Translations under genes and position numbers: made by a program
The notes under the pieces: generated by a model
Seen by the model: the letters and a program-made list of their open reading frames with translations, nothing else
What the model was told of the DNA's origin: nothing
The model's database searches: none
IMG/VR virus record: IMGVR_UViG_3300032316_000223
Coordinates: 1-64,000 of that record
Strand: one strand, 5' to 3'
Source of the DNA: a virus
DNA: 64,000 nucleotides
Part shown: piece after piece, positions 1-64,000 of the stretch
Layout: each line of letters starts with the position of its first letter
How positions within the stretch are numbered: position 1 is the first letter of the stretch

Positions 1-123
1 ATCATAAGTTTCTTTTTCCATTTCTTTTTGAATGTGTGATGATTTACGAATTGCGTCAAGCGCAATTGCTAATGATGAAAGGCGTTGCGCCTCTACATAT
101 TGTTTATATTCTTCAAGATTCAT
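1..123 (-). CDS. Small hypothetical protein, partial, paralog of the gene at 1473-1607
   Basis: The reading frame starts at ATG (123) and runs off the left edge after 41 codons without a stop. It begins MNLEEYKQYVEAQR. The protein at 1473-1607 begins MNLDEYKKFVTDKK and has the same hydrophilic, helical character, so the two are paralogs. An AAAGGAG Shine-Dalgarno sequence lies 9 nt upstream, inside the previous gene, whose TAA overlaps this ATG (TAATG). It is the last visible gene of the left microgene cassette. Function is not recognised. Confidence 0.6.
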   Translation of the reverse strand, partial: MNLEEYKQYVEAQRLSSLAIALDAIRKSSHIQKEMEKETYD

Positions 124-227
124 TAATTGTAACTCCTTTTACATTCTGCACATACAGAATTAATTTTGCAATAACACCCAGCATATACTGGCTCTGGATT
201 TTCGTAGTAATCGTCATAGTAATTCAT
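123..227 (-). CDS. Cys-rich microprotein, 34 aa
   Basis: A 34-residue acidic and Tyr-rich peptide beginning MNYYDDYYENPEP, with a C-terminal CYC and CAEC pair typical of a minimal zinc-binding knuckle. Its stop overlaps the start of the next gene (TAATG), and a GGGGGT stretch upstream of its ATG can serve as ribosome binding site. Part of the left minus-strand microgene chain. Function unknown. Short length lowers certainty, but the chained overlaps and matching strand support it. Confidence 0.5.
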   Translation of the reverse strand: MNYYDDYYENPEPVYAGCYCKINSVCAECKRSYN

Positions 228-230
228 GAG

Positions 231-344
231 TTACCCCCAACATTCTTGACAAGTAGCGGTTAAAAGTTTTGCATCTTCAAGAGCAACCTCTACAGTAGGC
301 TCTTCGCAAATCATGCATGAAAGCATTATCATTTCTTTTTGCAT
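231..344 (-). CDS. Zinc-ribbon microprotein, 37 aa, paralog of the gene at 1208-1309
   Basis: A 37-residue peptide with CMIC near the N terminus and CQECWG at the C terminus. The two CxxC pairs about 20 residues apart form a minimal zinc ribbon. The peptide at 1208-1309 shows the same design (CKGC ... CERCWE) with an acidic centre, so the two are paralogs in duplicated cassettes. The ATG overlaps the stop of the upstream gene (TAATG). A protein- or nucleic-acid-binding adaptor is plausible, but this is inference. Confidence 0.55.
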   Translation of the reverse strand: MQKEMIMLSCMICEEPTVEVALEDAKLLTATCQECWG

Positions 345-520
345 TAGTTTTCACACTCACATTCTGTAGCGTCAATATTAAATTCACAATATTGACAACC
401 TTGAAACGCAAAGTGTGCGTCACAATAAATGCGGTATTGCATTTCTTCACAACACATAAATTGTTGTGTAGAACGCATAAATGTTTTATTAAACATTAGA
501 GGGGACAATACAAGAGTCAT
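344..520 (-). CDS. Cys-rich small protein, 58 aa
   Basis: I chose the ATG at 520 because it overlaps the TGA of the upstream gene (ATGA), as elsewhere in the chain; longer versions to 544 are open. The 58 residues contain CC, C, CQYC and CEC clusters in the C-terminal two thirds, suggesting one or two zinc-binding knuckles. It sits second in the left cassette behind the 58-aa protein at 517-693. No clear counterpart is present in the right cassette. Function unknown. Confidence 0.5.
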   Translation of the reverse strand: MTLVLSPLMFNKTFMRSTQQFMCCEEMQYRIYCDAHFAFQGCQYCEFNIDATECECEN

Positions 521-693
521 AGAGACACCTGCCATTCTGACCACATAGATAAGCGGTCGCTATCATATTCAATATAGAAACTTTCTATATTGTTTTCACA
601 TACTTCGCAGAATGTGTAGCATGTGTCATTATGGAATGACTTAGCAATTTTATTAGGTACATGTGATTTACACATAGTAGTTAATGAGTTCAT
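517..693 (-). CDS. Conserved small zinc-ribbon-like protein, 58 aa, paralog of 1607-1783
   Basis: First gene of the left cassette. The start at 693 (MNSLTTMCKSH) is chosen over the in-frame ATG at 708 because AAAGGAG sits 5 nt before it and because the paralog at 1607-1783 then has exactly the same length. By hand count 31 of 58 positions are identical in an ungapped alignment, including MCKxHxP, the CxxCENNIE motif and the C-terminal MWxxWxVS. The CxxC with upstream Cys and His suggests zinc binding. Function unknown, but the conserved duplication shows it is a real gene. Confidence 0.7.
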   Translation of the reverse strand: MNSLTTMCKSHVPNKIAKSFHNDTCYTFCEVCENNIESFYIEYDSDRLSMWSEWQVSL

Positions 694-734
694 GAGAACT
701 CCTTTCATTAAGAGATTTACTTATAGTTCAATCT

Positions 735-752
735 TTATACTAGAAAGTATAA
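735..752 (-). promoter_or_regulatory. Promoter/operator of the left microgene cassette
   Basis: A perfect inverted repeat TTATACT-agaa-AGTATAA. Its right arm, read on the minus strand, is an extended -10 (TGTTATACT, 746-754) for the genes to the left. The right cassette has the equivalent at 1827-1844. A dyad overlapping the -10 suggests an operator. No good -35 hexamer is seen. Confidence 0.55.
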
Positions 753-807
753 CAGAGGGGTCTGACATCTACTAGCCAGTAATGCTATCAAATCGGACAT
801 TTAGAAA

Positions 808-871
808 TGTGACTTACATCATGTGGATAACTTACGCTTAAAATTAAATGTGATGTGCGTCATGTGGATAA
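808..871 (-). promoter_or_regulatory. Two composite CRP-like/DnaA-box elements, left copy
   Basis: Two copies of the pattern TGTGA-N6-TCATGTGGATAA start at 808 and 849, exactly 41 bp apart. Each contains a perfect consensus DnaA box on the minus strand (TTATCCACA, at 822-830 and 863-871) joined to a TGTGA half-site in CRP/GlxR-like geometry. The pair lies about 76 bp upstream of the inferred cassette transcription start. The rest of the non-coding stretch 694-935 shows only the promoter dyad and a GCCCCGAGTCA motif (897-907), also present at 1971-1981. Confidence 0.6.
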
Positions 872-935
872 CTGATCACGAGGTCGGGCGTGTCGTGCCC
901 CGAGTCATTTTTAGTTGAAGGTTAAACTATTTTTA

Positions 936-1025
936 TCATTCTGTTAAGTGCAACCAAATTGAATAAATAAATAAACCAAATAAAAAAAAGAATGCAGCGT
1001 TACCATTTAAATAAAATTCTTTCAT
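936..1025 (-). CDS. Membrane microprotein, 29 aa
   Basis: The ATG at 1025 overlaps the TGA of the upstream gene (ATGA). The 29-residue product is a single Phe/Leu-rich hydrophobic segment between MKEFYLNGNAA and a short polar tail, fitting one transmembrane helix. It is the last gene of the right cassette. Tiny membrane peptides are common in phage early regions, but no function can be assigned. Confidence 0.4.
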   Translation of the reverse strand: MKEFYLNGNAAFFFLFGLFIYSIWLHLTE

Positions 1026-1204
1026 CGCTCATTCACCTCCGCTAATTCTTCACGAAATGATTTTGCAATTTCGTTTTGTTGTTTTGTTGTGAGTGTTGCC
1101 CACATATAACCAATCAAAAAAGATTTTCCACTATCTGCATCTCCATTGCGAATTTCTTTCGCTATAGATTTTATTTCTTGAAGTAATTGCATATCAGCAG
1201 GCAT
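1022..1204 (-). CDS. Small hypothetical protein, 60 aa
   Basis: A 60-residue charged helical protein starting MPADMQLLQEIKSIAKE. It follows the zinc-ribbon microgene by 3 nt, with GGGAG as ribosome binding site inside the previous stop region. No cysteines and no recognised domain. Position in a chain of overlapping genes supports coding. Function unknown. Confidence 0.55.
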   Translation of the reverse strand: MPADMQLLQEIKSIAKEIRNGDADSGKSFLIGYMWATLTTKQQNEIAKSFREELAEVNER

Positions 1205-1207
1205 TTG

Positions 1208-1309
1208 TTACTCCCAACATCTTTCACACATTGCAGTTAAAAATTCTGCTTCCTCATCAGGAAGTTCAATCACGAATTCATCGCAACCTTTACAATTTAT
1301 TTTGGTCAT
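1208..1309 (-). CDS. Zinc-ribbon microprotein, 33 aa, paralog of 231-344
   Basis: A 33-residue peptide with CKGC at the N terminus and CERCWE at the C terminus, flanking an acidic centre (LPDEEAEF). Same architecture as the peptide at 231-344. The ATG overlaps the stop of the preceding gene (TAATG) and GGAG precedes it. Likely folds around one zinc ion; partner unknown. Confidence 0.55.
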   Translation of the reverse strand: MTKINCKGCDEFVIELPDEEAEFLTAMCERCWE

Positions 1310-1473
1310 TATTTAACTCCTTTATATAAAAAGTCCCAAGCCTTACGGCAGATTAAAATTGAATTGCAATTATCGCAACAAATTGCACCTTCAGGGTTAA
1401 AGTTTACTTCATATGGATCTACATAGAAAGTATTCTTTCCGCAGATAGATTTAAGTGAATAAATAGCGTTCAT
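1309..1473 (-). CDS. Cys-rich small protein, 54 aa
   Basis: A 54-residue protein with a single early Cys and a CCDNC plus C cluster near residues 32-42, followed by an aromatic C-terminal helix. The start at 1473 overlaps the preceding stop (TAATG) and its own stop overlaps the next ATG the same way. Probably a zinc- or metal-binding microprotein. Function unknown. Confidence 0.5.
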   Translation of the reverse strand: MNAIYSLKSICGKNTFYVDPYEVNFNPEGAICCDNCNSILICRKAWDFLYKGVK

Positions 1474-1607
1474 TAGTTTTCCTCATTTTCTTTTTGAGAG
1501 TGGATAAGTTCATTTTGCTTTTTAGCATTTGCAAGAATTGCCATCGCATCAATGCGTGACATTCTTTTTTTATCAGTTACGAATTTTTTATATTCATCAA
1601 GGTTCAT
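1473..1607 (-). CDS. Small hypothetical protein, 44 aa, paralog of 1-123
   Basis: Begins MNLDEYKKFVTDKK, matching the partial gene at the left edge (MNLEEYKQYVEAQR). It is highly charged and predicted helical with a Gln/Asn/Glu-rich tail. Linked by TAATG overlaps to both neighbours. In this cassette the gene is second, whereas its paralog is fifth in the left cassette, so gene order was reshuffled after duplication. Confidence 0.55.
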   Translation of the reverse strand: MNLDEYKKFVTDKKRMSRIDAMAILANAKKQNELIHSQKENEEN

Positions 1608-1783
1608 TATTTAGATACCTTCCAATCAGTCCACATTGGTAGACGCTCAGGGTCAGTATCGTTATACCAACGCTCAATATTATTTTCACATTCCATGCAG
1701 AATGTAAATTGGTCATCATTTACTGATGAGATAGCAGGGACAAATGGAATATGTGTTTTACACATTGTGTTTAATGAAGTCAT
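1607..1783 (-). CDS. Conserved small zinc-ribbon-like protein, 58 aa, paralog of 517-693
   Basis: First gene of the right cassette, with AAAGGAAG about 6 nt before ATG 1783. It has the same length as the protein at 517-693 and about half the residues are identical, including MCKTHIP, CMECENNIE and MWTDWKVS. The two CxxC cysteines with an earlier CKxH could bind zinc. Conservation of the first gene and of the upstream control DNA shows that the promoter and first gene were duplicated as a unit. Confidence 0.7.
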   Translation of the reverse strand: MTSLNTMCKTHIPFVPAISSVNDDQFTFCMECENNIERWYNDTDPERLPMWTDWKVSK

Positions 1784-1826
1784 TTTGACTTCCTTTCTTT
1801 AGGGGGTTTACTTCTTTTTCAACCTT

Positions 1827-1844
1827 CTATACCTAGAAGTATAG
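1827..1844 (-). promoter_or_regulatory. Promoter/operator of the right microgene cassette
   Basis: Inverted repeat CTATAC-N6-GTATAG. The right arm on the minus strand forms an extended -10, TGCTATACT (1838-1846). It aligns with the dyad at 735-752, including the downstream-shared GGGGTCTGACATCTACT block, so the control region is duplicated with the genes. Confidence 0.55.
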
Positions 1845-1899
1845 CAGGGGGGTCTGACATCTACTGACGGGTAATCATACCAAAACGGACATTTTGAAA

Positions 1900-1963
1900 T
1901 GTGATGTAGGTCATGTGGATAACTTACGCTCAATTCTGAATGTGATCTACATCATGTGGATAA
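1900..1963 (-). promoter_or_regulatory. Two composite CRP-like/DnaA-box elements, right copy
   Basis: The pattern TGTGA-N6-TCATGTGGATAA occurs at 1900 and 1941, again exactly 41 bp apart. Perfect minus-strand DnaA boxes (TTATCCACA) lie at 1914-1922 and 1955-1963. In three of the four elements in the window the centre of the spacer is TA, as in the GlxR consensus TGTGANNTANNTCACA. The element pair is about 76 bp from the inferred minus-strand start, as in the left copy. Confidence 0.6.
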
Positions 1964-2005
1964 CTTTTTTGCCCCGAGTCAATGTCCGATTTGCACCATT
2001 TGTCG

Positions 2006-2071
2006 TGTGGCGTATATCACATGCGACACGCCGTGCTAGGACTTGACTTTTGGCAGGGTATGTGATAGGAT
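2006..2071 (+). promoter_or_regulatory. Early promoter P1 with CRP/GlxR-like site
   Basis: TTGACT (2043-2048), a 17-bp spacer and TAGGAT (2066-2071) form a sigma-70-type promoter. Upstream lies TGTGGCGTATATCACA (2006-2021), one mismatch from the CRP/GlxR consensus, centred about 64 bp before the inferred start. Downstream DNA (CTATAACAATTAAATA) is shared with P2. The stretch 1784-2286 otherwise has no gene. Confidence 0.65.
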
Positions 2072-2116
2072 ACTCCTATAACAATTAAATAGCGCTATAG
2101 ATAGTACCCCCTAGAA

Positions 2117-2171
2117 TGTGACCAACACCACACGCTAAGGGCTTGACTTTTAGACAAATGTCTGCTAGTAT
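2117..2171 (+). promoter_or_regulatory. Early promoter P2 with CRP-like site
   Basis: TTGACT (2143-2148), 17 bp, TAGTAT (2166-2171), exactly 100 bp downstream of P1. A weaker palindrome TGTGACCAACACCACA lies at 2117-2132. The sequence after the -10 repeats that of P1. It should drive the 40-aa gene at 2287. Confidence 0.65.
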
Positions 2172-2193
2172 TACTACTATAACAATTAAATAC

Positions 2194-2236
2194 AAATCCT
2201 AGTGAGCCTCCCAATAAGAGCAAATAACCTAGGTCA
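2194..2236 (+). repeat. Leader repeat, copy 1
   Basis: AAATCCTAGTGAGCCTC (2194-2210) and AATAAGAGCAAATAACCTAGG (2213-2233) in the leader before the 40-aa gene recur at 2498-2514 and 2554-2577 before the gene at 2628. CCTAG at one end can pair with CTAGG at the other, so a leader RNA structure is possible. Confidence 0.6.
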
Positions 2237-2286
2237 AGAAAAGCGATAGACACAAGGTCTATCACATTAAAAAAAGGAGTCATCAA

Positions 2287-2409
2287 ATGACAAACCCATT
2301 CTTAGCCCTTATGGACTGGATCAACGAAAACGGAGATCTAGGCGGTCCCTACCCTGCCTTTATTGGCGTAGGCATAGCGTTCGCCCTATGCGTTATCTTT
2401 GGACTGTGA
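2287..2409 (+). CDS. Small membrane protein, 40 aa
   Basis: AAAAAAGGAG lies 7 nt before the ATG. The product begins MTNPFLALMDWINENG, with a Gly/Pro linker and a hydrophobic C-terminal segment (roughly residues 24-40) fitting one transmembrane helix. It lies alone between P1/P2 and P3, and its stop codon overlaps the P3 CRP-like site. Its DNA is visibly richer in G and C than most of the window. It is too short for family assignment. Confidence 0.6.
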   Translation: MTNPFLALMDWINENGDLGGPYPAFIGVGIAFALCVIFGL

Positions 2410-2470
2410 CCTATCTCACACCACGCCTACGGCGTGTCGCCTTGACTTTTCAGGGTATGTGTGATAGTCT
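2405..2470 (+). promoter_or_regulatory. Early promoter P3 with perfect CRP/GlxR consensus
   Basis: TGTGACCTATCTCACA (2405-2420) matches both the CRP consensus TGTGAN6TCACA and the GlxR form with central TA. TTGACT (2442-2447) and TAGTCT (2465-2470) follow with a 17-bp spacer. The site is centred about 64 bp upstream of the inferred start, the same as P1 and in the usual class I activator range. Confidence 0.7.
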
Positions 2471-2497
2471 TACGACATAGAAAATTAAATATAGAAT

Positions 2498-2577
2498 AAA
2501 TCCTAGTGAGCCTCTGAGCCTAGCAAATAACCCCCTAAAGGGTGAGCCTAGCAAATAAGAGCAAATAACCTAGGTCA
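2498..2577 (+). repeat. Leader repeat, copy 2, with internal 16-bp direct repeat
   Basis: It contains the two blocks of copy 1, separated by an insertion with a 16-bp direct repeat TGAGCCTAGCAAATAA at 2515-2530 and 2543-2558, and an inverted CCCCCTAAAGGG between them. Located between P3 and the start codon at 2628, it would form most of the leader RNA. Confidence 0.6.
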
Positions 2578-2627
2578 GCAAAAAGGTTAGCAAATCGCTA
2601 ACTAAACTAAAAGAAAGGTGGTCTCAA

Positions 2628-2855
2628 ATGACTACATTAAATAACTACTATAACGAAATTCGTTCTGATATTGCTAAGGACTTTGGTCTAGAGGCAGGTG
2701 GCTATGCGCCACAACCTAAGATGATACCTATCAGAATTGCTGCTCGCATTAACTATAAGTATCCTCCTACCTATGAGGGTAGAAAAGTTATTCTCAACCC
2801 TATGGCGGTGCGTATTGCTAAGCGATACCTATCACTATCTAAGGTAGGTGAATAA
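2628..2855 (+). CDS. Hypothetical protein, 75 aa
   Basis: A 75-residue basic protein starting MTTLNNYYNEIRSDIAKDFG, with AAAGAAAGGTGG before the ATG. It has an Arg/Lys/Tyr-rich C-terminal half (RIAARINYKYPP, RIAKRYLSLSK) that could contact nucleic acid. It heads an early block driven by P3. The next gene starts directly after its stop. Not recognised. Confidence 0.65.
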   Translation: MTTLNNYYNEIRSDIAKDFGLEAGGYAPQPKMIPIRIAARINYKYPPTYEGRKVILNPMAVRIAKRYLSLSKVGE

Positions 2856-3008
2856 ATGACTATCACCTATACACTTTGGCAGGGTAGCCAATTACTAGCA
2901 GTAAATCAAAAGGCTAACAAGCCAGAAGAAATACTTGCAGTTATTGCAGAACTAAATAAATTAGGTAAGGGTTTCACTTACAACATTAGAGAAGTAGAGG
3001 TTAAATAG
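2856..3008 (+). CDS. Hypothetical protein, 50 aa
   Basis: Starts on the base after the preceding stop, with AAGGTAGG as ribosome binding site. The product begins MTITYTLWQGSQLL and has an alternating beta-then-helix look, ending in FTYNIREVEVK. It is similar in length and layout to the protein at 3160-3333, though identity is weak. Function unknown. Confidence 0.5.
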   Translation: MTITYTLWQGSQLLAVNQKANKPEEILAVIAELNKLGKGFTYNIREVEVK

Positions 3009-3010
3009 TT

Positions 3011-3163
3011 ATGGAGTTCTACATTAACTTAGATTTTATTAGTATCTATGCTGATAGCATAGGACTACAGGTAGAGTTGCCTACATGGCTACTAATTGGC
3101 TCTATTGCATTAGTTTATTCTATTAAACTAATTAGAAACGAAAAGTCAGGGGAATCTAAATGA
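3011..3163 (+). CDS. Small membrane protein, 50 aa
   Basis: A 50-residue protein with a polar N terminus and one hydrophobic segment at about residues 24-40 (LPTWLLIGSIALVYSI), followed by a basic tail (KLIRNEKSGESK). This is the topology of a single-pass inner-membrane peptide. Its TGA overlaps the next ATG (ATGA). Function unknown. Confidence 0.5.
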   Translation: MEFYINLDFISIYADSIGLQVELPTWLLIGSIALVYSIKLIRNEKSGESK

Positions 3164-3333
3164 AGGTAACACTAACAACCATGCAAGGCAACACTCGCAA
3201 CATTAACCTTATGACTAAGCAAGAGGTATTAGATTTTATAGAATTGTTTAAATCTACATTACACAAAAATCAAAGAGTTAAGGTAACTTGTGATCTATTA
3301 AGCATAGATGGTTATCTACAGGGGCAGGCCTAG
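3160..3333 (+). CDS. Hypothetical protein, 57 aa
   Basis: Coupled by ATGA to the membrane peptide upstream. It begins MKVTLTTMQGNTRN and ends with a hydrophilic beta-like segment (VKVTCDLLSIDGY). Last gene of the P3 block, followed immediately by two terminator hairpins. Function unknown. Confidence 0.5.
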   Translation: MKVTLTTMQGNTRNINLMTKQEVLDFIELFKSTLHKNQRVKVTCDLLSIDGYLQGQA

Positions 3334-3334
3334 T

Positions 3335-3371
3335 AGGGGGCAACCCCTCTAGTGTGCTCACTATTTTTTTT
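3335..3371 (+). terminator. Tandem-hairpin terminator of the early block
   Basis: Hairpin 1 is AGGGG-GCAA-CCCCT (3335-3348), with a GNRA-type loop. Hairpin 2 is TAGTG-tgct-CACTA (3350-3363), followed by a run of T (3364-3371). The DNA from here to 3460 is very AT-rich without further signals. Confidence 0.7.
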
Positions 3372-3464
3372 ATTTTTTATTTTTAAAATTACATATCATA
3401 CATCTAAGAAAAATATTCAGATTTTCTCAAAATAAAAATTTTTTCAGATTTTCAGGGGGTAGAG

Positions 3465-3470
3465 TATAAT
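3465..3470 (+). promoter_or_regulatory. -10 element, leaderless type
   Basis: TATAAT ends 6 nt before the ATG at 3477, so transcription should start at or next to the start codon. No Shine-Dalgarno sequence fits between. Confidence 0.55.
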
Positions 3471-3476
3471 AAATAT

Positions 3477-3635
3477 ATGTGCCAACACTCCTATACATAC
3501 ACAGGTCCTGGGCTATGCCGATATTGTGGTTTGGACACACATGATCCTGACTGGAATAAAATAAATAAGGGGTATTCAGAGTATAGAAAAAAAGTTGGAT
3601 TTTTCTTCAATAATAATGTCTGGTGGACAATCTAG
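3477..3635 (+). CDS. Zinc-finger-like small protein, 52 aa
   Basis: Begins MCQHSYTYTGPGLCRYCG. The C-x-x-H and C-x-x-C pairs 10 residues apart form a compact zinc-binding site, followed by an aromatic, basic C-terminal half. There is no ribosome binding site, but a TATAAT lies 6 nt before the ATG, so the mRNA is probably leaderless. Function unknown. Confidence 0.6.
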   Translation: MCQHSYTYTGPGLCRYCGLDTHDPDWNKINKGYSEYRKKVGFFFNNNVWWTI

Positions 3636-3646
3636 CCACAATATGC

Positions 3647-3652
3647 TAGAAT
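3647..3652 (+). promoter_or_regulatory. Extended -10 element, leaderless type
   Basis: TGCTAGAAT ends 6 nt before the ATG at 3659. Confidence 0.5.
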
Positions 3653-3658
3653 ATATAT

Positions 3659-3799
3659 ATGCACTTACTTGGACTAGAAATTCGGAAAGACCGTAGAGAA
3701 AAACAATACTCTATGTTGTCTTGCTATGGTTGTGCTAAAATAATCTGGGTAGCAAAAGAAAACATTAGAGTCAGCAACTACTGTACTTCATGCAAATGA
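3659..3799 (+). CDS. Zinc-ribbon microprotein, 46 aa
   Basis: Basic N terminus (LEIRKDRREKQY) followed by CYGC and, at the extreme C terminus, CTSCK, giving a classic two-knuckle zinc ribbon. It has its own leaderless-type promoter and its TGA overlaps the next ATG. DNA- or polymerase-binding would fit such a fold, but nothing here proves it. Confidence 0.6.
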   Translation: MHLLGLEIRKDRREKQYSMLSCYGCAKIIWVAKENIRVSNYCTSCK

Positions 3800-3861
3800 A
3801 ACAACGAATAATAATCTCTATCATCATAATTGGTTTGGCAGCATTGATATGGCTATCTTAG
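3796..3861 (+). CDS. Single-helix membrane peptide, 21 aa
   Basis: MKQR followed by an Ile/Leu/Ala stretch to the stop: almost nothing but one membrane helix with a basic N-terminal anchor. It is coupled by ATGA to the zinc-ribbon gene and overlaps the following gene in another frame. Such a short frame could arise by chance; the coupling and clean hydrophobic design are the support. Confidence 0.35.
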   Translation: MKQRIIISIIIIGLAALIWLS

Positions 3862-4001
3862 ACAACCTTGAGGCCTCTATGGCAGATGACGACGGTATGC
3901 CAAGTAAAACAGTTAACGATATAATTAAAGAAATAATTGAAGATCCAGAGCACTATAAACTTATGGAACGATTAAAATATATGGAGGATCATGGAATCTG
4001 A
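3849..4001 (+). CDS. Acidic hypothetical protein, 50 aa
   Basis: A very acidic 50-residue helical protein (MAILDNLEASMADDDG, then KEIIEDPEHYKLMERL). It overlaps both neighbours out of frame. Acidic, helical phage microproteins often act as DNA mimics or protein inhibitors; here that is only an inference. Confidence 0.5.
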   Translation: MAILDNLEASMADDDGMPSKTVNDIIKEIIEDPEHYKLMERLKYMEDHGI

Positions 4002-4149
4002 ATCATTGGATAAACATACTGCAAAAGGTTTGAACATAGTAAACGAAACAAGTAAATCAACAAAGTGTTGTGACACATGTGCATGTGGTAATTCTGAAGA
4101 AGAAAAGTTTAATAAATTAATGGAGACTCAGTCTTCTTTTGAAGAGTAA
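3991..4149 (+). CDS. Cys-cluster small protein, 52 aa
   Basis: Contains CCDTCAC around residues 26-32 between polar, Ser/Glu-rich flanks. It starts inside the end of the previous gene (AUG in GGAGGATCATGG, so GGAGG gives the ribosome binding site). It ends directly against the convergent gene at 4150. Metal binding is likely; function unknown. Confidence 0.5.
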   Translation: MESESLDKHTAKGLNIVNETSKSTKCCDTCACGNSEEEKFNKLMETQSSFEE

Positions 4150-4350
4150 TTACCACTTACCTAGAGGACACTTGGCTCTTTCTAAAACAACTTTCATTTT
4201 CATAAAACATCCACACTTGCTGCATCTTTGCATTCTTTGTTGGAACTCAGGGCATGTATAACAAACACCCAATCTCTCTTTAGCCACCTGTCTTGAAACT
4301 TTTGGAGAAGATCTGTCTAGCATATTCCAAGGTTTAACATCGTCACTCAT
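4150..4350 (-). CDS. Small zinc-finger protein (CxxC ... CxxC ... CPLGKW)
   Basis: 66 residues. After a polar N terminus come CYTCPEF, CSKCGCFMKMK and the terminal CPLGKW. I recognise this pattern from small conserved proteins in many tailed phages, where the cysteines are expected to bind zinc; their role is not known. AAAGGAAA in the end of the upstream gene provides the ribosome binding site. Last gene of the three-gene minus-strand island. Confidence 0.75.
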   Translation of the reverse strand: MSDDVKPWNMLDRSSPKVSRQVAKERLGVCYTCPEFQQRMQRCSKCGCFMKMKVVLERAKCPLGKW

Positions 4351-4812
4351 TTATTTTCCTTTCTTTGGATGATCTAATTCCATTTGTTTAGAAAACTCGC
4401 TATTTCCCAACCACCAACTTTGATCATCAATATACCATATTATACCAATACCTTTAGACATAGCATATTGGATAGCCCATGACAAATATTGTACAGTGGG
4501 ATCATTAGGAGCCTTTGATAAAACTATATATGAATTTCCACCAGTTTCTTTTAAATGCATAATTACTCCAGAAACTTCAGGTTTAAACTCTTCTGGCATA
4601 CTTTCTATTTCTAGCCAACCACAAGTAAAATTTTTACATGGTTCTTGTGGTCTATTTTCATAATCTTTACAGCCTTTGCCAATTTCAATAAAAAAACAAG
4701 GTTTGCCAGGATACATTTCATGTCCTCTTATATCTGCATGAAGCCAACCCTCACAACATTTTGTACAAGTTCCACATTCTTTTTTTACAACCATTGGCAA
4801 CAGAGTTTTCAT
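4351..4812 (-). CDS. YkgJ-like CxxCxxCC metal-cluster protein, 153 aa
   Basis: The start at 4812 (MKTLLPMVVKKECGTC) is chosen because the upstream gene ends 1 nt before it. Further upstream the same frame overlaps that gene. C13-x2-C16-x2-C19-C20 near the N terminus, with additional Cys at about 39, 48, 59 and 64, matches the YkgJ/CxxCxxCC family, whose members coordinate zinc or an iron-sulfur cluster and are mostly uncharacterised. The C-terminal half is a mixed alpha/beta domain with Trp-rich end. Cytoplasmic. Confidence 0.7.
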   Translation of the reverse strand: MKTLLPMVVKKECGTCTKCCEGWLHADIRGHEMYPGKPCFFIEIGKGCKDYENRPQEPCKNFTCGWLEIESMPEEFKPEVSGVIMHLKETGGNSYIVLSKAPNDPTVQYLSWAIQYAMSKGIGIIWYIDDQSWWLGNSEFSKQMELDHPKKGK

Positions 4813-4813
4813 A

Positions 4814-5410
4814 TTACAGTATCTCCAATTTTGTCGGGGCACCAATAAGTGACTCATTAACACTGGTCCACAATTGTGACGACATACTAGTATTAATTCT
4901 AGCAGACATACCAATAGACTCCATAACGTAGTTATATCCTCCAGACTTGGTTTCAACTTTGTTCCAAACCCCACTATCATATATTAAGGTTTGTGAAGGA
5001 AATACAAAAAGATAGTAAACCTTTTTTTCATTTTCGGCGGGGACAGAAGACCAATCCTGGTCGCTCTTAGCAAGACACACATAGTAATCAGCACTATTAT
5101 CCACTACGCTAGATATCATGGCATCTAAGGTTTGATATTTGCCTAGCCTGGATCCAGAAAAAGTTAGTGTGTTATTTGCGTATACACCTGATTTAACGGA
5201 GAAACTTTCGCCTGACTCTAAAGACATGTCTACGCTGATACTATGGCTTCTATTAGGCTGCCAATCGTTTATATACCCTGCTTCTGTCAAAGTGTTAGCA
5301 ATAAGTTCTTCTAGAAATTCACTTGTGCATGGAAGTCTATAAACTGAATGATGTATTTTTAGTTTACTTGTCAAACCTTCAATAAGGGTTTGTTTAATTT
5401 TATCTAGCAC
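4814..5410 (-). CDS. Nuclease-like protein, possible PD-(D/E)XK fold, 198 aa
   Basis: GTG start at 5410, 5 nt after a TATACT -10, so probably leaderless. An N-terminal helical region is followed by WQPNRSHSISVDM, then ESFSVKSG and FSGSRLGKY. The spacing of Asp61 and the SVK at 71-73 resembles the catalytic D ... (D/E)xK core of restriction-type nucleases, though the usual acidic residue before K is Ser here. First gene of the minus island. A role in host DNA degradation or defence is a guess; a fold prediction would be decisive. Confidence 0.45.
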   Translation of the reverse strand: MLDKIKQTLIEGLTSKLKIHHSVYRLPCTSEFLEELIANTLTEAGYINDWQPNRSHSISVDMSLESGESFSVKSGVYANNTLTFSGSRLGKYQTLDAMISSVVDNSADYYVCLAKSDQDWSSVPAENEKKVYYLFVFPSQTLIYDSGVWNKVETKSGGYNYVMESIGMSARINTSMSSQLWTSVNESLIGAPTKLEIL

Positions 5411-5415
5411 ATCTA

Positions 5416-5421
5416 AGTATA
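5416..5421 (-). promoter_or_regulatory. -10 element of the minus-strand island
   Basis: TATACT on the minus strand ends 5 nt before the GTG at 5410. Confidence 0.5.
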
Positions 5422-5465
5422 ACTCATATCGGGATATAAAGCAAACATAGATATTACATCCAGTT

Positions 5466-5499
5466 AGACATTATTGTGTGTGTCACACATGTTATGTCT
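5466..5499. promoter_or_regulatory. Compound dyad between divergent promoters
   Basis: Outer arms AGACAT (5466-5471) and ATGTCT (5494-5499) enclose an inner palindrome TGTGT-C-ACACA (5479-5489). The element sits between the minus promoter at 5416 and the plus promoter at 5567, a natural operator position. Confidence 0.45.
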
Positions 5500-5521
5500 T
5501 ATAGTGGTTTGGTATTTCTAT

Positions 5522-5548
5522 TTTCGGCTTTATTAATTCCCGCCGAAA
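5522..5548. promoter_or_regulatory. Hairpin TTTCGGC/GCCGAAA
   Basis: Perfect 7-bp arms (5522-5528 and 5542-5548) with a 13-nt loop. It is immediately upstream of the plus promoter at 5567, where a -35 would be expected, so it may be a repressor or activator site rather than a terminator. Confidence 0.4.
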
Positions 5549-5566
5549 TTTAATCTTATATGATGA

Positions 5567-5572
5567 TATAAT
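5567..5572 (+). promoter_or_regulatory. Extended -10 element, leaderless type
   Basis: TGATATAAT ends 7 nt before the ATG at 5580. Confidence 0.6.
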
Positions 5573-5579
5573 TTACTTT

Positions 5580-5795
5580 ATGTCACCGCAAGATTGGGCA
5601 GGATTAATATTAACAGGTTTAACAATTATAACAATTGTTGCTGGTGGAATCGGTTGGCTCGTAAAACATTATTTAAACGAACTTAAACCAAATTCAGGCT
5701 CCAGTTTAAAAGATTCCGTTAATCGCTTAGAGGAAAAAACTGACAAATTATTTGACCTTTTGCTTGAACACTTTAAAGATCATTCTAAGAAATAA
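5580..5795 (+). CDS. Holin-like membrane protein, 71 aa
   Basis: A short polar N terminus (MSPQDWAG), one hydrophobic segment at residues 9-30 (LILTGLTIITIVAGGIGWLV) and a charged C-terminal helix with heptad character (SVNRLEEKTDKLFDLLLEHF) ending in HSKK. This single-pass, coiled-coil-tailed design is common among small actinophage holins and lysis-cassette membrane proteins. The endolysin is about 6 kb away, so lysis genes are split. It could instead be another membrane protein. Leaderless-type start. Confidence 0.5.
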   Translation: MSPQDWAGLILTGLTIITIVAGGIGWLVKHYLNELKPNSGSSLKDSVNRLEEKTDKLFDLLLEHFKDHSKK

Positions 5796-5876
5796 TTTTC
5801 TTTATATATAATATATAAGATACTTTAAAAACCTTACTTGCTAGTTATTCTTTATTCTTTATATTTTTAAGTATAC

Positions 5877-6001
5877 ACTGTAATACTCTGGTTTTTTACA
5901 GTTTATGCAGAAGTGATTATAACAATCGTATAACAATTTGTTTAATGTCTGGTTTATAACGTTTTGTTACTATTTATTCCTTTTATAACGTTTTGTTATA
6001 A
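5877..6001. repeat. AT-rich repeat region: dyads and TATAAC iterons
   Basis: The gene-free stretch 5796-6116 contains a perfect 7-bp inverted repeat ACTGTAA/TTACAGT (5877-5883, 5896-5902). It also has TATAACAAT twice, 11 bp apart (5918 and 5929), and a 17-bp direct repeat TTTATAACGTTTTGTTA twice, 29 bp apart (5953 and 5982). The second copy is itself a dyad TTATAAC-gtttt-GTTATAA. Candidate operator array, origin or small RNA locus. No convincing open frame. Confidence 0.55.
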
Positions 6002-6042
6002 TTTGTTATATTCTAATAATACAATGTTATAATTTTTACGCT

Positions 6043-6093
6043 GGCACCTAGATTCTAACCCCCACCCCACTGCGTCTAGGTGTCCAGTTTTTT
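6043..6093 (+). terminator. Terminator hairpin
   Basis: CACCTAGA (6045-6052) pairs perfectly with TCTAGGTG (6075-6082), extended by GG/CC with one bulge, and is followed by TTTTTT (6088-6093). The loop is a C-rich 22 nt. The first fibre promoter follows directly. Confidence 0.65.
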
Positions 6094-6102
6094 ATTTAAT
6101 GG

Positions 6103-6108
6103 TATAAT
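6103..6108 (+). promoter_or_regulatory. Extended -10 element, leaderless type
   Basis: TGGTATAAT ends 8 nt before the ATG at 6117. There is no Shine-Dalgarno sequence. Confidence 0.6.
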
Positions 6109-6116
6109 CAATTATC

Positions 6117-6515
6117 ATGTGTGCTCCTACAGTAGAAAAATATGGCGCCTCGCCAGCAAATATTCAATGGACAGTAGTCCGTGGAGACACAGCAACCCTG
6201 CTTGTAGAGTTTTTAGAAGACGATGAAGTAACACCATTTGACTGCGATGACTGGACATTTAGAGCAACCGCCTATGATCCAATGGGAAATGTATTAGATA
6301 ACCTAACCGTAACTGTTGTTGATAATGAGGCAACTATTACTGCTCCCGCATCAGTTACAAAGGATTGGGGAACAGGCTATAGCCAAGTAGCAGCAGAGTT
6401 AAGATTTGACCTTGAAGTAATTATAGAAGGTGGTAGTGGGCCAAATGCAGATACAGTGTGGACACCAGTTATAGGAACTATTTGTGTTCTAAGTGATATG
6501 ACTCCAGGTTTATAA
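6117..6515 (+). CDS. Tail/baseplate beta-sandwich protein, 132 aa
   Basis: Contains the pattern IQWTVVRGDTATLLVEF ... WTFRATAYDP at residues 16-58, then alternating beta-strands. The proteins at 7358 and 12655 share this layout (hydrophobic strand, R/I-GD, strand, polar loop, W/Y-x-x-xA), so this is one of three paralogous beta-sandwich modules. They resemble the N-terminal module of BppU-type upper baseplate proteins that hold fibres on the tail. It is first in the fibre cluster and probably a structural adaptor. Confidence 0.5.
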   Translation: MCAPTVEKYGASPANIQWTVVRGDTATLLVEFLEDDEVTPFDCDDWTFRATAYDPMGNVLDNLTVTVVDNEATITAPASVTKDWGTGYSQVAAELRFDLEVIIEGGSGPNADTVWTPVIGTICVLSDMTPGL

Positions 6516-6604
6516 TGCCAATAGTAAAAGTTTCAAACCCTACACCCCTTCTTCCGCCAGTAATAAAAATTGGCAAAAAAATATTTAAGATCAAAATAAA
6601 GTAG
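6515..6604 (+). CDS. Basic proline-rich microprotein, 29 aa
   Basis: The ATG overlaps the preceding TAA (TAATG). The product MPIVKVSNPTPLLPPVIKIG is followed by a Lys/Ile tail. No homologs recognised. The coupling and the short 12-nt gap to the next gene support expression, but chance is possible. Confidence 0.4.
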   Translation: MPIVKVSNPTPLLPPVIKIGKKIFKIKIK

Positions 6605-6616
6605 TTAGGATAAGTC

Positions 6617-7333
6617 ATGGCTAAAAGCATGGACTTTCCACCAAAGAAAAAATATCTAGAAACAATCCAAGAGGTTAGAACGACAGAGTATATCGCTGTG
6701 CCTGGAGTTACTGGAGAAAAGGGCGAAGTTGGTCCTCCAGGTCCACCAGGAATACAAGGACCTAAAGGCGATAAGGGCGATAAAGGTGATCCAGGAAGAC
6801 AAGGGCCACAAGGTGAACGTGGAGAACCAGGAAGAGCAGGGGATGGATACGACAGCCCATCTGGACAGTATCCTGGTTGGGCTTATTATGCAAATAAAAG
6901 TATTCAAGAATATAGACTAGGTCCAGAAAGAGGCGAAGACGGTTGGGTAGATTTTTTCTTAGATATAGACGAATCAAAAACCATTGAAGCCTATTTGCCA
7001 AATAGATCAGTTTCATTGTTAAATCCAACAACAAGAAACATAAATTTAAAAACCTTAAAGGTTGGTTCAAAAGTAGACATTAGATATGATTTTTCTTTAG
7101 AAACATATACTTCAAATACAGAGGTTTGGATAAGAACTCTTTTGAGAGATGAAGAAGTTTCTCCAATGGGCTATGTTGGATTACTTAAATATCAGTATCC
7201 ATACGACATTTCATATTGTCAAACCATTTTTATCAATAGCGATAGAATTAAAAACTACGGAGGGCAACCTCAAATTAGAACTGACAATGAAGGCTCTTTT
7301 ATTTTAAAAGGTATATATGTATCAGTCTCTTAG
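6617..7333 (+). CDS. Collagen-like tail fibre protein, 238 aa
   Basis: After 28 residues come about 16 Gly-X-Y triplets (residues 29-78; for example [20 protein letters not shown]), which in phage fibres form a trimeric collagen-like shaft. The remaining 160 residues form a beta-rich C-terminal domain, likely the receptor-contacting or capping head. AGGA before ATG 6617 is the ribosome binding site. The fibre lies outside the cell on the virion tail. Repetitive GGnCCn codons make it prone to length changes. Confidence 0.75.
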
Positions 7334-7336
7334 TGG

Positions 7337-7342
7337 TATAAT
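7337..7342 (+). promoter_or_regulatory. Extended -10 element
   Basis: TGGTATAAT, directly after the preceding stop codon. The gene at 7358 also has AGGAGGA, so this transcript has a short leader. Confidence 0.6.
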
Positions 7343-7357
7343 GTTACAGGAGGAATA

Positions 7358-7708
7358 ATGGCATTTCCAGGTTCTTATAATTTTAGTTACTATCGTGGTG
7401 ATAGGTATGAGTTTGTAATCCGTCCAAAAACTGCAAATGGTGGCGCTTTTGATTTAACAGGCTATAACGCAAACTTTTTTGTTGCTACCGCAAGAGGAGA
7501 GGGTCAAACTCAATACGAAATGCAGGCTGTCGTAGATGGCTCTGCCGACACAGTAACTTGCACAATCCTACCAGGTGCAGGAGAAGCGCTAACTGCTGGA
7601 AGTTATGTCTATGACGTTCAAATAGATTCTGGCGCAACATTAGTTTACACACTTTTAACGGGGACTGTAACAGTAGTAGATGATATTACTGGAGCAGATG
7701 ATTCATAA
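7358..7708 (+). CDS. Tail/baseplate beta-sandwich protein, 116 aa, paralog of 6117 and 12655 products
   Basis: The YNFSYYRGDRYEFVI opening and YNANFFVATARG segment match the layout of the modules at 6117 and 12655. The rest is beta-rich and ends acidic (DDITGADDS). It has its own promoter and a strong ribosome binding site, and is coupled by TAATG to the next fibre gene, so it probably anchors that fibre. Confidence 0.5.
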   Translation: MAFPGSYNFSYYRGDRYEFVIRPKTANGGAFDLTGYNANFFVATARGEGQTQYEMQAVVDGSADTVTCTILPGAGEALTAGSYVYDVQIDSGATLVYTLLTGTVTVVDDITGADDS

Positions 7709-8283
7709 TGGTTGATGTACTACTTAATACTGACGATGTTGTTGTTATAGGGCCACCAGAATCAATTGACTTATTGGTTGATATTGGCCCACAGGGAGTT
7801 CGTGGTAGTAAGTTTATTGTCGGTTCTGGAGAGCCAAATGCACTAACAGCAAGTGGTGTTTTATTTGGAAATACTTTAATCTTAAACGATATGTATATTA
7901 ATACCGCTCCAGGAGAAAATTATGGATACATGTATCAGTATATTTCTCAGGCTGGTGCAAATACCTGGGTTCAAGTTTTAAAAGTAAGTCCAGCAATTTA
8001 TTCATCTGTTAGAGCAGTCACATTTACATCTGGAGCAGGATCAACAACTATTCCTATATCAAACATTGTAACGGTTAGCGGTTCGCCACTTACCGCTTCA
8101 AATTTTAGTGTTCAGTTTCAAATTGAAGGGGCAAATCCAATTGCTTCATCAATGGAAATACCTGCTTTAGTAGGAGCAGGAACAAACCTAGTAATAAATT
8201 TTGATGCAGTCCAATATAGCGGTGGTACTTGGTCAGCACTTACTGGAAGTAAAACGGTTCATCTGTTTATTTCTATAGTTTAA
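7708..8283 (+). CDS. Tail fibre protein, 191 aa
   Basis: Residues 20-36 include LVDIGPQGVRGSK, a remnant of a collagen-like start as often seen at the base of phage fibres. The remainder is Ser/Thr/Gly-rich with predicted beta structure (TSGAGSTTIPISNIVTVSG) and ends in a hydrophobic strand. It is coupled to the preceding beta-sandwich gene. Probable receptor-binding fibre or tip; target unknown. Confidence 0.5.
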   Translation: MVDVLLNTDDVVVIGPPESIDLLVDIGPQGVRGSKFIVGSGEPNALTASGVLFGNTLILNDMYINTAPGENYGYMYQYISQAGANTWVQVLKVSPAIYSSVRAVTFTSGAGSTTIPISNIVTVSGSPLTASNFSVQFQIEGANPIASSMEIPALVGAGTNLVINFDAVQYSGGTWSALTGSKTVHLFISIV

Positions 8284-8294
8284 TATAAAAATGG

Positions 8295-8300
8295 TATAAT
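8295..8300 (+). promoter_or_regulatory. Extended -10 element
   Basis: TGGTATAAT, 18 nt before the ATG at 8318, which also has AAAGAGGTGA. Confidence 0.6.
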
Positions 8301-8317
8301 TTTAAAGAGGTGACCAC

Positions 8318-8797
8318 ATGGCTGTAGAAAATATAGGAAATTTAGTACCAACCAAAATTCCAGCATTAGCAGACGATGCTAATATTCAGGACGCACTAAA
8401 AGCATATCACTACGGCTCGTATGATTTTGATACTGCAGAAAGCAATTCAGCAAATCTTTTAAATCCATCAATTGCTTATACAATTAATAATTTACAAAGC
8501 CAAATAACCACAAAGGCTGCGCTAGAGGTTGCAGCAAGAGATAGTTCAAGAGCAACGACAACTGCTCCTACTGCAGCAGCATTTACAGCATTTTCTAATA
8601 CAATTCCAGATGGATATATTTGGGTAGACAAAGATGCATCAGCACCAGTAGGATACATATCGGCAACATCTGTTTATACCGCAACGCAGCCAACTACTGG
8701 ACTAGCAAATGGTGTTATTTGGATTAAAAAGGGATCAAGTCCTTTAGAGATGTATGTTTACAATGGCGATACTAGCGCATTTAATAGGGTGGTCTAA
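8318..8797 (+). CDS. Tail fibre-associated protein, 159 aa
   Basis: The N-terminal part reads as an attachment segment (NLVPTKIPALADDANIQDALKAYHYG), a pattern I associate with fibre-base proteins in marine and freshwater phages. It is followed by a helical stretch rich in Ala and a C-terminal beta region with IWVDKDASAP and IWIKKGSSP repeats. TAATG coupling to the next gene suggests the two form one fibre. Confidence 0.5.
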   Translation: MAVENIGNLVPTKIPALADDANIQDALKAYHYGSYDFDTAESNSANLLNPSIAYTINNLQSQITTKAALEVAARDSSRATTTAPTAAAFTAFSNTIPDGYIWVDKDASAPVGYISATSVYTATQPTTGLANGVIWIKKGSSPLEMYVYNGDTSAFNRVV

Positions 8798-9222
8798 TGC
8801 CAACATTTAATACAGACGGTAAGCCAGGATATATTTATAATGTAGCAGACGATACATGGTATGAACTATCTGGCAAGACAGACACGTCTGGAACCTTTGA
8901 ATGGGCTGGTCTACAAAGTTATTTATCTACTGTAACAATGCTTGAAGCGCTGGTTGCAAAAAAAGGTATAAATAATTATCTTAATCCAACAGCAAGAGAT
9001 GCATCAATTACTTCACCAACCGCAGGATCAATATGTGTAATAAGACAAGATGGTAGTGGAAACGTAATAAACCAACTTCAATTTTATAGTGGATCAACAT
9101 GGGTTCCTTTTATTCCAGCACAAGCAGGGAAGGCTGGAAAAGTATTGCAAACAGATGGTATAATAACATCATGGCAAGACTCAAGTGGATTGCCAGATGT
9201 ATTCTTATTAATGGGAGGATAA
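8797..9222 (+). CDS. Tail fibre-associated protein, 141 aa
   Basis: Starts MPTFNTDGKPGYIYNVADDTWYEL. A short helical stretch is followed by NPTARDASITSPTAGSICVIRQ and LQFYSGSTWVPF, motifs typical of fibre C-terminal domains. It belongs with the preceding gene. Ends with VLQTDGIITSW, as in the fibre at 16571 (VLTTDGSG), hinting at shared modules. Extracellular virion part; receptor unknown. Confidence 0.5.
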   Translation: MPTFNTDGKPGYIYNVADDTWYELSGKTDTSGTFEWAGLQSYLSTVTMLEALVAKKGINNYLNPTARDASITSPTAGSICVIRQDGSGNVINQLQFYSGSTWVPFIPAQAGKAGKVLQTDGIITSWQDSSGLPDVFLLMGG

Positions 9223-9225
9223 AAA

Positions 9226-9558
9226 ATGCCAACAGCCTATAAGGTTTTAGCACAATCAGCACCATCAGCAACGACAGAGACAACTCTTTACACAGTACCA
9301 GCAGGAACATCTGCTGTAGTTTCTACTATGGCAATTGCCAATCAAGCAGGTACTTCTGGAACATACAGAATTGCTGTACGTCCAGCAGCAGATGCTTCAA
9401 CAGCACAGAAGCACTACATTGTTTATGGAGCAACAGTAGGAGCGTCAGATTCAATTATGTTAACTCTTGGAGTTACCCTTGCAGCAGGCGATTTAATTCG
9501 TGTCTATTCATCTTCTGCAAATATGTCTTTTTCAGCATTTGGTTCAGAACTTAGTTAA
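9226..9558 (+). CDS. Conserved virion structural protein, 110 aa
   Basis: Begins MPTAYKVLAQSAPSATTETTLYTVPAGTSAVVSTMAIAN-like: a beta-sandwich pattern I recognise from small conserved tail proteins of many environmental phages. Fully beta-rich, with no Cys. Located between fibre genes with a 3-nt gap upstream. Probably a fibre or tail decoration subunit. Confidence 0.55.
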   Translation: MPTAYKVLAQSAPSATTETTLYTVPAGTSAVVSTMAIANQAGTSGTYRIAVRPAADASTAQKHYIVYGATVGASDSIMLTLGVTLAAGDLIRVYSSSANMSFSAFGSELS

Positions 9559-9588
9559 TTAAAATTTAAACAAAAGGAGTTTACCCCC

Positions 9589-10653
9589 ATGGCAGTTACA
9601 AGAGCAAGTAATTCTGGAACAACAGGATCAAAATCTAGAGATGCATCTGCAGGCGGAACAAAGGTAGCAGATGTACCAGAAGCGCCAATCATTGGGACAG
9701 CAGTATTAGTTGCAGGGGATCCTTCAGTAAATGTACCATTTACTATAAATCCAATTGGTGGAATTCCAACATCTTTTACCGCAACATCAAGTCCTAGCGG
9801 GTTAACAGGAACAGCAGCATCTTCTCCCGTAACAGTTGCAAACCTAAATCCAGGAACAAGTTATACATTTACTGTAACAGGAACAAACACAACAGGAACT
9901 AGTCCTGCATCTTCAGCATCAAATTCTGTAACTATTCCTCTTCCCGTTCCTCCAACTACACTTCAATACCTAGTAATTGCAGGTGGCGGATCAGGTGGAG
10001 GCCCAAATAACAACGGTGGCAGCCAAGGCGGAACATCTAGTTTTGGATCAATCACAACTGTTGGTGGGGGTGGAGGTGCAAGTTCTAACGGCGGTGGCGG
10101 TGGTGGCTGTGGCGGTGGTGGTGGTTATAGTTGTTACTTTGGTGAGAATTACTCAGGTGGTTCAGGTACTGCAAATCAAGGTTTTGATGGTGGTGGTGGG
10201 TCTCGGTTCAGCCCTGGTAACGGTGGTGGCACAGGCTCACAAGGTGGAGCAGGTATTTCCTCTAGCATTACTGGCAACGCAGTAACATATGGACAATATG
10301 GTGGCTCCAATCCAGGTTTTGGTGGTCCCACTGGTGGATACAACGCCTGTGACACATCTGGCGGTGGAGGTGCAGGCGGTCTTAGACGAAATGATGGAGG
10401 ACCTTCAGGTAGAAACTCTGCTCAAGAGGCAACTTTTAACGTTTCAACAAACACAACATACAACGTCGTTGTCGGCTCGGGTGGTGTGAATAACTCATCT
10501 CCTGGAAATAATGCTGGTAAAGGTAAGGTCATCATGAGGCATGCTTCATCTGCAGCCACTGGAACTGTAACAGGAAGTCCTACTGTTACAATTGCAGCCC
10601 CATGGAAGATATATGAATGGACTGGAGACGGGAGCGTGCGCTGGAATGCCTAA
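9589..10653 (+). CDS. Tail fibre with fibronectin III domain and glycine-rich tip, 354 aa
   Basis: Residues about 30-120 form a fibronectin type III module (PEAPIIGTAVLVAGD ... LNPGTSYTFTVTGTNTTGTS). Residues 125-340 are a glycine-rich domain beginning LQYLVIAGGGSGG and containing long Gly/Asn/Ser runs, as in tips of phage fibres that carry polyglycine sandwich folds. It ends with YEWTGDGSVRWNA. AAAGGAG lies upstream. Likely a receptor-binding adhesin on the virion. The downstream gene overlaps its end and may be its assembly factor. Confidence 0.65.
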   Translation: MAVTRASNSGTTGSKSRDASAGGTKVADVPEAPIIGTAVLVAGDPSVNVPFTINPIGGIPTSFTATSSPSGLTGTAASSPVTVANLNPGTSYTFTVTGTNTTGTSPASSASNSVTIPLPVPPTTLQYLVIAGGGSGGGPNNNGGSQGGTSSFGSITTVGGGGGASSNGGGGGGCGGGGGYSCYFGENYSGGSGTANQGFDGGGGSRFSPGNGGGTGSQGGAGISSSITGNAVTYGQYGGSNPGFGGPTGGYNACDTSGGGGAGGLRRNDGGPSGRNSAQEATFNVSTNTTYNVVVGSGGVNNSSPGNNAGKGKVIMRHASSAATGTVTGSPTVTIAAPWKIYEWTGDGSVRWNA

Positions 10654-11029
10654 TTTTGCAGAACTTGATGAAAATAACGTAGTGATAAATATACACTCTG
10701 TTCACGAAAATTCAGTAGATACTGAAAACGAAGAAGAATCTGGAATTGATTTTCTAGAGTCTCTACACGGTCACAGGAGATGGAAGAGATATTCATTTAA
10801 TACAGCGCATGGTGTACATATGCAGGATGGAGTTCCATTTCGTAAAAATGCTGCTGCAATTGGTTACATTTATGACGAAGAACGTGATGCCTTTATTCCA
10901 CCAAAACCATTTGAGTCATGGACTTTAGACGAAGAAATCGGTGAGTGGCTTCCTCCAGTTGATCAGCCAGTGCCTCCTATGTATAGGTGGTCTGAAGCAG
11001 AATATGGCTGGATTCTTCTTAATCCTTAA
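10646..11029 (+). CDS. Fibre-linked conserved phage protein, 127 aa
   Basis: The ATG at 10646 (MPNFAELDENNVVINI) overlaps the end of the fibre gene; the longer frame from 10592 is rejected because it reads through that gene. The sequence pattern, MPNFAxLDxNNVV ... FRKNAAAIGYIYDEERDAFIPPKPFESW, is a widespread small phage protein usually next to fibre genes. Its position suggests a fibre chaperone or cap, but this is not established. Trp-rich C terminus. Confidence 0.6.
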   Translation: MPNFAELDENNVVINIHSVHENSVDTENEEESGIDFLESLHGHRRWKRYSFNTAHGVHMQDGVPFRKNAAAIGYIYDEERDAFIPPKPFESWTLDEEIGEWLPPVDQPVPPMYRWSEAEYGWILLNP

Positions 11030-11094
11030 ATAATATAAAGTTTAATATTTTTAAACTTGTCTTTTAAATGTGTATGTGTTAAACTATTATATAC

Positions 11095-11916
11095 ATGACA
11101 AAGGATAAAAAATTGAACAAAAAATATTATTTGTTAACTGGTATGCCAAGAAGTGGAAACACACTTCTTTCTGCAATATTAAATCAAAACCCTAAATTTT
11201 ATAGCAGTCCACTAAGTCCATTATCAGAGCAACTATTCCAAATTGAATCAAGTTTAAGTTCAGAAACTGGATTAAGAAATCAGGAAAATTCAAAAAGAAC
11301 AATAGATACCCTTAATAAATATACTGATATATTTTATTCTGATGTAAACAAAGAGATTATTTTTGATAGGCAAAAAAATTGGACAACGCCTAAAAACATG
11401 GAGTTAGTAACTAAATATATAAATCCAAAACCAAAAATAATATTTACAGTAAGAGACTATTTAGAGGTTATTGCCTCTACAGCAATTTTAAGTGGCGACA
11501 TTATTGAAAAAGAGATAAACTCCATGAATCTTTACATATCTCACGGTATGAATAAATATGACAAAATTGCAGAATACGTAAGTGCGTTAAATATGGCAAT
11601 GGATATGACTATGCTGTCTTTAAGAACTGCCCTATCAAAAGAGTATAGGGATTTTGTTTATTTTGTAGAATATGATGATCTTGTAAATAATACAAAAGAG
11701 ACAGTAGATAAAATATACGACTTTTTAGAAGAAGAAAAATTTTCTCATGATTTGAATAATATTGAAAAAATTGAAACTGACAATGAGCATATTTTAGGTC
11801 ACAACCCAATAACGCATATTGTGTATCCACAAATAACTCCTTCAAAAACTAAGCCAGAAGATATTTTTAGCGAATACATACTAAAAAAATATGCTAATAT
11901 GAATATTTGGAGATAA
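11095..11916 (+). CDS. Sulfotransferase-like protein, 273 aa
   Basis: Residues 11-28 (YYLLTGMPRSGNTLLSAI) match the PAPS 5'-phosphosulfate-binding loop of sulfotransferases. FTVRDYLEVIAST at about 119-131 fits the 3'-phosphate-binding region. Length is normal for the family. Such genes occur in cyanophages and other environmental phages, where they may modify host or virion glycans. The DNA appears even more AT-rich than its neighbours. A hairpin AAGTTTAA/TTAAACTT (11038-11058) and a TATTAT (11085-11090) precede the ATG. A strong terminator follows. Confidence 0.75.
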   Translation: MTKDKKLNKKYYLLTGMPRSGNTLLSAILNQNPKFYSSPLSPLSEQLFQIESSLSSETGLRNQENSKRTIDTLNKYTDIFYSDVNKEIIFDRQKNWTTPKNMELVTKYINPKPKIIFTVRDYLEVIASTAILSGDIIEKEINSMNLYISHGMNKYDKIAEYVSALNMAMDMTMLSLRTALSKEYRDFVYFVEYDDLVNNTKETVDKIYDFLEEEKFSHDLNNIEKIETDNEHILGHNPITHIVYPQITPSKTKPEDIFSEYILKKYANMNIWR

Positions 11917-11923
11917 AAAAATA

Positions 11924-11957
11924 CCCCCAAAGGCATAAAGCCAAAGGGGGATTTTTT
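11924..11957. terminator. Bidirectional terminator between convergent genes
   Basis: CCCCC-aaa-GGC-ataaa-GCC-aaa-GGGGG (11924-11950) is followed by T6 (11952-11957). On the other side an A-rich run gives T's for the minus strand. It separates the sulfotransferase and the endolysin, which converge. Confidence 0.8.
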
Positions 11958-11966
11958 ATTTAATTG

Positions 11967-12509
11967 TTATTTACATGGATATTTGTTGTACCAGTCCTTA
12001 TACCGTGCTCCATTTATAGAAGTCCAAGAGGACCAGTCTTTTCCCCCTTTAGTCATATGTAGAGCAATCTGTGCATTCACTACTGGATTTAGTAGTTCAG
12101 CGTTTGAGGTTAACTCAAATTTTTCTCTACGGTCTGGGCCCAATTCTCCAATCATATTGATCTGAAATACTCCATAAGAACTATCTCCAGTTTTTACATT
12201 GCCGTTGAAGGCAAGAGGACGCCCATTGGACTCTGCCTTGGCAATAGCACAAGCAGACCTTAAAGCCCTTCCTTCAAACCCAACATGACGCAACATATCA
12301 ACCAACTGCTCATCAGTTAAATTATGAGCATTTTCATACTTTTCTAATTTTTTGTCTTTAGAAACCAAAAAAGCCACCTGTTGGGTGGCAGATTTCACGG
12401 ACTGTTTAATTAGTAAGTTATTTTCATTTGTTGCATTTGCGGTAGCCGAAAAAACGGTACTGCAAATAACCAACGTTAATACCCCTAGCCAAACATTTGC
12501 TTCTCTCAT
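11967..12509 (-). CDS. Endolysin: secreted lysozyme-like peptidoglycan hydrolase, 180 aa
   Basis: Start at 12509 (MREANVWLGVLTLVICSTVF) is preferred because AGGAGG lies 9 nt upstream; the frame is open to 12533. Residues 1-27 look like a signal peptide ending at an ANA cleavage site. Residues about 72-175 form a lysozyme/transglycosylase-like domain: CAIAKAESNGRPLAF with the probable catalytic Glu, GDSSYGVFQINMIG, then LNPVVNAQIALHM and WSSWTSINGARYKDWY. It would act on the host cell wall after export. Encoded opposite to the surrounding fibre genes. Confidence 0.8.
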   Translation of the reverse strand: MREANVWLGVLTLVICSTVFSATANATNENNLLIKQSVKSATQQVAFLVSKDKKLEKYENAHNLTDEQLVDMLRHVGFEGRALRSACAIAKAESNGRPLAFNGNVKTGDSSYGVFQINMIGELGPDRREKFELTSNAELLNPVVNAQIALHMTKGGKDWSSWTSINGARYKDWYNKYPCK

Positions 12510-12533
12510 TGTAGAATACCTCCTAGAGAACAA

Positions 12534-12589
12534 ATGCTACCTACTGGTAGCATGTATTAATTATAACACTAATTTGGCTCCTTGGTCAA
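12534..12589 (-). promoter_or_regulatory. Endolysin promoter with leader hairpin
   Basis: On the minus strand: TTGACC (12589-12584), 18 bp, then TATAAT (12565-12560) in an extended form (TGTTATAAT). The leader then contains a perfect 8-bp hairpin ATGCTACC-TACT-GGTAGCAT (12534-12553, plus-strand view), ending about 8 nt before the AGGAGG. The hairpin could gate translation or bind a regulator. Confidence 0.65.
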
Positions 12590-12639
12590 GTTAAAGCAAT
12601 AAGATATAAAAATATTTTAAATATTACATTAGTTAATGG

Positions 12640-12645
12640 TATAAT
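12640..12645 (+). promoter_or_regulatory. Extended -10 element, leaderless type
   Basis: TGGTATAAT ends 9 nt before the ATG at 12655. It is divergent from the endolysin promoter. Confidence 0.6.
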
Positions 12646-12654
12646 GATATAACT

Positions 12655-13101
12655 ATGGCACAATATAGAAACCCCGATGAATCTGCAATTTCGCCTCAAC
12701 CAACGGCTCCAGCAACATATAATCTTGGAAATATTCCACCACTAGTTAACTGGACAGTTGTTATCGGAGACAGTGCTTCTTTTAGAATTTATGTAGAAGA
12801 TGATCTTGGAAATGAATTAGATTATACAAATGATGAAAGTGGAGATATAACTGGTTGGGATATTAAAGCAGATTTTAGACGGTACTCAGATAATATCGGA
12901 ACCGACCTAATATTTAGCATAACTCCATATGCAACAGTATTTGATGATCCAGGAGAATTCACAGTAACCATATCACCAGAACAATCTAAACAATTAAGAA
13001 CTGGTGACGTATTTGATGTTCAATTAACCGACGCTAATCGTGTTTGGACGGTATGTCAAGGTGAAATGATCATGATAGGTGAAGTTACAGATCAGAGTTG
13101 A
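12655..13101 (+). CDS. Tail/baseplate beta-sandwich protein, 148 aa, third paralog
   Basis: PPLVNWTVVIGDSASFRIYVEDD (residues 27-49) and GWDIKADFRRYSD correspond to the modules at 6117 and 7358. The following beta-strands (GEFTVTISPEQSKQLRTGDVFDVQL) match the BppU-like N-terminal module in style. Leaderless-type promoter. Likely the attachment unit of the second fibre cluster (13105-18661). Confidence 0.55.
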   Translation: MAQYRNPDESAISPQPTAPATYNLGNIPPLVNWTVVIGDSASFRIYVEDDLGNELDYTNDESGDITGWDIKADFRRYSDNIGTDLIFSITPYATVFDDPGEFTVTISPEQSKQLRTGDVFDVQLTDANRVWTVCQGEMIMIGEVTDQS

Positions 13102-13104
13102 TAA

Positions 13105-13446
13105 ATGGCTACTACAAGAATTAGCAATATATCAAACCCTGTTTCTATTCAAGATATAAAACCAACAAAAACCCTTTCCAACATAAAATCCTTTAACTCA
13201 ACAGCATCTAATGTTGCTTTAGGTACAGTTCTTACTATTGCTACATTAACAAATACTGTCGTAATTTCTGATTTAATACCAATACCGTCAAACTTTCAAA
13301 AAGTAGACTATGCAAAAGTTATTACACCATCATCAGTTTTACCTTTTAGACTTACAATTACAAACGTTGGTATTGAGGGGTATGATCCAGCAAATCCTCC
13401 TGGAATTGGTATTCAAATAATTGGTTTTTCTAATTATATTCTTTAA
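13105..13446 (+). CDS. Hypothetical virion protein, 113 aa
   Basis: Starts 3 nt after the previous stop. Ser/Thr/Ile-rich, all-beta appearance (VALGTVLTIATLTNTVVISDLIPIP), no Cys, no charged clusters. Its place between two fibre parts suggests a fibre or tail accessory subunit. Not recognised. Confidence 0.5.
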   Translation: MATTRISNISNPVSIQDIKPTKTLSNIKSFNSTASNVALGTVLTIATLTNTVVISDLIPIPSNFQKVDYAKVITPSSVLPFRLTITNVGIEGYDPANPPGIGIQIIGFSNYIL

Positions 13447-13454
13447 CATAATGA

Positions 13455-13460
13455 TATAAT
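13455..13460 (+). promoter_or_regulatory. Extended -10 element, leaderless type
   Basis: TGATATAAT ends 6 nt before the ATG at 13467. Confidence 0.6.
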
Positions 13461-13466
13461 AGCCAC

Positions 13467-13913
13467 ATGGCAAAGATATCAACCACCAACGTAAAGGCCC
13501 TGTTTCAGACAGGTGATAGACCAACTCAGGAAAACTATGTAGATTTAATTGATAGTACTTCTGCTAGGTCTACCGATCTTGGATCAGACGGCAATAATGA
13601 GTTAACAATTAATGGAATTGAAAACTCAACAGTATTTGATAGTTTTGCATCAAGTGAGTTTAGATCAATGAAATATATGATCTCACTCAAGCATGTAGCA
13701 GGCGGTGCAAATAAGTACTCTGTTACAGAATTAACAATATTGAATGATGGATCAGATGTATCTGTTAGTCAATATGGCACTATTGAAAATGATGGGAATA
13801 TTGGCACCATCTCTGTTTCAAAGGCTGGAGACACAGTTTCATTAACTGTGGTTCCTGTGGGGGGAAGTACACCTATAACTCTACGCTATTTGCGTATGGG
13901 ATTAAAGGCCTAA
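13467..13913 (+). CDS. Tail fibre protein, 148 aa
   Basis: N terminus TTNVKALFQTGDRPTQENYVDLID is a recurring fibre-start pattern in environmental phages. The C-terminal 80 residues (MKYMISLKHVAGGANKYSVTELTILNDG ... LRYLRMGLKA) align in layout with the last 80 residues of the 708-aa fibre at 13929 (KYIVQMKKGTDIEVIEVLVTVDG ... VHKIYIEA). The two fibres therefore share a C-terminal tip module. No leader or ribosome binding site is apparent. Confidence 0.6.
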   Translation: MAKISTTNVKALFQTGDRPTQENYVDLIDSTSARSTDLGSDGNNELTINGIENSTVFDSFASSEFRSMKYMISLKHVAGGANKYSVTELTILNDGSDVSVSQYGTIENDGNIGTISVSKAGDTVSLTVVPVGGSTPITLRYLRMGLKA

Positions 13914-13928
13914 CCAAGGAGATAAAAG

Positions 13929-16055
13929 ATGGCAACCGTAACAAAAGATTTTAGAGTAAAATCGGGACTGATAGTTGAGGGATCAACTGCGACCGTTAAT
14001 GGAAAGAACGTAATCACAGCAGGTGTTGTAGATGCTAAAGGTGATTTAATTGTAGGTAGTGCAGACGATGCAGTTGCTCGTTTAGCAATTGGCACAAATG
14101 GTCAAGTACTTACAGCAAACTCAGGCGCAACCTACGGTGTTCAGTGGTCTGACCCAGCAGCAGTTGGTGTATTTGATACACAAATCACCTTTGAAGGTGC
14201 AACAGCAGATTCATTTGAAACAACTCTTACAGTAGTTGACCCAACAGCAGATCGTACAATTACACTTCCTAACGTAACAGGTACTGTAGTTACATCTGGT
14301 GATACTGGAACAGTTACAGCAACAATGCTTGCTTCAGATTCAGTAACAACAGCAAAAATTACAGATGCTAACGTAACAGAAGCAAAACTTGCATCAAACT
14401 CAGTTACAAATGCTAAGATTGCAGATAGTGCTGTAAACACAGCAGAGATTGCAGATGGCGCAGTAACCACAGCAAAAATTACAGACGCTAACGTAACCGC
14501 TGCTAAACTTGCTGCAGATTCAGTAGAGACAGCAAAGATTAAAGACGCTAACGTAACAGAAGCAAAACTTGCTTCAGACTCAGTAACAAATGCTAAGATA
14601 GCAAATGATGCTGTAAATACAGCAGAGATTGCAAATCTTGCAGTAACCACAGCAAAGATTGCAGACCTAAACGTAACCACTGGCAAACTTGCAGATGGCG
14701 CAGTAACTACAGCAAAAATTACAGATGCTAACGTAACTGCTGGTAAACTTGCTGCAGACTCTGTTGAAACAGCAAAAATTGTAGATGGTGCAGTAACTTC
14801 AGCAAAGATTGCTAACGATACAATTGTAGATGCAGACATTAACTCTGCTGCTGCAATCGCTCAGTCTAAGATTGCAAACCTTACAACAGATCTTGCTGCT
14901 AAGTTAGCACTCGCTGGTGGCACCATGACTGGCGCAATTGCAATGGGTACAAATAAGATTACAGGTCTTGGAGATCCAACATCTGCACAAGATGCAGCAA
15001 CAAAGGCTTATGTAGATTCAGCAGCACAAGGTATTGACTGGAAAGCATCAGTTCGTGCAGCAACAACTGCAGCAGTAACTCTCGCATCTGGTCTAGAAAA
15101 TGGAGATACTCTTGACGGAGTAACTCTTGCTACAGGTGACCGAGTTCTTGTTAAGAATCAAGCAACTGGTTCAGAAAACGGTATTTATGTAGTTAAGGTA
15201 TCTGGTGCTCCAGATCGTTCAACTGATGCAGATACAGGTGCTGAACTTACTTCAAATTTTGCGGTATTCGTAGAAGAAGGAACTGTAAACGCTGATCAAG
15301 GTTATACATTAACTAATAATGGTTCAATCACAGTTGGCACTACAGCGCTTACATTTACTCAGTTTACTGGTTTAGGACAAATTGTTGCGGGTACAGGATT
15401 AGACAAGAATGGAAACACTCTTGATATTGATTCAACTGTAGTCACACTTGATGGAACACAGACTCTTACAAACAAGACACTAACATCACCAACACTGACA
15501 ACTCCAAACCTTGGAACACCAAGTGCATTAACACTTACAAATGCAACTGATCTTCCAGTAGCAACTGGTATCTCAGGTCTTGGAACTGGCGTAGCAACAT
15601 TCCTTGCAACTCCATCTTCTTCAAACCTTGCAGCAGCATTAACTGATGAAGCAGGTTCTGGAACAGTGGCATTTACTACTAGCCCAACTTTTGTTACACC
15701 AACTCTTGGTGCAGCAGCAGCGACAAGCATTGCTCTTCCAGATGCTCTTGTTGGTTCTGCTCTTGCTACCGCTTCAACTTCAGCAACAACGATTGACACA
15801 TGGTCAGTAAGCACTTATTCATCTGCAAAGTATATTGTTCAGATGAAAAAGGGTACTGATATTGAAGTAATTGAAGTTCTTGTCACAGTTGATGGATCAA
15901 ACAACGTTTATTTAACAGAGTATGCAGATGTAATCAGCAATGCTGAACTAGGAACAACTAACGCTGTTTACAGTGGTGGAAACGTTCTTCTTCAGGTAAC
16001 TGGTGCAGCAGCAGATACTGCTGTTAAAGTACACAAGATTTATATTGAAGCATAA
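13929..16055 (+). CDS. Long tail fibre with decapeptide repeats, 708 aa
   Basis: Residues 1-20 (MATVTKDFRVKSGLIVEGS) form an attachment segment shared with the gene at 16074. Residues about 78-120 match a module of the fibre at 16571 (FEGATADSxETTLTV). Residues 133-305 are imperfect decapeptides (AKITDANVTA type). Then come TKAYVDSAAQG, a GDRVLVKNQ beta domain and ETLTNKTLTSP shaft motifs. The last 80 residues form a tip shared with 13467. It is probably a trimeric elongated fibre. AAGGAG precedes the ATG. Confidence 0.75.
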   Translation: MATVTKDFRVKSGLIVEGSTATVNGKNVITAGVVDAKGDLIVGSADDAVARLAIGTNGQVLTANSGATYGVQWSDPAAVGVFDTQITFEGATADSFETTLTVVDPTADRTITLPNVTGTVVTSGDTGTVTATMLASDSVTTAKITDANVTEAKLASNSVTNAKIADSAVNTAEIADGAVTTAKITDANVTAAKLAADSVETAKIKDANVTEAKLASDSVTNAKIANDAVNTAEIANLAVTTAKIADLNVTTGKLADGAVTTAKITDANVTAGKLAADSVETAKIVDGAVTSAKIANDTIVDADINSAAAIAQSKIANLTTDLAAKLALAGGTMTGAIAMGTNKITGLGDPTSAQDAATKAYVDSAAQGIDWKASVRAATTAAVTLASGLENGDTLDGVTLATGDRVLVKNQATGSENGIYVVKVSGAPDRSTDADTGAELTSNFAVFVEEGTVNADQGYTLTNNGSITVGTTALTFTQFTGLGQIVAGTGLDKNGNTLDIDSTVVTLDGTQTLTNKTLTSPTLTTPNLGTPSALTLTNATDLPVATGISGLGTGVATFLATPSSSNLAAALTDEAGSGTVAFTTSPTFVTPTLGAAAATSIALPDALVGSALATASTSATTIDTWSVSTYSSAKYIVQMKKGTDIEVIEVLVTVDGSNNVYLTEYADVISNAELGTTNAVYSGGNVLLQVTGAAADTAVKVHKIYIEA
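14326..14835 (+). repeat. About 30-bp coding repeats in the fibre gene
   Basis: Roughly 16 imperfect 30-bp units encode alternating AKI-D-A-V-T and AKLA-SVT decapeptides. Units such as ACAGCAAAAATTACAGATGC recur almost exactly, which would allow slippage or recombination to change fibre length. Confidence 0.7.
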
Positions 16056-16073
16056 CTAGAATAGAGGTCGGAA

Positions 16074-16532
16074 GTGGCAACAGTAAATAAAGACTTCAGA
16101 GTAAAGCACGGCATTATTGTAGCCGATGGCGGAACTTTTGGATCAACAGTCACAGTTGCCACTCCTACTCAAAACGCACATGCAGCAACAAAACTTTATG
16201 TAGATACTGCAGTAGGAACGCCACAACTTCCAGTTAGTGATACACAGCCAGTTTCTCCAGAAAATGGAGATTTGTGGTTTGACTCAGTGACAGAGCGTAT
16301 TCACGTATACTATGGCAGTCAGTGGATTGCAATTGCTACCCTTGAAGATTCTGAAATATTACCAGACCATATTCATGACACAGCAATTGATGGAACTGGA
16401 TTAGTTGTAAGCAGATTTATTGATGCTGGGTTTTATTATGAACCTGGAGTTCTTGTAAGTGGTGGACTTTATAATACTGAAAGTTTTGAAGCAACGTATG
16501 ACGGCGGGATAGCAACAGATAATTTTAATTAA
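16074..16532 (+). CDS. Short tail fibre protein, 152 aa, GTG start
   Basis: GTG start with GAGGTCGGA upstream. The first 15 residues (MATVNKDFRVKHGII) are nearly the same as in the 708-aa fibre, showing a shared virion attachment segment. Then TKLYVDTAV and QPVSPENGDLWFDSVTERIHVYYGSQWIAI, a domain common in phage fibre tips. Possibly an alternative short fibre that uses the same socket. Confidence 0.6.
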   Translation: MATVNKDFRVKHGIIVADGGTFGSTVTVATPTQNAHAATKLYVDTAVGTPQLPVSDTQPVSPENGDLWFDSVTERIHVYYGSQWIAIATLEDSEILPDHIHDTAIDGTGLVVSRFIDAGFYYEPGVLVSGGLYNTESFEATYDGGIATDNFN

Positions 16533-16540
16533 TTATCTGT

Positions 16541-16546
16541 TATAAT
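16541..16546 (+). promoter_or_regulatory. Extended -10 element
   Basis: TGTTATAAT, 24 nt before the ATG at 16571, which has AAGGAG. Confidence 0.55.
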
Positions 16547-16570
16547 ATGACTAAGCATAAGGAGTAATAA

Positions 16571-18661
16571 ATGGCAACCAGATTGCAACAGCGCAGAGGA
16601 ACTGCAGCGCAATGGATTTCTACAAATGCAGGAGCAGGACCAGTATTAAATGCTGGCGAAATAGGTTGGGAATCAGACACAAATAAATTTAAAATTGGTG
16701 ATGGTGTAAATAACTGGGCAAACCTAGATTACTTTGCAGACATCAACTCTACCGTTAACCCCGCTTTTGGTACAAGTATTACTTTTGAAGGCGCTACCGC
16801 AGATTCTTATGAAACCACACTTACAGTAACAGACCCAACTGCTGACCGCACAATTACTATTCCAAATACTAGCGGTACAATTATTACAACTGGAAACCTT
16901 TCAGACATTACAGATATTGGTGTATTTACTTCAACAATCGTAATGGAAGGTTCTACAGCAGATGCTCACGAACTTACACTTTCTGCAGGAGATCCAACTG
17001 CTGACCGTACTATTACATTCCCTGATGCAACTGGAACAGTTCAACTTAGAGTAACTGATGTTTCAGATACTGAAATTGGATACCTTAATGGTGTAACTTC
17101 AGCAATCCAGACACAGTTGGACGCTAAGTCAACAGAGTCAAAAACAGAAACACTTACAAACAAGTCAATCTCTCTTGGTTCAAATACAGTTACATCAACA
17201 CTTGCTCAATTAAACACAGCAATTAGCGATGCTGATGTAGCCACACTTACTGGAACAGAAACGCTTACAAACAAAACCTTAACAACTCCAGTAATCTCAA
17301 GTATTACAAACGGGGCTGCAACCCTTACCCTACCAACAAGCACAGGAACAATAGCATTAACAAGTGACATTGCAGCAGGTATTGTAACTGAAACTGGAAC
17401 TCAAACTCTTACAAATAAAACACTTACAAGTCCAGTAGTTTCAGGACTTACACTTTCAGATTCAGGAATTGTAATTGAAGGCTCATCTGCAGATGCTCAT
17501 GAAACTACTTTAACAGTTACAAATCCAACAGCAGACCGTACAATTACATTTCCAGATGCAACAGGAACAGTAGCACTTACAACTGACATAACTGCTTCAA
17601 ACCTTGCAAATGATTCAATAACAGCAGTAAAACTTGCAGGAGATTCAGTTACAACTTCAAAAATTCAAAATTTAGCAGTTGAAACAGGAAAAATTAATGA
17701 CCTTGCAGTCACTACAGGAAAAATTGCAGAGGGTGCAGTAACATCAGCCAAGATTGCAGATGGAACTATTGTTGATGGAGACATTAATGCAACAGCAGCA
17801 ATTGCTCAGTCTAAGATTTCAGGTCTTACAACAGATCTTGGTCTTAAGGCCCCACTTGCAGCACCAGCACTAACTGGAGATGCAACAGCAGTTAACTTAA
17901 CAATATCTGGAAACTTAACTGTAAACGGAACTACAACAAATATTAACTCAACCAACCTAGTTGTTGAAGATAAGAATATTGTTCTTGGAGACACAGACAC
18001 ACCAACAGATACAACTGCAGATGGTGGCGGTATAACACTAAAGGGCTTAACAGATAAAACCTTCAACTGGGTAGACGCTACAGATGCTTGGACTTCATCA
18101 GAGCACATCAACCTTGCTTCTGGAAAAGCCATTTATTTAAACGGTACATTAGAAACTGCTGTAGCACAAACTCTTACAAATAAGACAATTGCTCTTGGAT
18201 CTAATACAGTTTCAGGAACTTTAGCACAATTTAATACAGCAGTTACAGATGCTGACTTTGCATCTTTAGCAGGTACTGAAACACTTACAAATAAGTCTAT
18301 TAGTTTGACAACAAATACTATTACAGGTACTTTTGCTGAATTTAATACTGCTGTTACAGATCATGATTTAGTATCTTTAACAAGCACATCTACACTATCA
18401 AACAAAACACTAGCAAGTGCAGTAGCAACAACAGCACTTACACTTAATGCTACAGCAGAACTAAGACTTGCAGATACAGACTCAAGCCACTATGTTGGTT
18501 TTAAGGCTCCAGGAACTGTTTCAGCAAACAAGATTTGGACACTTCCAGCAGCAGACGGAGCAGCAGGACAAGTGTTGACAACAGATGGTTCTGGAGTATT
18601 TTCTTTCTCTACTCCTGCAGCAGGTGCAGCATTTAGCGAATTAATGTTGATTGGTGCATAG
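16571..18661 (+). CDS. Long tail fibre with Mtd-like N-terminal domain, 696 aa
   Basis: Residues 1-60 (LQQRRGTAAQWISTNAGAG ... IGWESDTNKFKIGDGVNNW) match the major-tropism-determinant N-terminal domain that fixes receptor-binding proteins on tails. Several copies of a FEGxTADxxETTLTVxxPTADRTI module and TETLTNKTL motifs form the shaft. A segment beginning LTVNGTTTNINSTNLVVEDK and ending INLASGKAIYLNG is a module I recognise from marine and freshwater phage fibres. C terminus: SHYVGFKAPGTVSANKIWTL. Extracellular. Confidence 0.75.
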   Translation: MATRLQQRRGTAAQWISTNAGAGPVLNAGEIGWESDTNKFKIGDGVNNWANLDYFADINSTVNPAFGTSITFEGATADSYETTLTVTDPTADRTITIPNTSGTIITTGNLSDITDIGVFTSTIVMEGSTADAHELTLSAGDPTADRTITFPDATGTVQLRVTDVSDTEIGYLNGVTSAIQTQLDAKSTESKTETLTNKSISLGSNTVTSTLAQLNTAISDADVATLTGTETLTNKTLTTPVISSITNGAATLTLPTSTGTIALTSDIAAGIVTETGTQTLTNKTLTSPVVSGLTLSDSGIVIEGSSADAHETTLTVTNPTADRTITFPDATGTVALTTDITASNLANDSITAVKLAGDSVTTSKIQNLAVETGKINDLAVTTGKIAEGAVTSAKIADGTIVDGDINATAAIAQSKISGLTTDLGLKAPLAAPALTGDATAVNLTISGNLTVNGTTTNINSTNLVVEDKNIVLGDTDTPTDTTADGGGITLKGLTDKTFNWVDATDAWTSSEHINLASGKAIYLNGTLETAVAQTLTNKTIALGSNTVSGTLAQFNTAVTDADFASLAGTETLTNKSISLTTNTITGTFAEFNTAVTDHDLVSLTSTSTLSNKTLASAVATTALTLNATAELRLADTDSSHYVGFKAPGTVSANKIWTLPAADGAAGQVLTTDGSGVFSFSTPAAGAAFSELMLIGA

Positions 18662-18702
18662 TACTTTATAAAATACAAAGCACTAACTCTTAACTAGAGA
18701 TT

Positions 18703-18728
18703 AACACGCCTTAAACAAGCGTGTTTTT
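18703..18728 (+). terminator. Terminator after the fibre cluster
   Basis: AACACGC (18703-18709) pairs with GCGTGTT (18719-18725) and runs into T5 followed by CTTTTT. Confidence 0.7.
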
Positions 18729-18741
18729 CTTTTTAATTCTA

Positions 18742-18750
18742 TGATATACT
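18742..18750 (+). promoter_or_regulatory. Extended -10 element upstream of the reductase
   Basis: TGATATACT, 58 nt before the GTG at 18809. A second TATAAT lies at 18780-18785, 23 nt before the GTG. Between them is a small dyad CTTTG/CAAAG. No cobalamin riboswitch-like structure is visible. Confidence 0.45.
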
Positions 18751-18808
18751 TAACACTGCTTTGGATTCTGCAAAGTACTTATAATATTAATAGAAAGTTG
18801 GAACATAA

Positions 18809-20839
18809 GTGTCAGATATCTTTTCTTTTCGTTTGTCAGATGAGTTTGTAAATAAATATACTGAGGTACCAGCCCCATTTGGCTTTTCAGATGCTGGATC
18901 AAACTCTTTAGGTGAGATTACTTTTATACGTACCTATTCTCGTATGAAAGAAGACGGAACAAAAGAAAGATGGCATGAGGTTTGCAAGCGGGTAATTGAA
19001 GGAATGTATTCAGTACAAAAGAATCACGCTAAAGACAATAGACTTCCATGGAACGACAATAAGGCACAGAAGTCTGCTCAAGAAGCCTTTCAAAGAATGT
19101 TTGAATTAAAATGGACACCTCCAGGTCGTGGTCTATGGGCATTTGGCACTCCTATGACTATGGAGAAGCGTAACTCTGCTTCCCTTCAAAACTGTGCAAT
19201 GGTTTCTACTCGTGATATTGATCGTAATGATCCTGGAGCATTATTTGCTTGGGTTATGGATGCTTTAATGTTGGGTATTGGTGTAGGCTTTGATACCGTC
19301 GGTCAAGACAAAGAAATGCCTATCTATGCTCCAACAGAGCCAGAAAATGTATGGGATATTCCAGATACTCGTGAGGGCTGGGTTGATTCTGTAAGAATGC
19401 TCTTAAACTCATACCTACGCCCTAATCAGGCTATACAGAAGTTTAACTATGACCTTATCCGTCCTCTAGGTGCCCCTATAAAAGGCTTTGGAGGGGTTGC
19501 TAGCGGTCCAGAACCACTCATTGCACTACACAGTAAGATAGACAGGGTAATTGGCGGTAGACCAGGAGAAACACTTGATTCTCGTGCAATAGTAGACATT
19601 GTAAATCTTATTGGTACATGTGTTGTTTCTGGTAATGTTCGTCGTTCTGCTACTTTGGCTTTAGGAAATGCTGAAGATAAAGATTTTATTAATTTAAAAA
19701 ATGCAGAGGTTTTTCCAGATAGAAACTCATTTGATTCAAAGAATCCAGGATGGGCTTGGATGTCTAATAATTCTATTTCTGCAGAAGTTGGAACAAAATA
19801 TGAAGACTATGTTGACTTAATTGCAGACAATGGAGAGCCAGGATTTATTTGGCTAGATGTTGCTAGAGATTATGGAAGATTAGCGGACGCTCCAGATTAT
19901 AAAGATTCTCGTGTTATGGGATTCAATCCATGCGCTGAACAACCATTGGAAAGTTATGAATTATGCACACTTGTAGAAGTTCATCTAAATCGTCATGAAA
20001 ATAAAGAAGACTTTTTACGTACATTAAAGTTTGCTTACTTATACGGCAAGACTGTTACGCTTATGCCAACACATTGGCAAACTACAAATGGAATCATGCA
20101 ACGTAATCGTCGTATTGGAACATCACTTACGGGCATTGCATCTTTTGCAGATAAAAAAGGTATGCCGATTATTCGTGAGTGGATGGACGAAGGTTATAAA
20201 AAGATTCGCTCATATGATCACACATACTCAGAATGGCTATGTGTACGTGAATCAATTCGTGTAACTACCGTCAAACCTTCAGGATCTGTTTCATTGTTAT
20301 CTGGTGCAACACCAGGAGTCCATTGGGGTCCAGGAGGAGAGTTCTATCTTCGTGCTATAAGGTTTGGTAATACAGATCCAATGGTGCACCTATTTAAAGC
20401 AGCAGGGTATAAAATTGAAGATGACGTAGTATCAGCAAACACTTCAGTAGTATATTTCCCAGTAGCATCTGGACATCCTCGTTCTGAAAAGGATGTAAGT
20501 CTTTTTGAAAAGATTGGTTTGGCTGCTACCGCTCAAAAGTATTGGTCTGATAATGGAGTATCCGTAACTTTGTCATTTGACAAGGAGTCTGAGACCAAGC
20601 ACATTGCTCCAGCATTACACATGCATGAAGGTCAATTAAAGGCAGTTTCATTTTTACCTATGGGTAATAAAACTTATCCACAGCAACCATATACAAACAT
20701 TACAAGAGAAGAGTATAACTCTTATGTTGGTAAAATTGGTAAAATTGATTGGTCTGCTATTTATGATGGCAAGGATAATCTTGATGCAGAGTCTGAAAAG
20801 TATTGCTCAACAGACGCTTGCGAAATCAAACTATATTAG
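18809..20839 (+). CDS. Class II (adenosylcobalamin-dependent) ribonucleotide reductase, monomeric type, 676 aa
   Basis: Reduces ribonucleotides to deoxyribonucleotides for phage DNA synthesis. GTG start. Expected residues are present: C129 in LQNCAMVS and C386 (redox pair), N373-P-C375-A-E377 (radical Cys and Glu at the active site), TVKPSGSVSLLSG phosphate-binding loop, and C-terminal C666/C671 (CSTDAC) for thioredoxin-linked re-reduction. This is the Lactobacillus RTPR layout, somewhat shorter than the 739-residue reference. It needs B12 but no oxygen and no second subunit. It is flanked by fibre and adhesin genes. Confidence 0.9.
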   Translation: MSDIFSFRLSDEFVNKYTEVPAPFGFSDAGSNSLGEITFIRTYSRMKEDGTKERWHEVCKRVIEGMYSVQKNHAKDNRLPWNDNKAQKSAQEAFQRMFELKWTPPGRGLWAFGTPMTMEKRNSASLQNCAMVSTRDIDRNDPGALFAWVMDALMLGIGVGFDTVGQDKEMPIYAPTEPENVWDIPDTREGWVDSVRMLLNSYLRPNQAIQKFNYDLIRPLGAPIKGFGGVASGPEPLIALHSKIDRVIGGRPGETLDSRAIVDIVNLIGTCVVSGNVRRSATLALGNAEDKDFINLKNAEVFPDRNSFDSKNPGWAWMSNNSISAEVGTKYEDYVDLIADNGEPGFIWLDVARDYGRLADAPDYKDSRVMGFNPCAEQPLESYELCTLVEVHLNRHENKEDFLRTLKFAYLYGKTVTLMPTHWQTTNGIMQRNRRIGTSLTGIASFADKKGMPIIREWMDEGYKKIRSYDHTYSEWLCVRESIRVTTVKPSGSVSLLSGATPGVHWGPGGEFYLRAIRFGNTDPMVHLFKAAGYKIEDDVVSANTSVVYFPVASGHPRSEKDVSLFEKIGLAATAQKYWSDNGVSVTLSFDKESETKHIAPALHMHEGQLKAVSFLPMGNKTYPQQPYTNITREEYNSYVGKIGKIDWSAIYDGKDNLDAESEKYCSTDACEIKLY

Positions 20840-20851
20840 TCTTCATCCTGC

Positions 20852-20857
20852 TATAAT
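20852..20857 (+). promoter_or_regulatory. Extended -10 element
   Basis: TGCTATAAT, 17 nt before the ATG at 20875, which has ATAGGAGA. Confidence 0.6.
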
Positions 20858-20874
20858 AAGGGGATAGGAGAAAT

Positions 20875-23800
20875 ATGTCTACCCCATCAAATTTATATGC
20901 AGAAAAAGTATATTCTGAGCATCCACTAGTTTTGTGGGCATTAGACGACACCCTTGACTATAAAAGTTTAATTACTGAAGCGCAACGCAATCTTACAACC
21001 TTGTGGGCAAAAACAAACTGCGTAGTTTCAGCATCAGCCGAAGATTTAGATGAACCATTTTTAGATAGTAGTTTGTCAAGAATTAGAGTTAACGTTCCAT
21101 CAACAGAAACACTTGAATCATCAGTGATTAGCCCCAACATACTTAATATTAACACTCTTGCAGATCTTGGAACATTTACTGTTGGATCATACTTTTACTC
21201 AAATAGCGTTTATTTGCAAAGTGTTTCTATAGGTTATGAATATACAGATCCAGCCACATCAACCATAGTTCAAAATTTAAAAACATTTACTAGCACACTT
21301 TATCAAAAATGGGGATTTATTTCTGAAACTTTTGAAATTCCAAATGTTTCTGCACAATTACGAATTGTTGTTAAAATTAAAATTTTTGAAGGTTCAGGAA
21401 CATCAGCAGAGAATGAGTTTTATATAAATGGCATTACTTTTGGGCAATGGAATGAAGAATTTAATACATACTCTTTAAATGGAATAACAGAGACCACTGT
21501 GCCAGCAACAGTAAGCATCTATGGCGGATATGATGCAGTAGAGGCACAAGCATATGGAGTTGCAGAAGACTCTGGATACTATATTACTGAAGGTGGTTTA
21601 AAGTGTAAAAATGCTGGCATTCCTTTAGTTTACGGTGCAAGCGGAGTAACAAGATTAGAACCAAATACTGACGCATCTTTAATTCTTCCAGGTAAAGGAT
21701 TTTTAAATAAAAAGGGCCAGTATAACGACTACACAATTGAGTTCTGGGCAAGAATAGCAGTAAACACATCTACACCATTTAAAATATTTGGACCAATATC
21801 GTCTGAAGATGGTTTGTATGTTGAAGATGGATTTTTAACATTAGTTATTGGCGATCAGTTTTCATCACACTTTGTTGGTGAGTGGTTTAGACCAATGCTT
21901 ATTCATATTCGTTTAATTAAAGATTCTGCATCTTTATTGGTTAATGGTGAAGAGGTTTTATCATTATCTTTAGATACCACTAATCTAACTCTTCCAGAAG
22001 AACTTGACAATAGCGGAGACAATCAAGACTGGGTAGGATTCTATGCAAGCAATGCTGTGTACCCTTTTGAAATTGACTGCGTTGCTATATATTCTTATCA
22101 GGTTCCAGTTACAGTTGCAAAGCGCAGGTGGGTTTATGGACAAGGAGTTATTTCTGCAGAGGGAATAAACTCATCTTATGGAGGAACAACTGCCTTTATA
22201 GATTATCCATTTGCAAATTATACGGCTAACTATAATTATCCAGACTTTGCTGGTTGGGATCAAGGAAGTTTTGATAACCTAGCAACTAGTCAAACAAATT
22301 TAAGAACCCCTGAGTATGCTTTGCCAGAAATATTCCTAGGCAATAAAACATTACAAGAACTGTATGATGCAAATAAAAACATACAAGATAACGAGTCTGG
22401 TCCTGTTATCAGCGATAAGTTTTTGTCTTTTAGACCTAATAATACTTGGAACTCTGTTGAGTCATATATTAATTTTTCAAGATTTAACCTATTGTCAAGC
22501 GAAGTTGAAAGTTGTTACGGAGTATTTAGTTCTAACAACTTAGCATCAGATGAAATATTATTTAAAATATATAACCCTTTAAACAATAACTATTTTACGA
22601 TTCTTAAAGACGGAAACTTAATTAAATATTCCTTAACCTATAATGGAACCGCTCAACTGCTGTTTACCTCTACCGCAATAACGGCTAATAGTCTTTTTGC
22701 AGTTGGATTTAATATAAAAACATTATCAGAAAAATTTGGTAGTAACATGAGTTCTTTTTTTGGAAATCAAAGTTCTCTAAAGATGTATGTGTGTGGAGAT
22801 AACTCTGGAGACTACACTTTTACAGGAAGACTTTATTCTATTGGACTAGGAACAACTTTAAATTCTACAAAAATAACAAACTATATTGACACAAACGGTT
22901 TTGTTGAATTAGACAAGGGGCAGCAGTTAATTAATCACACAGCCAGTTATACAGTCCTTCCTTCAGAAGCATATGAAAAGTATTTCTTGGATATAGGCAT
23001 TGCAGGATACTGGCAAGATTACCTGCCTCTTTCTTACTTTGCTCAATTTGTAAAAAATAACAATGATGAAGAATTTTATGAAATAGACTTTTTACAATTT
23101 AATTTAGGATATCCAACAACAACCACTCTAGAGCAAGAGTCTGGAACATCTTCTTCTTATTATAATACAGATGGCGCACAAATAAAAAGTTATGTAACAT
23201 TTCAATATGTTGCAGATGGGGCAAACACACCAATTTCTTTTGCTAATGAAGAGCCAGCAAATGAATACAAGGTTCTTGACTTAAATAACTATGAAAACTG
23301 GGAAACAACAAGGTTTGAAATTTTAAACAATACATTGATCTATCCAATTAAAACTATAGACTTTAATAAAATTGCAATTGTCTATAGTCTTGAATTTAAC
23401 AGTCGTGGAGTTTTAACTAAGCCAATTCTATTAAACAAATTACAGTTGGCTTCTCAAGCATTTAATGATAACTCTTTTAATCCAATAGGCACAAGATTTG
23501 GAGTAGATTTATTTCCATATAAAAAGAATGGAATTTATTTTGATTACAAATCTAAAAATCCGTTTAGCATATATAAAGAAAGCACCCCATACTTATATTT
23601 AACAAAAACATCTGGAATTGAAGTACGTGGTGAAATAAATATTCTAGAGAATCGTGGACTAAATCTTCCAATTAATAAAGAGTTAGCAACAGACTACAAG
23701 GTAAGCGCTATGCAGTTATGGCTAAGATATGATCAGGACGCATTTCCAACAACTGCAACAGAGATTTTTGAAATTAACCATAAAGGCGGAACCCTTAAGT

Positions 23801-24339
23801 TTTACCTACAAGCAAACAGTGCTGATCTAGACAGAGGTAGGATATTTGTTTTGAATCAAAACGGTGTTCCCTATAATGGTGTTGGATTTTATTTAAATGG
23901 TAGTCTAGTAAGAGAGCCAGTTCTACCCCTTAAAGGATGGTCTTCAATAGGAATAGCATTTTTAACTTCTCTTGTTTATAATTCATATCTTGGAAGCATA
24001 AACTTGACGGGGCCAATATTATTTAACAACATTGCATACTATCAGGCAAACAGCCTACAAGAGGTTGAAAGCAGAACCCTAAGAACTTGGTTCCAGGTAT
24101 TGACAGATGGTATTACAACAAATGATTGGCAATTTTGGTCCAGTAACTTTACCTGGGATGGAATGTTAGTAATAGGATCATCAGAGTTCTACGGAATTAA
24201 CCCCTCAGATATTTACAAGACATATATAGGCACAAATAAAATAATTGTTGATGACGGAGAAGGATTAGTCTATCAACCTGAAAAATTAAATATATATGCA
24301 AGTACAGAGTGGTCAACCAACGTCTCTACACCAGTATAA
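20875..24339 (+). CDS. Large tail adhesin with LamG/concanavalin-like domains, 1154 aa
   Basis: The N terminus NLYAEKVYSEHPLVLWALDD is typical of virion proteins carrying lectin modules. Residues about 283-420 (YNDYTIEFWARIAV ... LLVNGEEVLSLSL) have the LamG jelly-roll pattern. A second related domain lies at about 945-1065 (SAMQLWLRYDQDA ... GWSSIGIAFLTS). The centre is beta-rich without clear assignment. Probably a tail-tip glycan-binding protein. Strong promoter and ribosome binding site; last gene before the head module. Confidence 0.65.
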   Translation: MSTPSNLYAEKVYSEHPLVLWALDDTLDYKSLITEAQRNLTTLWAKTNCVVSASAEDLDEPFLDSSLSRIRVNVPSTETLESSVISPNILNINTLADLGTFTVGSYFYSNSVYLQSVSIGYEYTDPATSTIVQNLKTFTSTLYQKWGFISETFEIPNVSAQLRIVVKIKIFEGSGTSAENEFYINGITFGQWNEEFNTYSLNGITETTVPATVSIYGGYDAVEAQAYGVAEDSGYYITEGGLKCKNAGIPLVYGASGVTRLEPNTDASLILPGKGFLNKKGQYNDYTIEFWARIAVNTSTPFKIFGPISSEDGLYVEDGFLTLVIGDQFSSHFVGEWFRPMLIHIRLIKDSASLLVNGEEVLSLSLDTTNLTLPEELDNSGDNQDWVGFYASNAVYPFEIDCVAIYSYQVPVTVAKRRWVYGQGVISAEGINSSYGGTTAFIDYPFANYTANYNYPDFAGWDQGSFDNLATSQTNLRTPEYALPEIFLGNKTLQELYDANKNIQDNESGPVISDKFLSFRPNNTWNSVESYINFSRFNLLSSEVESCYGVFSSNNLASDEILFKIYNPLNNNYFTILKDGNLIKYSLTYNGTAQLLFTSTAITANSLFAVGFNIKTLSEKFGSNMSSFFGNQSSLKMYVCGDNSGDYTFTGRLYSIGLGTTLNSTKITNYIDTNGFVELDKGQQLINHTASYTVLPSEAYEKYFLDIGIAGYWQDYLPLSYFAQFVKNNNDEEFYEIDFLQFNLGYPTTTTLEQESGTSSSYYNTDGAQIKSYVTFQYVADGANTPISFANEEPANEYKVLDLNNYENWETTRFEILNNTLIYPIKTIDFNKIAIVYSLEFNSRGVLTKPILLNKLQLASQAFNDNSFNPIGTRFGVDLFPYKKNGIYFDYKSKNPFSIYKESTPYLYLTKTSGIEVRGEINILENRGLNLPINKELATDYKVSAMQLWLRYDQDAFPTTATEIFEINHKGGTLKFYLQANSADLDRGRIFVLNQNGVPYNGVGFYLNGSLVREPVLPLKGWSSIGIAFLTSLVYNSYLGSINLTGPILFNNIAYYQANSLQEVESRTLRTWFQVLTDGITTNDWQFWSSNFTWDGMLVIGSSEFYGINPSDIYKTYIGTNKIIVDDGEGLVYQPEKLNIYASTEWSTNVSTPV

Positions 24340-24344
24340 TCTGA

Positions 24345-24350
24345 TATACT
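24345..24350 (+). promoter_or_regulatory. Extended -10 element that decides the next start
   Basis: TGATATACT ends 7 nt before the ATG at 24358. The in-frame ATG at 24352 is only 1 nt downstream of the -10 and would not be in a transcript from it. A TATAAT at 24335-24340 overlapping the previous stop is an alternative. Confidence 0.5.
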
Positions 24351-24357
24351 TATGGTT

Positions 24358-24753
24358 ATGGAATCCCTAATTAACCCAAAAACTGGTAAGCCTTATGTTA
24401 AAAATGTCCGTCGCCAGGTAATAGATAAGCATTATGACTGGGGTCTTTACGTATATAAGACATCCTCTGGTAAATGGTTTACAGACGAAGAAGGATCAGT
24501 TCTAAATATACCTTCCGACCGTGGAGACATTTCAAAAATTGCAGAGTTAAAAAAAGTTGCAATACATTACGGAGATGATGGACTTGGCACAGCAGTATTT
24601 GTTCCAGGGCTAACTCAAGTTAGTGAAGAAGAGTATTCCGAACAAAAGGCAAGATTAAAAGAAGGATTAATTCCTTCAATGAATGATTTAGGTGCCTGGC
24701 ATGCAGCACAACAAACATTGGAAAAACATGGAAGAGGTGCAATGGATGAGTGA
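24358..24753 (+). CDS. Hypothetical protein upstream of the portal, 131 aa
   Basis: The start at 24358 (MESLINPKTGKPYVKN) is inferred from leaderless spacing; 24352 is in frame. Basic N terminus, then YDWGLYVYKTSSGKWFTDEEG, and a helical C terminus. Overlaps the portal start by 8 nt. Position between terminator-free tail genes and the portal suggests a head or packaging accessory. Not recognised. Confidence 0.55.
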   Translation: MESLINPKTGKPYVKNVRRQVIDKHYDWGLYVYKTSSGKWFTDEEGSVLNIPSDRGDISKIAELKKVAIHYGDDGLGTAVFVPGLTQVSEEEYSEQKARLKEGLIPSMNDLGAWHAAQQTLEKHGRGAMDE

Positions 24754-26350
24754 TCAAGAATATATCCGTGCAAGTCTTAATACAGAAGAAAAACAAGACA
24801 ACATTTTTAAATCACATGACCCATTTAACAAAACTTGGGATGTTTTAAAAGATTATGTTGGGCTTGACCAAAACTTTCGTCGTAGAACAACTCGTAATTT
24901 AACAAAATATGCTGCACCCGAATTCAATGAAGCATACTTAGACGCAGCAAACGCAACACCATCTGGAGTAAATGCTGGATCTAAACAAATCAATCCTGGC
25001 ACGGTATATAGGAATGGTTACGGACTATTTGACGTAATTACTCCTCCATACAACATGTACGAATTAGCCAACTTCTATGACACATCATTTGCTAACCATG
25101 CTGCAATTGACGCCAAGGTAGAAAACATTGTAGGTCTTGGATATCGCTTTGATATATCGGATAGAACGTTGTTAAGGTTTGAAATGAACGAAGATGCAGG
25201 TGCGGTAGAACGTGCTCGTAATCGTATTGAAAGAGCCAAGATTCAGGTACGTGACTGGTTAGAAAATTTAAATGATGATGATAGTTTTACAAAAACAATG
25301 GAAAAAGTTTACACAGACCTTCAGGCAACAGGTAATGGATTCATTGAAGTAGGTAGAACAACTGCTGGAGAAATTGGCTATGTTGGCCACATTCCAGCAA
25401 CAACTGTTCGTATACGACGTTTACGTGATGGTTTTGTGCAGATTATTGGTCAAAAGGTAGTTTACTTTAGAAACTTTGGAGCAAAAAATGCAAACCCTAT
25501 GGGTACAGATCCACGCCCTAATGAAATAATTCATTTAAAAGAATACTCACCTTTAAATACATTTTACGGTATTCCAGATATTATTGCAGCAATGCCATCT
25601 CTTATTGGAGATCAACTTGCTTCTCAATATAACATTGACTACTTTGAAAATAAGGCTGTTCCAAGATATGTTGTAACCTTAAAAGGTGCAAAACTTTCAG
25701 GTGATGCTGAAGATAAAATGTTTAGATTTTTACAGACTGGCCTTAAGGCTCAATCACACAGAACCCTTTATATTCCGCTTCCTGGAGACACAGAAGGAAA
25801 TAAGGTTGAATTTAAGATGGAACCAATTGAAAACGGTATCCAGGATGGCTCATTTAAAGAGTATCGCAAACAAAACCGTGATGATATTTTAATTGCCCAT
25901 CAAGTTCCTATTTCAAAACTAGGTGGTGCAGATTCTGGAGGCGTTGCAGCAGCGCTTTCTCAAGACCGTACATTTAAAGAACAGGTATCTCGTCCAGCGC
26001 AGAGACATTTGGAAAAGGTTGTAAACAAAATCATAAGAGAAAAAACAGACATTCTTGAACTTAGGTTTAACGAACTAACCCTAACTGATGAAATTGCACA
26101 ATCTCAAATTCTTGAAAGATATGTAAAGACTCAGGTTATGACTCCAAATGAGGCTCGTGAAATGTTAGACTTGCCATTAAGAGCAGATGGAGATACGCCA
26201 TTTGTTATGTCTCCAAGACAAGCAACCGATGCTAGAGCAAATTTAGCAGGGGATCGTCAAAGAGATTCAGAAAGAACAAATAACAATTCTGATTCGCCAA
26301 CTACTATATCTGGACGTAATGCACAAGGTGAGGGTAGATCGTCTCAATAA
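24746..26350 (+). CDS. Portal protein, 534 aa
   Basis: Forms the dodecameric DNA entry channel at one capsid vertex. The start at 24746 (MSDQEYIRASLN) follows GGAAGAGGTG; the frame is open upstream to 24692. Residues about 260-300 (PNEIIHLKEYSPLNTFYGIP, then DIIAAMPSLIGDQLAS) are a typical portal core. The NIDYFENKAVPRYV segment and the QNRDDILIAHQVPISKLG stretch also fit the phage portal family. The polar, Ser/Asn-rich C terminus is usual. It is followed by protease and capsid genes in the standard order. Confidence 0.9.
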   Translation: MSDQEYIRASLNTEEKQDNIFKSHDPFNKTWDVLKDYVGLDQNFRRRTTRNLTKYAAPEFNEAYLDAANATPSGVNAGSKQINPGTVYRNGYGLFDVITPPYNMYELANFYDTSFANHAAIDAKVENIVGLGYRFDISDRTLLRFEMNEDAGAVERARNRIERAKIQVRDWLENLNDDDSFTKTMEKVYTDLQATGNGFIEVGRTTAGEIGYVGHIPATTVRIRRLRDGFVQIIGQKVVYFRNFGAKNANPMGTDPRPNEIIHLKEYSPLNTFYGIPDIIAAMPSLIGDQLASQYNIDYFENKAVPRYVVTLKGAKLSGDAEDKMFRFLQTGLKAQSHRTLYIPLPGDTEGNKVEFKMEPIENGIQDGSFKEYRKQNRDDILIAHQVPISKLGGADSGGVAAALSQDRTFKEQVSRPAQRHLEKVVNKIIREKTDILELRFNELTLTDEIAQSQILERYVKTQVMTPNEAREMLDLPLRADGDTPFVMSPRQATDARANLAGDRQRDSERTNNNSDSPTTISGRNAQGEGRSSQ

Positions 26351-26375
26351 TTGAGAAATTCCTTCAAAGCGGTGC

Positions 26376-26381
26376 TATAAT
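26376..26381 (+). promoter_or_regulatory. Extended -10 element, leaderless type
   Basis: TGCTATAAT ends 9 nt before the ATG at 26391. Confidence 0.6.
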
Positions 26382-26390
26382 TATAACGTT

Positions 26391-27722
26391 ATGTTAATAA
26401 ACAAGGCTCATTGGGAAACTAAAGGTGACAGTGTTCGCCTTTCAATGCCCATTGGAAAAGTAGATGTTGAGCGCCGTATGGTCTCTGGTTTTGCAACCCT
26501 AGACAACGTTGATCGTCAAAATGACATTGTAACAACAGAATCTAGTATAAACGCTTTTAAGAATTTCCGTGGTAACCTTCGTGAAATGCATCAACCAAGT
26601 GCTGTTGGTAAAATTGTTTCTTTTAAAGAAGATAAGTATTTTGATCCAAGTACTAAAAAGTTTTATAGCGGAGTTTATGTTTCTGCTTACGTTTCCAAAG
26701 GTGCACAGAATGCATGGGAAAAAGTTTTAGACGGAACCTATACTGGTTTTTCAATAGGTGGAAACATTAAAGAATGGGATGACGCTTACGACGAGAAAAT
26801 AGATAAGACAATTCGTGTAATTAAAACTTATGAGTTGTCAGAACTTTCTCTTGTAGATAATCCAGCAAATCAATTTGCAAACATAGTTTCTATTGAAAAA
26901 ATTAATGGGCAAAACGTAGTTGATGGATATCTATCAAAAACAGAAATTGAAAATGTATTTTGGGACTCAGAAAACGGTATTGTCATGGTATCTGATTCTG
27001 ACTCTGCAACAAGTCCAGTAAATGGTAATGCAATGCAAAACATTGGTTTTATAGAAAAGAATGATAAAGATACTGAAAAACTAATAAAATTCTTAGTTGA
27101 TAGTGCTAAAGGCATTAATACAATTAAGATTACTAAGGAGGTAAATCTAATGACAGAATCAACAAACACAGTTTCAGAAACTGTAGTTGAAAATGCAGAG
27201 GTTGCTCCAGAGGCACAAGCAGCAGAGGTAGTAGCAGAAGCAACAGCAATTGTTGCAGAAGCAGTAGAAACCCCTGCAGTCGCTGAAGAAGCACCAGCAG
27301 TTGAAGAACTTGCTCTTGCTAAATCAGATGACGCTAGTGCAGAATCTTCTGTTGCAAAAGCAGCAGTTGAAGTAGAGACTGTGGTGGAAAAATCCGTTGC
27401 AGATGTTAAAGAAGAAGTTGCTAAAGCGGTTTCAGAAATTAATAATTCTCTTACTAATGCCTTTGGCGATCTTGCTGCAACTATCAAATCTCTTAACGAG
27501 AAGGTAACAGCAGTAACAAAATCTCTTGAATCGGTAACATCTGATGTTAATGGAATCAAGAACAACTTTAACGAGTTTGGCAAGCGAGTAGATCTTGTAG
27601 AACAAGACACTGCTTTCCGCAAGTCTGGCGATCTAGGCGAGATCGTACAGGAATCACCACAAGTGATTCATAAAACCCTATGGGGCGGTCGTTTCCTCAC
27701 AAATGCCGACCTATTTAACTAA
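26391..27722 (+). CDS. Prohead protease fused to scaffold domain, 443 aa
   Basis: Residues 1-165 resemble XkdF/HK97-type prohead proteases: GFATLDNVDRQNDIV, candidate catalytic His67 in REMHQP, Ser121 in TGFSIGG, and ELSLVDNPAN. Residues 254-443 are an acidic Ala/Glu/Val-rich coiled region ending in a conserved-looking VIHKTLWGGRFL tail, fitting a scaffold that is cut out during capsid maturation. An internal start at 27150 would also give the scaffold alone. Confidence 0.8.
   Translation: MLINKAHWETKGDSVRLSMPIGKVDVERRMVSGFATLDNVDRQNDIVTTESSINAFKNFRGNLREMHQPSAVGKIVSFKEDKYFDPSTKKFYSGVYVSAYVSKGAQNAWEKVLDGTYTGFSIGGNIKEWDDAYDEKIDKTIRVIKTYELSELSLVDNPANQFANIVSIEKINGQNVVDGYLSKTEIENVFWDSENGIVMVSDSDSATSPVNGNAMQNIGFIEKNDKDTEKLIKFLVDSAKGINTIKITKEVNLMTESTNTVSETVVENAEVAPEAQAAEVVAEATAIVAEAVETPAVAEEAPAVEELALAKSDDASAESSVAKAAVEVETVVEKSVADVKEEVAKAVSEINNSLTNAFGDLAATIKSLNEKVTAVTKSLESVTSDVNGIKNNFNEFGKRVDLVEQDTAFRKSGDLGEIVQESPQVIHKTLWGGRFLTNADLFN
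27150..27722 (+). CDS. Nested scaffold protein, 190 aa, in frame with the protease
   Basis: AAGGAGGT (27135-27142) lies 8 nt before an in-frame ATG at codon 254 of the protease gene, far better than needed by chance inside a gene. The product (MTESTNTVSETVVENAEV, then Ala/Glu-rich helices) has scaffold-like composition. The arrangement mirrors lambda, where Nu3 starts inside gene C. The parent gene itself has no Shine-Dalgarno sequence, so the internal product should be made in excess. Confidence 0.65.
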   Translation: MTESTNTVSETVVENAEVAPEAQAAEVVAEATAIVAEAVETPAVAEEAPAVEELALAKSDDASAESSVAKAAVEVETVVEKSVADVKEEVAKAVSEINNSLTNAFGDLAATIKSLNEKVTAVTKSLESVTSDVNGIKNNFNEFGKRVDLVEQDTAFRKSGDLGEIVQESPQVIHKTLWGGRFLTNADLFN

Positions 27723-27751
27723 GGTAAAAAATCACTAGGAGGTGAAAAATA

Positions 27752-28900
27752 ATGTCGGAACAAAACACAAACATAGAAAAAAACTATCCAGGTTCAGGTG
27801 GCTCAGGAGCAGAACTTAACTCTCAAGGCGCACTAGTATCTGGTGGTGTTGGAAGTGCTACTGGTCTGAATGCTGCAGGAGGATCTGTAGGTTCACAACT
27901 TGGTAACACTGCTACTGCTGGCTTTGGTGTAACAACTGGAGATAACGCAGTTAATCCAACAGGTAACGCAGGAGGTATTCTTGCACCTGAACAAGCACAA
28001 CGTTTTATTGATTACGTATGGGATGCAACTGTCCTTGCTAAAGATGGCCGTCGTGTCACCATGAGAGCAAACACCATGGAAATTGAAAAAGTCAACGTTG
28101 GAGAACGTGTAATTCGTGCAGCATCACAAGGCTCACCAAACTACACAAACACTGGCGCTAGATTTACAAAAGTTGAACTAACAACAAAAAAGATTCGTCT
28201 TGATTGGGAAGTAGCAACTGAAGCACTTGAAGACAATATTGAAGGCGGAGCATTGGAAGATCGTCTAGTACGATTAATGACCAACGCATTCGGTAACGAT
28301 ATTGAAGATCTTGCTATCAACGGTGATGGAGCAACAGGAGACTTCTTGTCCATCATGTCTGGTTTCGTAAAGCAAACTCGTGGAACAGTAGGAAATGCTG
28401 CTCACGAATATGCTGCAACAGTATCAGACAACAATTTTACTACATCAGTAATGCAAGGCTTGCTATTAGCAATGCCTCGTAAGTACCGTGCACTTAAGAG
28501 CAATCTTAAATTCTACGCAGGTACTGATGCTTTTGCTGGTATTGTTCGTAACAACGGTACACTTGCTGATGCAGTTGCAGAAGCATTTGCTAATCGTCCA
28601 GGAAGCACTGAAGCAAATCGTCAGCAATTCCTTGATGGTGGCGCACAAACACTTGGTAACTCACGCACAACTCGTGTACTAGGTGTAGATGTTCTTGAAG
28701 TTCCTTACTACCCAGCAGGTTATGTTGACTTAACATTCCCTTCTAACCGTGTATGGGGTTTCCAGAGAGACATCACTGTAAACCGTGAATACAAGCCAAA
28801 GAAAGACACAATTGAATACACAGTATTCGTACGATTTGGTCTTGCTTGGGAAGAACTAGATGCAGTCGCTTATGTTGACGCAGATAGTGCTGATTCCTAA
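27752..28900 (+). CDS. Major capsid protein, HK97 fold, 382 aa
   Basis: A Gly/Ser-rich N-terminal 75 residues precede GGILAPEQAQRFIDYVWDAT. Typical features follow: a beta/E-loop region (GERVIRAASQGS, KVELTTKKIRLDWEV), the spine-helix segment ALEDNIEGGALEDRLVRLM, AINGDGATGDFLSIMSGFV and the C-terminal GVDVLEVPYYPAG. The ribosome binding site AGGAGGTGA is strong. A perfect hairpin terminator follows, as expected for the most abundant virion protein. Confidence 0.9.
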   Translation: MSEQNTNIEKNYPGSGGSGAELNSQGALVSGGVGSATGLNAAGGSVGSQLGNTATAGFGVTTGDNAVNPTGNAGGILAPEQAQRFIDYVWDATVLAKDGRRVTMRANTMEIEKVNVGERVIRAASQGSPNYTNTGARFTKVELTTKKIRLDWEVATEALEDNIEGGALEDRLVRLMTNAFGNDIEDLAINGDGATGDFLSIMSGFVKQTRGTVGNAAHEYAATVSDNNFTTSVMQGLLLAMPRKYRALKSNLKFYAGTDAFAGIVRNNGTLADAVAEAFANRPGSTEANRQQFLDGGAQTLGNSRTTRVLGVDVLEVPYYPAGYVDLTFPSNRVWGFQRDITVNREYKPKKDTIEYTVFVRFGLAWEELDAVAYVDADSADS

Positions 28901-28921
28901 AATATAGTCATCACGTACTAG

Positions 28922-28950
28922 GGAGGACGGCATAAAAACCGTCCTCCTTA
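28922..28950 (+). terminator. Terminator after the capsid gene
   Basis: GGAGGACGG (28922-28930) and CCGTCCTCC (28939-28947) form a perfect 9-bp stem with an 8-nt loop, followed by TTATTGTCTTT. Confidence 0.8.
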
Positions 28951-28965
28951 TTGTCTTTCTGATGG

Positions 28966-28971
28966 TATAAT
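28966..28971 (+). promoter_or_regulatory. Extended -10 element
   Basis: TGGTATAAT, 23 nt before the ATG at 28995. It restarts transcription after the capsid terminator. Confidence 0.6.
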
Positions 28972-28994
28972 TACAAGTGAACACAGGAGAAAAA

Positions 28995-29351
28995 ATGAAT
29001 CTAACAATGGATCAATTAAAAGATAAGACAGTCATGGCCCTAAAGGCATACGCAAAGAAAAATAACATAGAGTTGTTTGAATCAAACACAAAACTTGAAA
29101 TTTTAGAAATTTTGGCTAGTTGGATTCCGCCAGAAGTAAAAGAAGAAACTGCAGAAAAAGCAGGTAAAAATAAAGACTTAACAAACAAAATAGCATTACA
29201 CTCAGGCAGGAATCTTCATATGGAAGGTTTGGGAGCATTGAGCGTGGGGTATAACATAGTCTCAAAGGAGGCATCGGAAAAGTGGCTTACTCACAGGTTA
29301 GTACGAATAGCACAACCTGAAGAAGTAGCATCTTATTACGCTAAAGCATAA
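28995..29351 (+). CDS. Head-associated protein with SAP/HeH-like motif, 118 aa
   Basis: ATG 28995 is preferred over the upstream GTG at 28977 because AGGAG lies 5 nt before it. Residues 3-40 (MDQLKDKTVMALKAYAKKNN, then ELFESNTKLEILEIL) have the two-helix pattern of SAP/HeH motifs found in head fibres and head-tail proteins, where they may touch DNA. The C-terminal half is unassigned. Coupled by TAATG to the connector gene. Confidence 0.5.
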   Translation: MNLTMDQLKDKTVMALKAYAKKNNIELFESNTKLEILEILASWIPPEVKEETAEKAGKNKDLTNKIALHSGRNLHMEGLGALSVGYNIVSKEASEKWLTHRLVRIAQPEEVASYYAKA

Positions 29352-30352
29352 TGTCAATAATTCTCCGTCTACCACCATATCCTTTAACTGTTAAGTATAC
29401 AGTTCCAGATGCCAATGCCAAGTATGTCATAGTTATTGAAGATGTTGCAGAGCAATCAGAAGTTGCCGCTTATAGGACATCAAATGCTAGCAAGCAAGTT
29501 AGTTATACCTTAGATGATGATTTTATTAAATACGATAAATCATATGCTTTGACAATCTATGAAGATTTAGAAGAAAGTGGCATGGTTGTAGCAGATCGTG
29601 GAGATATAGTTGTTGAAGATAATCTAGAAGTAAAACGTCCATACGTAGACCCTACACTTTTAGCAGCAGCAAACAATCAAACATCTGCAACAGAGATTGC
29701 TAAATATGTAGAGTATGAAAATTTAGCAAGAACGATCATTGATTCAATAACTGGTGGTTTTTACTATGAGCGTGAATTTGTTGAAATTGTTGGGCAAGAG
29801 GTAGATTATATTCCGCTTTGGAAAAAAGTACATAAAATATTAAGAGTATACGAAAACACAGAACTAGTTTATGACATATACAATCCAGACGGCCCAACTG
29901 TGGGAGATTACACATACGTAATTACTAAAGATAAAACCGCACTTACAAAAGACCCAACAGCATCAGAGGGTGCAATAAATAGAGCAGAACAACGACCATC
30001 AAGAATTCCAATTGGTACGTCAGATTCTTTTTCACTTTTTGATACAGAAGACAGTGGAAACACTATGACCGTAACCCCTGGGGTAGCATTCCCAACTGGA
30101 ATAGATCTTATACTATTGTTAGAAACTGGATACAAAGTAGTACCTATTGATATTCAAGATGCGACAAAACTATTGGTTGAAGATATTAGATGTGGTAAAT
30201 TAGATTATTACAAGAGATATATCAAGAACTACAGCACTGATCAATTTAAAATTGAATACGATAAAAGAATGATTGAGGGTACTGGAAATATTATTGTAGA
30301 CAAGATTTTGTCTAAGTATATTAATAATATTGTTCGTCCTGGAGTGTTGTAA
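29351..30352 (+). CDS. Putative head-tail connector (adaptor) protein, 333 aa
   Basis: The N terminus is a beta-rich domain (LRLPPYPLTVKYTVPDANAKY). Residues about 105-160 are helical (TSATEIAKYVEYENLARTII) and the rest contains EIVGQEVDYIPLWKKVHKIL and a Lys/Tyr-rich end (YYKRYIKNYSTDQFKI). Order and size after the capsid gene fit the adaptor that sits under the portal. Assigned from position and fold impression. Confidence 0.5.
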   Translation: MSIILRLPPYPLTVKYTVPDANAKYVIVIEDVAEQSEVAAYRTSNASKQVSYTLDDDFIKYDKSYALTIYEDLEESGMVVADRGDIVVEDNLEVKRPYVDPTLLAAANNQTSATEIAKYVEYENLARTIIDSITGGFYYEREFVEIVGQEVDYIPLWKKVHKILRVYENTELVYDIYNPDGPTVGDYTYVITKDKTALTKDPTASEGAINRAEQRPSRIPIGTSDSFSLFDTEDSGNTMTVTPGVAFPTGIDLILLLETGYKVVPIDIQDATKLLVEDIRCGKLDYYKRYIKNYSTDQFKIEYDKRMIEGTGNIIVDKILSKYINNIVRPGVL

Positions 30353-30801
30353 TGGATTCATGCGAAGTCACAGACTTTATGTTTCCAATGAAGGCTGATA
30401 TCTACTTTCCTATTCTTGCACAAGGTGGTTACGGACAACCTACAAAAAACTGGGTATACGATAGAACAATTACTTGTAATGCTACATCTGTAGGTGGGCT
30501 AGGATCAGAAGATGTAAAGCCAGAAAATTTTTTAAAATATGAAAACAAACTTATTTCAAGAACAAAAGAAGACCCAAGACTTTCTTCAAACAATGCAAAT
30601 AACGCAACAACAAACATACTTATAGCAAATATTAGGGATGCATCCGACAATATTATTTACAAAGAAACAGCAGGAGTAAGATCGGGCAAGGGAACAATTT
30701 ACGAAGTAGCAACAGTTGAACCGTTTACTGGCCCATTCGGATATACAGAATATTATAAAATGTTATGGCGCAGGGCTGAAAATCAGACTGTAGGTGATTA
30801 G
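30352..30801 (+). CDS. Putative head closure (stopper) protein, 149 aa
   Basis: Starts by TAATG overlap. FPMKADIYFPILAQGGYGQPTKNW and the later beta-strands, ending in GYTEYYKMLWRRAE, fit the small beta-barrel head-closure proteins found in this position. It overlaps the next gene (TAGTG). The assignment rests on synteny and length. Confidence 0.5.
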   Translation: MDSCEVTDFMFPMKADIYFPILAQGGYGQPTKNWVYDRTITCNATSVGGLGSEDVKPENFLKYENKLISRTKEDPRLSSNNANNATTNILIANIRDASDNIIYKETAGVRSGKGTIYEVATVEPFTGPFGYTEYYKMLWRRAENQTVGD

Positions 30802-31478
30802 TGATAGCAAGAACAAACACAGCATCTTTCACTAAACAAATGAATAATATAATTAATTATTCTTTTGGGTTTTTAGAAGGTGTTGATCGTGGTAAAAAAA
30901 TATTTTTTGATAAATTAGGTACAGGGGCTATTCAAGCGTTGGCACAATATGTTGATGTGCAGGCCAGAGCAAATCCAAGAGCACTACATCACGTTTATGA
31001 ATGGAATCAAGTTGGCAGTCCAAGTGCAAGACTATTCAATTTATCATACACAGTTAGTAATTTAGGACTTTCTGTTAAGTCTACGTTTAGACAATCAAGA
31101 AGTGTTTCTGAAAATATGACTACGCCGTTTTACAATAAAGCAAAAATTATGGAAGAGGGCATTCCAGTAACAATTAGACCAACAAAATCTAAAGTGTTAA
31201 AATTTAATGGACCTAATGGAGAAGTATTTACAAGTAGACCAGTCAAAGTTGAAAACCCAGGAGGAGATCTTGTTCTTGGTGGTTTTGAATCTACATTTGA
31301 TGAGTTTATGACTAGATATTTTAAACAATCTTTTTTGAGAGCATCTGGAGTTTATGACTATATCAAAAAACCAACACTATATAAGAAAAACTTTAAGGCT
31401 GGTTCAGTTGCGGGTAGAAGTAAAGGAATTGACACAGGATTTAAGTGGATAACTAATGCAACAATTGGGGTAGAATAA
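30801..31478 (+). CDS. Putative neck/tail completion protein (gp10-like), 225 aa
   Basis: GTG start that overlaps the previous TAG. Basic, helical N terminus (MIARTNTASFTKQMNNIINY), then a mixed domain with VYEWNQVGSPSARLFNLSYT, as in minor tail proteins of the HK97 gp10 type between head closure and tail terminator. Rich in Lys at the C terminus. Function inferred from order. Confidence 0.5.
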   Translation: MIARTNTASFTKQMNNIINYSFGFLEGVDRGKKIFFDKLGTGAIQALAQYVDVQARANPRALHHVYEWNQVGSPSARLFNLSYTVSNLGLSVKSTFRQSRSVSENMTTPFYNKAKIMEEGIPVTIRPTKSKVLKFNGPNGEVFTSRPVKVENPGGDLVLGGFESTFDEFMTRYFKQSFLRASGVYDYIKKPTLYKKNFKAGSVAGRSKGIDTGFKWITNATIGVE

Positions 31479-31482
31479 GACT

Positions 31483-32283
31483 ATGGCTATACTAACTGAT
31501 ACTGGATTTCCACCAACCTTTTTAAACCAATATATTTTGTCTGAGTTAAAACACTATGAACTTATAGCAGCAGCAGAAGAATTAAGTCCAATGGTTCCAG
31601 CACAGTTTCCAACAAACATTGAAGACTTGTATAACGATAGTATTCAAATTAGACAAACAGAAAGTCCCCTTTTAATTGTTTACGATAGACTAATGAGATT
31701 TAGGCCTACTCCGTTTTATTTACAAAAAAGAGAGCAACTGATATATTTTATTTATTCTACAGACGTTAGTAAGTTGATAGACTGTGTTCGTGTTATATCT
31801 AGTGCCCTTGATCGTGAAGATTCTTCAGCAGAAGACATAAACTCTTACAATTTTCTTAATCCAACCCTAAGCACTCCACCAGTAACAATATCTACTAAAG
31901 CCATATCAAACAAAGCACTTACAAGCAAATTTGCCACAGTAACAACATCTACTACCCATGGCTTTGTAGCAGGGGACGCTGTGACAATCACAGGGGTAGA
32001 CAATACATTTAATGGTACCTATTTTATTAAAAGCGTTCCATCAGCGACAACATTTAAATTTTACAAAAATGCAGCAAATATTGGCTCTATTGCAGCATCT
32101 GGATCTGTTTCAAAACAAGCCTATACCCCATTTAATATTTTGTTCCACAGTACGAGGGTATACCAGGCAGACGAAAGCAGAGACGTAGCAGAACTGGCCT
32201 CAGCAAGAACCCTCTTTGTAAACAAACTAATTGTTGAATATGACTATCATATTGCGGTTGACTCTGATTCTAGGTATACATAA
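31483..32283 (+). CDS. Putative tail terminator protein with inserted Ig-like domain, 266 aa
   Basis: The start and end (FPPTFLNQYILSELKHYELI, ..., VNKLIVEYDYHIAVD) read like one alpha/beta tail-terminator domain. Between them residues about 140-215 form a beta-rich insert (SKFATVTTSTTHGFVAGDAV ... ATTFKFYKN) typical of surface-exposed modules on phage necks. Located just before the tail tube gene as expected. The insertion is unusual for this position. Confidence 0.5.
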   Translation: MAILTDTGFPPTFLNQYILSELKHYELIAAAEELSPMVPAQFPTNIEDLYNDSIQIRQTESPLLIVYDRLMRFRPTPFYLQKREQLIYFIYSTDVSKLIDCVRVISSALDREDSSAEDINSYNFLNPTLSTPPVTISTKAISNKALTSKFATVTTSTTHGFVAGDAVTITGVDNTFNGTYFIKSVPSATTFKFYKNAANIGSIAASGSVSKQAYTPFNILFHSTRVYQADESRDVAELASARTLFVNKLIVEYDYHIAVDSDSRYT

Positions 32284-32290
32284 AAAGAGG

Positions 32291-32296
32291 TATAAT
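32291..32296 (+). promoter_or_regulatory. -10 element before the tail tube gene
   Basis: TATAAT (no TGn extension), 61 nt before the ATG at 32358, leaving a leader with AAAGAGGTGA. Confidence 0.5.
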
Positions 32297-32357
32297 TGGC
32301 TTTAGAGGAAACACGCCAAACAACTTAATAAATACTTTATGAAAGAGGTGAAATAAT

Positions 32358-32999
32358 ATGCCATATAGCCGTGGTACGTCAAACAACGTTATTGTGGGTG
32401 CAGCAGCATTCTTCATTAACGATGATACGTTAAACCCATCAACTTTAGCATCTAGAGCAGTAATTGATTCAAGCGAGTCTTACAAGACTACACTTTCAAA
32501 TGCCGCTACTTACACTAACGTTGGTTACACAATGAACGGTCTTGAATTACAGTTCCAACCAGACTTCGGTGAAGTTCAGGTAGATCAAATTCTTGACGTT
32601 GCAAGACTATACAAGCAAGGTATGCAAGTAAATCTTGCTACCGCTTTTGCTGAAGCAACTTTAGAAAACTTGCTTGTAGCATTAGCATACTCTGATGCTA
32701 GACTTACAGGAAATAAAAATGCATCTACAGGTCAGACATTGAACCTGAGTGCAGGAGACATTGGAGATGTTCCAGTAGAACGAGGAATCGTTGCTGTTGG
32801 TCCAGGATCTGGTGACCCAGCAACATTTGAGGATAAAGAACGCATCTATGCAGCATATCGTGCTCTTTCAATTGAGAACGTAACTGTATCAGCAAAGCGT
32901 GACGAGCCTTCAATGTTTGAGGTTTCATTCCGTCTTCTTCCTGAAGATACTTCAGGTTCATACGGTAAGATCATTGATCGTACCTTTGGACAATCATAA
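32358..32999 (+). CDS. Major tail (tube) protein, 213 aa
   Basis: MPYSRGTSNNVIVGAAAFFIN opening, then NVGYTMNGLELQFQPDFGEV, ALAYSDARLTGN and a C-terminal VSAKRDEPSMFEVSFRLLPE, the usual shape of tube subunits that polymerise around the tape measure. It has a strong ribosome binding site and its own promoter and is followed by a perfect terminator, fitting high expression. Confidence 0.8.
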   Translation: MPYSRGTSNNVIVGAAAFFINDDTLNPSTLASRAVIDSSESYKTTLSNAATYTNVGYTMNGLELQFQPDFGEVQVDQILDVARLYKQGMQVNLATAFAEATLENLLVALAYSDARLTGNKNASTGQTLNLSAGDIGDVPVERGIVAVGPGSGDPATFEDKERIYAAYRALSIENVTVSAKRDEPSMFEVSFRLLPEDTSGSYGKIIDRTFGQS

Positions 33000-33021
33000 T
33001 CTAAATTTAGATTAACTCAAG

Positions 33022-33048
33022 ACCCACCTTTAATTAGGTGGGTTTTTT
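33022..33048 (+). terminator. Terminator after the tail tube gene
   Basis: ACCCACCT (33022-33029) and AGGTGGGT (33036-33043), loop TTAATT, followed by T6. Confidence 0.85.
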
Positions 33049-33061
33049 GTTTTGCCTGTGA

Positions 33062-33067
33062 TAGAAT
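33062..33067 (+). promoter_or_regulatory. Extended -10 element, leaderless type
   Basis: TGATAGAAT ends 9 nt before the ATG at 33077. Confidence 0.5.
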
Positions 33068-33076
33068 AGAAAGATT

Positions 33077-33772
33077 ATGGCAACAACCGTTTATAAAAAT
33101 AAGATAATTAAACTCGTTGATGGTACAGAACTAGAGATCGTTCCATTAAAAATAAAATATTTACGTGAGTTTATGGAGGCATTTGAGTACGTTAAAACTG
33201 CCAAAAATGATGATGAAGCCATAGATTTTTTAGTTGAGTGTGTAAGAATTACAATGAAACAATATTATCCAGATATAAAATTAACAAAATCTGATGTAGA
33301 AGATAGCCTAGATATGCCAACTATATACACAGTATTAGATATTTCTGCGGGTATAAAAATTAATCAAAAATCTGAAGAAACAGTAAAGGACCAAGCAACA
33401 GACAGTGGATCAAGTTGGTCAGATTTAGACCTTGCCAAGATTGAGTCTGAGGTATTTTTATTGGGTATATGGAAAGATTATCGTGAACTAGAAGAATCCT
33501 TATCTATGCCAGAATTAATTGCAACTCTTTCAAGTCGTAGAGAACTTGATTATCAAGAAAAAAAATTCTTGGCTGCAATTCAGGGAGTAGATTTAGATGC
33601 TCAGTCTGGAGAATCAAAAGGGCAAAAAGAATGGGAAGATATGAAGGCTAGAGTATTTAGTCAAGGCAAAGCAAAAGACGGTAATGACATTTTGGCTCTT
33701 CAAGGACAAAATGCCAGAAGTGCAGGGTTTGGCATTGGCTATGGTCTAGATTACGAAGATTTAACAAAATAA
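33077..33772 (+). CDS. Tail assembly chaperone, long (GT-like) form, 231 aa
   Basis: Residues 1-95 form the same domain as the 109-aa protein at 33831: DGTELEIVPLKIKYLREFME, ECVRITMKQYYPDI, DMPTIYTVLDISAGIK. Residues 110-231 add a second domain with LSMPELIATLSSRRELDYQE and KKFLAAIQGVDLD, a pattern found in the T part of siphophage chaperones. Normally G and GT come from one locus by frameshift; here the long form is its own intact gene. It guides tape measure and tube assembly and is absent from the virion. Confidence 0.8.
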   Translation: MATTVYKNKIIKLVDGTELEIVPLKIKYLREFMEAFEYVKTAKNDDEAIDFLVECVRITMKQYYPDIKLTKSDVEDSLDMPTIYTVLDISAGIKINQKSEETVKDQATDSGSSWSDLDLAKIESEVFLLGIWKDYRELEESLSMPELIATLSSRRELDYQEKKFLAAIQGVDLDAQSGESKGQKEWEDMKARVFSQGKAKDGNDILALQGQNARSAGFGIGYGLDYEDLTK

Positions 33773-33800
33773 AATAATAAAAAAATAAGGGCTAGCATGC

Positions 33801-33806
33801 TATAAT
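33801..33806 (+). promoter_or_regulatory. Extended -10 element
   Basis: TGCTATAAT, 24 nt before the ATG at 33831, which has TAGGAGGA. The short chaperone can thus be expressed apart from the long form. Confidence 0.6.
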
Positions 33807-33830
33807 TAACATAACCTATAGGAGGAAATA

Positions 33831-34160
33831 ATGACAACAACTACGTATGAGGAAAACACTCTTACATTGATTGATGGCACAAAGGTTACAGTACGTCCTC
33901 TAAAAATCTCTCTACTTCGTCCATTTATGAAGAAGTTTGAGGGTGTGGGAGCAGTGGCGGAAGATAACGGCAAGTCTATGGACATTCTTATGGAGTGTGT
34001 GCAGATTGCAATGAAACAGTACAAGCCAGAACTCTCAGAAGACGTAAAAAAACTAGAGGAGAATATTGATCTCCCAACTGTTTACAAGATCGTAGAAGCA
34101 GCATCAGGTATTAAACTTGCTGAAGTTTCAGACGTTCTTGGCGTAACTATGGCTGAATAA
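33831..34160 (+). CDS. Tail assembly chaperone, short (G-like) form, 109 aa
   Basis: Paralog of the N-terminal domain of the protein at 33077 (LTLIDGTKVTVRPLKISLLRPF, ECVQIAMKQYKPEL, DLPTVYKIVEAASGIKLAEV). It stops after that domain. No slippery heptamer or overlapping frame follows: the next gene is the tape measure at 34182 with AAAGAGGTG. Strong own promoter and ribosome binding site would give the excess of short form that frameshifting gives elsewhere. Confidence 0.8.
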   Translation: MTTTTYEENTLTLIDGTKVTVRPLKISLLRPFMKKFEGVGAVAEDNGKSMDILMECVQIAMKQYKPELSEDVKKLEENIDLPTVYKIVEAASGIKLAEVSDVLGVTMAE

Positions 34161-34181
34161 TTAAAAGAGGTGTGAAACTAA

Positions 34182-37100
34182 ATGGCTGATGTTAATGCTA
34201 ATATTGACATTAATATTGATTCGTCTAATGCATTATCACAGTTAAAAGCATTACAACGTCAGATATCTCAGTTTCACACCTCAATAGCCAAATCAAGTGA
34301 GGCAGCAGCCCTTGCTCAAAAGGGTCTACAAAAAAATCTTTTAAATAGCATTAACTCTATTGGTGCGTTTAGCGCCGAAATGCGAACAGTTAAAACATCT
34401 GCAGAATCTTTCACTGATTCATTAGAAAAAAATAAATTTTCAATGCGGGAATACTTCCGCTATGCAGGAGCATCTACAAAAACATTTGGCAAACTTTTTA
34501 AATCAGAGTTTGAAACAATTGGCAGGGTAGCAGAAGAAAGAGTTAAGAGACTTCAAACCCAGTATATTAAAATGGGTCGTGATACCAACGGTGCAATGAA
34601 GGCAATGGCTATCATGCCTACACAGTTGGATATGGGTGATTACAATACCAAGATTCAAGTAGCAGCACAGAAACAAGCACTATTTAATCAATTAATGAAA
34701 CAAGGCTCTACCAATCTATTAAACTTTGGTAAGAATACACAATGGGCTGGTCGTCAGTTAATGGTTGGCTTTACCCTACCATTAATGCTTGTAGGCTCAG
34801 CAGCAACAAAAACCTTTATGGAAATGGAAGCCCAAGCGCTTAGATTTAGAAAGGTTTATGGAGATTTATTTACACCACAATCTGAAACTAAAGAAGCACT
34901 AGCAAACATTACAGAACTAGGAAAACAGTTTACAAAGTATGGCGTTTCTGTTTCTCAAACAGTTGGTTTGGCAGCAGAGGCTGCAGCAGCAGGTTTTCAA
35001 GGTTTAGATTTACAACGTCAAACAGCACAAGCCACACGCCTTTCTATTCTTGGTCAAGTTGAAAGTCAAAAGGCTCTTGAAACAACTATATCATTGCAAA
35101 ATGCTTTTGGTATGTCATCCGACAAACTTGCAGAATCAATTGATTTTCTTAACGCAGTAGAAAACCAAACAGTCGTATCCCTTGACGATATTACTACAGC
35201 AATTCCAAAGGTAGCACCAGTTATTCAGCAACTAGGTGGAGATGTAAAAGATTTAACATTCTTCATGGCTGCTATGAAAGAAGGCGGAATTAATGCATCA
35301 GAAGGTGCAAACGCACTTAAGTCTGGTCTTGCAGCATTGATTAATCCAACTAAAAAAGCATCTGACATGCTTGCAGGGTTTGGAATTAATGCAACTGCAA
35401 TTGTTGAAAAAAATAAAGGTAACTTAAAAGCAACAGTTGTAGAATTTGCTAGCGCTTTAAATGCTTTAGATCCACTTGCTAGAGCAAGAGCAATTGAGCA
35501 AATGTTTGGTAAATTCCAATTTGCTCGTCTATCAACGTTATTTGCTAACGTAGCAAAAGATGGTAATCAGGCTGCTCGTGTTCTTGCTTTAGCAAATTCA
35601 TCAGTAGAAGAATTGTCAGCCCTGTCTGAACAAGAATTAGGAATGACTGCAGACTCTGCAATGAATAAATTTAAAAAGAGTGTTGAAGATCTTAAGTTTG
35701 CCCTTGTTCCAGTGGGAGAGGCTTTCTTGGAGGCACTTACACCAGTTATTGAATTTGTTGGTGGAATTCTTGAAAAGTTTTCCAACCTTTCAGACGGAAC
35801 TAAAAAATTAATTACATTATTAACAGTAGGGATTGGTGCAGTAGGACCTGTACTACTTATGACATTTGGTTTGCTTGCAAATGGTGTCGCAAATATAATT
35901 AAACTATTCTTAACATTACGTGGAGGGTATCAAAGATTAACTGGTCAATCACAAATGCTGGGAGAACAAACCCAGTATATGACCATGGAGCAGTTAGATG
36001 CAGCAGCAGCAGCACACTCACTTAATCAAACACACGCAAACTTAACACAAACATTTACTGCTGAAGTAGCCCAAATAAATAAACTTATAGCAGCATATAC
36101 ATCAGCAGCAGGAGCAGCAAGAAACTTTGCAATGAATAATCCTGGAATGATGATGCCAGGAAGAGGTGCTAGAAGGTTTGCAGATGGTATTTTAAGTGTT
36201 CCAGGACCAAAGGGAGCAGGCGATGTAGTTCCAGCAATGCTATCTCCAGGAGAAGCAGTTATCCCAACAGATATGGCAAAGAAGTATGCGCCATTAATTA
36301 ATGGAATGATTGCAGACAACATACCTGGATATAAATTTGGTAAAGGTTTTAAGAATGCAACAATGTTTTTACCAGAATCAATTAATACACTTATGGGGCA
36401 GTTAACTGGAAGAGGCGCTGCAACTGGAGATGTTACTAAATATTTAGATCAAGCAGGCGGAGCGTCAATGGCTCCACTAGTTGCTGTAATTGCAAGAGAA
36501 ATTAAAGTTGGTCTTAATAACCCTAAATTTAAACAAGAATGGTCTGCCATAGCAGATCTTTTTGCACAAACAGCAACAGATGCATTAAATCAATCTGGAA
36601 GAGAATTTATTAAAGATGCAGATCTTGAAGAAATAGTTGTACCAGCACTTCGTGAAGCAGCAAAAGGAATACAAATTGCTGGAAAAGATATTGATGTTGC
36701 ACTTGAAAATGCTATTAGTCAAATTAGAACAGTTGGTCCAGTAGGCGTAGGGTCTGGATCTTCAGGTGGAATTGGAAGAACAACCTTTGCAGGATCATAC
36801 AGAGGAGCAAGAACTGCAGCACAAAAGTTTGCTGCAGAAGAAAATCCAGCAGCATTTAGACAAACAGAGCGACTATCTCAAAGTAGAGGAAAAACTGTTA
36901 GGTCATTCCAAACATTAAATCCAATGTTAGATAAATGGGAAGTTGCAACAATGTCCCATATTACAACATCAGTTACTGCAAGTGCAGAAGAATTAACAAA
37001 ACAGATGACTCCATATCTTGGAGATGTTGGAGAAAAAATAACCAAGGCAATTACAAAAGATATTGCAAAAGGAGCAATTCAAGAAGCAAGAGTGGTGCGA

Positions 37101-40100
37101 CAGCCTTTTGCAAACTCACCACAATTTGAGCCAAAAATGGACCTTAGTAGAGGTGGATCATATAGAGGAACAATTAGTGATTTTGTAACTCAACAAACCA
37201 TAAGAAAAAATGAAGAACACGCAAAACGTTTAGCAGATGCAGCAATTGCATCAACAGCAAAAGCAGCGGGAACTCAGTCACCATCTAGAAAAACCATTCC
37301 AATTGGCGAAGATATTGCTCGTGGCCTTGAAGTTGGAATGGAAAATAGACAAGATGATGTCGCATTAGCAGGTTCTCAATTAGGTCAGGCTGCTACAGGT
37401 GGGGCTGGCAGGGGATCCAGAAGAGTCGCATCTAGACCACAAGGTGCTCCAGGATCTGTAGCAGGTAATGCACCTAGAGTAGGAGTTCCACTTTCCACTT
37501 TAAATGCAGCATACGAAGAAAATGCAATGAGAGATGCATTAAGAAAACAACAGCAAAAGATAGCAATTACTAATCAAAGAATGAACTCATTAAACAAAGC
37601 GTTTATGAGTGGTACCTTTGCCCTATCTGCGTTGTCAGGTGTTGCCTCTATGGCTGGTGGAAATCTAGGAAAATTCTCAGAAATATTATTTCAAATAACT
37701 GGGCCATTGTTTGCTTTATCTTCTGTCATTCAACTGCTAACTGGAAATAAAATAATTTCACTTATTTCAAAATTTAAAGTTGGCTTTGGACTTGCAGGTA
37801 TTGGTTTGATGGTAGGTGTTGGAATTATAAAACTTGCCAATGATGCAAGAAAGAAAGAATTAGAATATATCTACGGTCTTTCAAATGCAATGAAAACTAC
37901 TACAGAGCAAGTTAAAACATTGGGTGATTTCTTTGGAGTAGTTCCTACAAAACTTCCATTTGAAAATAGAAATAGAGAAATTGTTTCAAAAGATACAAGA
38001 ACTGCAAGAGACAGACTAAGAGCAGACGAATCATTTAAAAAGCAATTTGCTCCTACTATTAAGACATTATCTAAGTCTACTGCACAAGAAGCACAATTAG
38101 CCTTTACAACTTTGGCTCTTAATCTTAAGGCACAAGGTTTTGCCAATGAGCAGGTTCAAACAATTGTTGACGCTCTTCGTGAAGAAGCAGGTAAGACAGA
38201 AGTTAAGTTAGATGTTAAATCACTTAATTTTTCAACAGAATCAATCAAAGAATTGCAAGATCAAATTAAACCACTACTTGAAAATTTAGGAAAACAATTA
38301 AATAGTGGTGGTATGCAAACAAAATTTATACGTGGATACGGAACGGCTGCCAGTGAGACATATATAGAATTTACAAAAGATGCAAAAAAAGCCTTATCTG
38401 AACTTAGCACTTTTATTTCAGAAACATCAAACTCTGCTGCTGGAATGTTTAGACTTGGACTTATTAGTGGAGAACAGTTTGAATCAACTTTGCTGTCTAC
38501 CCTTAATACAATGAATGGCCTTGATGAAACATCAAGAAGAGTTGCCTTATTGGAAGTATTTAAAAAACTTGATCTTGACGCAAAACCATTTTTATCAACA
38601 CTGTATACAGTAAAACAACAAATGATGCTGATTGCCCTACTAAGTTCTGGAGTTCTTAGTAAAGACAGCCCAATATTAAAAGCCCTTTCTTCTTCAGATG
38701 GAAAAACAAAAATGAGAGGAATTAATCGTTTAAGAGTAGCGTACGAGAATCTTTTTGGAGCAATAAATAAAGTAAATGAAGAAGATGCAAAAGGTGGCGG
38801 TGGCGGTGGTGGTGGTAAAGGCAAACCAAATGCACTTCAAGAAAGAATTAAAGCCCTTCAAAATCAAACCAAGGCCTATATCATACTGCGTAATGCAAAA
38901 ATTGATGAAGCAACTGCAACAGAACTATCAAATGACGCAGAAATAGCATCTTTGGTTATTGCAAATAACAAGGGTGCATCATTAGAAAAAATTATTAAAT
39001 TAATTAAAGAATACAAAGCAGCAATAAAAGGACAAGCAGATGCTGAATTAAAATATATGGAAAAGCCAAACTTGTTTAAAAAACAGTTAGAGCGATATCA
39101 GGCACAAGCAGATCTTAGAGATAAAATAATTGACATTCAGTTTGCACCTAAGATAAAAGCAGAAAATGATGCTTTAAAAACTCAAGAACAAAATTTACAA
39201 AAAGTTAATGATGAAATTCAAAAAATTACAGATTCTCAAATTAAACCAATACAAGATATAATTGATGCAAATAATTTTACTCTTGAATCAATATCTTTAC
39301 AAGAAGATGCAATTAATGAAAAATATAATACACAGATAGAGGCTTTAGATAAAATTGCAACCATTAATCAGGATATTGCAAATATTCAAAAACAAAGACT
39401 TTCTATTGCTGATGCACTTACTCGTGGAGATATATCTGCTGCTGCACAACTTGTTCAAGAGGCAAGAGCAGAAAATGCATCCTCTGCCGTAACTGGACAA
39501 AAAGAGGCTTTGACAAATACTCGTGATGCTCAAATTAAAGCACTTGGAAGAGTTGCAATTGAAAAACAAAACAAAGAACTTCAATTACAGATTAATACAA
39601 TTGAAAGAGGATCTCTGTTAACTCTGCAACAAAAGAAAGATACAATTGAAAATACAATTGATTCAATTAATAGAAATATTCAAGCATTAAATTCTGAAGT
39701 TGATAGCCTAAAAAGTTCTGCTTTCTATGCTGGAAAAACCAGAGAAGAGATTGATAGTCTTGCTGGACTTATTGAAGCAGCAGAAAAAGCAGGCATTCCG
39801 TTTAATGAATCACTTTTAACTCAAGCAGGATCTGCAGCAGCGCTTGCTAAAGCATTAGGTGATGCGGTAACAAATCAAAAAAATCTAGCAAGTCTTTCAG
39901 GGTTATCAGGAGGATCAGGCACAGGCACAGGTACGGGCACAGGCACAGGTACAGGTGGGTCATCAACTTATGTAGGCGGTACTAAAGTAGATATACCTTC
40001 AACAGGTTCAACCGTAACAGTTAAATCTGGCAACACCCTAAGTGGTATTGCAGCAAAAGCAGGAGTAAAACTTGCAGATGTAATAAAAGCCAACCCACAA

Positions 40101-40520
40101 ATTTCAAATCCAAATTTAATTAGACCAGGCCAAGTAATTAAGATACCAGGAAAAATGTATGGTGGTTCAATTTCAAAATACATGGCATTTGGCGGTAGAG
40201 CAATGGGATCAGATACCGTACCAACAATGCTAACTCCTGGAGAGTTTGTCATGAATAAGGCAGCGTCAAAAGCATATGGACCATTGCTTGAAAGAATAAA
40301 TGAATCCAAGTATCCTGGAATGCTTGGTGATATGGGTACAACCCAAGTTCCAATAAATAACATTTCAACATCTGTAAGCGATAACTCAACGGCAGTGTAT
40401 AATTATAATTTAGGATTCAGTATTAATAGCGCTAATGGAAATGCTAAAGATATTGCTAATGCGGTAATGAGAGAAATCAAAAATGTTGATTCACAAAGAA
40501 TTAGAGGACAAAGGCGATAA
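34182..40520 (+). CDS. Tail tape measure protein, 2112 aa, with LysM domain
   Basis: Sets tail length and is delivered with DNA. The N-terminal coiled coil leads into a TP901-type core (residues 170-520, e.g. LAAEAAAAGFQGLDLQRQTA, IEQMFGKFQFARLSTLFANV) and hydrophobic stretches at 530-590 and 1165-1230. Long helical regions follow. Two GDxVPAMLxPGE motifs occur near 685 and 2015. Residues about 1950-1991 are a LysM domain (SGNTLSGIAAKAGVKLADVI), which may bind peptidoglycan. By the usual 0.15 nm per residue the tail would be about 300 nm. Confidence 0.9.
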   Translation: MADVNANIDINIDSSNALSQLKALQRQISQFHTSIAKSSEAAALAQKGLQKNLLNSINSIGAFSAEMRTVKTSAESFTDSLEKNKFSMREYFRYAGASTKTFGKLFKSEFETIGRVAEERVKRLQTQYIKMGRDTNGAMKAMAIMPTQLDMGDYNTKIQVAAQKQALFNQLMKQGSTNLLNFGKNTQWAGRQLMVGFTLPLMLVGSAATKTFMEMEAQALRFRKVYGDLFTPQSETKEALANITELGKQFTKYGVSVSQTVGLAAEAAAAGFQGLDLQRQTAQATRLSILGQVESQKALETTISLQNAFGMSSDKLAESIDFLNAVENQTVVSLDDITTAIPKVAPVIQQLGGDVKDLTFFMAAMKEGGINASEGANALKSGLAALINPTKKASDMLAGFGINATAIVEKNKGNLKATVVEFASALNALDPLARARAIEQMFGKFQFARLSTLFANVAKDGNQAARVLALANSSVEELSALSEQELGMTADSAMNKFKKSVEDLKFALVPVGEAFLEALTPVIEFVGGILEKFSNLSDGTKKLITLLTVGIGAVGPVLLMTFGLLANGVANIIKLFLTLRGGYQRLTGQSQMLGEQTQYMTMEQLDAAAAAHSLNQTHANLTQTFTAEVAQINKLIAAYTSAAGAARNFAMNNPGMMMPGRGARRFADGILSVPGPKGAGDVVPAMLSPGEAVIPTDMAKKYAPLINGMIADNIPGYKFGKGFKNATMFLPESINTLMGQLTGRGAATGDVTKYLDQAGGASMAPLVAVIAREIKVGLNNPKFKQEWSAIADLFAQTATDALNQSGREFIKDADLEEIVVPALREAAKGIQIAGKDIDVALENAISQIRTVGPVGVGSGSSGGIGRTTFAGSYRGARTAAQKFAAEENPAAFRQTERLSQSRGKTVRSFQTLNPMLDKWEVATMSHITTSVTASAEELTKQMTPYLGDVGEKITKAITKDIAKGAIQEARVVRQPFANSPQFEPKMDLSRGGSYRGTISDFVTQQTIRKNEEHAKRLADAAIASTAKAAGTQSPSRKTIPIGEDIARGLEVGMENRQDDVALAGSQLGQAATGGAGRGSRRVASRPQGAPGSVAGNAPRVGVPLSTLNAAYEENAMRDALRKQQQKIAITNQRMNSLNKAFMSGTFALSALSGVASMAGGNLGKFSEILFQITGPLFALSSVIQLLTGNKIISLISKFKVGFGLAGIGLMVGVGIIKLANDARKKELEYIYGLSNAMKTTTEQVKTLGDFFGVVPTKLPFENRNREIVSKDTRTARDRLRADESFKKQFAPTIKTLSKSTAQEAQLAFTTLALNLKAQGFANEQVQTIVDALREEAGKTEVKLDVKSLNFSTESIKELQDQIKPLLENLGKQLNSGGMQTKFIRGYGTAASETYIEFTKDAKKALSELSTFISETSNSAAGMFRLGLISGEQFESTLLSTLNTMNGLDETSRRVALLEVFKKLDLDAKPFLSTLYTVKQQMMLIALLSSGVLSKDSPILKALSSSDGKTKMRGINRLRVAYENLFGAINKVNEEDAKGGGGGGGGKGKPNALQERIKALQNQTKAYIILRNAKIDEATATELSNDAEIASLVIANNKGASLEKIIKLIKEYKAAIKGQADAELKYMEKPNLFKKQLERYQAQADLRDKIIDIQFAPKIKAENDALKTQEQNLQKVNDEIQKITDSQIKPIQDIIDANNFTLESISLQEDAINEKYNTQIEALDKIATINQDIANIQKQRLSIADALTRGDISAAAQLVQEARAENASSAVTGQKEALTNTRDAQIKALGRVAIEKQNKELQLQINTIERGSLLTLQQKKDTIENTIDSINRNIQALNSEVDSLKSSAFYAGKTREEIDSLAGLIEAAEKAGIPFNESLLTQAGSAAALAKALGDAVTNQKNLASLSGLSGGSGTGTGTGTGTGTGGSSTYVGGTKVDIPSTGSTVTVKSGNTLSGIAAKAGVKLADVIKANPQISNPNLIRPGQVIKIPGKMYGGSISKYMAFGGRAMGSDTVPTMLTPGEFVMNKAASKAYGPLLERINESKYPGMLGDMGTTQVPINNISTSVSDNSTAVYNYNLGFSINSANGNAKDIANAVMREIKNVDSQRIRGQRR
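39915..39958 (+). repeat. Hexanucleotide microsatellite in the tape measure gene
   Basis: GGCACA/GGTACA-type hexamers in tandem encode a (Gly-Thr)n linker just before the LysM domain. Slippage could change linker length without a frameshift. Confidence 0.7.
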
Positions 40521-41155
40521 TGGCTACTAGTGCTTATTTAACGGGTAGACGAAGGTACACCAGACCGCAGGGTATATTATGGGCAAACAACGCTGGAACC
40601 CTCTCTAATGGCCTATACGTGCCTACTGGAGTGGAGGTAGGGGCATCTACAACAGAAACAGATCCAGATTTATTAGATCAGTTTATTATTTTATCTGATC
40701 ATAATAGGGGGGATATGCAATTTAATACCCAAAGAATTGAGCAACGCCAAAGAACGATTAATGGTCGCATGCGTTCATATCATATTGCAGATAAGTTAAC
40801 TATGTCCGTGTCTTGGAACATGCTGCCTTCAAGAGGGTATTCAGGATTGCCTAACTTTAACTCAACAACAGGAGTATCACCAAGTGAAGGATCTACAACA
40901 GAGTACACAGCAGACGGTGGTGCAGGTGGAGTAGAACTTCTTGATTGGTATGAAACACATCAAGGTCCGTTTTTTATGTACCTTGCTTATGATAAATATA
41001 CAAACCTAGAAGGACAAACTTATGAATACAATGGTTTAAATAGATATAATCAAATTATTGAAGTTTACTTTGCAGACTTTAATTATTCAGTTGTAAAGCG
41101 TGGGGCAACAAATCATGATCTTTGGAACATATCGGCAACACTGGAAGAAGTCTAA
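40520..41155 (+). CDS. Putative distal tail protein, 211 aa
   Basis: Starts by TAATG overlap with the tape measure. Beta-rich with FIILSDHNRGDMQFNTQRIE, QRTINGRMRSYHIADKLTMS and a C-terminal VYFADFNYSVVKRG ... WNISATLEEV, the layout of small tail-tip (distal tail-like) proteins that follow the tape measure. Position is the main support. Confidence 0.6.
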   Translation: MATSAYLTGRRRYTRPQGILWANNAGTLSNGLYVPTGVEVGASTTETDPDLLDQFIILSDHNRGDMQFNTQRIEQRQRTINGRMRSYHIADKLTMSVSWNMLPSRGYSGLPNFNSTTGVSPSEGSTTEYTADGGAGGVELLDWYETHQGPFFMYLAYDKYTNLEGQTYEYNGLNRYNQIIEVYFADFNYSVVKRGATNHDLWNISATLEEV

Positions 41156-44100
41156 ATGTTTGAAAGTGCTGAACTAAAAAACCACTTTGAAACATCTGCA
41201 ACAATACAGACAGAGTCATTAGTTCTGGCTGAATGGAACATGAATATGCCAGACAATATATTTAAACTTGGTAATTACAGATATAGATCCCAGGAACAAA
41301 ATTCTCAATTCTTAACACTGCCTAATACATTTGATAGCGCAGACGCTGGATTATTTTATACTGGAGCAACAGATGCAGATGTTGTTGTTGATGGAGGGTT
41401 TGAAAATGATGGAACACCACAAACCTTCAAATCCATAAAAGAAAAAAATAAACTTTTATATTCATTAGAAGATTGCATAAAGCCATTTAGACCTAGATCT
41501 GGTATTAATAAAGCAGTTGCTTTTAAGGGTAAGTTTTTATCAAATTCTGGAAGTGATCTTGCTAGAAGGCCAAGATATTATATGGCATCACGATATGATC
41601 AATTTAAATACTTCACATCTTTTAGAACTGAGAATGGTGTTGAAAGAGGTATTGCTAAAAATATAGTTAACGGCAATTACTATATAGACGATACTGCACC
41701 ATTTGTAGTTTATAAAAAAAATGTACCAGCAAACAGAATCATTGTAAAAATGCAGACCAATGTTGGAGACGTAGACCTAGGAGACTTTACTGATATTTCT
41801 AGAACTTTTTCAGATCCCTTTTTTGGTAACGTAAATAAAACAACGCCAACAAGGTGGAAGGTTCAATATCTTGAAGGAAATAATTGGGCAGATGCCTATG
41901 TGTTTACTGAAAACGATGTACGTGAAGATGGGTCCCCAATCATTGCTCATGACGGATATGTTGAATTACAATATAGATTAAAAAATATTCCAGATAATTT
42001 TAAAGACAGTTTTGTTTTTGCAGAAACCTTTTCTTCATCTACACTACTACCAAATGAATCAATAAACGGATATGCATATTTAGTTATTTCAAATGCAGGA
42101 GATGTTGGAACTTATTATGTTTGGAACAGCACCACTGAAACGTATGATACATTTACTCCCGTTTATGGATGGGTACTAGGAAGTGAACAAATTGACAATA
42201 AGACAACATTTGTTACAGATCTAACAAATCCATCATCATTTCAAGAAACAACAAATGGGCAAATTATTTATAGAGAGTTTCAAAATGTTCGTGGACTAAG
42301 AATCGTAGTAGAAAAAATGAACAAGTTTGATTCTACCTTTGATTTAATTGAAATGTCTCCAAGATTAGTTGCTAATATATCGGATAAGACAATAGATTAT
42401 AGCGTTAAAAAAATTCTTTCAGATCTTGGAACATCTGCTTTACCAGTAGGACAATTACTCGCTTCAACTGGAAGCATATCTTTATTTGATGATGATCAAG
42501 CCTTTAATGATAATAACACAACTAGCATAATTAGTGATTATGTTGATAAAAATATTAAATTTAATTTTTATGAAAAAATATTAAATGTAAGTGGATTTGA
42601 TTATTGGGTTCCGATCAAAACGCTTTATTCTGATGGATTTCCACAAGCAACCGTTACTGCTGGTACATTAGAAATATCTTTAAGAGACTTTTATTTCTTT
42701 TTAGAATCTATGCCTGCCCCTAGAATGTTAGTAACAGAGGTATCGCTTAGTTATGCAATTAGTTTAATTCTTGATTATATTGGGTTTAGCAATTACGCAT
42801 TTTATAGAACAACGAACGAACCAGACCCAATCATTCCATATTTTTTTATTGCTCCAGATCAAACGGTAGCAGAAGTGTTAAATCAACTTGCAGTGTCTAC
42901 ACAAACAGCAATGTTTTTTGATGAATATAACAATTTTATTGTAATGAGCAAAAACTATATGCTCCCAGATATAGATGATAGAACTTCCAGCATGGTTCTG
43001 TCTGGGTCTAATAATCAATCTGTTAGCGGTATTATTGAAAACTTATCTTCTGGAACACTTCCAAATATTATTTCAATTGCATCTGAAGATAAAAAAGTTT
43101 ATAATAACGGAAAGATTAATTATACAACTAGGTATATTCAAAGATCATACGGTTCTATTCGTCAAGCAAGTATGATTGATATAGATAAAACTTGGATTTA
43201 TAAACCAGCACTTTTATGGGAAGTATCTGGAACGGACTCAACTAAAACAATTAATGAGGTTGCGTCTAAACAGGGTAAATATGTTTTAGGAGCAATGCCG
43301 TTAAATTCTGACCTTACTATGTCTCCACCAAGTGTTGTTAATCGTAAAATAGTAAATAATGTTTTTGATCTTGGGGAAAACGTTTATTGGCTTACAAGAT
43401 ATCAAGGATACTTTTATTCTAATGGAGAAGTCATTAGATATGACGCTGCACAGTTTAATGTTACCCTTGCAATTTGGTATCCCATATTGTCAGACGGTAT
43501 AAATTTAGATGAATCTAAACCAGAAATTGTTTTACCTGGAAGATTAGCGCCAACAAGCGTTATTGATAATTTAGACAAAAGAGTTGCAAATAGAGAAATT
43601 ACAGAAGCACAAAAGGGTGAACAAATACAGGCATGGAGAGTTTCTCACAGACAGGGCAGTAGCAATGTGTGGATTACCAATAATCAAGAGTATCAAAACT
43701 TTTTTAAATCTTTGCCGTTTAACGGAAAAATATACCCAACTGGTTTAGTAAGAATTTATACAGTTCCATTTTACGAAGACATTGATGGTGTTACTCGTTT
43801 ACAGAATGGCGCAGTTTATGAGCATGGACGTGCTCAATTTGGAACAGCAATAACAAGTCATACTGCTGGAATAGACACATATTGGTCAAACAATTCCTAT
43901 GTTAGAGGCTGTGATATGGAAACCCAATATTTATTTACAACTACTTTGCTTGAAGATATTTCTTTACCAGCAACTTCAATTGGAGCAGCAGGAGTCAATA
44001 ACTCTAAAGCACAGCAGACATCAAGAGGCGGAACAATTAAAAACTTTATGTCTTCAAGTTACACAACGGAAACATCAGTTAACTCAACCATATCTCCTAA

Positions 44101-45664
44101 AACTGGAACAATTCAGTCATCAGCGCTAGTAATGAATGGTCCAACTTTTGAAACAACTGAGACTCCAATTGATTTGGTTTCTTATGTTTACAAAGAATTA
44201 GATAATTCTTATAAACATTTTGGAACAAGAATGCGTATTATTGGAAAGATTGAAAATAATGAACGTCGTAGTCAAACACCAAATGGAAGCACAACATATT
44301 ATCAAGTTGCTGGAGTTCAACCAGATCAAAACGTAAGCATTGGTGGTGGCTCAGGTGGTCTTGCAGTATTGCTTAATCCAACCACTAACAATGGATATTA
44401 TTTTGAAATTGCTGCATTAACAGAAGATAATATAGAGTCATACTTAAAATTAGATAAAAATAATAAATCACAAATTTCTATTAACAATGTTGTTTTTTAT
44501 AAAATTAAAAAAGATGCTTCTAACAATAATGCAATTCCTGTAAAACTTTATGGCGGTCTAGCAAAAATTACAGTTGACGATGGTAGGTTTACTGGGCAGT
44601 ATAGAATGTCTGGTGAAGAAAATCCAACGGTATATGATTTAGCGGTAGAGTATCAAGACATAGGAAAAATAAGAAGGTTCTATCTATATATTAATAATCA
44701 GTTGATTAAAGTTGTAGACGATCCAGACCCACTTCCAATATACAATAATATGGCTCCATTTGTTCGTGGTTCATCCAGAGTTATGTTTGAAAACATTTAT
44801 GCTTTGTCACAAAACTATTCTCAAAATAGCGTTTTTACAGTTGGAGAAACTTTATCTTCTGCTTTTGGAGATAATGAAATAAGTGCTAGCGAATCTTTAA
44901 GAAAATATGCAATGAGCGGTATGGTTCAAGCAACTTACCTATCTGGGATTAGTGCCCAGCAACCACCTAAGTACAATTTATATTTTGATGAATTTGGCTC
45001 AATAATGAGAGAATGTGCTTATTTTGATGTTAAATATGATCGTGCATACCCAGCACTTTATGCTAAACTATCACCAACATTTAATAATATTAAAGGCTAT
45101 GTCTCATCTGGTTTTTATGCAGACTCTTATGGTGCTGAGTTTTTAATATTTAATGCTACAGATACAGCATTAAATCTTGATGAAACAAGCGGGAACTACT
45201 TAAGAATTCAAGGTGTTACATTTACACAAGACACTACACATGAGTTAACAGTTGACGAATACTTTAAAAAACGTAGCAATTTTTCTAACCCATTATTAAC
45301 TGGATCTTCTCAAATTGTTTCTCCGCAAGTTGAAAAACAAAGGTTTGATGAAATTAAAAGAAGCAGAATGATTTATGGGAATAACGAGTTTACTTTAGAC
45401 ACTCCATATATACAGACCCAAGATGATGCAGAAAATTTAATGGGATGGATGATAGACAAACTTATGGTTCCTAAAAAATCAATTGGTTTAAAAATATTTG
45501 CAACTCCAACAATTCAACTTGGAGATATAGTAACAATTAACTATAAAGATTCTAATAACTTAGATTTAGTTACTTCAACTAATTCTAGGTTTATAATTTA
45601 TAACATTGAGTATGCAAGAAAAATAAATGGTCCAGACATGACTATTTATTTGGCGGAGGTGTAA
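41156..45664 (+). CDS. Tail hub/tip protein, 1502 aa
   Basis: Very large beta-rich protein in the position of the tail-associated hub (tail tip) proteins. The C terminus (QDDAENLMGWMIDKLMVPKK, then FATPTIQLGDIVTINY and IIYNIEYARK) is the typical hub segment. A central stretch (VTEVSLSYAISLILDYIGFS, TVAEVLNQLAVSTQTAMFFD) resembles hub domains that bind fibres. Residues 1-150 contain a jelly-roll-like part. No hydrolase motif was recognised. Starts directly after the preceding stop. Confidence 0.65.
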   Translation: MFESAELKNHFETSATIQTESLVLAEWNMNMPDNIFKLGNYRYRSQEQNSQFLTLPNTFDSADAGLFYTGATDADVVVDGGFENDGTPQTFKSIKEKNKLLYSLEDCIKPFRPRSGINKAVAFKGKFLSNSGSDLARRPRYYMASRYDQFKYFTSFRTENGVERGIAKNIVNGNYYIDDTAPFVVYKKNVPANRIIVKMQTNVGDVDLGDFTDISRTFSDPFFGNVNKTTPTRWKVQYLEGNNWADAYVFTENDVREDGSPIIAHDGYVELQYRLKNIPDNFKDSFVFAETFSSSTLLPNESINGYAYLVISNAGDVGTYYVWNSTTETYDTFTPVYGWVLGSEQIDNKTTFVTDLTNPSSFQETTNGQIIYREFQNVRGLRIVVEKMNKFDSTFDLIEMSPRLVANISDKTIDYSVKKILSDLGTSALPVGQLLASTGSISLFDDDQAFNDNNTTSIISDYVDKNIKFNFYEKILNVSGFDYWVPIKTLYSDGFPQATVTAGTLEISLRDFYFFLESMPAPRMLVTEVSLSYAISLILDYIGFSNYAFYRTTNEPDPIIPYFFIAPDQTVAEVLNQLAVSTQTAMFFDEYNNFIVMSKNYMLPDIDDRTSSMVLSGSNNQSVSGIIENLSSGTLPNIISIASEDKKVYNNGKINYTTRYIQRSYGSIRQASMIDIDKTWIYKPALLWEVSGTDSTKTINEVASKQGKYVLGAMPLNSDLTMSPPSVVNRKIVNNVFDLGENVYWLTRYQGYFYSNGEVIRYDAAQFNVTLAIWYPILSDGINLDESKPEIVLPGRLAPTSVIDNLDKRVANREITEAQKGEQIQAWRVSHRQGSSNVWITNNQEYQNFFKSLPFNGKIYPTGLVRIYTVPFYEDIDGVTRLQNGAVYEHGRAQFGTAITSHTAGIDTYWSNNSYVRGCDMETQYLFTTTLLEDISLPATSIGAAGVNNSKAQQTSRGGTIKNFMSSSYTTETSVNSTISPKTGTIQSSALVMNGPTFETTETPIDLVSYVYKELDNSYKHFGTRMRIIGKIENNERRSQTPNGSTTYYQVAGVQPDQNVSIGGGSGGLAVLLNPTTNNGYYFEIAALTEDNIESYLKLDKNNKSQISINNVVFYKIKKDASNNNAIPVKLYGGLAKITVDDGRFTGQYRMSGEENPTVYDLAVEYQDIGKIRRFYLYINNQLIKVVDDPDPLPIYNNMAPFVRGSSRVMFENIYALSQNYSQNSVFTVGETLSSAFGDNEISASESLRKYAMSGMVQATYLSGISAQQPPKYNLYFDEFGSIMRECAYFDVKYDRAYPALYAKLSPTFNNIKGYVSSGFYADSYGAEFLIFNATDTALNLDETSGNYLRIQGVTFTQDTTHELTVDEYFKKRSNFSNPLLTGSSQIVSPQVEKQRFDEIKRSRMIYGNNEFTLDTPYIQTQDDAENLMGWMIDKLMVPKKSIGLKIFATPTIQLGDIVTINYKDSNNLDLVTSTNSRFIIYNIEYARKINGPDMTIYLAEV

Positions 45665-45665
45665 G

Positions 45666-46580
45666 ATGGCAAAACCAGATCCAAAAAATCCAGATACTGC
45701 TGTACGTGCACAATCTGGAGATTCATTAAGCGCAATTGCAAAGGCTTATGATTTAACTCTTTCTGAAATTAAAGCATTAAATCCAAATATTGTGAATGAT
45801 GCAAAATATAATGGTGGAAAAACAATTTTTTCTAATACAAAAATTAATATTGCCCCAGCAAGTTCAGGTAAGATTACTATGGGAAACCCAAATAACGGAA
45901 TGTTTATTGGTCCTATCCCAACAGGAACTACTCGTACTGCAACTGGATATGTACCAGAAGTTAAGGAGCCATCAGGATATTCTCCAGGAGATTTTAGAAA
46001 AGCAGAAGAAAAATCTAATGAGCCTTTTTATCAATCACAAAATATACCAGATGTACCAGATGTTCCTGAAAAATTCTTTGGACTTAAAGTAAACCCAACA
46101 CCACCAACCCCAACCTTAACAGCAACAGTTTTACCTCCACCACCACCAGTTAAAACTGCAACTTTAGATATTATATTGTTTGATGAAGAGTCCATCCCTA
46201 CAGATGGAATGTTTGATCAAATATTTGAAAATATTGGCGGTCAAGAATTAATTAGTATAACAAGGTCTGACATTGTTAATGGACAAAAAATATCATATCA
46301 ACCCATTAAAAACCTTTCAGCCATTCAACAAAGGTATAATCCAAACAATATTCTTAGCCTACAACAAACCGCAGACAAATTCTTTGCTGGATTTTCAATT
46401 AAACTAGAAGACAAGGTTCCACAAATTGGCAATGGGGCTAACGGAGAAAACGTATACCTTAACGCAACTGGAGACCTAATCATTGAGTTTATCAACATAA
46501 ATGCTGATGAACAAATAGAAACACAGATTAGCGTAAGTGGTACAATATATGAAGCAGATCTTGGAGACTATACATCATGA
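45666..46580 (+). CDS. LysM-containing tail-tip protein, 304 aa
   Basis: Residues about 12-62 form a LysM domain (VRAQSGDSLSAIAKAYDLTL, then IKALNPNI), known to bind N-acetylglucosamine polymers such as peptidoglycan. A Pro/Thr-rich linker (residues 140-165) leads to a beta-rich C-terminal domain. Together with the tape measure LysM this suggests wall contact at the tail tip during infection. Overlaps the next gene by 4 nt. Confidence 0.65.
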   Translation: MAKPDPKNPDTAVRAQSGDSLSAIAKAYDLTLSEIKALNPNIVNDAKYNGGKTIFSNTKINIAPASSGKITMGNPNNGMFIGPIPTGTTRTATGYVPEVKEPSGYSPGDFRKAEEKSNEPFYQSQNIPDVPDVPEKFFGLKVNPTPPTPTLTATVLPPPPPVKTATLDIILFDEESIPTDGMFDQIFENIGGQELISITRSDIVNGQKISYQPIKNLSAIQQRYNPNNILSLQQTADKFFAGFSIKLEDKVPQIGNGANGENVYLNATGDLIIEFININADEQIETQISVSGTIYEADLGDYTS

Positions 46581-47737
46581 TAACCAATACTGGTAAATCT
46601 ATTATTGCAAAGTATTTACTTGGCCAGGCTCCTGCCTATGCCTCTTATATTGCTATTGGCTGTGGTGCTACCCCGCTAGATACCGCCGATGAAATTGGCG
46701 ATTATTCAACAAAAACAAATTTAGACTTTGAGATGTTTCGTGTTCCAATATCATCTAGAGGTTTTGTAAATGAAGACGGTGTAGATAAAATTGTTTTAAC
46801 AGCAGAACTACCAACAGAAGAAAGATATGAAATATCTGAAATTGGAATATATTCTGCAGGTTCCAACCCATCCGCTGGAGCATATGATAGTAAAACAGTA
46901 TTTGCGTTTACACAAACAGAAAACTGGCAGTATGTAACAACAGCAGCAGCAGTGGCAATTGACACAGAGTCTGCTGCGCTAGATGCTCCTATTTATAACA
47001 ACATTATTGCTGTAACAGATCCAGTATTTCAAACAAGCGCAGATAATCCGATATTTTTTAAATCACCAAGAGTTGCAAGATATGAAAGACCAAGATTTTT
47101 AAATAATGTAATTATGATAAAAGGCAATGAGGCTGATCTTGATATTGAATCTGACAGTGGTCCAACACAAGATACTTTTGCAATAGGTGCAGGATCAAAC
47201 TATATTAGATTAAGCGGTACAACAGTTGATTTTACAAAAAATTCTCCAACAGATCAATTAAGATTAGCATTCTCAATCGTAAACAGAGATGGAACATATG
47301 GGGCGGGAACTCAACCAGAAAGAGCAAGAGTTTTGGTTTCATTTGAAAATACAAGTGGAACAGAGTTTGCAAGACTTGAGGCAGAAGTTGCTGACGATAG
47401 TAGTGGTGGACAATACGATTTTGCTACAGAAAGATATTTTGTTGTAACAAAACAACTTCAACAACTATATAGAACCTCTGGATTTGATTGGAATGCCGTT
47501 TCTGTAGTTAAAGTGTACGCATGCGTTATTGATGGAGTTAATCCCTCTGGTAATTATTATGTAGCCTTGGATGCTTTAAAACTAGAAAATGTTGCCACAG
47601 TAAACCCACTCTACGGATTAACAGGATATTCAGTAATTCAAACTGCAGGCGCAGCAACAATAGTTAAAAGTCCTAATACTAGCAACTATGTTGAATTTAG
47701 ATTTTCAGTGGATCTCTCTAGTGGAAACAATTCATAA
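46577..47737 (+). CDS. Tail-tip/baseplate protein, 386 aa
   Basis: Starts MITNTGKSIIAKYLLGQAPAYASYIAIGCG, a pattern I recognise from baseplate-periphery proteins of many phages, with the ELPTEERYEISEIGIYSAGS segment. Residues 190-350 form a jelly-roll-like module (LRLAFSIVNRDGTYGAG). Coupled by ATGA upstream and TAATG downstream. Function in fibre attachment is inferred. Confidence 0.6.
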   Translation: MITNTGKSIIAKYLLGQAPAYASYIAIGCGATPLDTADEIGDYSTKTNLDFEMFRVPISSRGFVNEDGVDKIVLTAELPTEERYEISEIGIYSAGSNPSAGAYDSKTVFAFTQTENWQYVTTAAAVAIDTESAALDAPIYNNIIAVTDPVFQTSADNPIFFKSPRVARYERPRFLNNVIMIKGNEADLDIESDSGPTQDTFAIGAGSNYIRLSGTTVDFTKNSPTDQLRLAFSIVNRDGTYGAGTQPERARVLVSFENTSGTEFARLEAEVADDSSGGQYDFATERYFVVTKQLQQLYRTSGFDWNAVSVVKVYACVIDGVNPSGNYYVALDALKLENVATVNPLYGLTGYSVIQTAGAATIVKSPNTSNYVEFRFSVDLSSGNNS

Positions 47738-48162
47738 TGGCTGACGCAGGAATTAAAAGAGTTATAATTAAAAAATCATCTTTACCAGCAGTAGATAATA
47801 ATAAAGTTGGATACGTTTTTAGATATAGGGTTGTTTCTGAAGATAAAAACAGAACTTCTCAATGGTCTCCAATAAACCTTGTATTAGACAACTCAATTAC
47901 TAGTGTTACTGGAACAGTACAGGTTTCATCCTCAGTTATTAGTACAGTCTGGGGAGATGAATTAAATAGACCAAAATATGATGTTTTTGTTGGATTTGAT
48001 GGTGCTACAGCAACCTATCATGGAACGACACCAATTCACTCATATCAATTTATTAAAACTGGAACCACAAATGTGCGTGTAATTATTCAAGTTGAATCAT
48101 CTGAGAAAACATTAAATGCCAATTTGCAAATATACAACTCTGGCTTAGTTTCTTTGGTATAA
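47737..48162 (+). CDS. Small beta-rich tail protein, 141 aa
   Basis: VGYVFRYRVVSEDKNRTSQW reads like a fibronectin-type beta-sandwich strand pattern, followed by VFVGFDGATATYHGTTPIHS. It is coupled to the preceding tail gene and its stop overlaps the next promoter. Virion component at the tail tip is likely; no family named. Confidence 0.55.
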   Translation: MADAGIKRVIIKKSSLPAVDNNKVGYVFRYRVVSEDKNRTSQWSPINLVLDNSITSVTGTVQVSSSVISTVWGDELNRPKYDVFVGFDGATATYHGTTPIHSYQFIKTGTTNVRVIIQVESSEKTLNANLQIYNSGLVSLV

Positions 48163-48163
48163 T
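48158..48163 (+). promoter_or_regulatory. Extended -10 element
   Basis: TGGTATAAT overlapping the stop codon of the preceding gene, 16 nt before the ATG at 48180, which has AGGAGGA. Confidence 0.6.
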
Positions 48164-48179
48164 AAAATAGGAGGAATAA

Positions 48180-48620
48180 ATGGCAAAAGTACCACTACCA
48201 GAAAGAGGGCAACCTCTTGATGTTACATATTTATATCAATTGATTGAGGCTGTAAACGACCTCTCTACAAATGTTGCTTCTAAGCAAACAAGTAAGACAA
48301 TTATTGATACCGCAAGTGCTGGTAAGGCAGAGGTTCAAACCTCTAATACAAGAATAGTAGGCGGTTTGGTTGAAGTTGCAAACAACTCCACGGTTTCGGC
48401 GGGAAACGAAAGAACATTTACCTATGACTTTAAAGACTTTAAATATCCACCAATAGTATCAGCAACTCCAGTAAACACTGGACAAACACCAGCAGGACAA
48501 AACGTAAATATTGTTTTAAAGAGCGTTACAGAAACAAGGGTAGAAGGTGTTGTAAGGTTTGGCGCATCTGGAGATTTATCTCTGTCAGTACACTTAGTCA
48601 TTGTCGGTATACCAAATTAA
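48180..48620 (+). CDS. Tail protein, 146 aa
   Basis: MAKVPLPERGQPLDVTYLYQ and a helical stretch precede a C-terminal beta domain (NERTFTYDFKDFKYPPIVSA, VVRFGASGDLSLSVHLVIVG). The pattern is common in small conserved tail proteins of environmental phages. Last gene of the structural block, with its own promoter. Role unknown. Confidence 0.55.
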   Translation: MAKVPLPERGQPLDVTYLYQLIEAVNDLSTNVASKQTSKTIIDTASAGKAEVQTSNTRIVGGLVEVANNSTVSAGNERTFTYDFKDFKYPPIVSATPVNTGQTPAGQNVNIVLKSVTETRVEGVVRFGASGDLSLSVHLVIVGIPN

Positions 48621-48631
48621 AGATAATATTA

Positions 48632-48823
48632 ATGATTTATTGTAAAAAATGCAAAGGTAGAACTTTTGTTGATAGACAGTATAGCAGTGCTCAGCACATA
48701 GAGACATCCTGTATGGTATGTGGTATGAGAAAATTTTTTCATCCACCAACAGAAAGTGAAGAAGGAAGATGGTTACTAGCAAAGGAATTATCCAGAGCGA
48801 AATCTACAATAACGAAACTGTAA
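48632..48823 (+). CDS. Zinc-ribbon small protein, 63 aa
   Basis: CKKC near the N terminus and CMVCG at residues 27-31 form a zinc ribbon; the tail is basic and helical. It opens the replication-side block and overlaps the next gene by 55 nt in another frame. Similar size and design to other ribbon proteins in the window. Transcription-factor-like adaptor is possible. Confidence 0.6.
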   Translation: MIYCKKCKGRTFVDRQYSSAQHIETSCMVCGMRKFFHPPTESEEGRWLLAKELSRAKSTITKL

Positions 48824-49311
48824 TAAAAGGAAATAAAAAAATATGGTTTCTCAATGGAGATTTAGTAAGACTACATCACAGTTCAAGATCTACGGGAATG
48901 GTTTCTGTTTATAATATTACTAAAGATAGAATTGAAACTTGCTTAAGATCTGACTTTAGAAAAAATAGAGAACGTGCATATACTGTAACTGAGACTGCTA
49001 AATTAATTAATCGTCATAGAAAATATATGCCTAAATTAGTGAAGACTGGAGTGATACCAAAACCAGTTGGAGCAAGGATAAACGGACAAAGAGGTTGGCA
49101 AATTAGGTCCTATTATTCAGAAAGCATGGTGAGGGACATACGTGCTATACTGGCTACTATACATATAGGACAACCAAGAAAAGATGGACTTATAACAAAT
49201 AATATGACTCCTACAAGCCAAGAGTTGACACGGCGAATGGGGGACGGTATACTTACATATACAAAGACAGAAGATGGAAGATTTATTCCTGTTTGGGCAG
49301 AAAACATTTAA
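48769..49311 (+). CDS. MerR/excisionase-like DNA-binding protein, 180 aa
   Basis: Residues about 63-120 (YTVTETAKLINRHRKYMPKL, PVGARINGQRGWQIRSYYS) form a winged helix-turn-helix of MerR/excisionase type. The flanks are basic. Located at the border between structural and replication genes, so a role as a transcription regulator or replication initiator fits. GAAGGA just before ATG 48769 is the ribosome binding site; the spacing is short, and a later start is possible. Confidence 0.6.
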   Translation: MVTSKGIIQSEIYNNETVIKGNKKIWFLNGDLVRLHHSSRSTGMVSVYNITKDRIETCLRSDFRKNRERAYTVTETAKLINRHRKYMPKLVKTGVIPKPVGARINGQRGWQIRSYYSESMVRDIRAILATIHIGQPRKDGLITNNMTPTSQELTRRMGDGILTYTKTEDGRFIPVWAENI

Positions 49312-49330
49312 TAATAGAAACGGTGGGGTA

Positions 49331-49543
49331 ATGGAAAACGAAAATACAAAAGTATCAGTAGCACTTGGATATACACTTAATTTGGGTAACTTTCAGTCAT
49401 TAAGGTTTGATTTTAACGTTACAGATAATGCACGAAATGGTGAAACAGTAGACCAGGCTTTTAGTCGTGTATATAAGTTTGTAGAAGATAAGTTAACGGA
49501 AAAAGTCAAAGAAGCCGAAACAGAGGCTGACAGTAGCAACTAA
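49331..49543 (+). CDS. Conserved small phage protein, 70 aa
   Basis: The start at 49331 (MENENTKVSVALGYTLN) is chosen because GGTGGGG precedes it; the open frame reaches 49274. The pattern YxLxLGNFQSLRFDF ... RNGETVDQAFSRVYKFVEDKL recurs in small proteins of phage replication regions. A short beta part and a C-terminal acidic helix suggest a nucleic-acid- or helicase-linked role; not proven. TAATG links it to the next gene. Confidence 0.6.
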   Translation: MENENTKVSVALGYTLNLGNFQSLRFDFNVTDNARNGETVDQAFSRVYKFVEDKLTEKVKEAETEADSSN

Positions 49544-49851
49544 TGGCTGAACGCAAAGACCGTATGGCTTTGCTAAGTAGATATAATAAGTTCCATCTAC
49601 AAAGATATGAAGCCAAAAGTAACATAAATCTTAATGTTGAGCAATGGGCCTCCGATGCCCTTGTTGAGTCTTATGGTATTTCTCAATGCTATGATTTATT
49701 AGATTATTATTTTAAAATAGCAGAAAATCCTACTTGGAATTATTTTGCATACAATGCAGAAAAAATTCTTAATGGTAAACTAGAAGTAGAACAAGACATT
49801 AAAGAACGAGAAGAGCGAAGAAAATTAGCAAGGAGGTGGATTAGTGAATAA
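49543..49851 (+). CDS. Hypothetical replication-cluster protein, 102 aa
   Basis: Helical, Tyr/Trp-containing protein (LLSRYNKFHLQRYEAKSNIN, ALVESYGISQCYDLLDYYF) with a strongly charged C-terminal helix (EQDIKEREERRKLARRW). It lies directly upstream of the helicase gene and overlaps it, so it may load or regulate the helicase. This is inferred from position only. Confidence 0.55.
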   Translation: MAERKDRMALLSRYNKFHLQRYEAKSNINLNVEQWASDALVESYGISQCYDLLDYYFKIAENPTWNYFAYNAEKILNGKLEVEQDIKEREERRKLARRWISE

Positions 49852-51070
49852 TACAGAAGCAAAATTAATAACTGCAGTATTAAACGATAAACAAGTCCAC
49901 GTATTATTGCAAGCCAATGTTGACAACCTTTTAAGAACTCACAATGATGTGTGGGATTTTATTAGATTATACTCAGAAAACAATCAATCAGTTCCACCAG
50001 TATCACTAGTTGTAGAAAAATTTAGAGACTTTGTGCCAGTAGAGGGTGTTGGTGCAACCAAGCATCACCTTGAAGAATTACAAACAGAATATTTAAATGA
50101 TAGTCTTAAAGATATCTTACGCAATGCAGCATCTGAGGTTCAAAGCGGTAATGGTAACAATGCTCTTGAACATTTAATTACTAAGACTTCAGAACTTAAA
50201 AAAAATACTGCTGCAATAAGAGATATTGAAGTTACAGACCTTGACTCTGCAGTTGCTTATTTTGAAAATGTAAAGAAAATGCAAGATCTAGGACAGGTTG
50301 GAATTAAAACTGGCTTACCAGGTTTTGATAACTACCTACCTTCTGGAATTATGCCAGGGCAACTAGGGGTCTTTCTTGCATATCCAGGTATTGGAAAGTC
50401 TTGGTTGGCCCTGTACTTCGCTGTGCAGGCCTGGAAACAGGGTCGTAGTCCACTTGTCATAAGTCTTGAAATGTCTGAAACGGAAGTTCGTAACCGTGTA
50501 TTTGCAATTATGGGTGAGGGCTTGTGGTCTCATCGCAAACTTAGTAATGGAGAAGTAGAGATTGATATGCTTAAAAAATGGCATGCCGATAAGTTGCAGG
50601 GTAAACCAGAGTTTCATATTATATCTAATGACAGTGGTGGAGAAGTAACTCCTTCAGTTATACGTGGAAAGATTGATCAATACAAGCCAGACTTTGTTGT
50701 AGTTGATTATTTACAATTAATGTCACCAAATCAAAAAGCAGATAACGAAACGGTACGTATGAAAAACCTTTCTCGTGAACTTAAACTTATGTCTATTAGC
50801 GAAGAGGTTCCTATTATTGCTATCTCATCTGCCACACCAGATGATGCTAAAGATTTGTCAAGTGCCCCAACTTTGGGACAAACTGCTTGGTCAAGACAAA
50901 TTGCTTATGATGCTGATTGGGTTATGGCTTTAGGTCGTGCTACGAATAGTGATATTATTGAATGTGTATTTAGAAAAAATAGAAATGGTTTTATGGGGGA
51001 CTTTTTAGTTCAAGTAGATTTTGATAGAGGATACTATCGTTACAAGGATTATGAGGATAAAAATGGTTAA
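49844..51070 (+). CDS. DnaB-like replicative helicase, 408 aa
   Basis: GTG start with AGGAGGT. A helical N-terminal domain (residues 1-130) precedes a RecA-type motor: GLPGFDNYLPSGIMPGQLGV, Walker A AYPGIGKSW at about 179-187, a Glu-rich SLEMSE segment, Walker B VVDYLQLM at about 285-292, and the arginine-finger region near IIECVFRKNRNG. Unwinds DNA at the phage fork and partners with the primase downstream, whose ATG overlaps its end. Confidence 0.85.
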   Translation: MNNTEAKLITAVLNDKQVHVLLQANVDNLLRTHNDVWDFIRLYSENNQSVPPVSLVVEKFRDFVPVEGVGATKHHLEELQTEYLNDSLKDILRNAASEVQSGNGNNALEHLITKTSELKKNTAAIRDIEVTDLDSAVAYFENVKKMQDLGQVGIKTGLPGFDNYLPSGIMPGQLGVFLAYPGIGKSWLALYFAVQAWKQGRSPLVISLEMSETEVRNRVFAIMGEGLWSHRKLSNGEVEIDMLKKWHADKLQGKPEFHIISNDSGGEVTPSVIRGKIDQYKPDFVVVDYLQLMSPNQKADNETVRMKNLSRELKLMSISEEVPIIAISSATPDDAKDLSSAPTLGQTAWSRQIAYDADWVMALGRATNSDIIECVFRKNRNGFMGDFLVQVDFDRGYYRYKDYEDKNG

Positions 51071-51986
51071 AGATTCTTATACTGCAGAACAAGTTAATCG
51101 TGTGCTAACTGGTGCTGGCATTGATATTGAGGCTGAGTATGGAACAGACTATATTATATTTTGTCCGTATCACAACAACAATAGAACCCCTGCTGGCGAA
51201 GTATCAAAAGAGCATGGATTGTTTTTTTGTTTTGGATGTCAAACGACAAAGACTCTTGTTGAGTTTGTAATGTATATATCTAATAGAACCTACTTTGAGG
51301 CAATAAGATATATTAAAAGTAAAGAGCAAGAAACTAGCATTGAGACATCAGTCAACAAAGCATTGATAGATAAACCAGAGTTTGTACAGTATGACGAACT
51401 ATTAATTAAAAGATTAAATAATAATGCATTAGAGTCTCCAAGAGCAATTAGGTATTACGAAGGTAGGAAAATAACTAAAGACTCAATGATAAAGTTTAAT
51501 CTTGGTTATTCAGAAAAACAAGATTCGGTCACAATTCCAGTACATTCTCCAGACGGGATTTGTATTGGATTTGTTGCTAGAACAGTTGAAGGCAAAGAAT
51601 TTAAAAATACACCTGGTTTGCCAAAAGGCAAGACATTGTTTAATTTACACAGAATAAAGACTTCAAGTATTGTTTATGTAGTAGAGTCTTCATTTGATGC
51701 AATTAGACTAGATCAAGTAGGATTCCCTGCGGTTGCTACGCTAGGGGCTAATGTTTCTGCAGCACAGATAAAACTATTAGAAAAGTATTTTAATAGTATT
51801 GTTTTAATTGCAGATAACGATGATGCAGGAATAATAATGAGGGATAAGTTAATCCAAAGACTTGGACCTGTTGTTACTTCTGTTTACATAGATAAAAAAT
51901 ATAAAGATATAGGCGACATGGATGATGATGCAATTAAAAAACTGGAGTTTCAGTTTGACAATTCTATTACCAATATGTTAAAATAG
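51063..51986 (+). CDS. DnaG-type primase, 307 aa
   Basis: The start at 51063 (MVKDSYTAEQVN), 8 nt before the helicase stop, is preferred over upstream in-frame ATGs inside the helicase gene. It has a CHC2 zinc finger (C34-x2-H37 ... C56-x2-C59) and a Toprim domain with YVVESSFDAIRLDQ and ADNDDAG acidic motifs. It lacks a helicase-interaction C-terminal extension and is shorter than bacterial DnaG. Makes RNA primers for the lagging strand. Confidence 0.85.
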   Translation: MVKDSYTAEQVNRVLTGAGIDIEAEYGTDYIIFCPYHNNNRTPAGEVSKEHGLFFCFGCQTTKTLVEFVMYISNRTYFEAIRYIKSKEQETSIETSVNKALIDKPEFVQYDELLIKRLNNNALESPRAIRYYEGRKITKDSMIKFNLGYSEKQDSVTIPVHSPDGICIGFVARTVEGKEFKNTPGLPKGKTLFNLHRIKTSSIVYVVESSFDAIRLDQVGFPAVATLGANVSAAQIKLLEKYFNSIVLIADNDDAGIIMRDKLIQRLGPVVTSVYIDKKYKDIGDMDDDAIKKLEFQFDNSITNMLK

Positions 51987-52013
51987 ATATAACACATAAG
52001 GAGAAAAAATAAT

Positions 52014-52670
52014 ATGACTATTGTAAAGGGACTAAAAAACATTAATGCCCTAGTTGACAAGCCAAAGTATGATGAAAACTCTCCAAAGGTAAGATGGTTA
52101 AAACTTGCCGATGGACAGTCTGCAAAAATTAGGTTCGTTGAAGAACTTGATGAAGACTCTGCAAACTATAGTGCAGATCGTGGATTAGCACTTGTTGTTA
52201 AAGAACACACAAATCCAAAAGACTACAAGCGCAAGGCTGTAGATACTATGGAATCAGAAGGCCGTGACTGGGCTGAAGAAATGCATCGCAAGGATCCAAA
52301 GGCTGGCTGGAGAGCACGTCTTCGTTTTTATTGCAACGTACTTGTAGATGATGGCATTGAAGAGCCATACATAGCCATTTGGTCAATGGGCGTAAGTAAG
52401 CAATCTGCATTTAACACTATTCGTGAATATGCTCTTGAAACAGGCAGTATCTCAAACATTTCATGGAAATTAAAGCGTAACGGTCAGGGTACTGAAACAA
52501 GTTACACACTTATTCCATCTGCACCAGACAAAGAGCCATTTGACTGGACAACACACAAGCCATACGCTCTTGAGTTAGCATTAAAGAAAATTCCTTATGC
52601 TGAACAAGAAGCATTCTATTTGGGGTTTGATACTCCATCCGTAACTTCATCAACCAACACAGATTGGTAA
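52014..52670 (+). CDS. Putative single-stranded DNA-binding protein, 218 aa
   Basis: KVRWLKLADGQSAKIRFVEE, then WRARLRFYCNVLVDDG and YIAIWSMGVSKQSAFNTIRE, fit phage SSB-like proteins with an OB-type beta core. In other phages such genes sit between primase and polymerase as here. The C terminus ends NTDW without the usual long acidic tail. AAGGAG precedes ATG 52014. Coats ssDNA during replication and recombination. Confidence 0.6.
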   Translation: MTIVKGLKNINALVDKPKYDENSPKVRWLKLADGQSAKIRFVEELDEDSANYSADRGLALVVKEHTNPKDYKRKAVDTMESEGRDWAEEMHRKDPKAGWRARLRFYCNVLVDDGIEEPYIAIWSMGVSKQSAFNTIREYALETGSISNISWKLKRNGQGTETSYTLIPSAPDKEPFDWTTHKPYALELALKKIPYAEQEAFYLGFDTPSVTSSTNTDW

Positions 52671-52671
52671 T

Positions 52672-55600
52672 ATGAACTACGTAGGCTTACATGTTCATAC
52701 TCACTACTCCCTATTTGACGGCATAGCAACTCCACAAGAGTATGTAGACCGTGCTAGCAAGTTGGGTATGAACGCTCTTGCAATTACAGATCACGGTTCA
52801 CTTTCTGGTCACAGAGAGTTTTACCGTTCTGCAAAAGAAAAGGGTATTAAGCCAATACTTGGTCTAGAAGGATACATGTGTGCAGACATATCAGATAAAA
52901 GAGATAAGTCTGAAAGAACAGGTCAACAAGATCTTGTTTATAATCATATTATCCTTCTAGCCAAGAACCAAAAAGGTTTAGAAAATCTTAACAAGATTAG
53001 CGAAATATCATGGACAGATGGATTCTTTAAAAAACCAAGGTTTGATTTTGAAATTCTTCAAAAATATAAAGAAGGAATAATTGTAACATCTGCTTGTCCT
53101 AGCAGCGTTATTGTTAAAGCATTAGAAGAGCAGGAATTTGCAATTGCTAAAAAACATATTGAGTGGTTTAAAGATAACTTTGGTAGCGATTACTACATTG
53201 AAGTTATGCCACATAACACACCAGAAATAAATAAATACCTTGTTGATCTTGCCGATGAATTTAATATTAAAGCAGTAGTTACTCCAGATTGTCATCACGT
53301 TGATGAATCACAAAAACATATTCAAGAGTTTAAACTTTTAATGAATACTCACGCTAAGGTACAAAAAGATACTACATACGCAAAATCTACAAAAATTGAT
53401 TCCATGATGGAACGCCTTGACTATCTTTATGGGGAAGATCGTCAAATAACATTTAACAAATTTGACATTCATTTACTTTCTTATGAAGAAATTAAAGCAG
53501 CAATGGAAAAACAGGGTATTGATAGAGAAGACATATACTCAAACACACTATTGCTAGCAGAGACAGTAGAAGACTATGACATTAAAGATGGTCTTGATTT
53601 ACTTCCAGTACAGTATAAAAATCCAGACCAAGAATTAGCAAACCTAGCCTTTGCTGCTCTAGAAGAAAAAAGATTAAACTCTAACTGGCTTGGTAATGAT
53701 ATTTACGAACAAAGGCTTGATGAAGAGTTATTTATTATTAGAGATAAAAAGTTTGCACCATATTTTTTAGTAGTTCAAAATATGATTTCTTGGGCAAAGA
53801 AAGAAGGAATCTTAGTTGGTCCAGGACGTGGATCTTCTGCTGGCTCTTTGGTTTGTTATCTTCTAGGAATTACTGATATTGATCCAATAGAGCATGGACT
53901 TTTGTTCTTCCGTTTTATTAATCCAGAACGTAATGACTTCCCTGATATTGATACAGATATTCAAGATACTCGTCGTGATGAAGTAAAGGATTATCTAGTT
54001 AGACAGTATAGGCACGTCGCATCTATTGCAACATTCCTTCAATTTAAAGACAAGGGGGTTGTGCGAGATGTTGCACGAGTTTTAGATATTCCACTTACAG
54101 ATGTTAACAAGGTCTTAAAACTTGTTGATACTTGGGATGAATATTGCACATCTAAAACTACACTATCGTTTAGAGAAAAATATCCAGAGGTAGAGATTTA
54201 TGGAGAACAGTTACGTGGTCGTATTAGAGGTACTGGCATTCATGCTGCTGGTGTGGTTACTAGTAAGAATCCAATATTTAGGTATGCGCCATTGGAGACT
54301 CGCTCTTCTCCTGGATCCGATGATCGCATTCCTGTGGTTGGTGTTGATATGGAAGAGGCTGAAAAAATTGGTCTTATTAAAATTGACGCATTAGGTCTTA
54401 AAACTTTAAGTGTAGTTAAAGACTGTATTGATATGATTAAAACAAATCATTATAAAGATATTGATCTTTTATCTATTGACATGGCAGATCCAAAGGTATA
54501 TGAAATGCTTTCAGACGGACACACAAAAGGTGTATTTCAGTGTGAAGCAACTCCATACACGAACCTTTTAGTAAAAATGGGAGTAAAGAATTTTAATGAG
54601 TTGGCAGCATCAAATGCTCTAGTTCGTCCAGGCGCTATGAACACTATTGGTAAAGATTATATTGCTCGTAAGCACGGTAAGCAAAACGTTTCCTATACCC
54701 ACCAAGTTATGAAAGAATTTACAGATGACACATATGGGTGTATTCTTTATCAGGAACAAGTTATGCAGGCTTGCGTTTACCTTGGTGGGATGACAATGGC
54801 AGAGGCTGACAAGGTTCGTAAGATTATTGGAAAGAAAAAAGATGCAAAAGAGTTCAATATATTTCAAGATAGGTTTGTTGCTGGGGCGAGTAAGTACATA
54901 TCTCCTAATAAAGCCTTGGACCTTTGGCACGACTTTGAAGAGCATGCGGGATACTCGTTTAACAAGAGCCACGCAGTTGCTTACTCTACTCTCTCGTATT
55001 GGACGGCGTGGTTAAAATATTACTATCCGCTTGAATTTATGTTTGCCCTTCTTAAAAATGAAAAAGATAAAGATGGTAGAACAGAGTATCTAATTGAAGC
55101 AAAGCGTATGGGCATATCAGTTAAACTGCCACATATTAATGATTCAGATTTAGATTTTAAAATTGAGGGCAAGGGAATTCGTTTTGGATTAACTGGTATT
55201 AAGTTTATTTCAAACAACATTGCACAAAAATATATTGATGCAAGACCATTTAATAGTTATAAACAACTTGAAGAGTTTACATTTACAAAAGGTAATGGAG
55301 TAAACAGTAGAGCCTTAAATGCACTAAGATTAACTGGTGCTGCAACATTTTCTGATAATCCACGTAATGATGAAGATATAAAAGAAAATCTTTACGAGTA
55401 TCTAAATCTTCCAGAGTTTAATATTTCTATTCCATCTCACTATTATGCATTTATTCAATCAATTGAAGATTTTGAAGAAAAAGGATCTTTTATTTTAATG
55501 GGTATGGTTAAAGCAATTAAGAGAGGAAAAGGTTGGTCACGAGTTGAAATTCTAGACAAAACTGGAAGTGTTGGTATATTTGATGAAGAGTCAACAACTA

Positions 55601-55959
55601 TTGAGACTGGTCGGACTTACTTGATTCTTGCTAATGATAATAGAATTGTTTCTGCAATTCCTGTTGATGAAATAAAAGGATCAACAAATGCACTTGTTAA
55701 GTTTTTGGGTTACAAGCAATTGCCTTATACAGAAGATGAGATGTTCGTTGTTTCATTTAAATCAAGAATAACAAAGGCTGGAAAGAAAATGGCTTCTTTA
55801 ACCTTGGCAGATACTTCAAGAGACTTACACTCAGTAACAGTATTTCCTACTGCATTTCCAAAAGCATACATGCACATTGAAGAAGGCAAGTCGTATAAAT
55901 TTAGTTTTGGTAAAACAAAAGATGGCACGGTAATTATGGAGGATGTAAATGTCAGTTAA
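52672..55959 (+). CDS. DNA polymerase III alpha (DnaE-type), 1095 aa
   Basis: The N-terminal PHP domain has an apparently complete metal site: H7-x-H9, D16, ITDHG, GLEGY, NHIILLAKN, SACPSS and TPDCHHVD. The polymerase core has PGRGSSAGSLVCYLLG at about 384-399, PDIDTD (D425, D427) and KID (D572), the three catalytic aspartates. A helix-hairpin-helix region and an OB-like C terminus follow. It is the phage's main replicase. No separate proofreading exonuclease gene was found, so the PHP site may proofread, as in actinobacterial DnaE1. Confidence 0.9.
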   Translation: MNYVGLHVHTHYSLFDGIATPQEYVDRASKLGMNALAITDHGSLSGHREFYRSAKEKGIKPILGLEGYMCADISDKRDKSERTGQQDLVYNHIILLAKNQKGLENLNKISEISWTDGFFKKPRFDFEILQKYKEGIIVTSACPSSVIVKALEEQEFAIAKKHIEWFKDNFGSDYYIEVMPHNTPEINKYLVDLADEFNIKAVVTPDCHHVDESQKHIQEFKLLMNTHAKVQKDTTYAKSTKIDSMMERLDYLYGEDRQITFNKFDIHLLSYEEIKAAMEKQGIDREDIYSNTLLLAETVEDYDIKDGLDLLPVQYKNPDQELANLAFAALEEKRLNSNWLGNDIYEQRLDEELFIIRDKKFAPYFLVVQNMISWAKKEGILVGPGRGSSAGSLVCYLLGITDIDPIEHGLLFFRFINPERNDFPDIDTDIQDTRRDEVKDYLVRQYRHVASIATFLQFKDKGVVRDVARVLDIPLTDVNKVLKLVDTWDEYCTSKTTLSFREKYPEVEIYGEQLRGRIRGTGIHAAGVVTSKNPIFRYAPLETRSSPGSDDRIPVVGVDMEEAEKIGLIKIDALGLKTLSVVKDCIDMIKTNHYKDIDLLSIDMADPKVYEMLSDGHTKGVFQCEATPYTNLLVKMGVKNFNELAASNALVRPGAMNTIGKDYIARKHGKQNVSYTHQVMKEFTDDTYGCILYQEQVMQACVYLGGMTMAEADKVRKIIGKKKDAKEFNIFQDRFVAGASKYISPNKALDLWHDFEEHAGYSFNKSHAVAYSTLSYWTAWLKYYYPLEFMFALLKNEKDKDGRTEYLIEAKRMGISVKLPHINDSDLDFKIEGKGIRFGLTGIKFISNNIAQKYIDARPFNSYKQLEEFTFTKGNGVNSRALNALRLTGAATFSDNPRNDEDIKENLYEYLNLPEFNISIPSHYYAFIQSIEDFEEKGSFILMGMVKAIKRGKGWSRVEILDKTGSVGIFDEESTTIETGRTYLILANDNRIVSAIPVDEIKGSTNALVKFLGYKQLPYTEDEMFVVSFKSRITKAGKKMASLTLADTSRDLHSVTVFPTAFPKAYMHIEEGKSYKFSFGKTKDGTVIMEDVNVS

Positions 55960-56962
55960 TATACAAGATGTACTATCACAGTTAGACCCAAGAATTAGAA
56001 AGCGTCTTGGCACAGGAGAAGGAATTAACTTTGAGTATCAACCAACTCCAAGTTTTGGATTAAACCGTGCACTAGGCGGGGGACTGCCATACGGTAGACA
56101 AGTACTTGTATGGGGAAGCAAGTCATCGGCTAAGTCATCCATGTGTTTACAGATGATTGCTTTAGCGCAAGCAGAAGGCAAGGTTTGTGCATGGATTGAT
56201 TCTGAAATGTCCTATTCAGAAGACTGGGCTAAGTTGATGGGGGTAGATCCAACAAAACTAATTTACTCTCAAGCACGAACTATTAGCGACATGGTAGATG
56301 TTGGCGTTGGACTTATAAATGCTGGAGTTGATCTTATTGTTATTGATTCAATTACCTCAATGCTTCCTGCAATATATTTTGAAAAAGATTCAGATGAAAT
56401 GAAAGCACTTGAAAATACAAAGCAAATTGGTGCAGAGTCTAGAGACTTTAGTAATGCCTGGAAAATGCTTAACTATGCTAACAATAAAATAAAGCCTACA
56501 TTGCTTGTTCTTATTTCACAATCAAGAAATAATATCAATGCAATGTACACAAGCCAACAGCCTTCTGGTGGTCAGGCAACTAAGTTTTACTCATCTTGTG
56601 TAATTAAATTGTTTTCTTCTGAGTCAGAAAATCAAGCAATTAAAGGAAAGATTAAGGTTGGAGATAAATTAATTGAAGAAAAAATTGGTAGAAAGATTCG
56701 TTGGGAACTCCAGTTCTCTAAAACCTCTCCAGGGTTTCAATCTGGTGAGTATGATTTTTATTTTAGAGGTGACAATATTGGTATTGATGCAATAGGAGAT
56801 TTAGTTGATACTGCAGAATCAATGGGCTTGGTTAATAGAACTGGCGCATGGTATCAGTTAGATGATGGCACAAAGGTACAGGGCAGAGACGGTTTTATTG
56901 CTCGTGTTAAAGAAGATCTAGATTTACAAGAACAACTTAAGAAAAAAATAATTGATGCCTGA
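55949..56962 (+). CDS. RecA/UvsX-like recombinase, 337 aa
   Basis: LNRALGGGLPYGRQVLVWGS, Walker A GSKSSAKSS, VCAWIDSEMSYSEDWAKLMG, Walker B GVDLIVIDSITSM and LLVLISQSRNNI define the RecA core. The C-terminal part (QSGEYDFYFRGDNIGIDAIG) is typical of phage UvsX-like forms. It drives strand exchange in recombination-dependent replication and repair. The start overlaps the polymerase stop by 11 nt. Confidence 0.85.
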   Translation: MSVNIQDVLSQLDPRIRKRLGTGEGINFEYQPTPSFGLNRALGGGLPYGRQVLVWGSKSSAKSSMCLQMIALAQAEGKVCAWIDSEMSYSEDWAKLMGVDPTKLIYSQARTISDMVDVGVGLINAGVDLIVIDSITSMLPAIYFEKDSDEMKALENTKQIGAESRDFSNAWKMLNYANNKIKPTLLVLISQSRNNINAMYTSQQPSGGQATKFYSSCVIKLFSSESENQAIKGKIKVGDKLIEEKIGRKIRWELQFSKTSPGFQSGEYDFYFRGDNIGIDAIGDLVDTAESMGLVNRTGAWYQLDDGTKVQGRDGFIARVKEDLDLQEQLKKKIIDA

Positions 56963-57143
56963 GCAAAATTTTACTGTATATCCTGGAAAATGGCCATGCA
57001 AGACTTGCCAAGAGGTTGTAACATCTTTAAGGTATTGGCCAGAAACTGGAAATGCTACATGGATGTGTACACAAAAACATATTTCAAAAGTTAATCTACT
57101 GCCTCCAACAAAGAAGGATTATGAGCGAAAAGAACGAAAGTAA
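56955..57143 (+). CDS. Cys-containing small protein, 62 aa
   Basis: ATG 56955 overlaps the recombinase stop. GKWPCKTCQEVV and a later WMCTQKH give a Cys3-His type zinc site; the C terminus is Lys/Arg-rich (KKDYERKERK). Overlaps the next gene out of frame. Probably a small nucleic-acid-binding accessory of the recombination genes. Confidence 0.55.
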   Translation: MPEQNFTVYPGKWPCKTCQEVVTSLRYWPETGNATWMCTQKHISKVNLLPPTKKDYERKERK

Positions 57144-57420
57144 AAAAATAGGTGCTAAGCAGCATAAGAATTCTGGTAGAAATACACAGAAGGGCGATGC
57201 TACTTGGAGGGGATTTGTTGTTGACTTTAAAGAAGCCAGCAAATCTTTTACATTAAACAAAGATGTATGGGCAAAGGCTGTTACTGACTCTATTCAGGCA
57301 GGCAGAGATAAATCTCCAGCCATTGTTGTAATTCTTGGAGAAGGCAATACAAAGGTAAGACTTGCTATAATTGAAATGAGCATGCTAGAGCAATTAACAG
57401 AGGAGGAATATAATGTCTGA
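57121..57420 (+). CDS. Putative Holliday junction resolvase, PD-(D/E)XK type, 99 aa
   Basis: Start at 57121 (MSEKNESKKIGAKQ) with AAGAAGGA upstream; the longer frame overlaps the previous gene. GAKQHKNSGRNTQKGDATW followed by VDFKEA resembles the Hjc-type core: Asp26 in GDA and D35-x-K37. Basic N terminus for DNA. Small size is normal for phage resolvases of this kind. Placed next to the recombinase, it probably resolves branched replication intermediates. Confidence 0.6.
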   Translation: MSEKNESKKIGAKQHKNSGRNTQKGDATWRGFVVDFKEASKSFTLNKDVWAKAVTDSIQAGRDKSPAIVVILGEGNTKVRLAIIEMSMLEQLTEEEYNV

Positions 57421-57727
57421 AACAGGAACACAGAAAACAACACTTGACATGGTAAATGGTTTAACAGAGATTGCAGATTATATGCAAGATGAAGAGTTAA
57501 CCGTTGCTTTAACTATGATTGCAAAGATTATCATAAAGCCAGATATTCCCTTACAGGCTGCTAGTCTTGAAATCGTAAGACTACAGGCCATTGCAGCAAA
57601 GATGTCTTTTAAAGCCACCTGGATGGCTAATGTTGACAAATCTGACAGGGCAAAGAAAAATATATACTTTACAGCAGCACAAGCAATAAACGATTTGGTT
57701 TCAGCACTTAAATACATAATGCGCTAA
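57413..57727 (+). CDS. Conserved helical phage protein, 104 aa
   Basis: All-helical: VNGLTEIADYMQDEELTVAL, MIAKIIIKPDIP, LEIVRLQAIAAKMSFKATWM and FTAAQAINDLVSALKYIMR. The pattern recurs in small proteins of phage replication regions, function unknown. AGGAGG upstream; overlaps the preceding gene by 8 nt. Confidence 0.6.
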   Translation: MSETGTQKTTLDMVNGLTEIADYMQDEELTVALTMIAKIIIKPDIPLQAASLEIVRLQAIAAKMSFKATWMANVDKSDRAKKNIYFTAAQAINDLVSALKYIMR

Positions 57728-57732
57728 CCTGC

Positions 57733-57738
57733 TATAAT
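57733..57738 (+). promoter_or_regulatory. Extended -10 element
   Basis: TGCTATAAT, 22 nt before the ATG at 57761, which has AAAGGATGA. Confidence 0.6.
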
Positions 57739-57760
57739 TAATATAAACAAAGGATGAAAC

Positions 57761-58624
57761 ATGGCTAAAAACTTACTAAAACAGATTATGATTAAAGATA
57801 TTAAAAAAAACCAAAGAAATAGCGAAGAAGATGAAAGTCTTGTTGAAGGTTTAGACGTTGCTATAAACGCTGGCTACCTTACTAAAACAAAACCAAAGTT
57901 TACTAAGAAGACTAACTTCTCTGCATCTAATCTAACATATGGCTCAGGGGAGTGTCCAAGGTATTGGTCATTAGCCTTTGATGGTCAAATATTTTACGAT
58001 AACTCAGATGCAATTGGTGTAGCAAATAGAACACAAGGAAGCCTTGGGCACGGAAGAATTCAGGAAGCAATAGAAGCCTCTGGGTTACTTGCAGAAGATT
58101 TAGAGTTTGATCCAATACCAAGAAAGTATAACCAACAAACTCATCCAGCAATGGAGTTTAGAGTTAAGATTGATGATCCACCTTTTGACGGGTATGGAGA
58201 TGTCATGCTTGATTACAAAGGTGAAAGACTTATTGGTGAAATTAAAACAGTAAGAAATGACGACTTTGAACATAAAAAATTAAGTAGAAAACCCAAAATG
58301 GGTCACCTAATGCAATTACTGATGTATATGAAGATTTGGAAAATTGGTAAGGGTGTAATGATTTATGAAAATAAAAACAATCATGAATTACTTACTTTGC
58401 CCGTTGTAGTAAATGATCAGTATCGCACTTGGGTAGATGAGACATTTGAATGGATGAGAGTAGTTTACAAAAGTTGGCAAGATAAACAATTGCCAGAAAT
58501 TCCTTATCGTTCAAATTCAAGAATTTGCAAGTCGTGTCCTATTCAAAAAGCATGTGCTGAAGCAGGAGACGGAACAATTAAGATTAAACCTATGAAATTA
58601 TTAAAGGACGAGAAAGATGAATAA
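57761..58624 (+). CDS. Cas4/RecB-like exonuclease with Fe-S cluster motif, 287 aa
   Basis: PD-(D/E)XK nuclease: GYGDVMLDY (catalytic Asp) and GEIKT (ExK), with a downstream QLLMYMKIWKIGKGVMIYEN. C65 in GSGECPRYW and the C-terminal CKSCPIQKAC supply four cysteines in the arrangement of Cas4 and AddB iron-sulfur nucleases. A role in processing DNA ends for recombination is likely. No CRISPR array is near. Own promoter. Confidence 0.8.
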   Translation: MAKNLLKQIMIKDIKKNQRNSEEDESLVEGLDVAINAGYLTKTKPKFTKKTNFSASNLTYGSGECPRYWSLAFDGQIFYDNSDAIGVANRTQGSLGHGRIQEAIEASGLLAEDLEFDPIPRKYNQQTHPAMEFRVKIDDPPFDGYGDVMLDYKGERLIGEIKTVRNDDFEHKKLSRKPKMGHLMQLLMYMKIWKIGKGVMIYENKNNHELLTLPVVVNDQYRTWVDETFEWMRVVYKSWQDKQLPEIPYRSNSRICKSCPIQKACAEAGDGTIKIKPMKLLKDEKDE

Positions 58625-58626
58625 AT

Positions 58627-58917
58627 GTGAAACTATGTGAAAGGTGCGAGACCCAGTTTACACCAAAGGTAAGTTATCAAATTTATTGTGGAGATATTTG
58701 TAGAGAAGAAGCCACCAAAATAAAGATAGCCGAAAGGTATCAAATAACTCGTAGACAAAGAAGAATAGGCAAGAAAAGACTTTGTATTGGCGGTTGTAAA
58801 GAACAACTTTCAATATACAATGACTCTGGGTTTTGTTCTAATTGCAATATAAATAAAAAAGAAGTAGACAAGATGCTAAAACAACTAAAGGGATTCTTTG
58901 ACTATGAACAAAAATAA
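58627..58917 (+). CDS. Zinc-finger protein, 96 aa, GTG start
   Basis: GTG start 2 nt after the preceding stop. CERCETQFTPKVSYQIYCGDIC at the N terminus and CIGGC ... CSNC in the C-terminal half give two zinc-binding sites, with a very basic segment between (RYQITRRQRRIGKKR). The first part resembles the Cys motif of HNH-type proteins but no HNH core is visible. Probably DNA-binding. Its end overlaps the resolvase start. Confidence 0.65.
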   Translation: MKLCERCETQFTPKVSYQIYCGDICREEATKIKIAERYQITRRQRRIGKKRLCIGGCKEQLSIYNDSGFCSNCNINKKEVDKMLKQLKGFFDYEQK

Positions 58918-59476
58918 CCCAAAAACAATTTGTGCTATTGATGCAAGCACTAACAGTCTTGCTTTTGCTATTTTTAATGATAAGACCCTGGGCAGTATCG
59001 GTAAAATTAATTTTAATGGAAAAACAAATTATGAAAAAGTAATGGACGCTTGTGCTAAGACAAGGGCATTCTTTGAACATTTTGGTGGATTTGAAGCAAT
59101 TATAATTGAACATACCGTATTTATGAACAGTCCTAAAACTGCTGCAGATCTAGCATTAGTTCAGGGGGCACTATTAGGTGCTGCTGGACTAACTGGAACA
59201 AAAGTTATAGGAACTGTATCACCAATAACCTGGCAAAATTATTTAGGAAATAAAAGGTTAACCAAAGAAGAACAACTGGGAATTAGATTAATGAACCCTG
59301 GAAAATCAGTTTCTTGGTACAAAACATACGAACGGCAAATAAGAAAAGAAAGGACCATAAAACTAATTGAAATTAATTATGATAAAATTATTAACGACAA
59401 TGACGTTGCTGATGCTTGTGGTATCGGCCATTGGGCTATTAATAACTGGAATAAAGCAATAGGGGAAGATAAATAA
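58904..59476 (+). CDS. RuvC-like Holliday junction resolvase, 190 aa
   Basis: RNase H fold acidic residues in canonical order: D13 in AIDAST, E69 in IIIEHT, D167 and D170 in DVADACGIG. Length is normal. It starts at ATG 58904 (MNKNNPKT); a TTG at 58898 is in frame. It would cut Holliday junctions during packaging and recombination. A second, unrelated resolvase candidate lies at 57121. Confidence 0.75.
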   Translation: MNKNNPKTICAIDASTNSLAFAIFNDKTLGSIGKINFNGKTNYEKVMDACAKTRAFFEHFGGFEAIIIEHTVFMNSPKTAADLALVQGALLGAAGLTGTKVIGTVSPITWQNYLGNKRLTKEEQLGIRLMNPGKSVSWYKTYERQIRKERTIKLIEINYDKIINDNDVADACGIGHWAINNWNKAIGEDK

Positions 59477-60120
59477 TGCCAGAGTTAAATGCAAACATAC
59501 CGCCAATACATTGCTATGTAAGAGGTAACTATTTAAGAAACCATCAAGATAGTCACGATAAATATTTTGAATGTGTTATATTTGGTGTTTCAAGCATCAA
59601 GTCAAGAAGCCCACTATTCCATATTATGATGGAAGACGGAGGCCTGTGGTGGAGACTTCCTATATCTGCATTCTGTACAGAGCCAGGCGTTCCAGAAATT
59701 GATTTACATAATTTAGTGTTATGGAATTCATTTAGTCATCACGTTTCTGTAACTAAATTTGAAAATTTAACCAATCTTAGAATGTCATATATTGATAGAA
59801 CTAAAACTTTTATTAAGGGCACATACTTATTTACCCTTGATTGGCACAACCCTGATACAAATGTGTTAGATGATGGCTACTCAGAAAGTCCAGCAGATCA
59901 TAAATGTGGGCACGTTATACAAAGAGATGACGGTAACTTTGCAATACAACCAAACAACAGAGTAAGAGTTTATGAACCATCATTTACGCTCAAAAAGGAA
60001 TACGTGATTGACAGGATAATTAATGAAAGAAAATATGATGTAGAAAATCAAGACAAGTGGATAATGGAAAACTCTGATAGGTTTAACTACAATATTGATT
60101 TAAACGAAGTTGACAAATAA
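59476..60120 (+). CDS. Conserved phage protein, 214 aa
   Basis: Starts by TAATG overlap. ANIPPIHCYVRGNYLRNHQD, RSPLFHIMMEDGGLWWRLPI, LVLWNSFSHHVSV and GTYLFTLDWHNPDTN are features of a protein that I recognise as widely conserved but unnamed in cyanophage-like and other environmental phages. Trp/His-rich, cytoplasmic, no catalytic motif seen. Sits between resolvase and packaging genes. Confidence 0.6.
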   Translation: MPELNANIPPIHCYVRGNYLRNHQDSHDKYFECVIFGVSSIKSRSPLFHIMMEDGGLWWRLPISAFCTEPGVPEIDLHNLVLWNSFSHHVSVTKFENLTNLRMSYIDRTKTFIKGTYLFTLDWHNPDTNVLDDGYSESPADHKCGHVIQRDDGNFAIQPNNRVRVYEPSFTLKKEYVIDRIINERKYDVENQDKWIMENSDRFNYNIDLNEVDK

Positions 60121-60124
60121 TCCT

Positions 60125-60280
60125 ATGGCTGCTAAACTATATACAAGCGAGGCTTGGCTACGTAAAAGATTTCTTATGGACAAAAAATCTCCACAAGATA
60201 TTGCTAAAGAGTGCGATGCTAGCGTTGAAACTATATATGTATACCTTGCAAAATTTGGATTAAGGAAGTCAAAAAGATGA
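60125..60280 (+). CDS. Small helix-turn-helix protein, 51 aa
   Basis: SPQDIAKECDASVETIYVYLAKFG is a clean helix-turn-helix (sigma-region-4 or homeodomain-like), flanked by basic residues (LRKRFLMDKK, LRKSKR). Whole protein is little more than the DNA-binding unit. Coupled by ATGA to the next gene. Probably a transcription or packaging-site binding factor. Confidence 0.6.
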   Translation: MAAKLYTSEAWLRKRFLMDKKSPQDIAKECDASVETIYVYLAKFGLRKSKR

Positions 60281-60612
60281 AACTAAAACCAGTTTATGAA
60301 GATGTTAAACATTTTAATTGTAACGATCTTTATCTTCGTTCCGTTGGAGCACCTTCGGGCAATTCAATTTGGAAAACATGTCACTCTATAGCACAGATGC
60401 TTATAGAAAAAAATATAGCGTATGGAGATTCTGCTCTTGATCCTGTAAGAATTTTTAGTAAGTCAGACCCAGCAGAACAACTTAAAGTTAGAATTGATGA
60501 CAAGTTAAGTCGTTTAATGAAAGGTACAGACTACCCTGGAGATAATGACATTGATGATTTAATAGGATACTTAGTTTTATTAAAAATAGCAAAGGAAAAA
60601 AATGTCAACTGA
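60277..60612 (+). CDS. DUF1599/Nmad1-like protein, 111 aa
   Basis: IAYGDSALDPVRIFSKSDPAEQLKVRIDDKLSRL and the DIDDLIGYLVLLKI ending are typical of DUF1599, also called nucleotide modification associated domain 1, common in phages. The family is thought to be linked to modified nucleotides or nucleotide pools, mechanism unclear. No obvious base-modifying enzyme is seen in the window. Overlaps the small terminase gene by 11 nt. Confidence 0.75.
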   Translation: MKLKPVYEDVKHFNCNDLYLRSVGAPSGNSIWKTCHSIAQMLIEKNIAYGDSALDPVRIFSKSDPAEQLKVRIDDKLSRLMKGTDYPGDNDIDDLIGYLVLLKIAKEKNVN

Positions 60613-61135
60613 ATCAGAACTAATTGAGCATCTTGATGAAGTTAATAAGGTAGTTACAGAATACCTTAAAGGGCAAGATCCAACAAAAATTTCTAAAGAA
60701 TTGGATATTCCACGTACTCGTGTTGTTTCATTAATTAATGAGTGGAAGGTTATGGCATCTGCAAATGATGCAATTCGTGCACGGGCTAAAGAAGCCCTTG
60801 CGGGTGCTGATACTCATTATAGTAAACTAATCACGAAGGCTTATGAAGTTATTGATGAATCAAGTTTAACTAATAATCTTAGTGCAAAAACTCAGGCAAT
60901 TAAGTTAGTTATGGATATTGAAAAATCTAGAATTGAAATGTTACAAAAAGCAGGGCTTTTAGAAAACAAAGAACTTGCAGAAGAAATGGTTGAAATTGAA
61001 AGGCGACAAGAGGTTCTTGTTGAAATCTTAAGAGACATTGCTTCAACTCATCCAGAGGTTCGTGATTTAATTATGAAGCGTCTTTCTCAAATTGCTAAAG
61101 AGGGAGAGGTAATTACCATTGTCCAAGATGTTTAA
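60602..61135 (+). CDS. Terminase small subunit, 177 aa
   Basis: An N-terminal helix-turn-helix (DPTKISKELDIPRTRVVSLI) for packaging-site recognition is followed by long helices for oligomerisation (residues 60-165). It precedes and overlaps the large subunit by 17 nt, the standard arrangement. DNA-binding subunit that hands the genome to the motor. Confidence 0.8.
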   Translation: MSTESELIEHLDEVNKVVTEYLKGQDPTKISKELDIPRTRVVSLINEWKVMASANDAIRARAKEALAGADTHYSKLITKAYEVIDESSLTNNLSAKTQAIKLVMDIEKSRIEMLQKAGLLENKELAEEMVEIERRQEVLVEILRDIASTHPEVRDLIMKRLSQIAKEGEVITIVQDV

Positions 61136-62903
61136 TGACTTCTTAGAAGTTTTAAAAGAAAATCAATTTGACGAAATTCCAGTAGACGCAAAGACATTTG
61201 TTGAGTCTGCTGATTATCTTGGACAGCCACAACTATCCTTAATTCAGTATGAAATTGTAGAGGCAATGAGCCAGATTTATCGTAAAGAAGAATTACAAGA
61301 AATTTTTGGATCTGTTGCTGGCTCCCACTATTTTGATAAATATACAAAAAATGAAATTATTTTGCAACTTGGCAAGGGATCTGGAAAAGACTTTGTATCA
61401 ACGGTAGCCTGTGCATACATAGTATACAAACTATTGTGTCTTAAAGATCCTGCTAGGTATTATGGAAAACCAAGCGGGGATGCAATTGATATCATAAACG
61501 TAGCCATTAACGCACAACAAGCAAAGAACGTATTTTTTAAAGGATTTAAAACTAAGATAGAGAAATCACCATGGTTTGCAGGAAAGTATAACGCAAAGGC
61601 TGACAGTATTGAGTTTGATAAATCAATCACCGTTTACTCTGGACATTCAGAAAGAGAGTCGCATGAAGGTTTAAACTTGTTGCTTGCAGTTCTTGATGAA
61701 ATTTCTGGTTTTGCATCTGAGGTTGGAACTGGTAATGAGCAAGGCAAGACTGCAGAAAATATTTATAAAGCATTTCGTGGGTCTGTAGATTCTCGTTTTC
61801 CAGATTTAGGAAAAGTAGTATTGCTTTCATTCCCCCGCTATCAAGGTGACTTTATTTCCAAAAGATATGAAGATGTCATTGCAGAAAAAGAAACCATTGA
61901 AAAGAAACATCTTTTTATTATGAATGAAGACTTGCCACACGATGATCCAAATAACCAATTTGAAATTTCATGGGACGAAGATACTATTCTTTCTTACAAG
62001 GTTCCAAAAGTTTTAGCACTTAAAAAAACAACGTGGGATGTAAACCCTACTAGAAAAATAGATGATTTTAAATTAGCATTCTATACAGATCTTGGTGATG
62101 CAATGATGCGGTTTGCATGTACACCAACATTTGCATCAGACGCATTCTTTAAAGATAAAGCAAAATTAGAAAAAGTAATGACATTAAGAAATCCAGTTGA
62201 CAATTTTAGAAGGTTTGATGAATCATTTAAACCTGATCCAGAAAAGATATACTATATTCACGCTGACCTTGCACAAAAGCATGACAAGTGTGCTGTAGCA
62301 ATTGCTCACGTAGATAAATGGGTAAACATTCAAGTTATTAAAGATTATGAGCAAGTAGCACCAATGGTTATTGTTGATGCAGTTGCCTGGTGGGAACCAA
62401 AAGCGGAAGGTCCAGTTAATTTATCAGAAGTAAAGCAATGGATAATTAATTTACGCAGACAAGGATTTAATATTGGGGTTGTTTCTTTTGACCGTTGGCA
62501 GTCATTTGATATTCAACAGGAATTAAAGGCAGTAGGAATCAAAACTGATACTGTTTCTGTTGCTAAAAAACACTACGAAGACTTAGCAATGATGGTATAT
62601 GAAGAAAGAGTTGCAATACCAAGAATTCCTTTATTACTGGAAGAGATGTCAGAACTCAAAATTATGAAAAATACTAGGGTTGATCACCCACGTAAAAAAT
62701 CTAAGGACCTAGCAGATGCTGTATGTGGCGCTGTATTTGGAGCAATATCACATACACCTAAAGATTCTAACCATGAGATTGAGATTCATACTTGGTCTAC
62801 TTCTGCACGACTTGCAGAGAAACAAAGGGATATGGTAGAATTAGACAACAAGGAAATGCCTAAAGATGTTAGAGATTTTCTTGATAGATTAAACATAATA
62901 TAA
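61119..62903 (+). CDS. Terminase large subunit, 594 aa
   Basis: TTG start at 61119 is supported by GAGAGG 9 nt upstream; an ATG at 61128 is the alternative. ATPase: Walker A LGKGSGKDF, Walker B LLLAVLDEISGF. Nuclease: YIHADLAQKHDKCAV, VSFDRWQS and DLADAVCGAV supply the RNase H-like acidic residues. Packages DNA through the portal and cuts the concatemer. Normal length for the family. Confidence 0.9.
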   Translation: MSKMFNDFLEVLKENQFDEIPVDAKTFVESADYLGQPQLSLIQYEIVEAMSQIYRKEELQEIFGSVAGSHYFDKYTKNEIILQLGKGSGKDFVSTVACAYIVYKLLCLKDPARYYGKPSGDAIDIINVAINAQQAKNVFFKGFKTKIEKSPWFAGKYNAKADSIEFDKSITVYSGHSERESHEGLNLLLAVLDEISGFASEVGTGNEQGKTAENIYKAFRGSVDSRFPDLGKVVLLSFPRYQGDFISKRYEDVIAEKETIEKKHLFIMNEDLPHDDPNNQFEISWDEDTILSYKVPKVLALKKTTWDVNPTRKIDDFKLAFYTDLGDAMMRFACTPTFASDAFFKDKAKLEKVMTLRNPVDNFRRFDESFKPDPEKIYYIHADLAQKHDKCAVAIAHVDKWVNIQVIKDYEQVAPMVIVDAVAWWEPKAEGPVNLSEVKQWIINLRRQGFNIGVVSFDRWQSFDIQQELKAVGIKTDTVSVAKKHYEDLAMMVYEERVAIPRIPLLLEEMSELKIMKNTRVDHPRKKSKDLADAVCGAVFGAISHTPKDSNHEIEIHTWSTSARLAEKQRDMVELDNKEMPKDVRDFLDRLNII

Positions 62904-62919
62904 ATAAACAAGGAGAATA

Positions 62920-64000
62920 ATGAATTCATTTAAGAAAATTGCCCTAGGACTCGCTGCAGCCATGTCCTTTGGCGTATTATCTGCACTTCCGACACATGCT
63001 ACGGTGATTGCACCAACCTTGACAATTGATTCTGCTACAGACTCAATTCTCGTAGGTGAAACTGCAACAGCAGTAGTTTCGTTGTCATATATTTCAGAAA
63101 CATCAGCAGACACAGCAACTGTGCTATCTGCTATGTTTGCACAGCCTTCTACGGCTAACAAGTCTGCAACACTTACATTGCTTGAAACAAATACAGCAAC
63201 AGTGGTAATTGCAGGAGATAGTTTGACTGCAAATGTTAACTCAACAGTTAATACAACAGGATATGTAACAGCAAAGTTTACAGTTACCTTGGCAGCGCCA
63301 ACAGTTGCTGGAACATATGAGGCAAGAATTATTACAACTCGCCCATCAACTGGTCCATCAGTTATATGGACAATAACAGTTGGTGCTGGAGACACAGTTC
63401 CTTCTGCTTCAACAACAACTTCAATTCTTAACAGAGGCGAAGTAATTACTGCAACAGCAGATGATTCAGTATTTGCACCAAAGGTAGCAGCAGCAGATGC
63501 AGCAGCAGTTATTGTTATTGCACAAAAAAATGCATCAGGTAGAACAACTTCAGAATCACTTCTTGCTACAGTAACTGGATCAGGATCAATTGGATATGGC
63601 ACTAACGCTACAACAATGTCGGTTCTTGGTCGTGCACTTGTTATTCCTTCAGGAAATTACATTGGTGTATTTTCTGACGGTACAGCAGGAGTTGGAACAA
63701 TTACAATTACAACCCTTACAGGTACAGTACTTGCAACAGAAAAGGTAACATTCTACGGAGATATTGCAACAATTGAAGCAACTGCCGTTAAGTCTGTTAT
63801 TGCAGTTGGTGCAAATACAACTACCGTCAAAGCAGTTGCAAAGGATGCTTCTGGCGTAACAGTCGGAGCAGGAACTCTTTATGCATATTCGTCAGATGTA
63901 ACAACAGTATCTGATTCAGCAACAGCAACAACAATTGTTAACGGTGAAGCCGTATTTACAATTACTGGTGTTAAGACTGGTGGAGCAGCAATTACAGTTA
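62920..64000 (+). CDS. Secreted Ig-like surface protein, partial (>360 aa)
   Basis: AAGGAG precedes ATG 62920. MNSFKKIALGLAAAMSFGVL to THA is a clear signal peptide with cleavage near residue 27. The mature part is a chain of Ala/Thr/Val-rich beta-sandwich repeats without Cys and runs off the right edge without a stop. Such proteins are typical of host S-layer or cell-surface proteins in low-GC actinobacteria. On a phage genome it may be exported to alter the cell surface or mimic a receptor. Confidence 0.7.
   Translation, partial: MNSFKKIALGLAAAMSFGVLSALPTHATVIAPTLTIDSATDSILVGETATAVVSLSYISETSADTATVLSAMFAQPSTANKSATLTLLETNTATVVIAGDSLTANVNSTVNTTGYVTAKFTVTLAAPTVAGTYEARIITTRPSTGPSVIWTITVGAGDTVPSASTTTSILNRGEVITATADDSVFAPKVAAADAAAVIVIAQKNASGRTTSESLLATVTGSGSIGYGTNATTMSVLGRALVIPSGNYIGVFSDGTAGVGTITITTLTGTVLATEKVTFYGDIATIEATAVKSVIAVGANTTTVKAVAKDASGVTVGAGTLYAYSSDVTTVSDSATATTIVNGEAVFTITGVKTGGAAITV

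Follow-up and report, generated by a model that had tools for sequence, protein, structure and literature searches.

Three rightward promoters with CRP-like palindromes

The locus studied here raises the question of whether a class of phage promoters is activated by a host regulator of the CRP/GlxR type. We refer to the whole stretch of DNA that was analysed as the window; it comprises bases 1-64000 of a 66,486-bp IMG/VR virus record whose GC content is 36%. Its products include a portal, a head maturation protease, a large terminase subunit, a DnaE-like DNA polymerase, a DnaB-like helicase, a primase, a UvsX-like recombinase and a ribonucleotide reductase (RNR), and small ORFs fill its first 4 kb. 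The features discussed below are located in Table 1.

The original prediction proposed that three promoters in this region each have a CRP-like 16-mer upstream. We recovered all three promoters and their 16-mers, and the spacing of P1 and P2 is exactly 100 bp, as had been claimed. The third 16-mer, TGTGACCTATCTCACA, is indeed a perfect consensus, with 0 mismatches to TGTGAN6TCACA. The promoter cores are of the sigma-70/sigma-A type, following the pattern TTGACT-17-TAnnnT with TGn, and P3 is not among the promoters listed by a generic promoter scan of the window. We measured offsets from the start of the CRP-like site to the start of the -10 hexamer, and calculated site centres by setting the start of this hexamer at -12. 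With this convention, the sites of P1 and P3 are centred at about -64.5, in agreement with the distance of about 64 bp upstream of the inferred start that had been predicted.

Table 1. Location of promoters, putative regulatory elements, leader RNAs and ORFs in the window
Feature	Position	Strand	Remarks
-10 box of second leftward promoter	746..751	-	TATACT, TGT before the box
Second composite pair	808..871	-	CRP-like 808-823, 849-864; DnaA-box-like 822-830, 863-871
-10 box of leftward promoter	1838..1843	-	TATACT, TGC before the box; TGTCAG type
Two composite elements, TTATCCACATGAN6TCACA	1900..1963	-	72 and 113 bp before leftward -10; CRP-like 16-mers 1900-1915, 1941-1956; DnaA-box-like 1914-1922, 1955-1963
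CRP/GlxR-like palindrome of P1, TGTGGCGTATATCACA	2006..2021	+	1 mismatch to TGTGAN6TCACA; 60 bp before -10; centre ~-64.5
CGACACGCC element of P1	2024..2032	+	GACAC 41 bp before -10; possible WhiA site; fixed position in relatives
Promoter P1	2043..2071	+	TTGACT-17-TAGGAT with TGn
CRP/GlxR-like palindrome of P2, TGTGACCAACACCACA	2117..2132	+	1 mismatch; 49 bp before -10; centre ~-53.5
Promoter P2	2143..2171	+	TTGACT-17-TAGTAT with TGn
Leader hairpin of P1/P2 transcripts	2198..2233	+	one UGAGC/CAAAUAAC internal loop; by eye
40-aa ORF	2287..2409	+	hydrophobic stretch; first ORF after P1/P2
CRP/GlxR palindrome of P3, TGTGACCTATCTCACA	2405..2420	+	perfect, 0 mismatches; 60 bp before -10; centre ~-64.5
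GGCGTGTCG element of P3	2431..2439	+	reverse complement of CGACACGCC; GTGTC 31 bp before -10
Promoter P3	2442..2470	+	TTGACT-17-TAGTCT with TGn
P3 leader RNA, nested hairpin	2502..2574	+	three UGAGC/CAAAUAA internal loops; by eye
75-aa ORF after P3	2628..2855	+	44 relatives in IMG/VR

The original prediction also regarded these promoters as a distinct class because promoters elsewhere in the window lack -35 boxes. Judged by eye, this seems correct: in front of many later genes there are TGnTATAAT-like boxes for which no -35 element is evident, and the proposed distinction therefore holds. Boxes of this kind occur at 3460-3480, at 3640-3662 and, from 5580 onwards, at the beginning of many genes. 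Some are located only 6-8 bp upstream of the start codon, which hints that the transcripts are leaderless. A separate observation concerns the 40-aa ORF, whose TGA stop codon sits within the first half-site (TGTGA, 2405-2409) of the P3 palindrome.

CRP-like 16-mers with at most two mismatches show no enrichment over the whole length of the window (26 found, 41 expected). Those with at most one mismatch number 4 in 64 kb, where about 2.2 are expected, and three of these four lie close together, in front of promoters and inside a span of 415 bp. The window alone makes a moderate case that the sites exceed chance; the case from relatives is very strong.

Conservation and helical phasing in related loci

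For the comparison of the 16-mers in relatives, we assembled loci from 44 IMG/VR relatives of the 75-aa protein and 80 more loci via the RNR gene. The relatives were thus chosen solely by a neighbouring protein or the RNR gene, and not by CRP sites. In these loci and the window, we identified promoters using only the core sequence (TTGACTTTT-14-TAnnnT), removed near-duplicates and searched for palindromes from 40 to 124 bp before the -10 box. Each of the 36 resulting non-redundant promoters has a CRP-like palindrome at a phased offset (10 perfect, 25 with one mismatch and 1 with two). A palindrome with at most one mismatch is present at 35 of the 36, compared with 2.3% of random positions.

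The positions of these sites are highly restricted. Although 85 positions were allowed, the best site is found only at offsets of 49, 50, 60, 61, 70 or 80 bp, corresponding to centres at about -53.5, -64.5, -74.5 and -84.5 in this clan, i.e., steps of roughly one helical turn. For offsets of 49, 60, 70 and 80 to have arisen, the spacing must have changed by about this amount more than once. The periodicity is approximately 10-10.5 bp, with a Rayleigh p of about 1e-12 to 1e-13 in loci that were not selected on CRP, a value that is inflated by shared ancestry. Under looser promoter definitions there were 33 and 53 matches, whereas permuted palindromes of the same composition gave means of 0.3-0.6 (range 0-3).

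Further searches gave the same picture. Among the matches listed by an IMG/VR scan in which the spacing was left free, the same peaks appear, at 26, 36/37 and 46-48 bp from the start of the site to the start of the -35 box; these listed matches include contigs of 42-62% GC, several of them with WhiB. Of 31 records tested, 22 contain the full pattern and none contains its reversed control, and 20 virus records contain 85 perfect palindromes as opposed to 1 match for the reversed pattern. Most perfect palindromes cluster within about 10 kb, among the records listed. In a scan based on the leader RNA only (see below), 24 TTGA-type promoters lie upstream, and 22 of them have a CRP-like site with at most two mismatches, in all cases at an offset of 60, 69-71 or 81. 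Phased CRP sites also accompany a second promoter type, TGTCAG-n-TGnTAnnnT.

If the sites represented chance matches combined with shared ancestry, it would be unsurprising that matches with up to two mismatches are no commoner in the window than expected. However, we regard this explanation as practically negligible, as it is contradicted by conservation at 36 of 36 promoters, by near-zero counts for permuted and reversed controls, and by the helical phasing. Chance as the source of the sites was rejected on these permuted and reversed controls.

Alignment of the sites yields the consensus TGTGATGTAAATCACA, which has a central TA, as in CRP/GlxR sites. In this alignment, whose sites were pre-selected at two mismatches or fewer, the signal is strong at the central TA and in the promoter-proximal half TCACA, and less strict in the distal half.

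The phages and their likely host

The closest cultured relatives of the phage are Streptomyces phages of the Stanwilliamsviridae, whose proteins share 55% (DNA polymerase) and 46% (portal) amino acid identity with it. A nucleotide similarity search with positions 1800-4200 of the window found no match in cultured phages, and the 75-aa protein was likewise not found in them. We also searched genome contigs with the RNR gene in order to find a host, but the single match, at 32% identity, is irrelevant. A WhiB gene is present in 22 of 29 relatives; none was found in the 66-kb record of the window, which may be a fragment. WhiB and the closest cultured phages indicate that members of the clan are probably actinophages with an actinobacterial host, and these two observations together with base composition suggest that the host is a low-GC actinobacterium. 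The label "freshwater" that we apply is provisional, and comes from a comparison with published low-GC actinobacterial phages (PMC10202952). The CRP-promoter pattern is missing from the cultured relatives BillNye and Yaboi, and is therefore not a general trait of the wider group.

Identity and action of the regulator

The promoters combine a palindromic TGTGA-N6-TCACA, a helix-phased centre upstream of the -35 box and a sigma-70/sigma-A-type core, the features by which class I promoters are recognized. It is important to consider that the position of a site is by itself no proof of activation, and that the P2 centre at about -53.5 is non-classical for E. coli class I. Three observations point to a regulator supplied by the host: the sites are conserved, they are helically phased, and no CRP-like protein was detected in the phages. 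We consider it probable, from these sequence patterns, that a CRP/GlxR-type regulator of the host activates sigma-A-type promoters of these actinophages from class-I-like positions.

In this model, host RNA polymerase containing a sigma-A-type factor would transcribe from the phage promoters. A host CRP/GlxR dimer bound to the palindrome would contact the C-terminal domain of the polymerase alpha subunit, and would thereby raise initiation soon after the DNA enters the cell. A second factor, discussed below, might assist, and the same regulator would work on two leftward promoters via composite sites.

An alternative is that the phage itself encodes a repressor or activator of CRP-like specificity, for which the palindromes serve as operators. 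Many copies are clustered in one region of the phage genomes, as is seen with repressor operators, and several ORFs are without known function. Nonetheless, we think this quite unlikely. The consensus is that of CRP/GlxR, the sites lie upstream of the -35 box with helical phasing and not over the core, and the arrangement is common to phages of other base composition. Moreover, the cNMP-binding domain PF00027 was found in 0 of 29 records, many of which may be incomplete, and the Crp helix-turn-helix PF00325 was not found in the window record. A search of 30 records for class III adenylate cyclase was also negative.

Host CRP might instead bind and repress, or might bend the DNA as an architectural element. 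Repression has a precedent in phage T1, in which the pir, dam and recE promoters are repressed by host cAMP-CRP (PMC6737242). This is improbable here, since none of the 36 promoters has its best site over the -35 box, the -10 box or the start (within the range of 40-124 bp before -10), and a spacing that varies upstream of the core in increments of about 10 bp is easier to reconcile with RNA polymerase contact.

A possibility that we take more seriously, without expecting it to be correct, is that the activator is another member of the host's CRP/FNR superfamily or a cAMP-independent CRP, in which case carbon state would not be reported. Several actinobacterial members of this family may share TGTGA-type half-sites, and our data do not separate them; it is the match to the full CRP/GlxR consensus that favours the main CRP orthologue. 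The cAMP dependence of actinobacterial CRP homologues also differs from that of E. coli CRP, and neither the proposed sensitivity of infection to host carbon state nor the direction of such an effect can therefore be assumed. The part of the original interpretation that stands is that a distinct class of promoters has CRP/GlxR-type sites where an activator would bind; a link between promoter strength and host carbon state is only a possibility.

Additional elements at rightward and leftward promoters

Between the CRP site and the core, a second element occupies a fixed place. In a TTGACTTTT set, all 48 occurrences of CGACACGCC start 19 bp before the -35 box, and 31 of 35 occurrences of its reverse complement start 11 bp before it. 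In some promoters of this set, the element is replaced by TGTCCG repeats at 15 and 24 bp before the -35 box. Expressed relative to the -10 box, the positions are -41 for GACAC and -31 or -33 for GTGTC, with counts far in excess of the 0.1-0.2 occurrences expected per position. In Streptomyces, GACAC is the site of WhiA, in both orientations, and WhiA acts together with WhiB (PMC3781837, PMC6282962). Judging by this resemblance, the fixed GACAC/GTGTC elements may be WhiA sites, and the factor assisting at these or at the TGTCCG elements could be host WhiA with a WhiB-like partner. A search for the WhiA helix-turn-helix in these phages found none. We also noted an exact 20-bp match between CACATGCGACACGCCGTGTT of the GACAC element and positions 1201-1220 of Bifidobacterium phage PMBT6, between divergent genes and beside an XRE-type regulator; with E = 0.6, the match may be due to chance.

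Two leftward promoters, both of the TGTCAG-n-TGnTAnnnT type, each have two composite elements at 72 and 113 bp. Their four CRP-like sites (at 808, 849, 1900 and 1941) are half-degenerate and had been overlooked in the original prediction. The TTATCCACA part of the composite element matches the sequence of a DnaA box. Composite elements are paired at a distance of 41-42 bp, and the fetched loci contain 44 of them; TTATCCACA is frequent outside composites too, with 126 occurrences in 1.68 Mb, 25 of which are in composites. The leftward promoter region is itself duplicated in the window, as two 138-bp copies (736-873 and 1828-1965) that are 80% identical and 1092 bp apart.

A modular leader RNA downstream of the promoters

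Many related loci share a leader RNA, a hairpin in which the same internal loop, RUGAGC/CAAAUAAR, occurs one to three times. We selected 31 sequences by the loop strings and by equal lengths of the Y arms, with no requirement for pairing. These fold into three helices, between which the same 6/8 internal loop, RUGAGC/CAAAUAAR, occurs twice. Without any filtering of the 31, pairing is found at 133 of 134 positions in the middle helix and at 109 of 124 over the first four positions of the outer helix. We then left out 8 sequences by hand; in the resulting alignment of 23, 93.8% of cells pair, versus 26-44% when the strands are slid by 1-3 columns, a percentage that is somewhat flattered because of the removal by hand. 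The same alignment has 66 double-sided changes and a covariation of 0.484, versus 0.146 when shuffled. When unconstrained, RNAalifold predicts a partly different fold; we tested the structure named here by counting pairs and by comparison with the slid controls.

A structural search yielded 137 matches, compared with 0-2 for permuted motifs, and an independent scan on the RNA strings alone found 39 further non-redundant elements. Among the 39, the middle helix is paired at 155 of 156 positions, with CTAG-type arms that are largely fixed by the search pattern; of 156 positions each, 142 are paired in the terminal stem and 136 in the outer helix. Rfam gave no match in the window, and near the leader RNA there was one sub-threshold match below the gathering score, attributable to chance. 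Our guess is that the RNA functions in antitermination, mRNA stability or protein binding.

In 9 of the 39 leaders, and in further leaders of the 31-sequence set, the terminal stem is itself a CRP palindrome. A broader and more doubtful reading is that the early region is run by an integrated system of host CRP/GlxR at helix-phased class I positions, a second factor at a fixed position beside the -35 box (host WhiA with a WhiB-like partner) and the modular leader RNA, in which the palindrome of the next promoter's DNA can double as the terminal stem of the RNA. We advance it tentatively. If it is true, infection would be gated by metabolic and cell-division regulators of the host.

Relation to known systems and implications

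The arrangement resembles E. coli lac-type class I promoters and the GlxR promoter of Corynebacterium ldhA, which also have TGTGA-N6-TCACA upstream of a sigma-70-type core, and sites whose spacing changes in increments of about one helical turn; GlxR recognizes this sequence and activates ldhA (PMC7999487). In comparison with E. coli class I, the phage centres are about 3 bp further upstream than the optimum, if the -10 box starts at -12. The phage promoters also differ in their extra fixed GACAC/TGTCCG elements. Streptomyces WhiA/WhiB promoters likewise have GACAC upstream in either orientation, and WhiB is often encoded by the phages themselves here; however, the five-base motif sits within the longer CGACACGCC in our promoters, and its assignment to WhiA is hypothetical.

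The use of host nutrient regulators by phages is already known (PMC3037559, PMC6737242). For cyanophages, NtcA, a nutrient regulator of the host that belongs to the CRP/FNR superfamily, has been proposed to drive phage genes, with 1-16 predicted sites per genome (PMC3037559). The regulator, motif and hosts are different in that case, whereas here each sampled promoter of one class has a phased site. In contrast to phage T1, where CRP represses, the geometry in these unrelated actinobacterial phages suggests activation. The uncultured clan, with 36% GC, has the CRP-promoter pattern that BillNye and Yaboi of the Stanwilliamsviridae lack. The present case differs in that nearly all promoters of one class use the site, and also in its helical phasing, its composite architecture and the group of phages concerned. 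In the open-access literature, we came across no description of actinophage promoters driven by CRP.

The phased CRP site, the TTGACTTTT or TGTCAG core and the leader RNA together provide a signature for finding such phages and their early regions, and the natural spacing variants bear on how actinobacterial CRP contacts RNA polymerase. Freshwater actinobacteria rank among the most abundant bacteria in lakes. If our explanation is true, their phages would begin infection by reading the global metabolic regulator of the host, which would give a concrete, testable tie between host physiology and phage activity.
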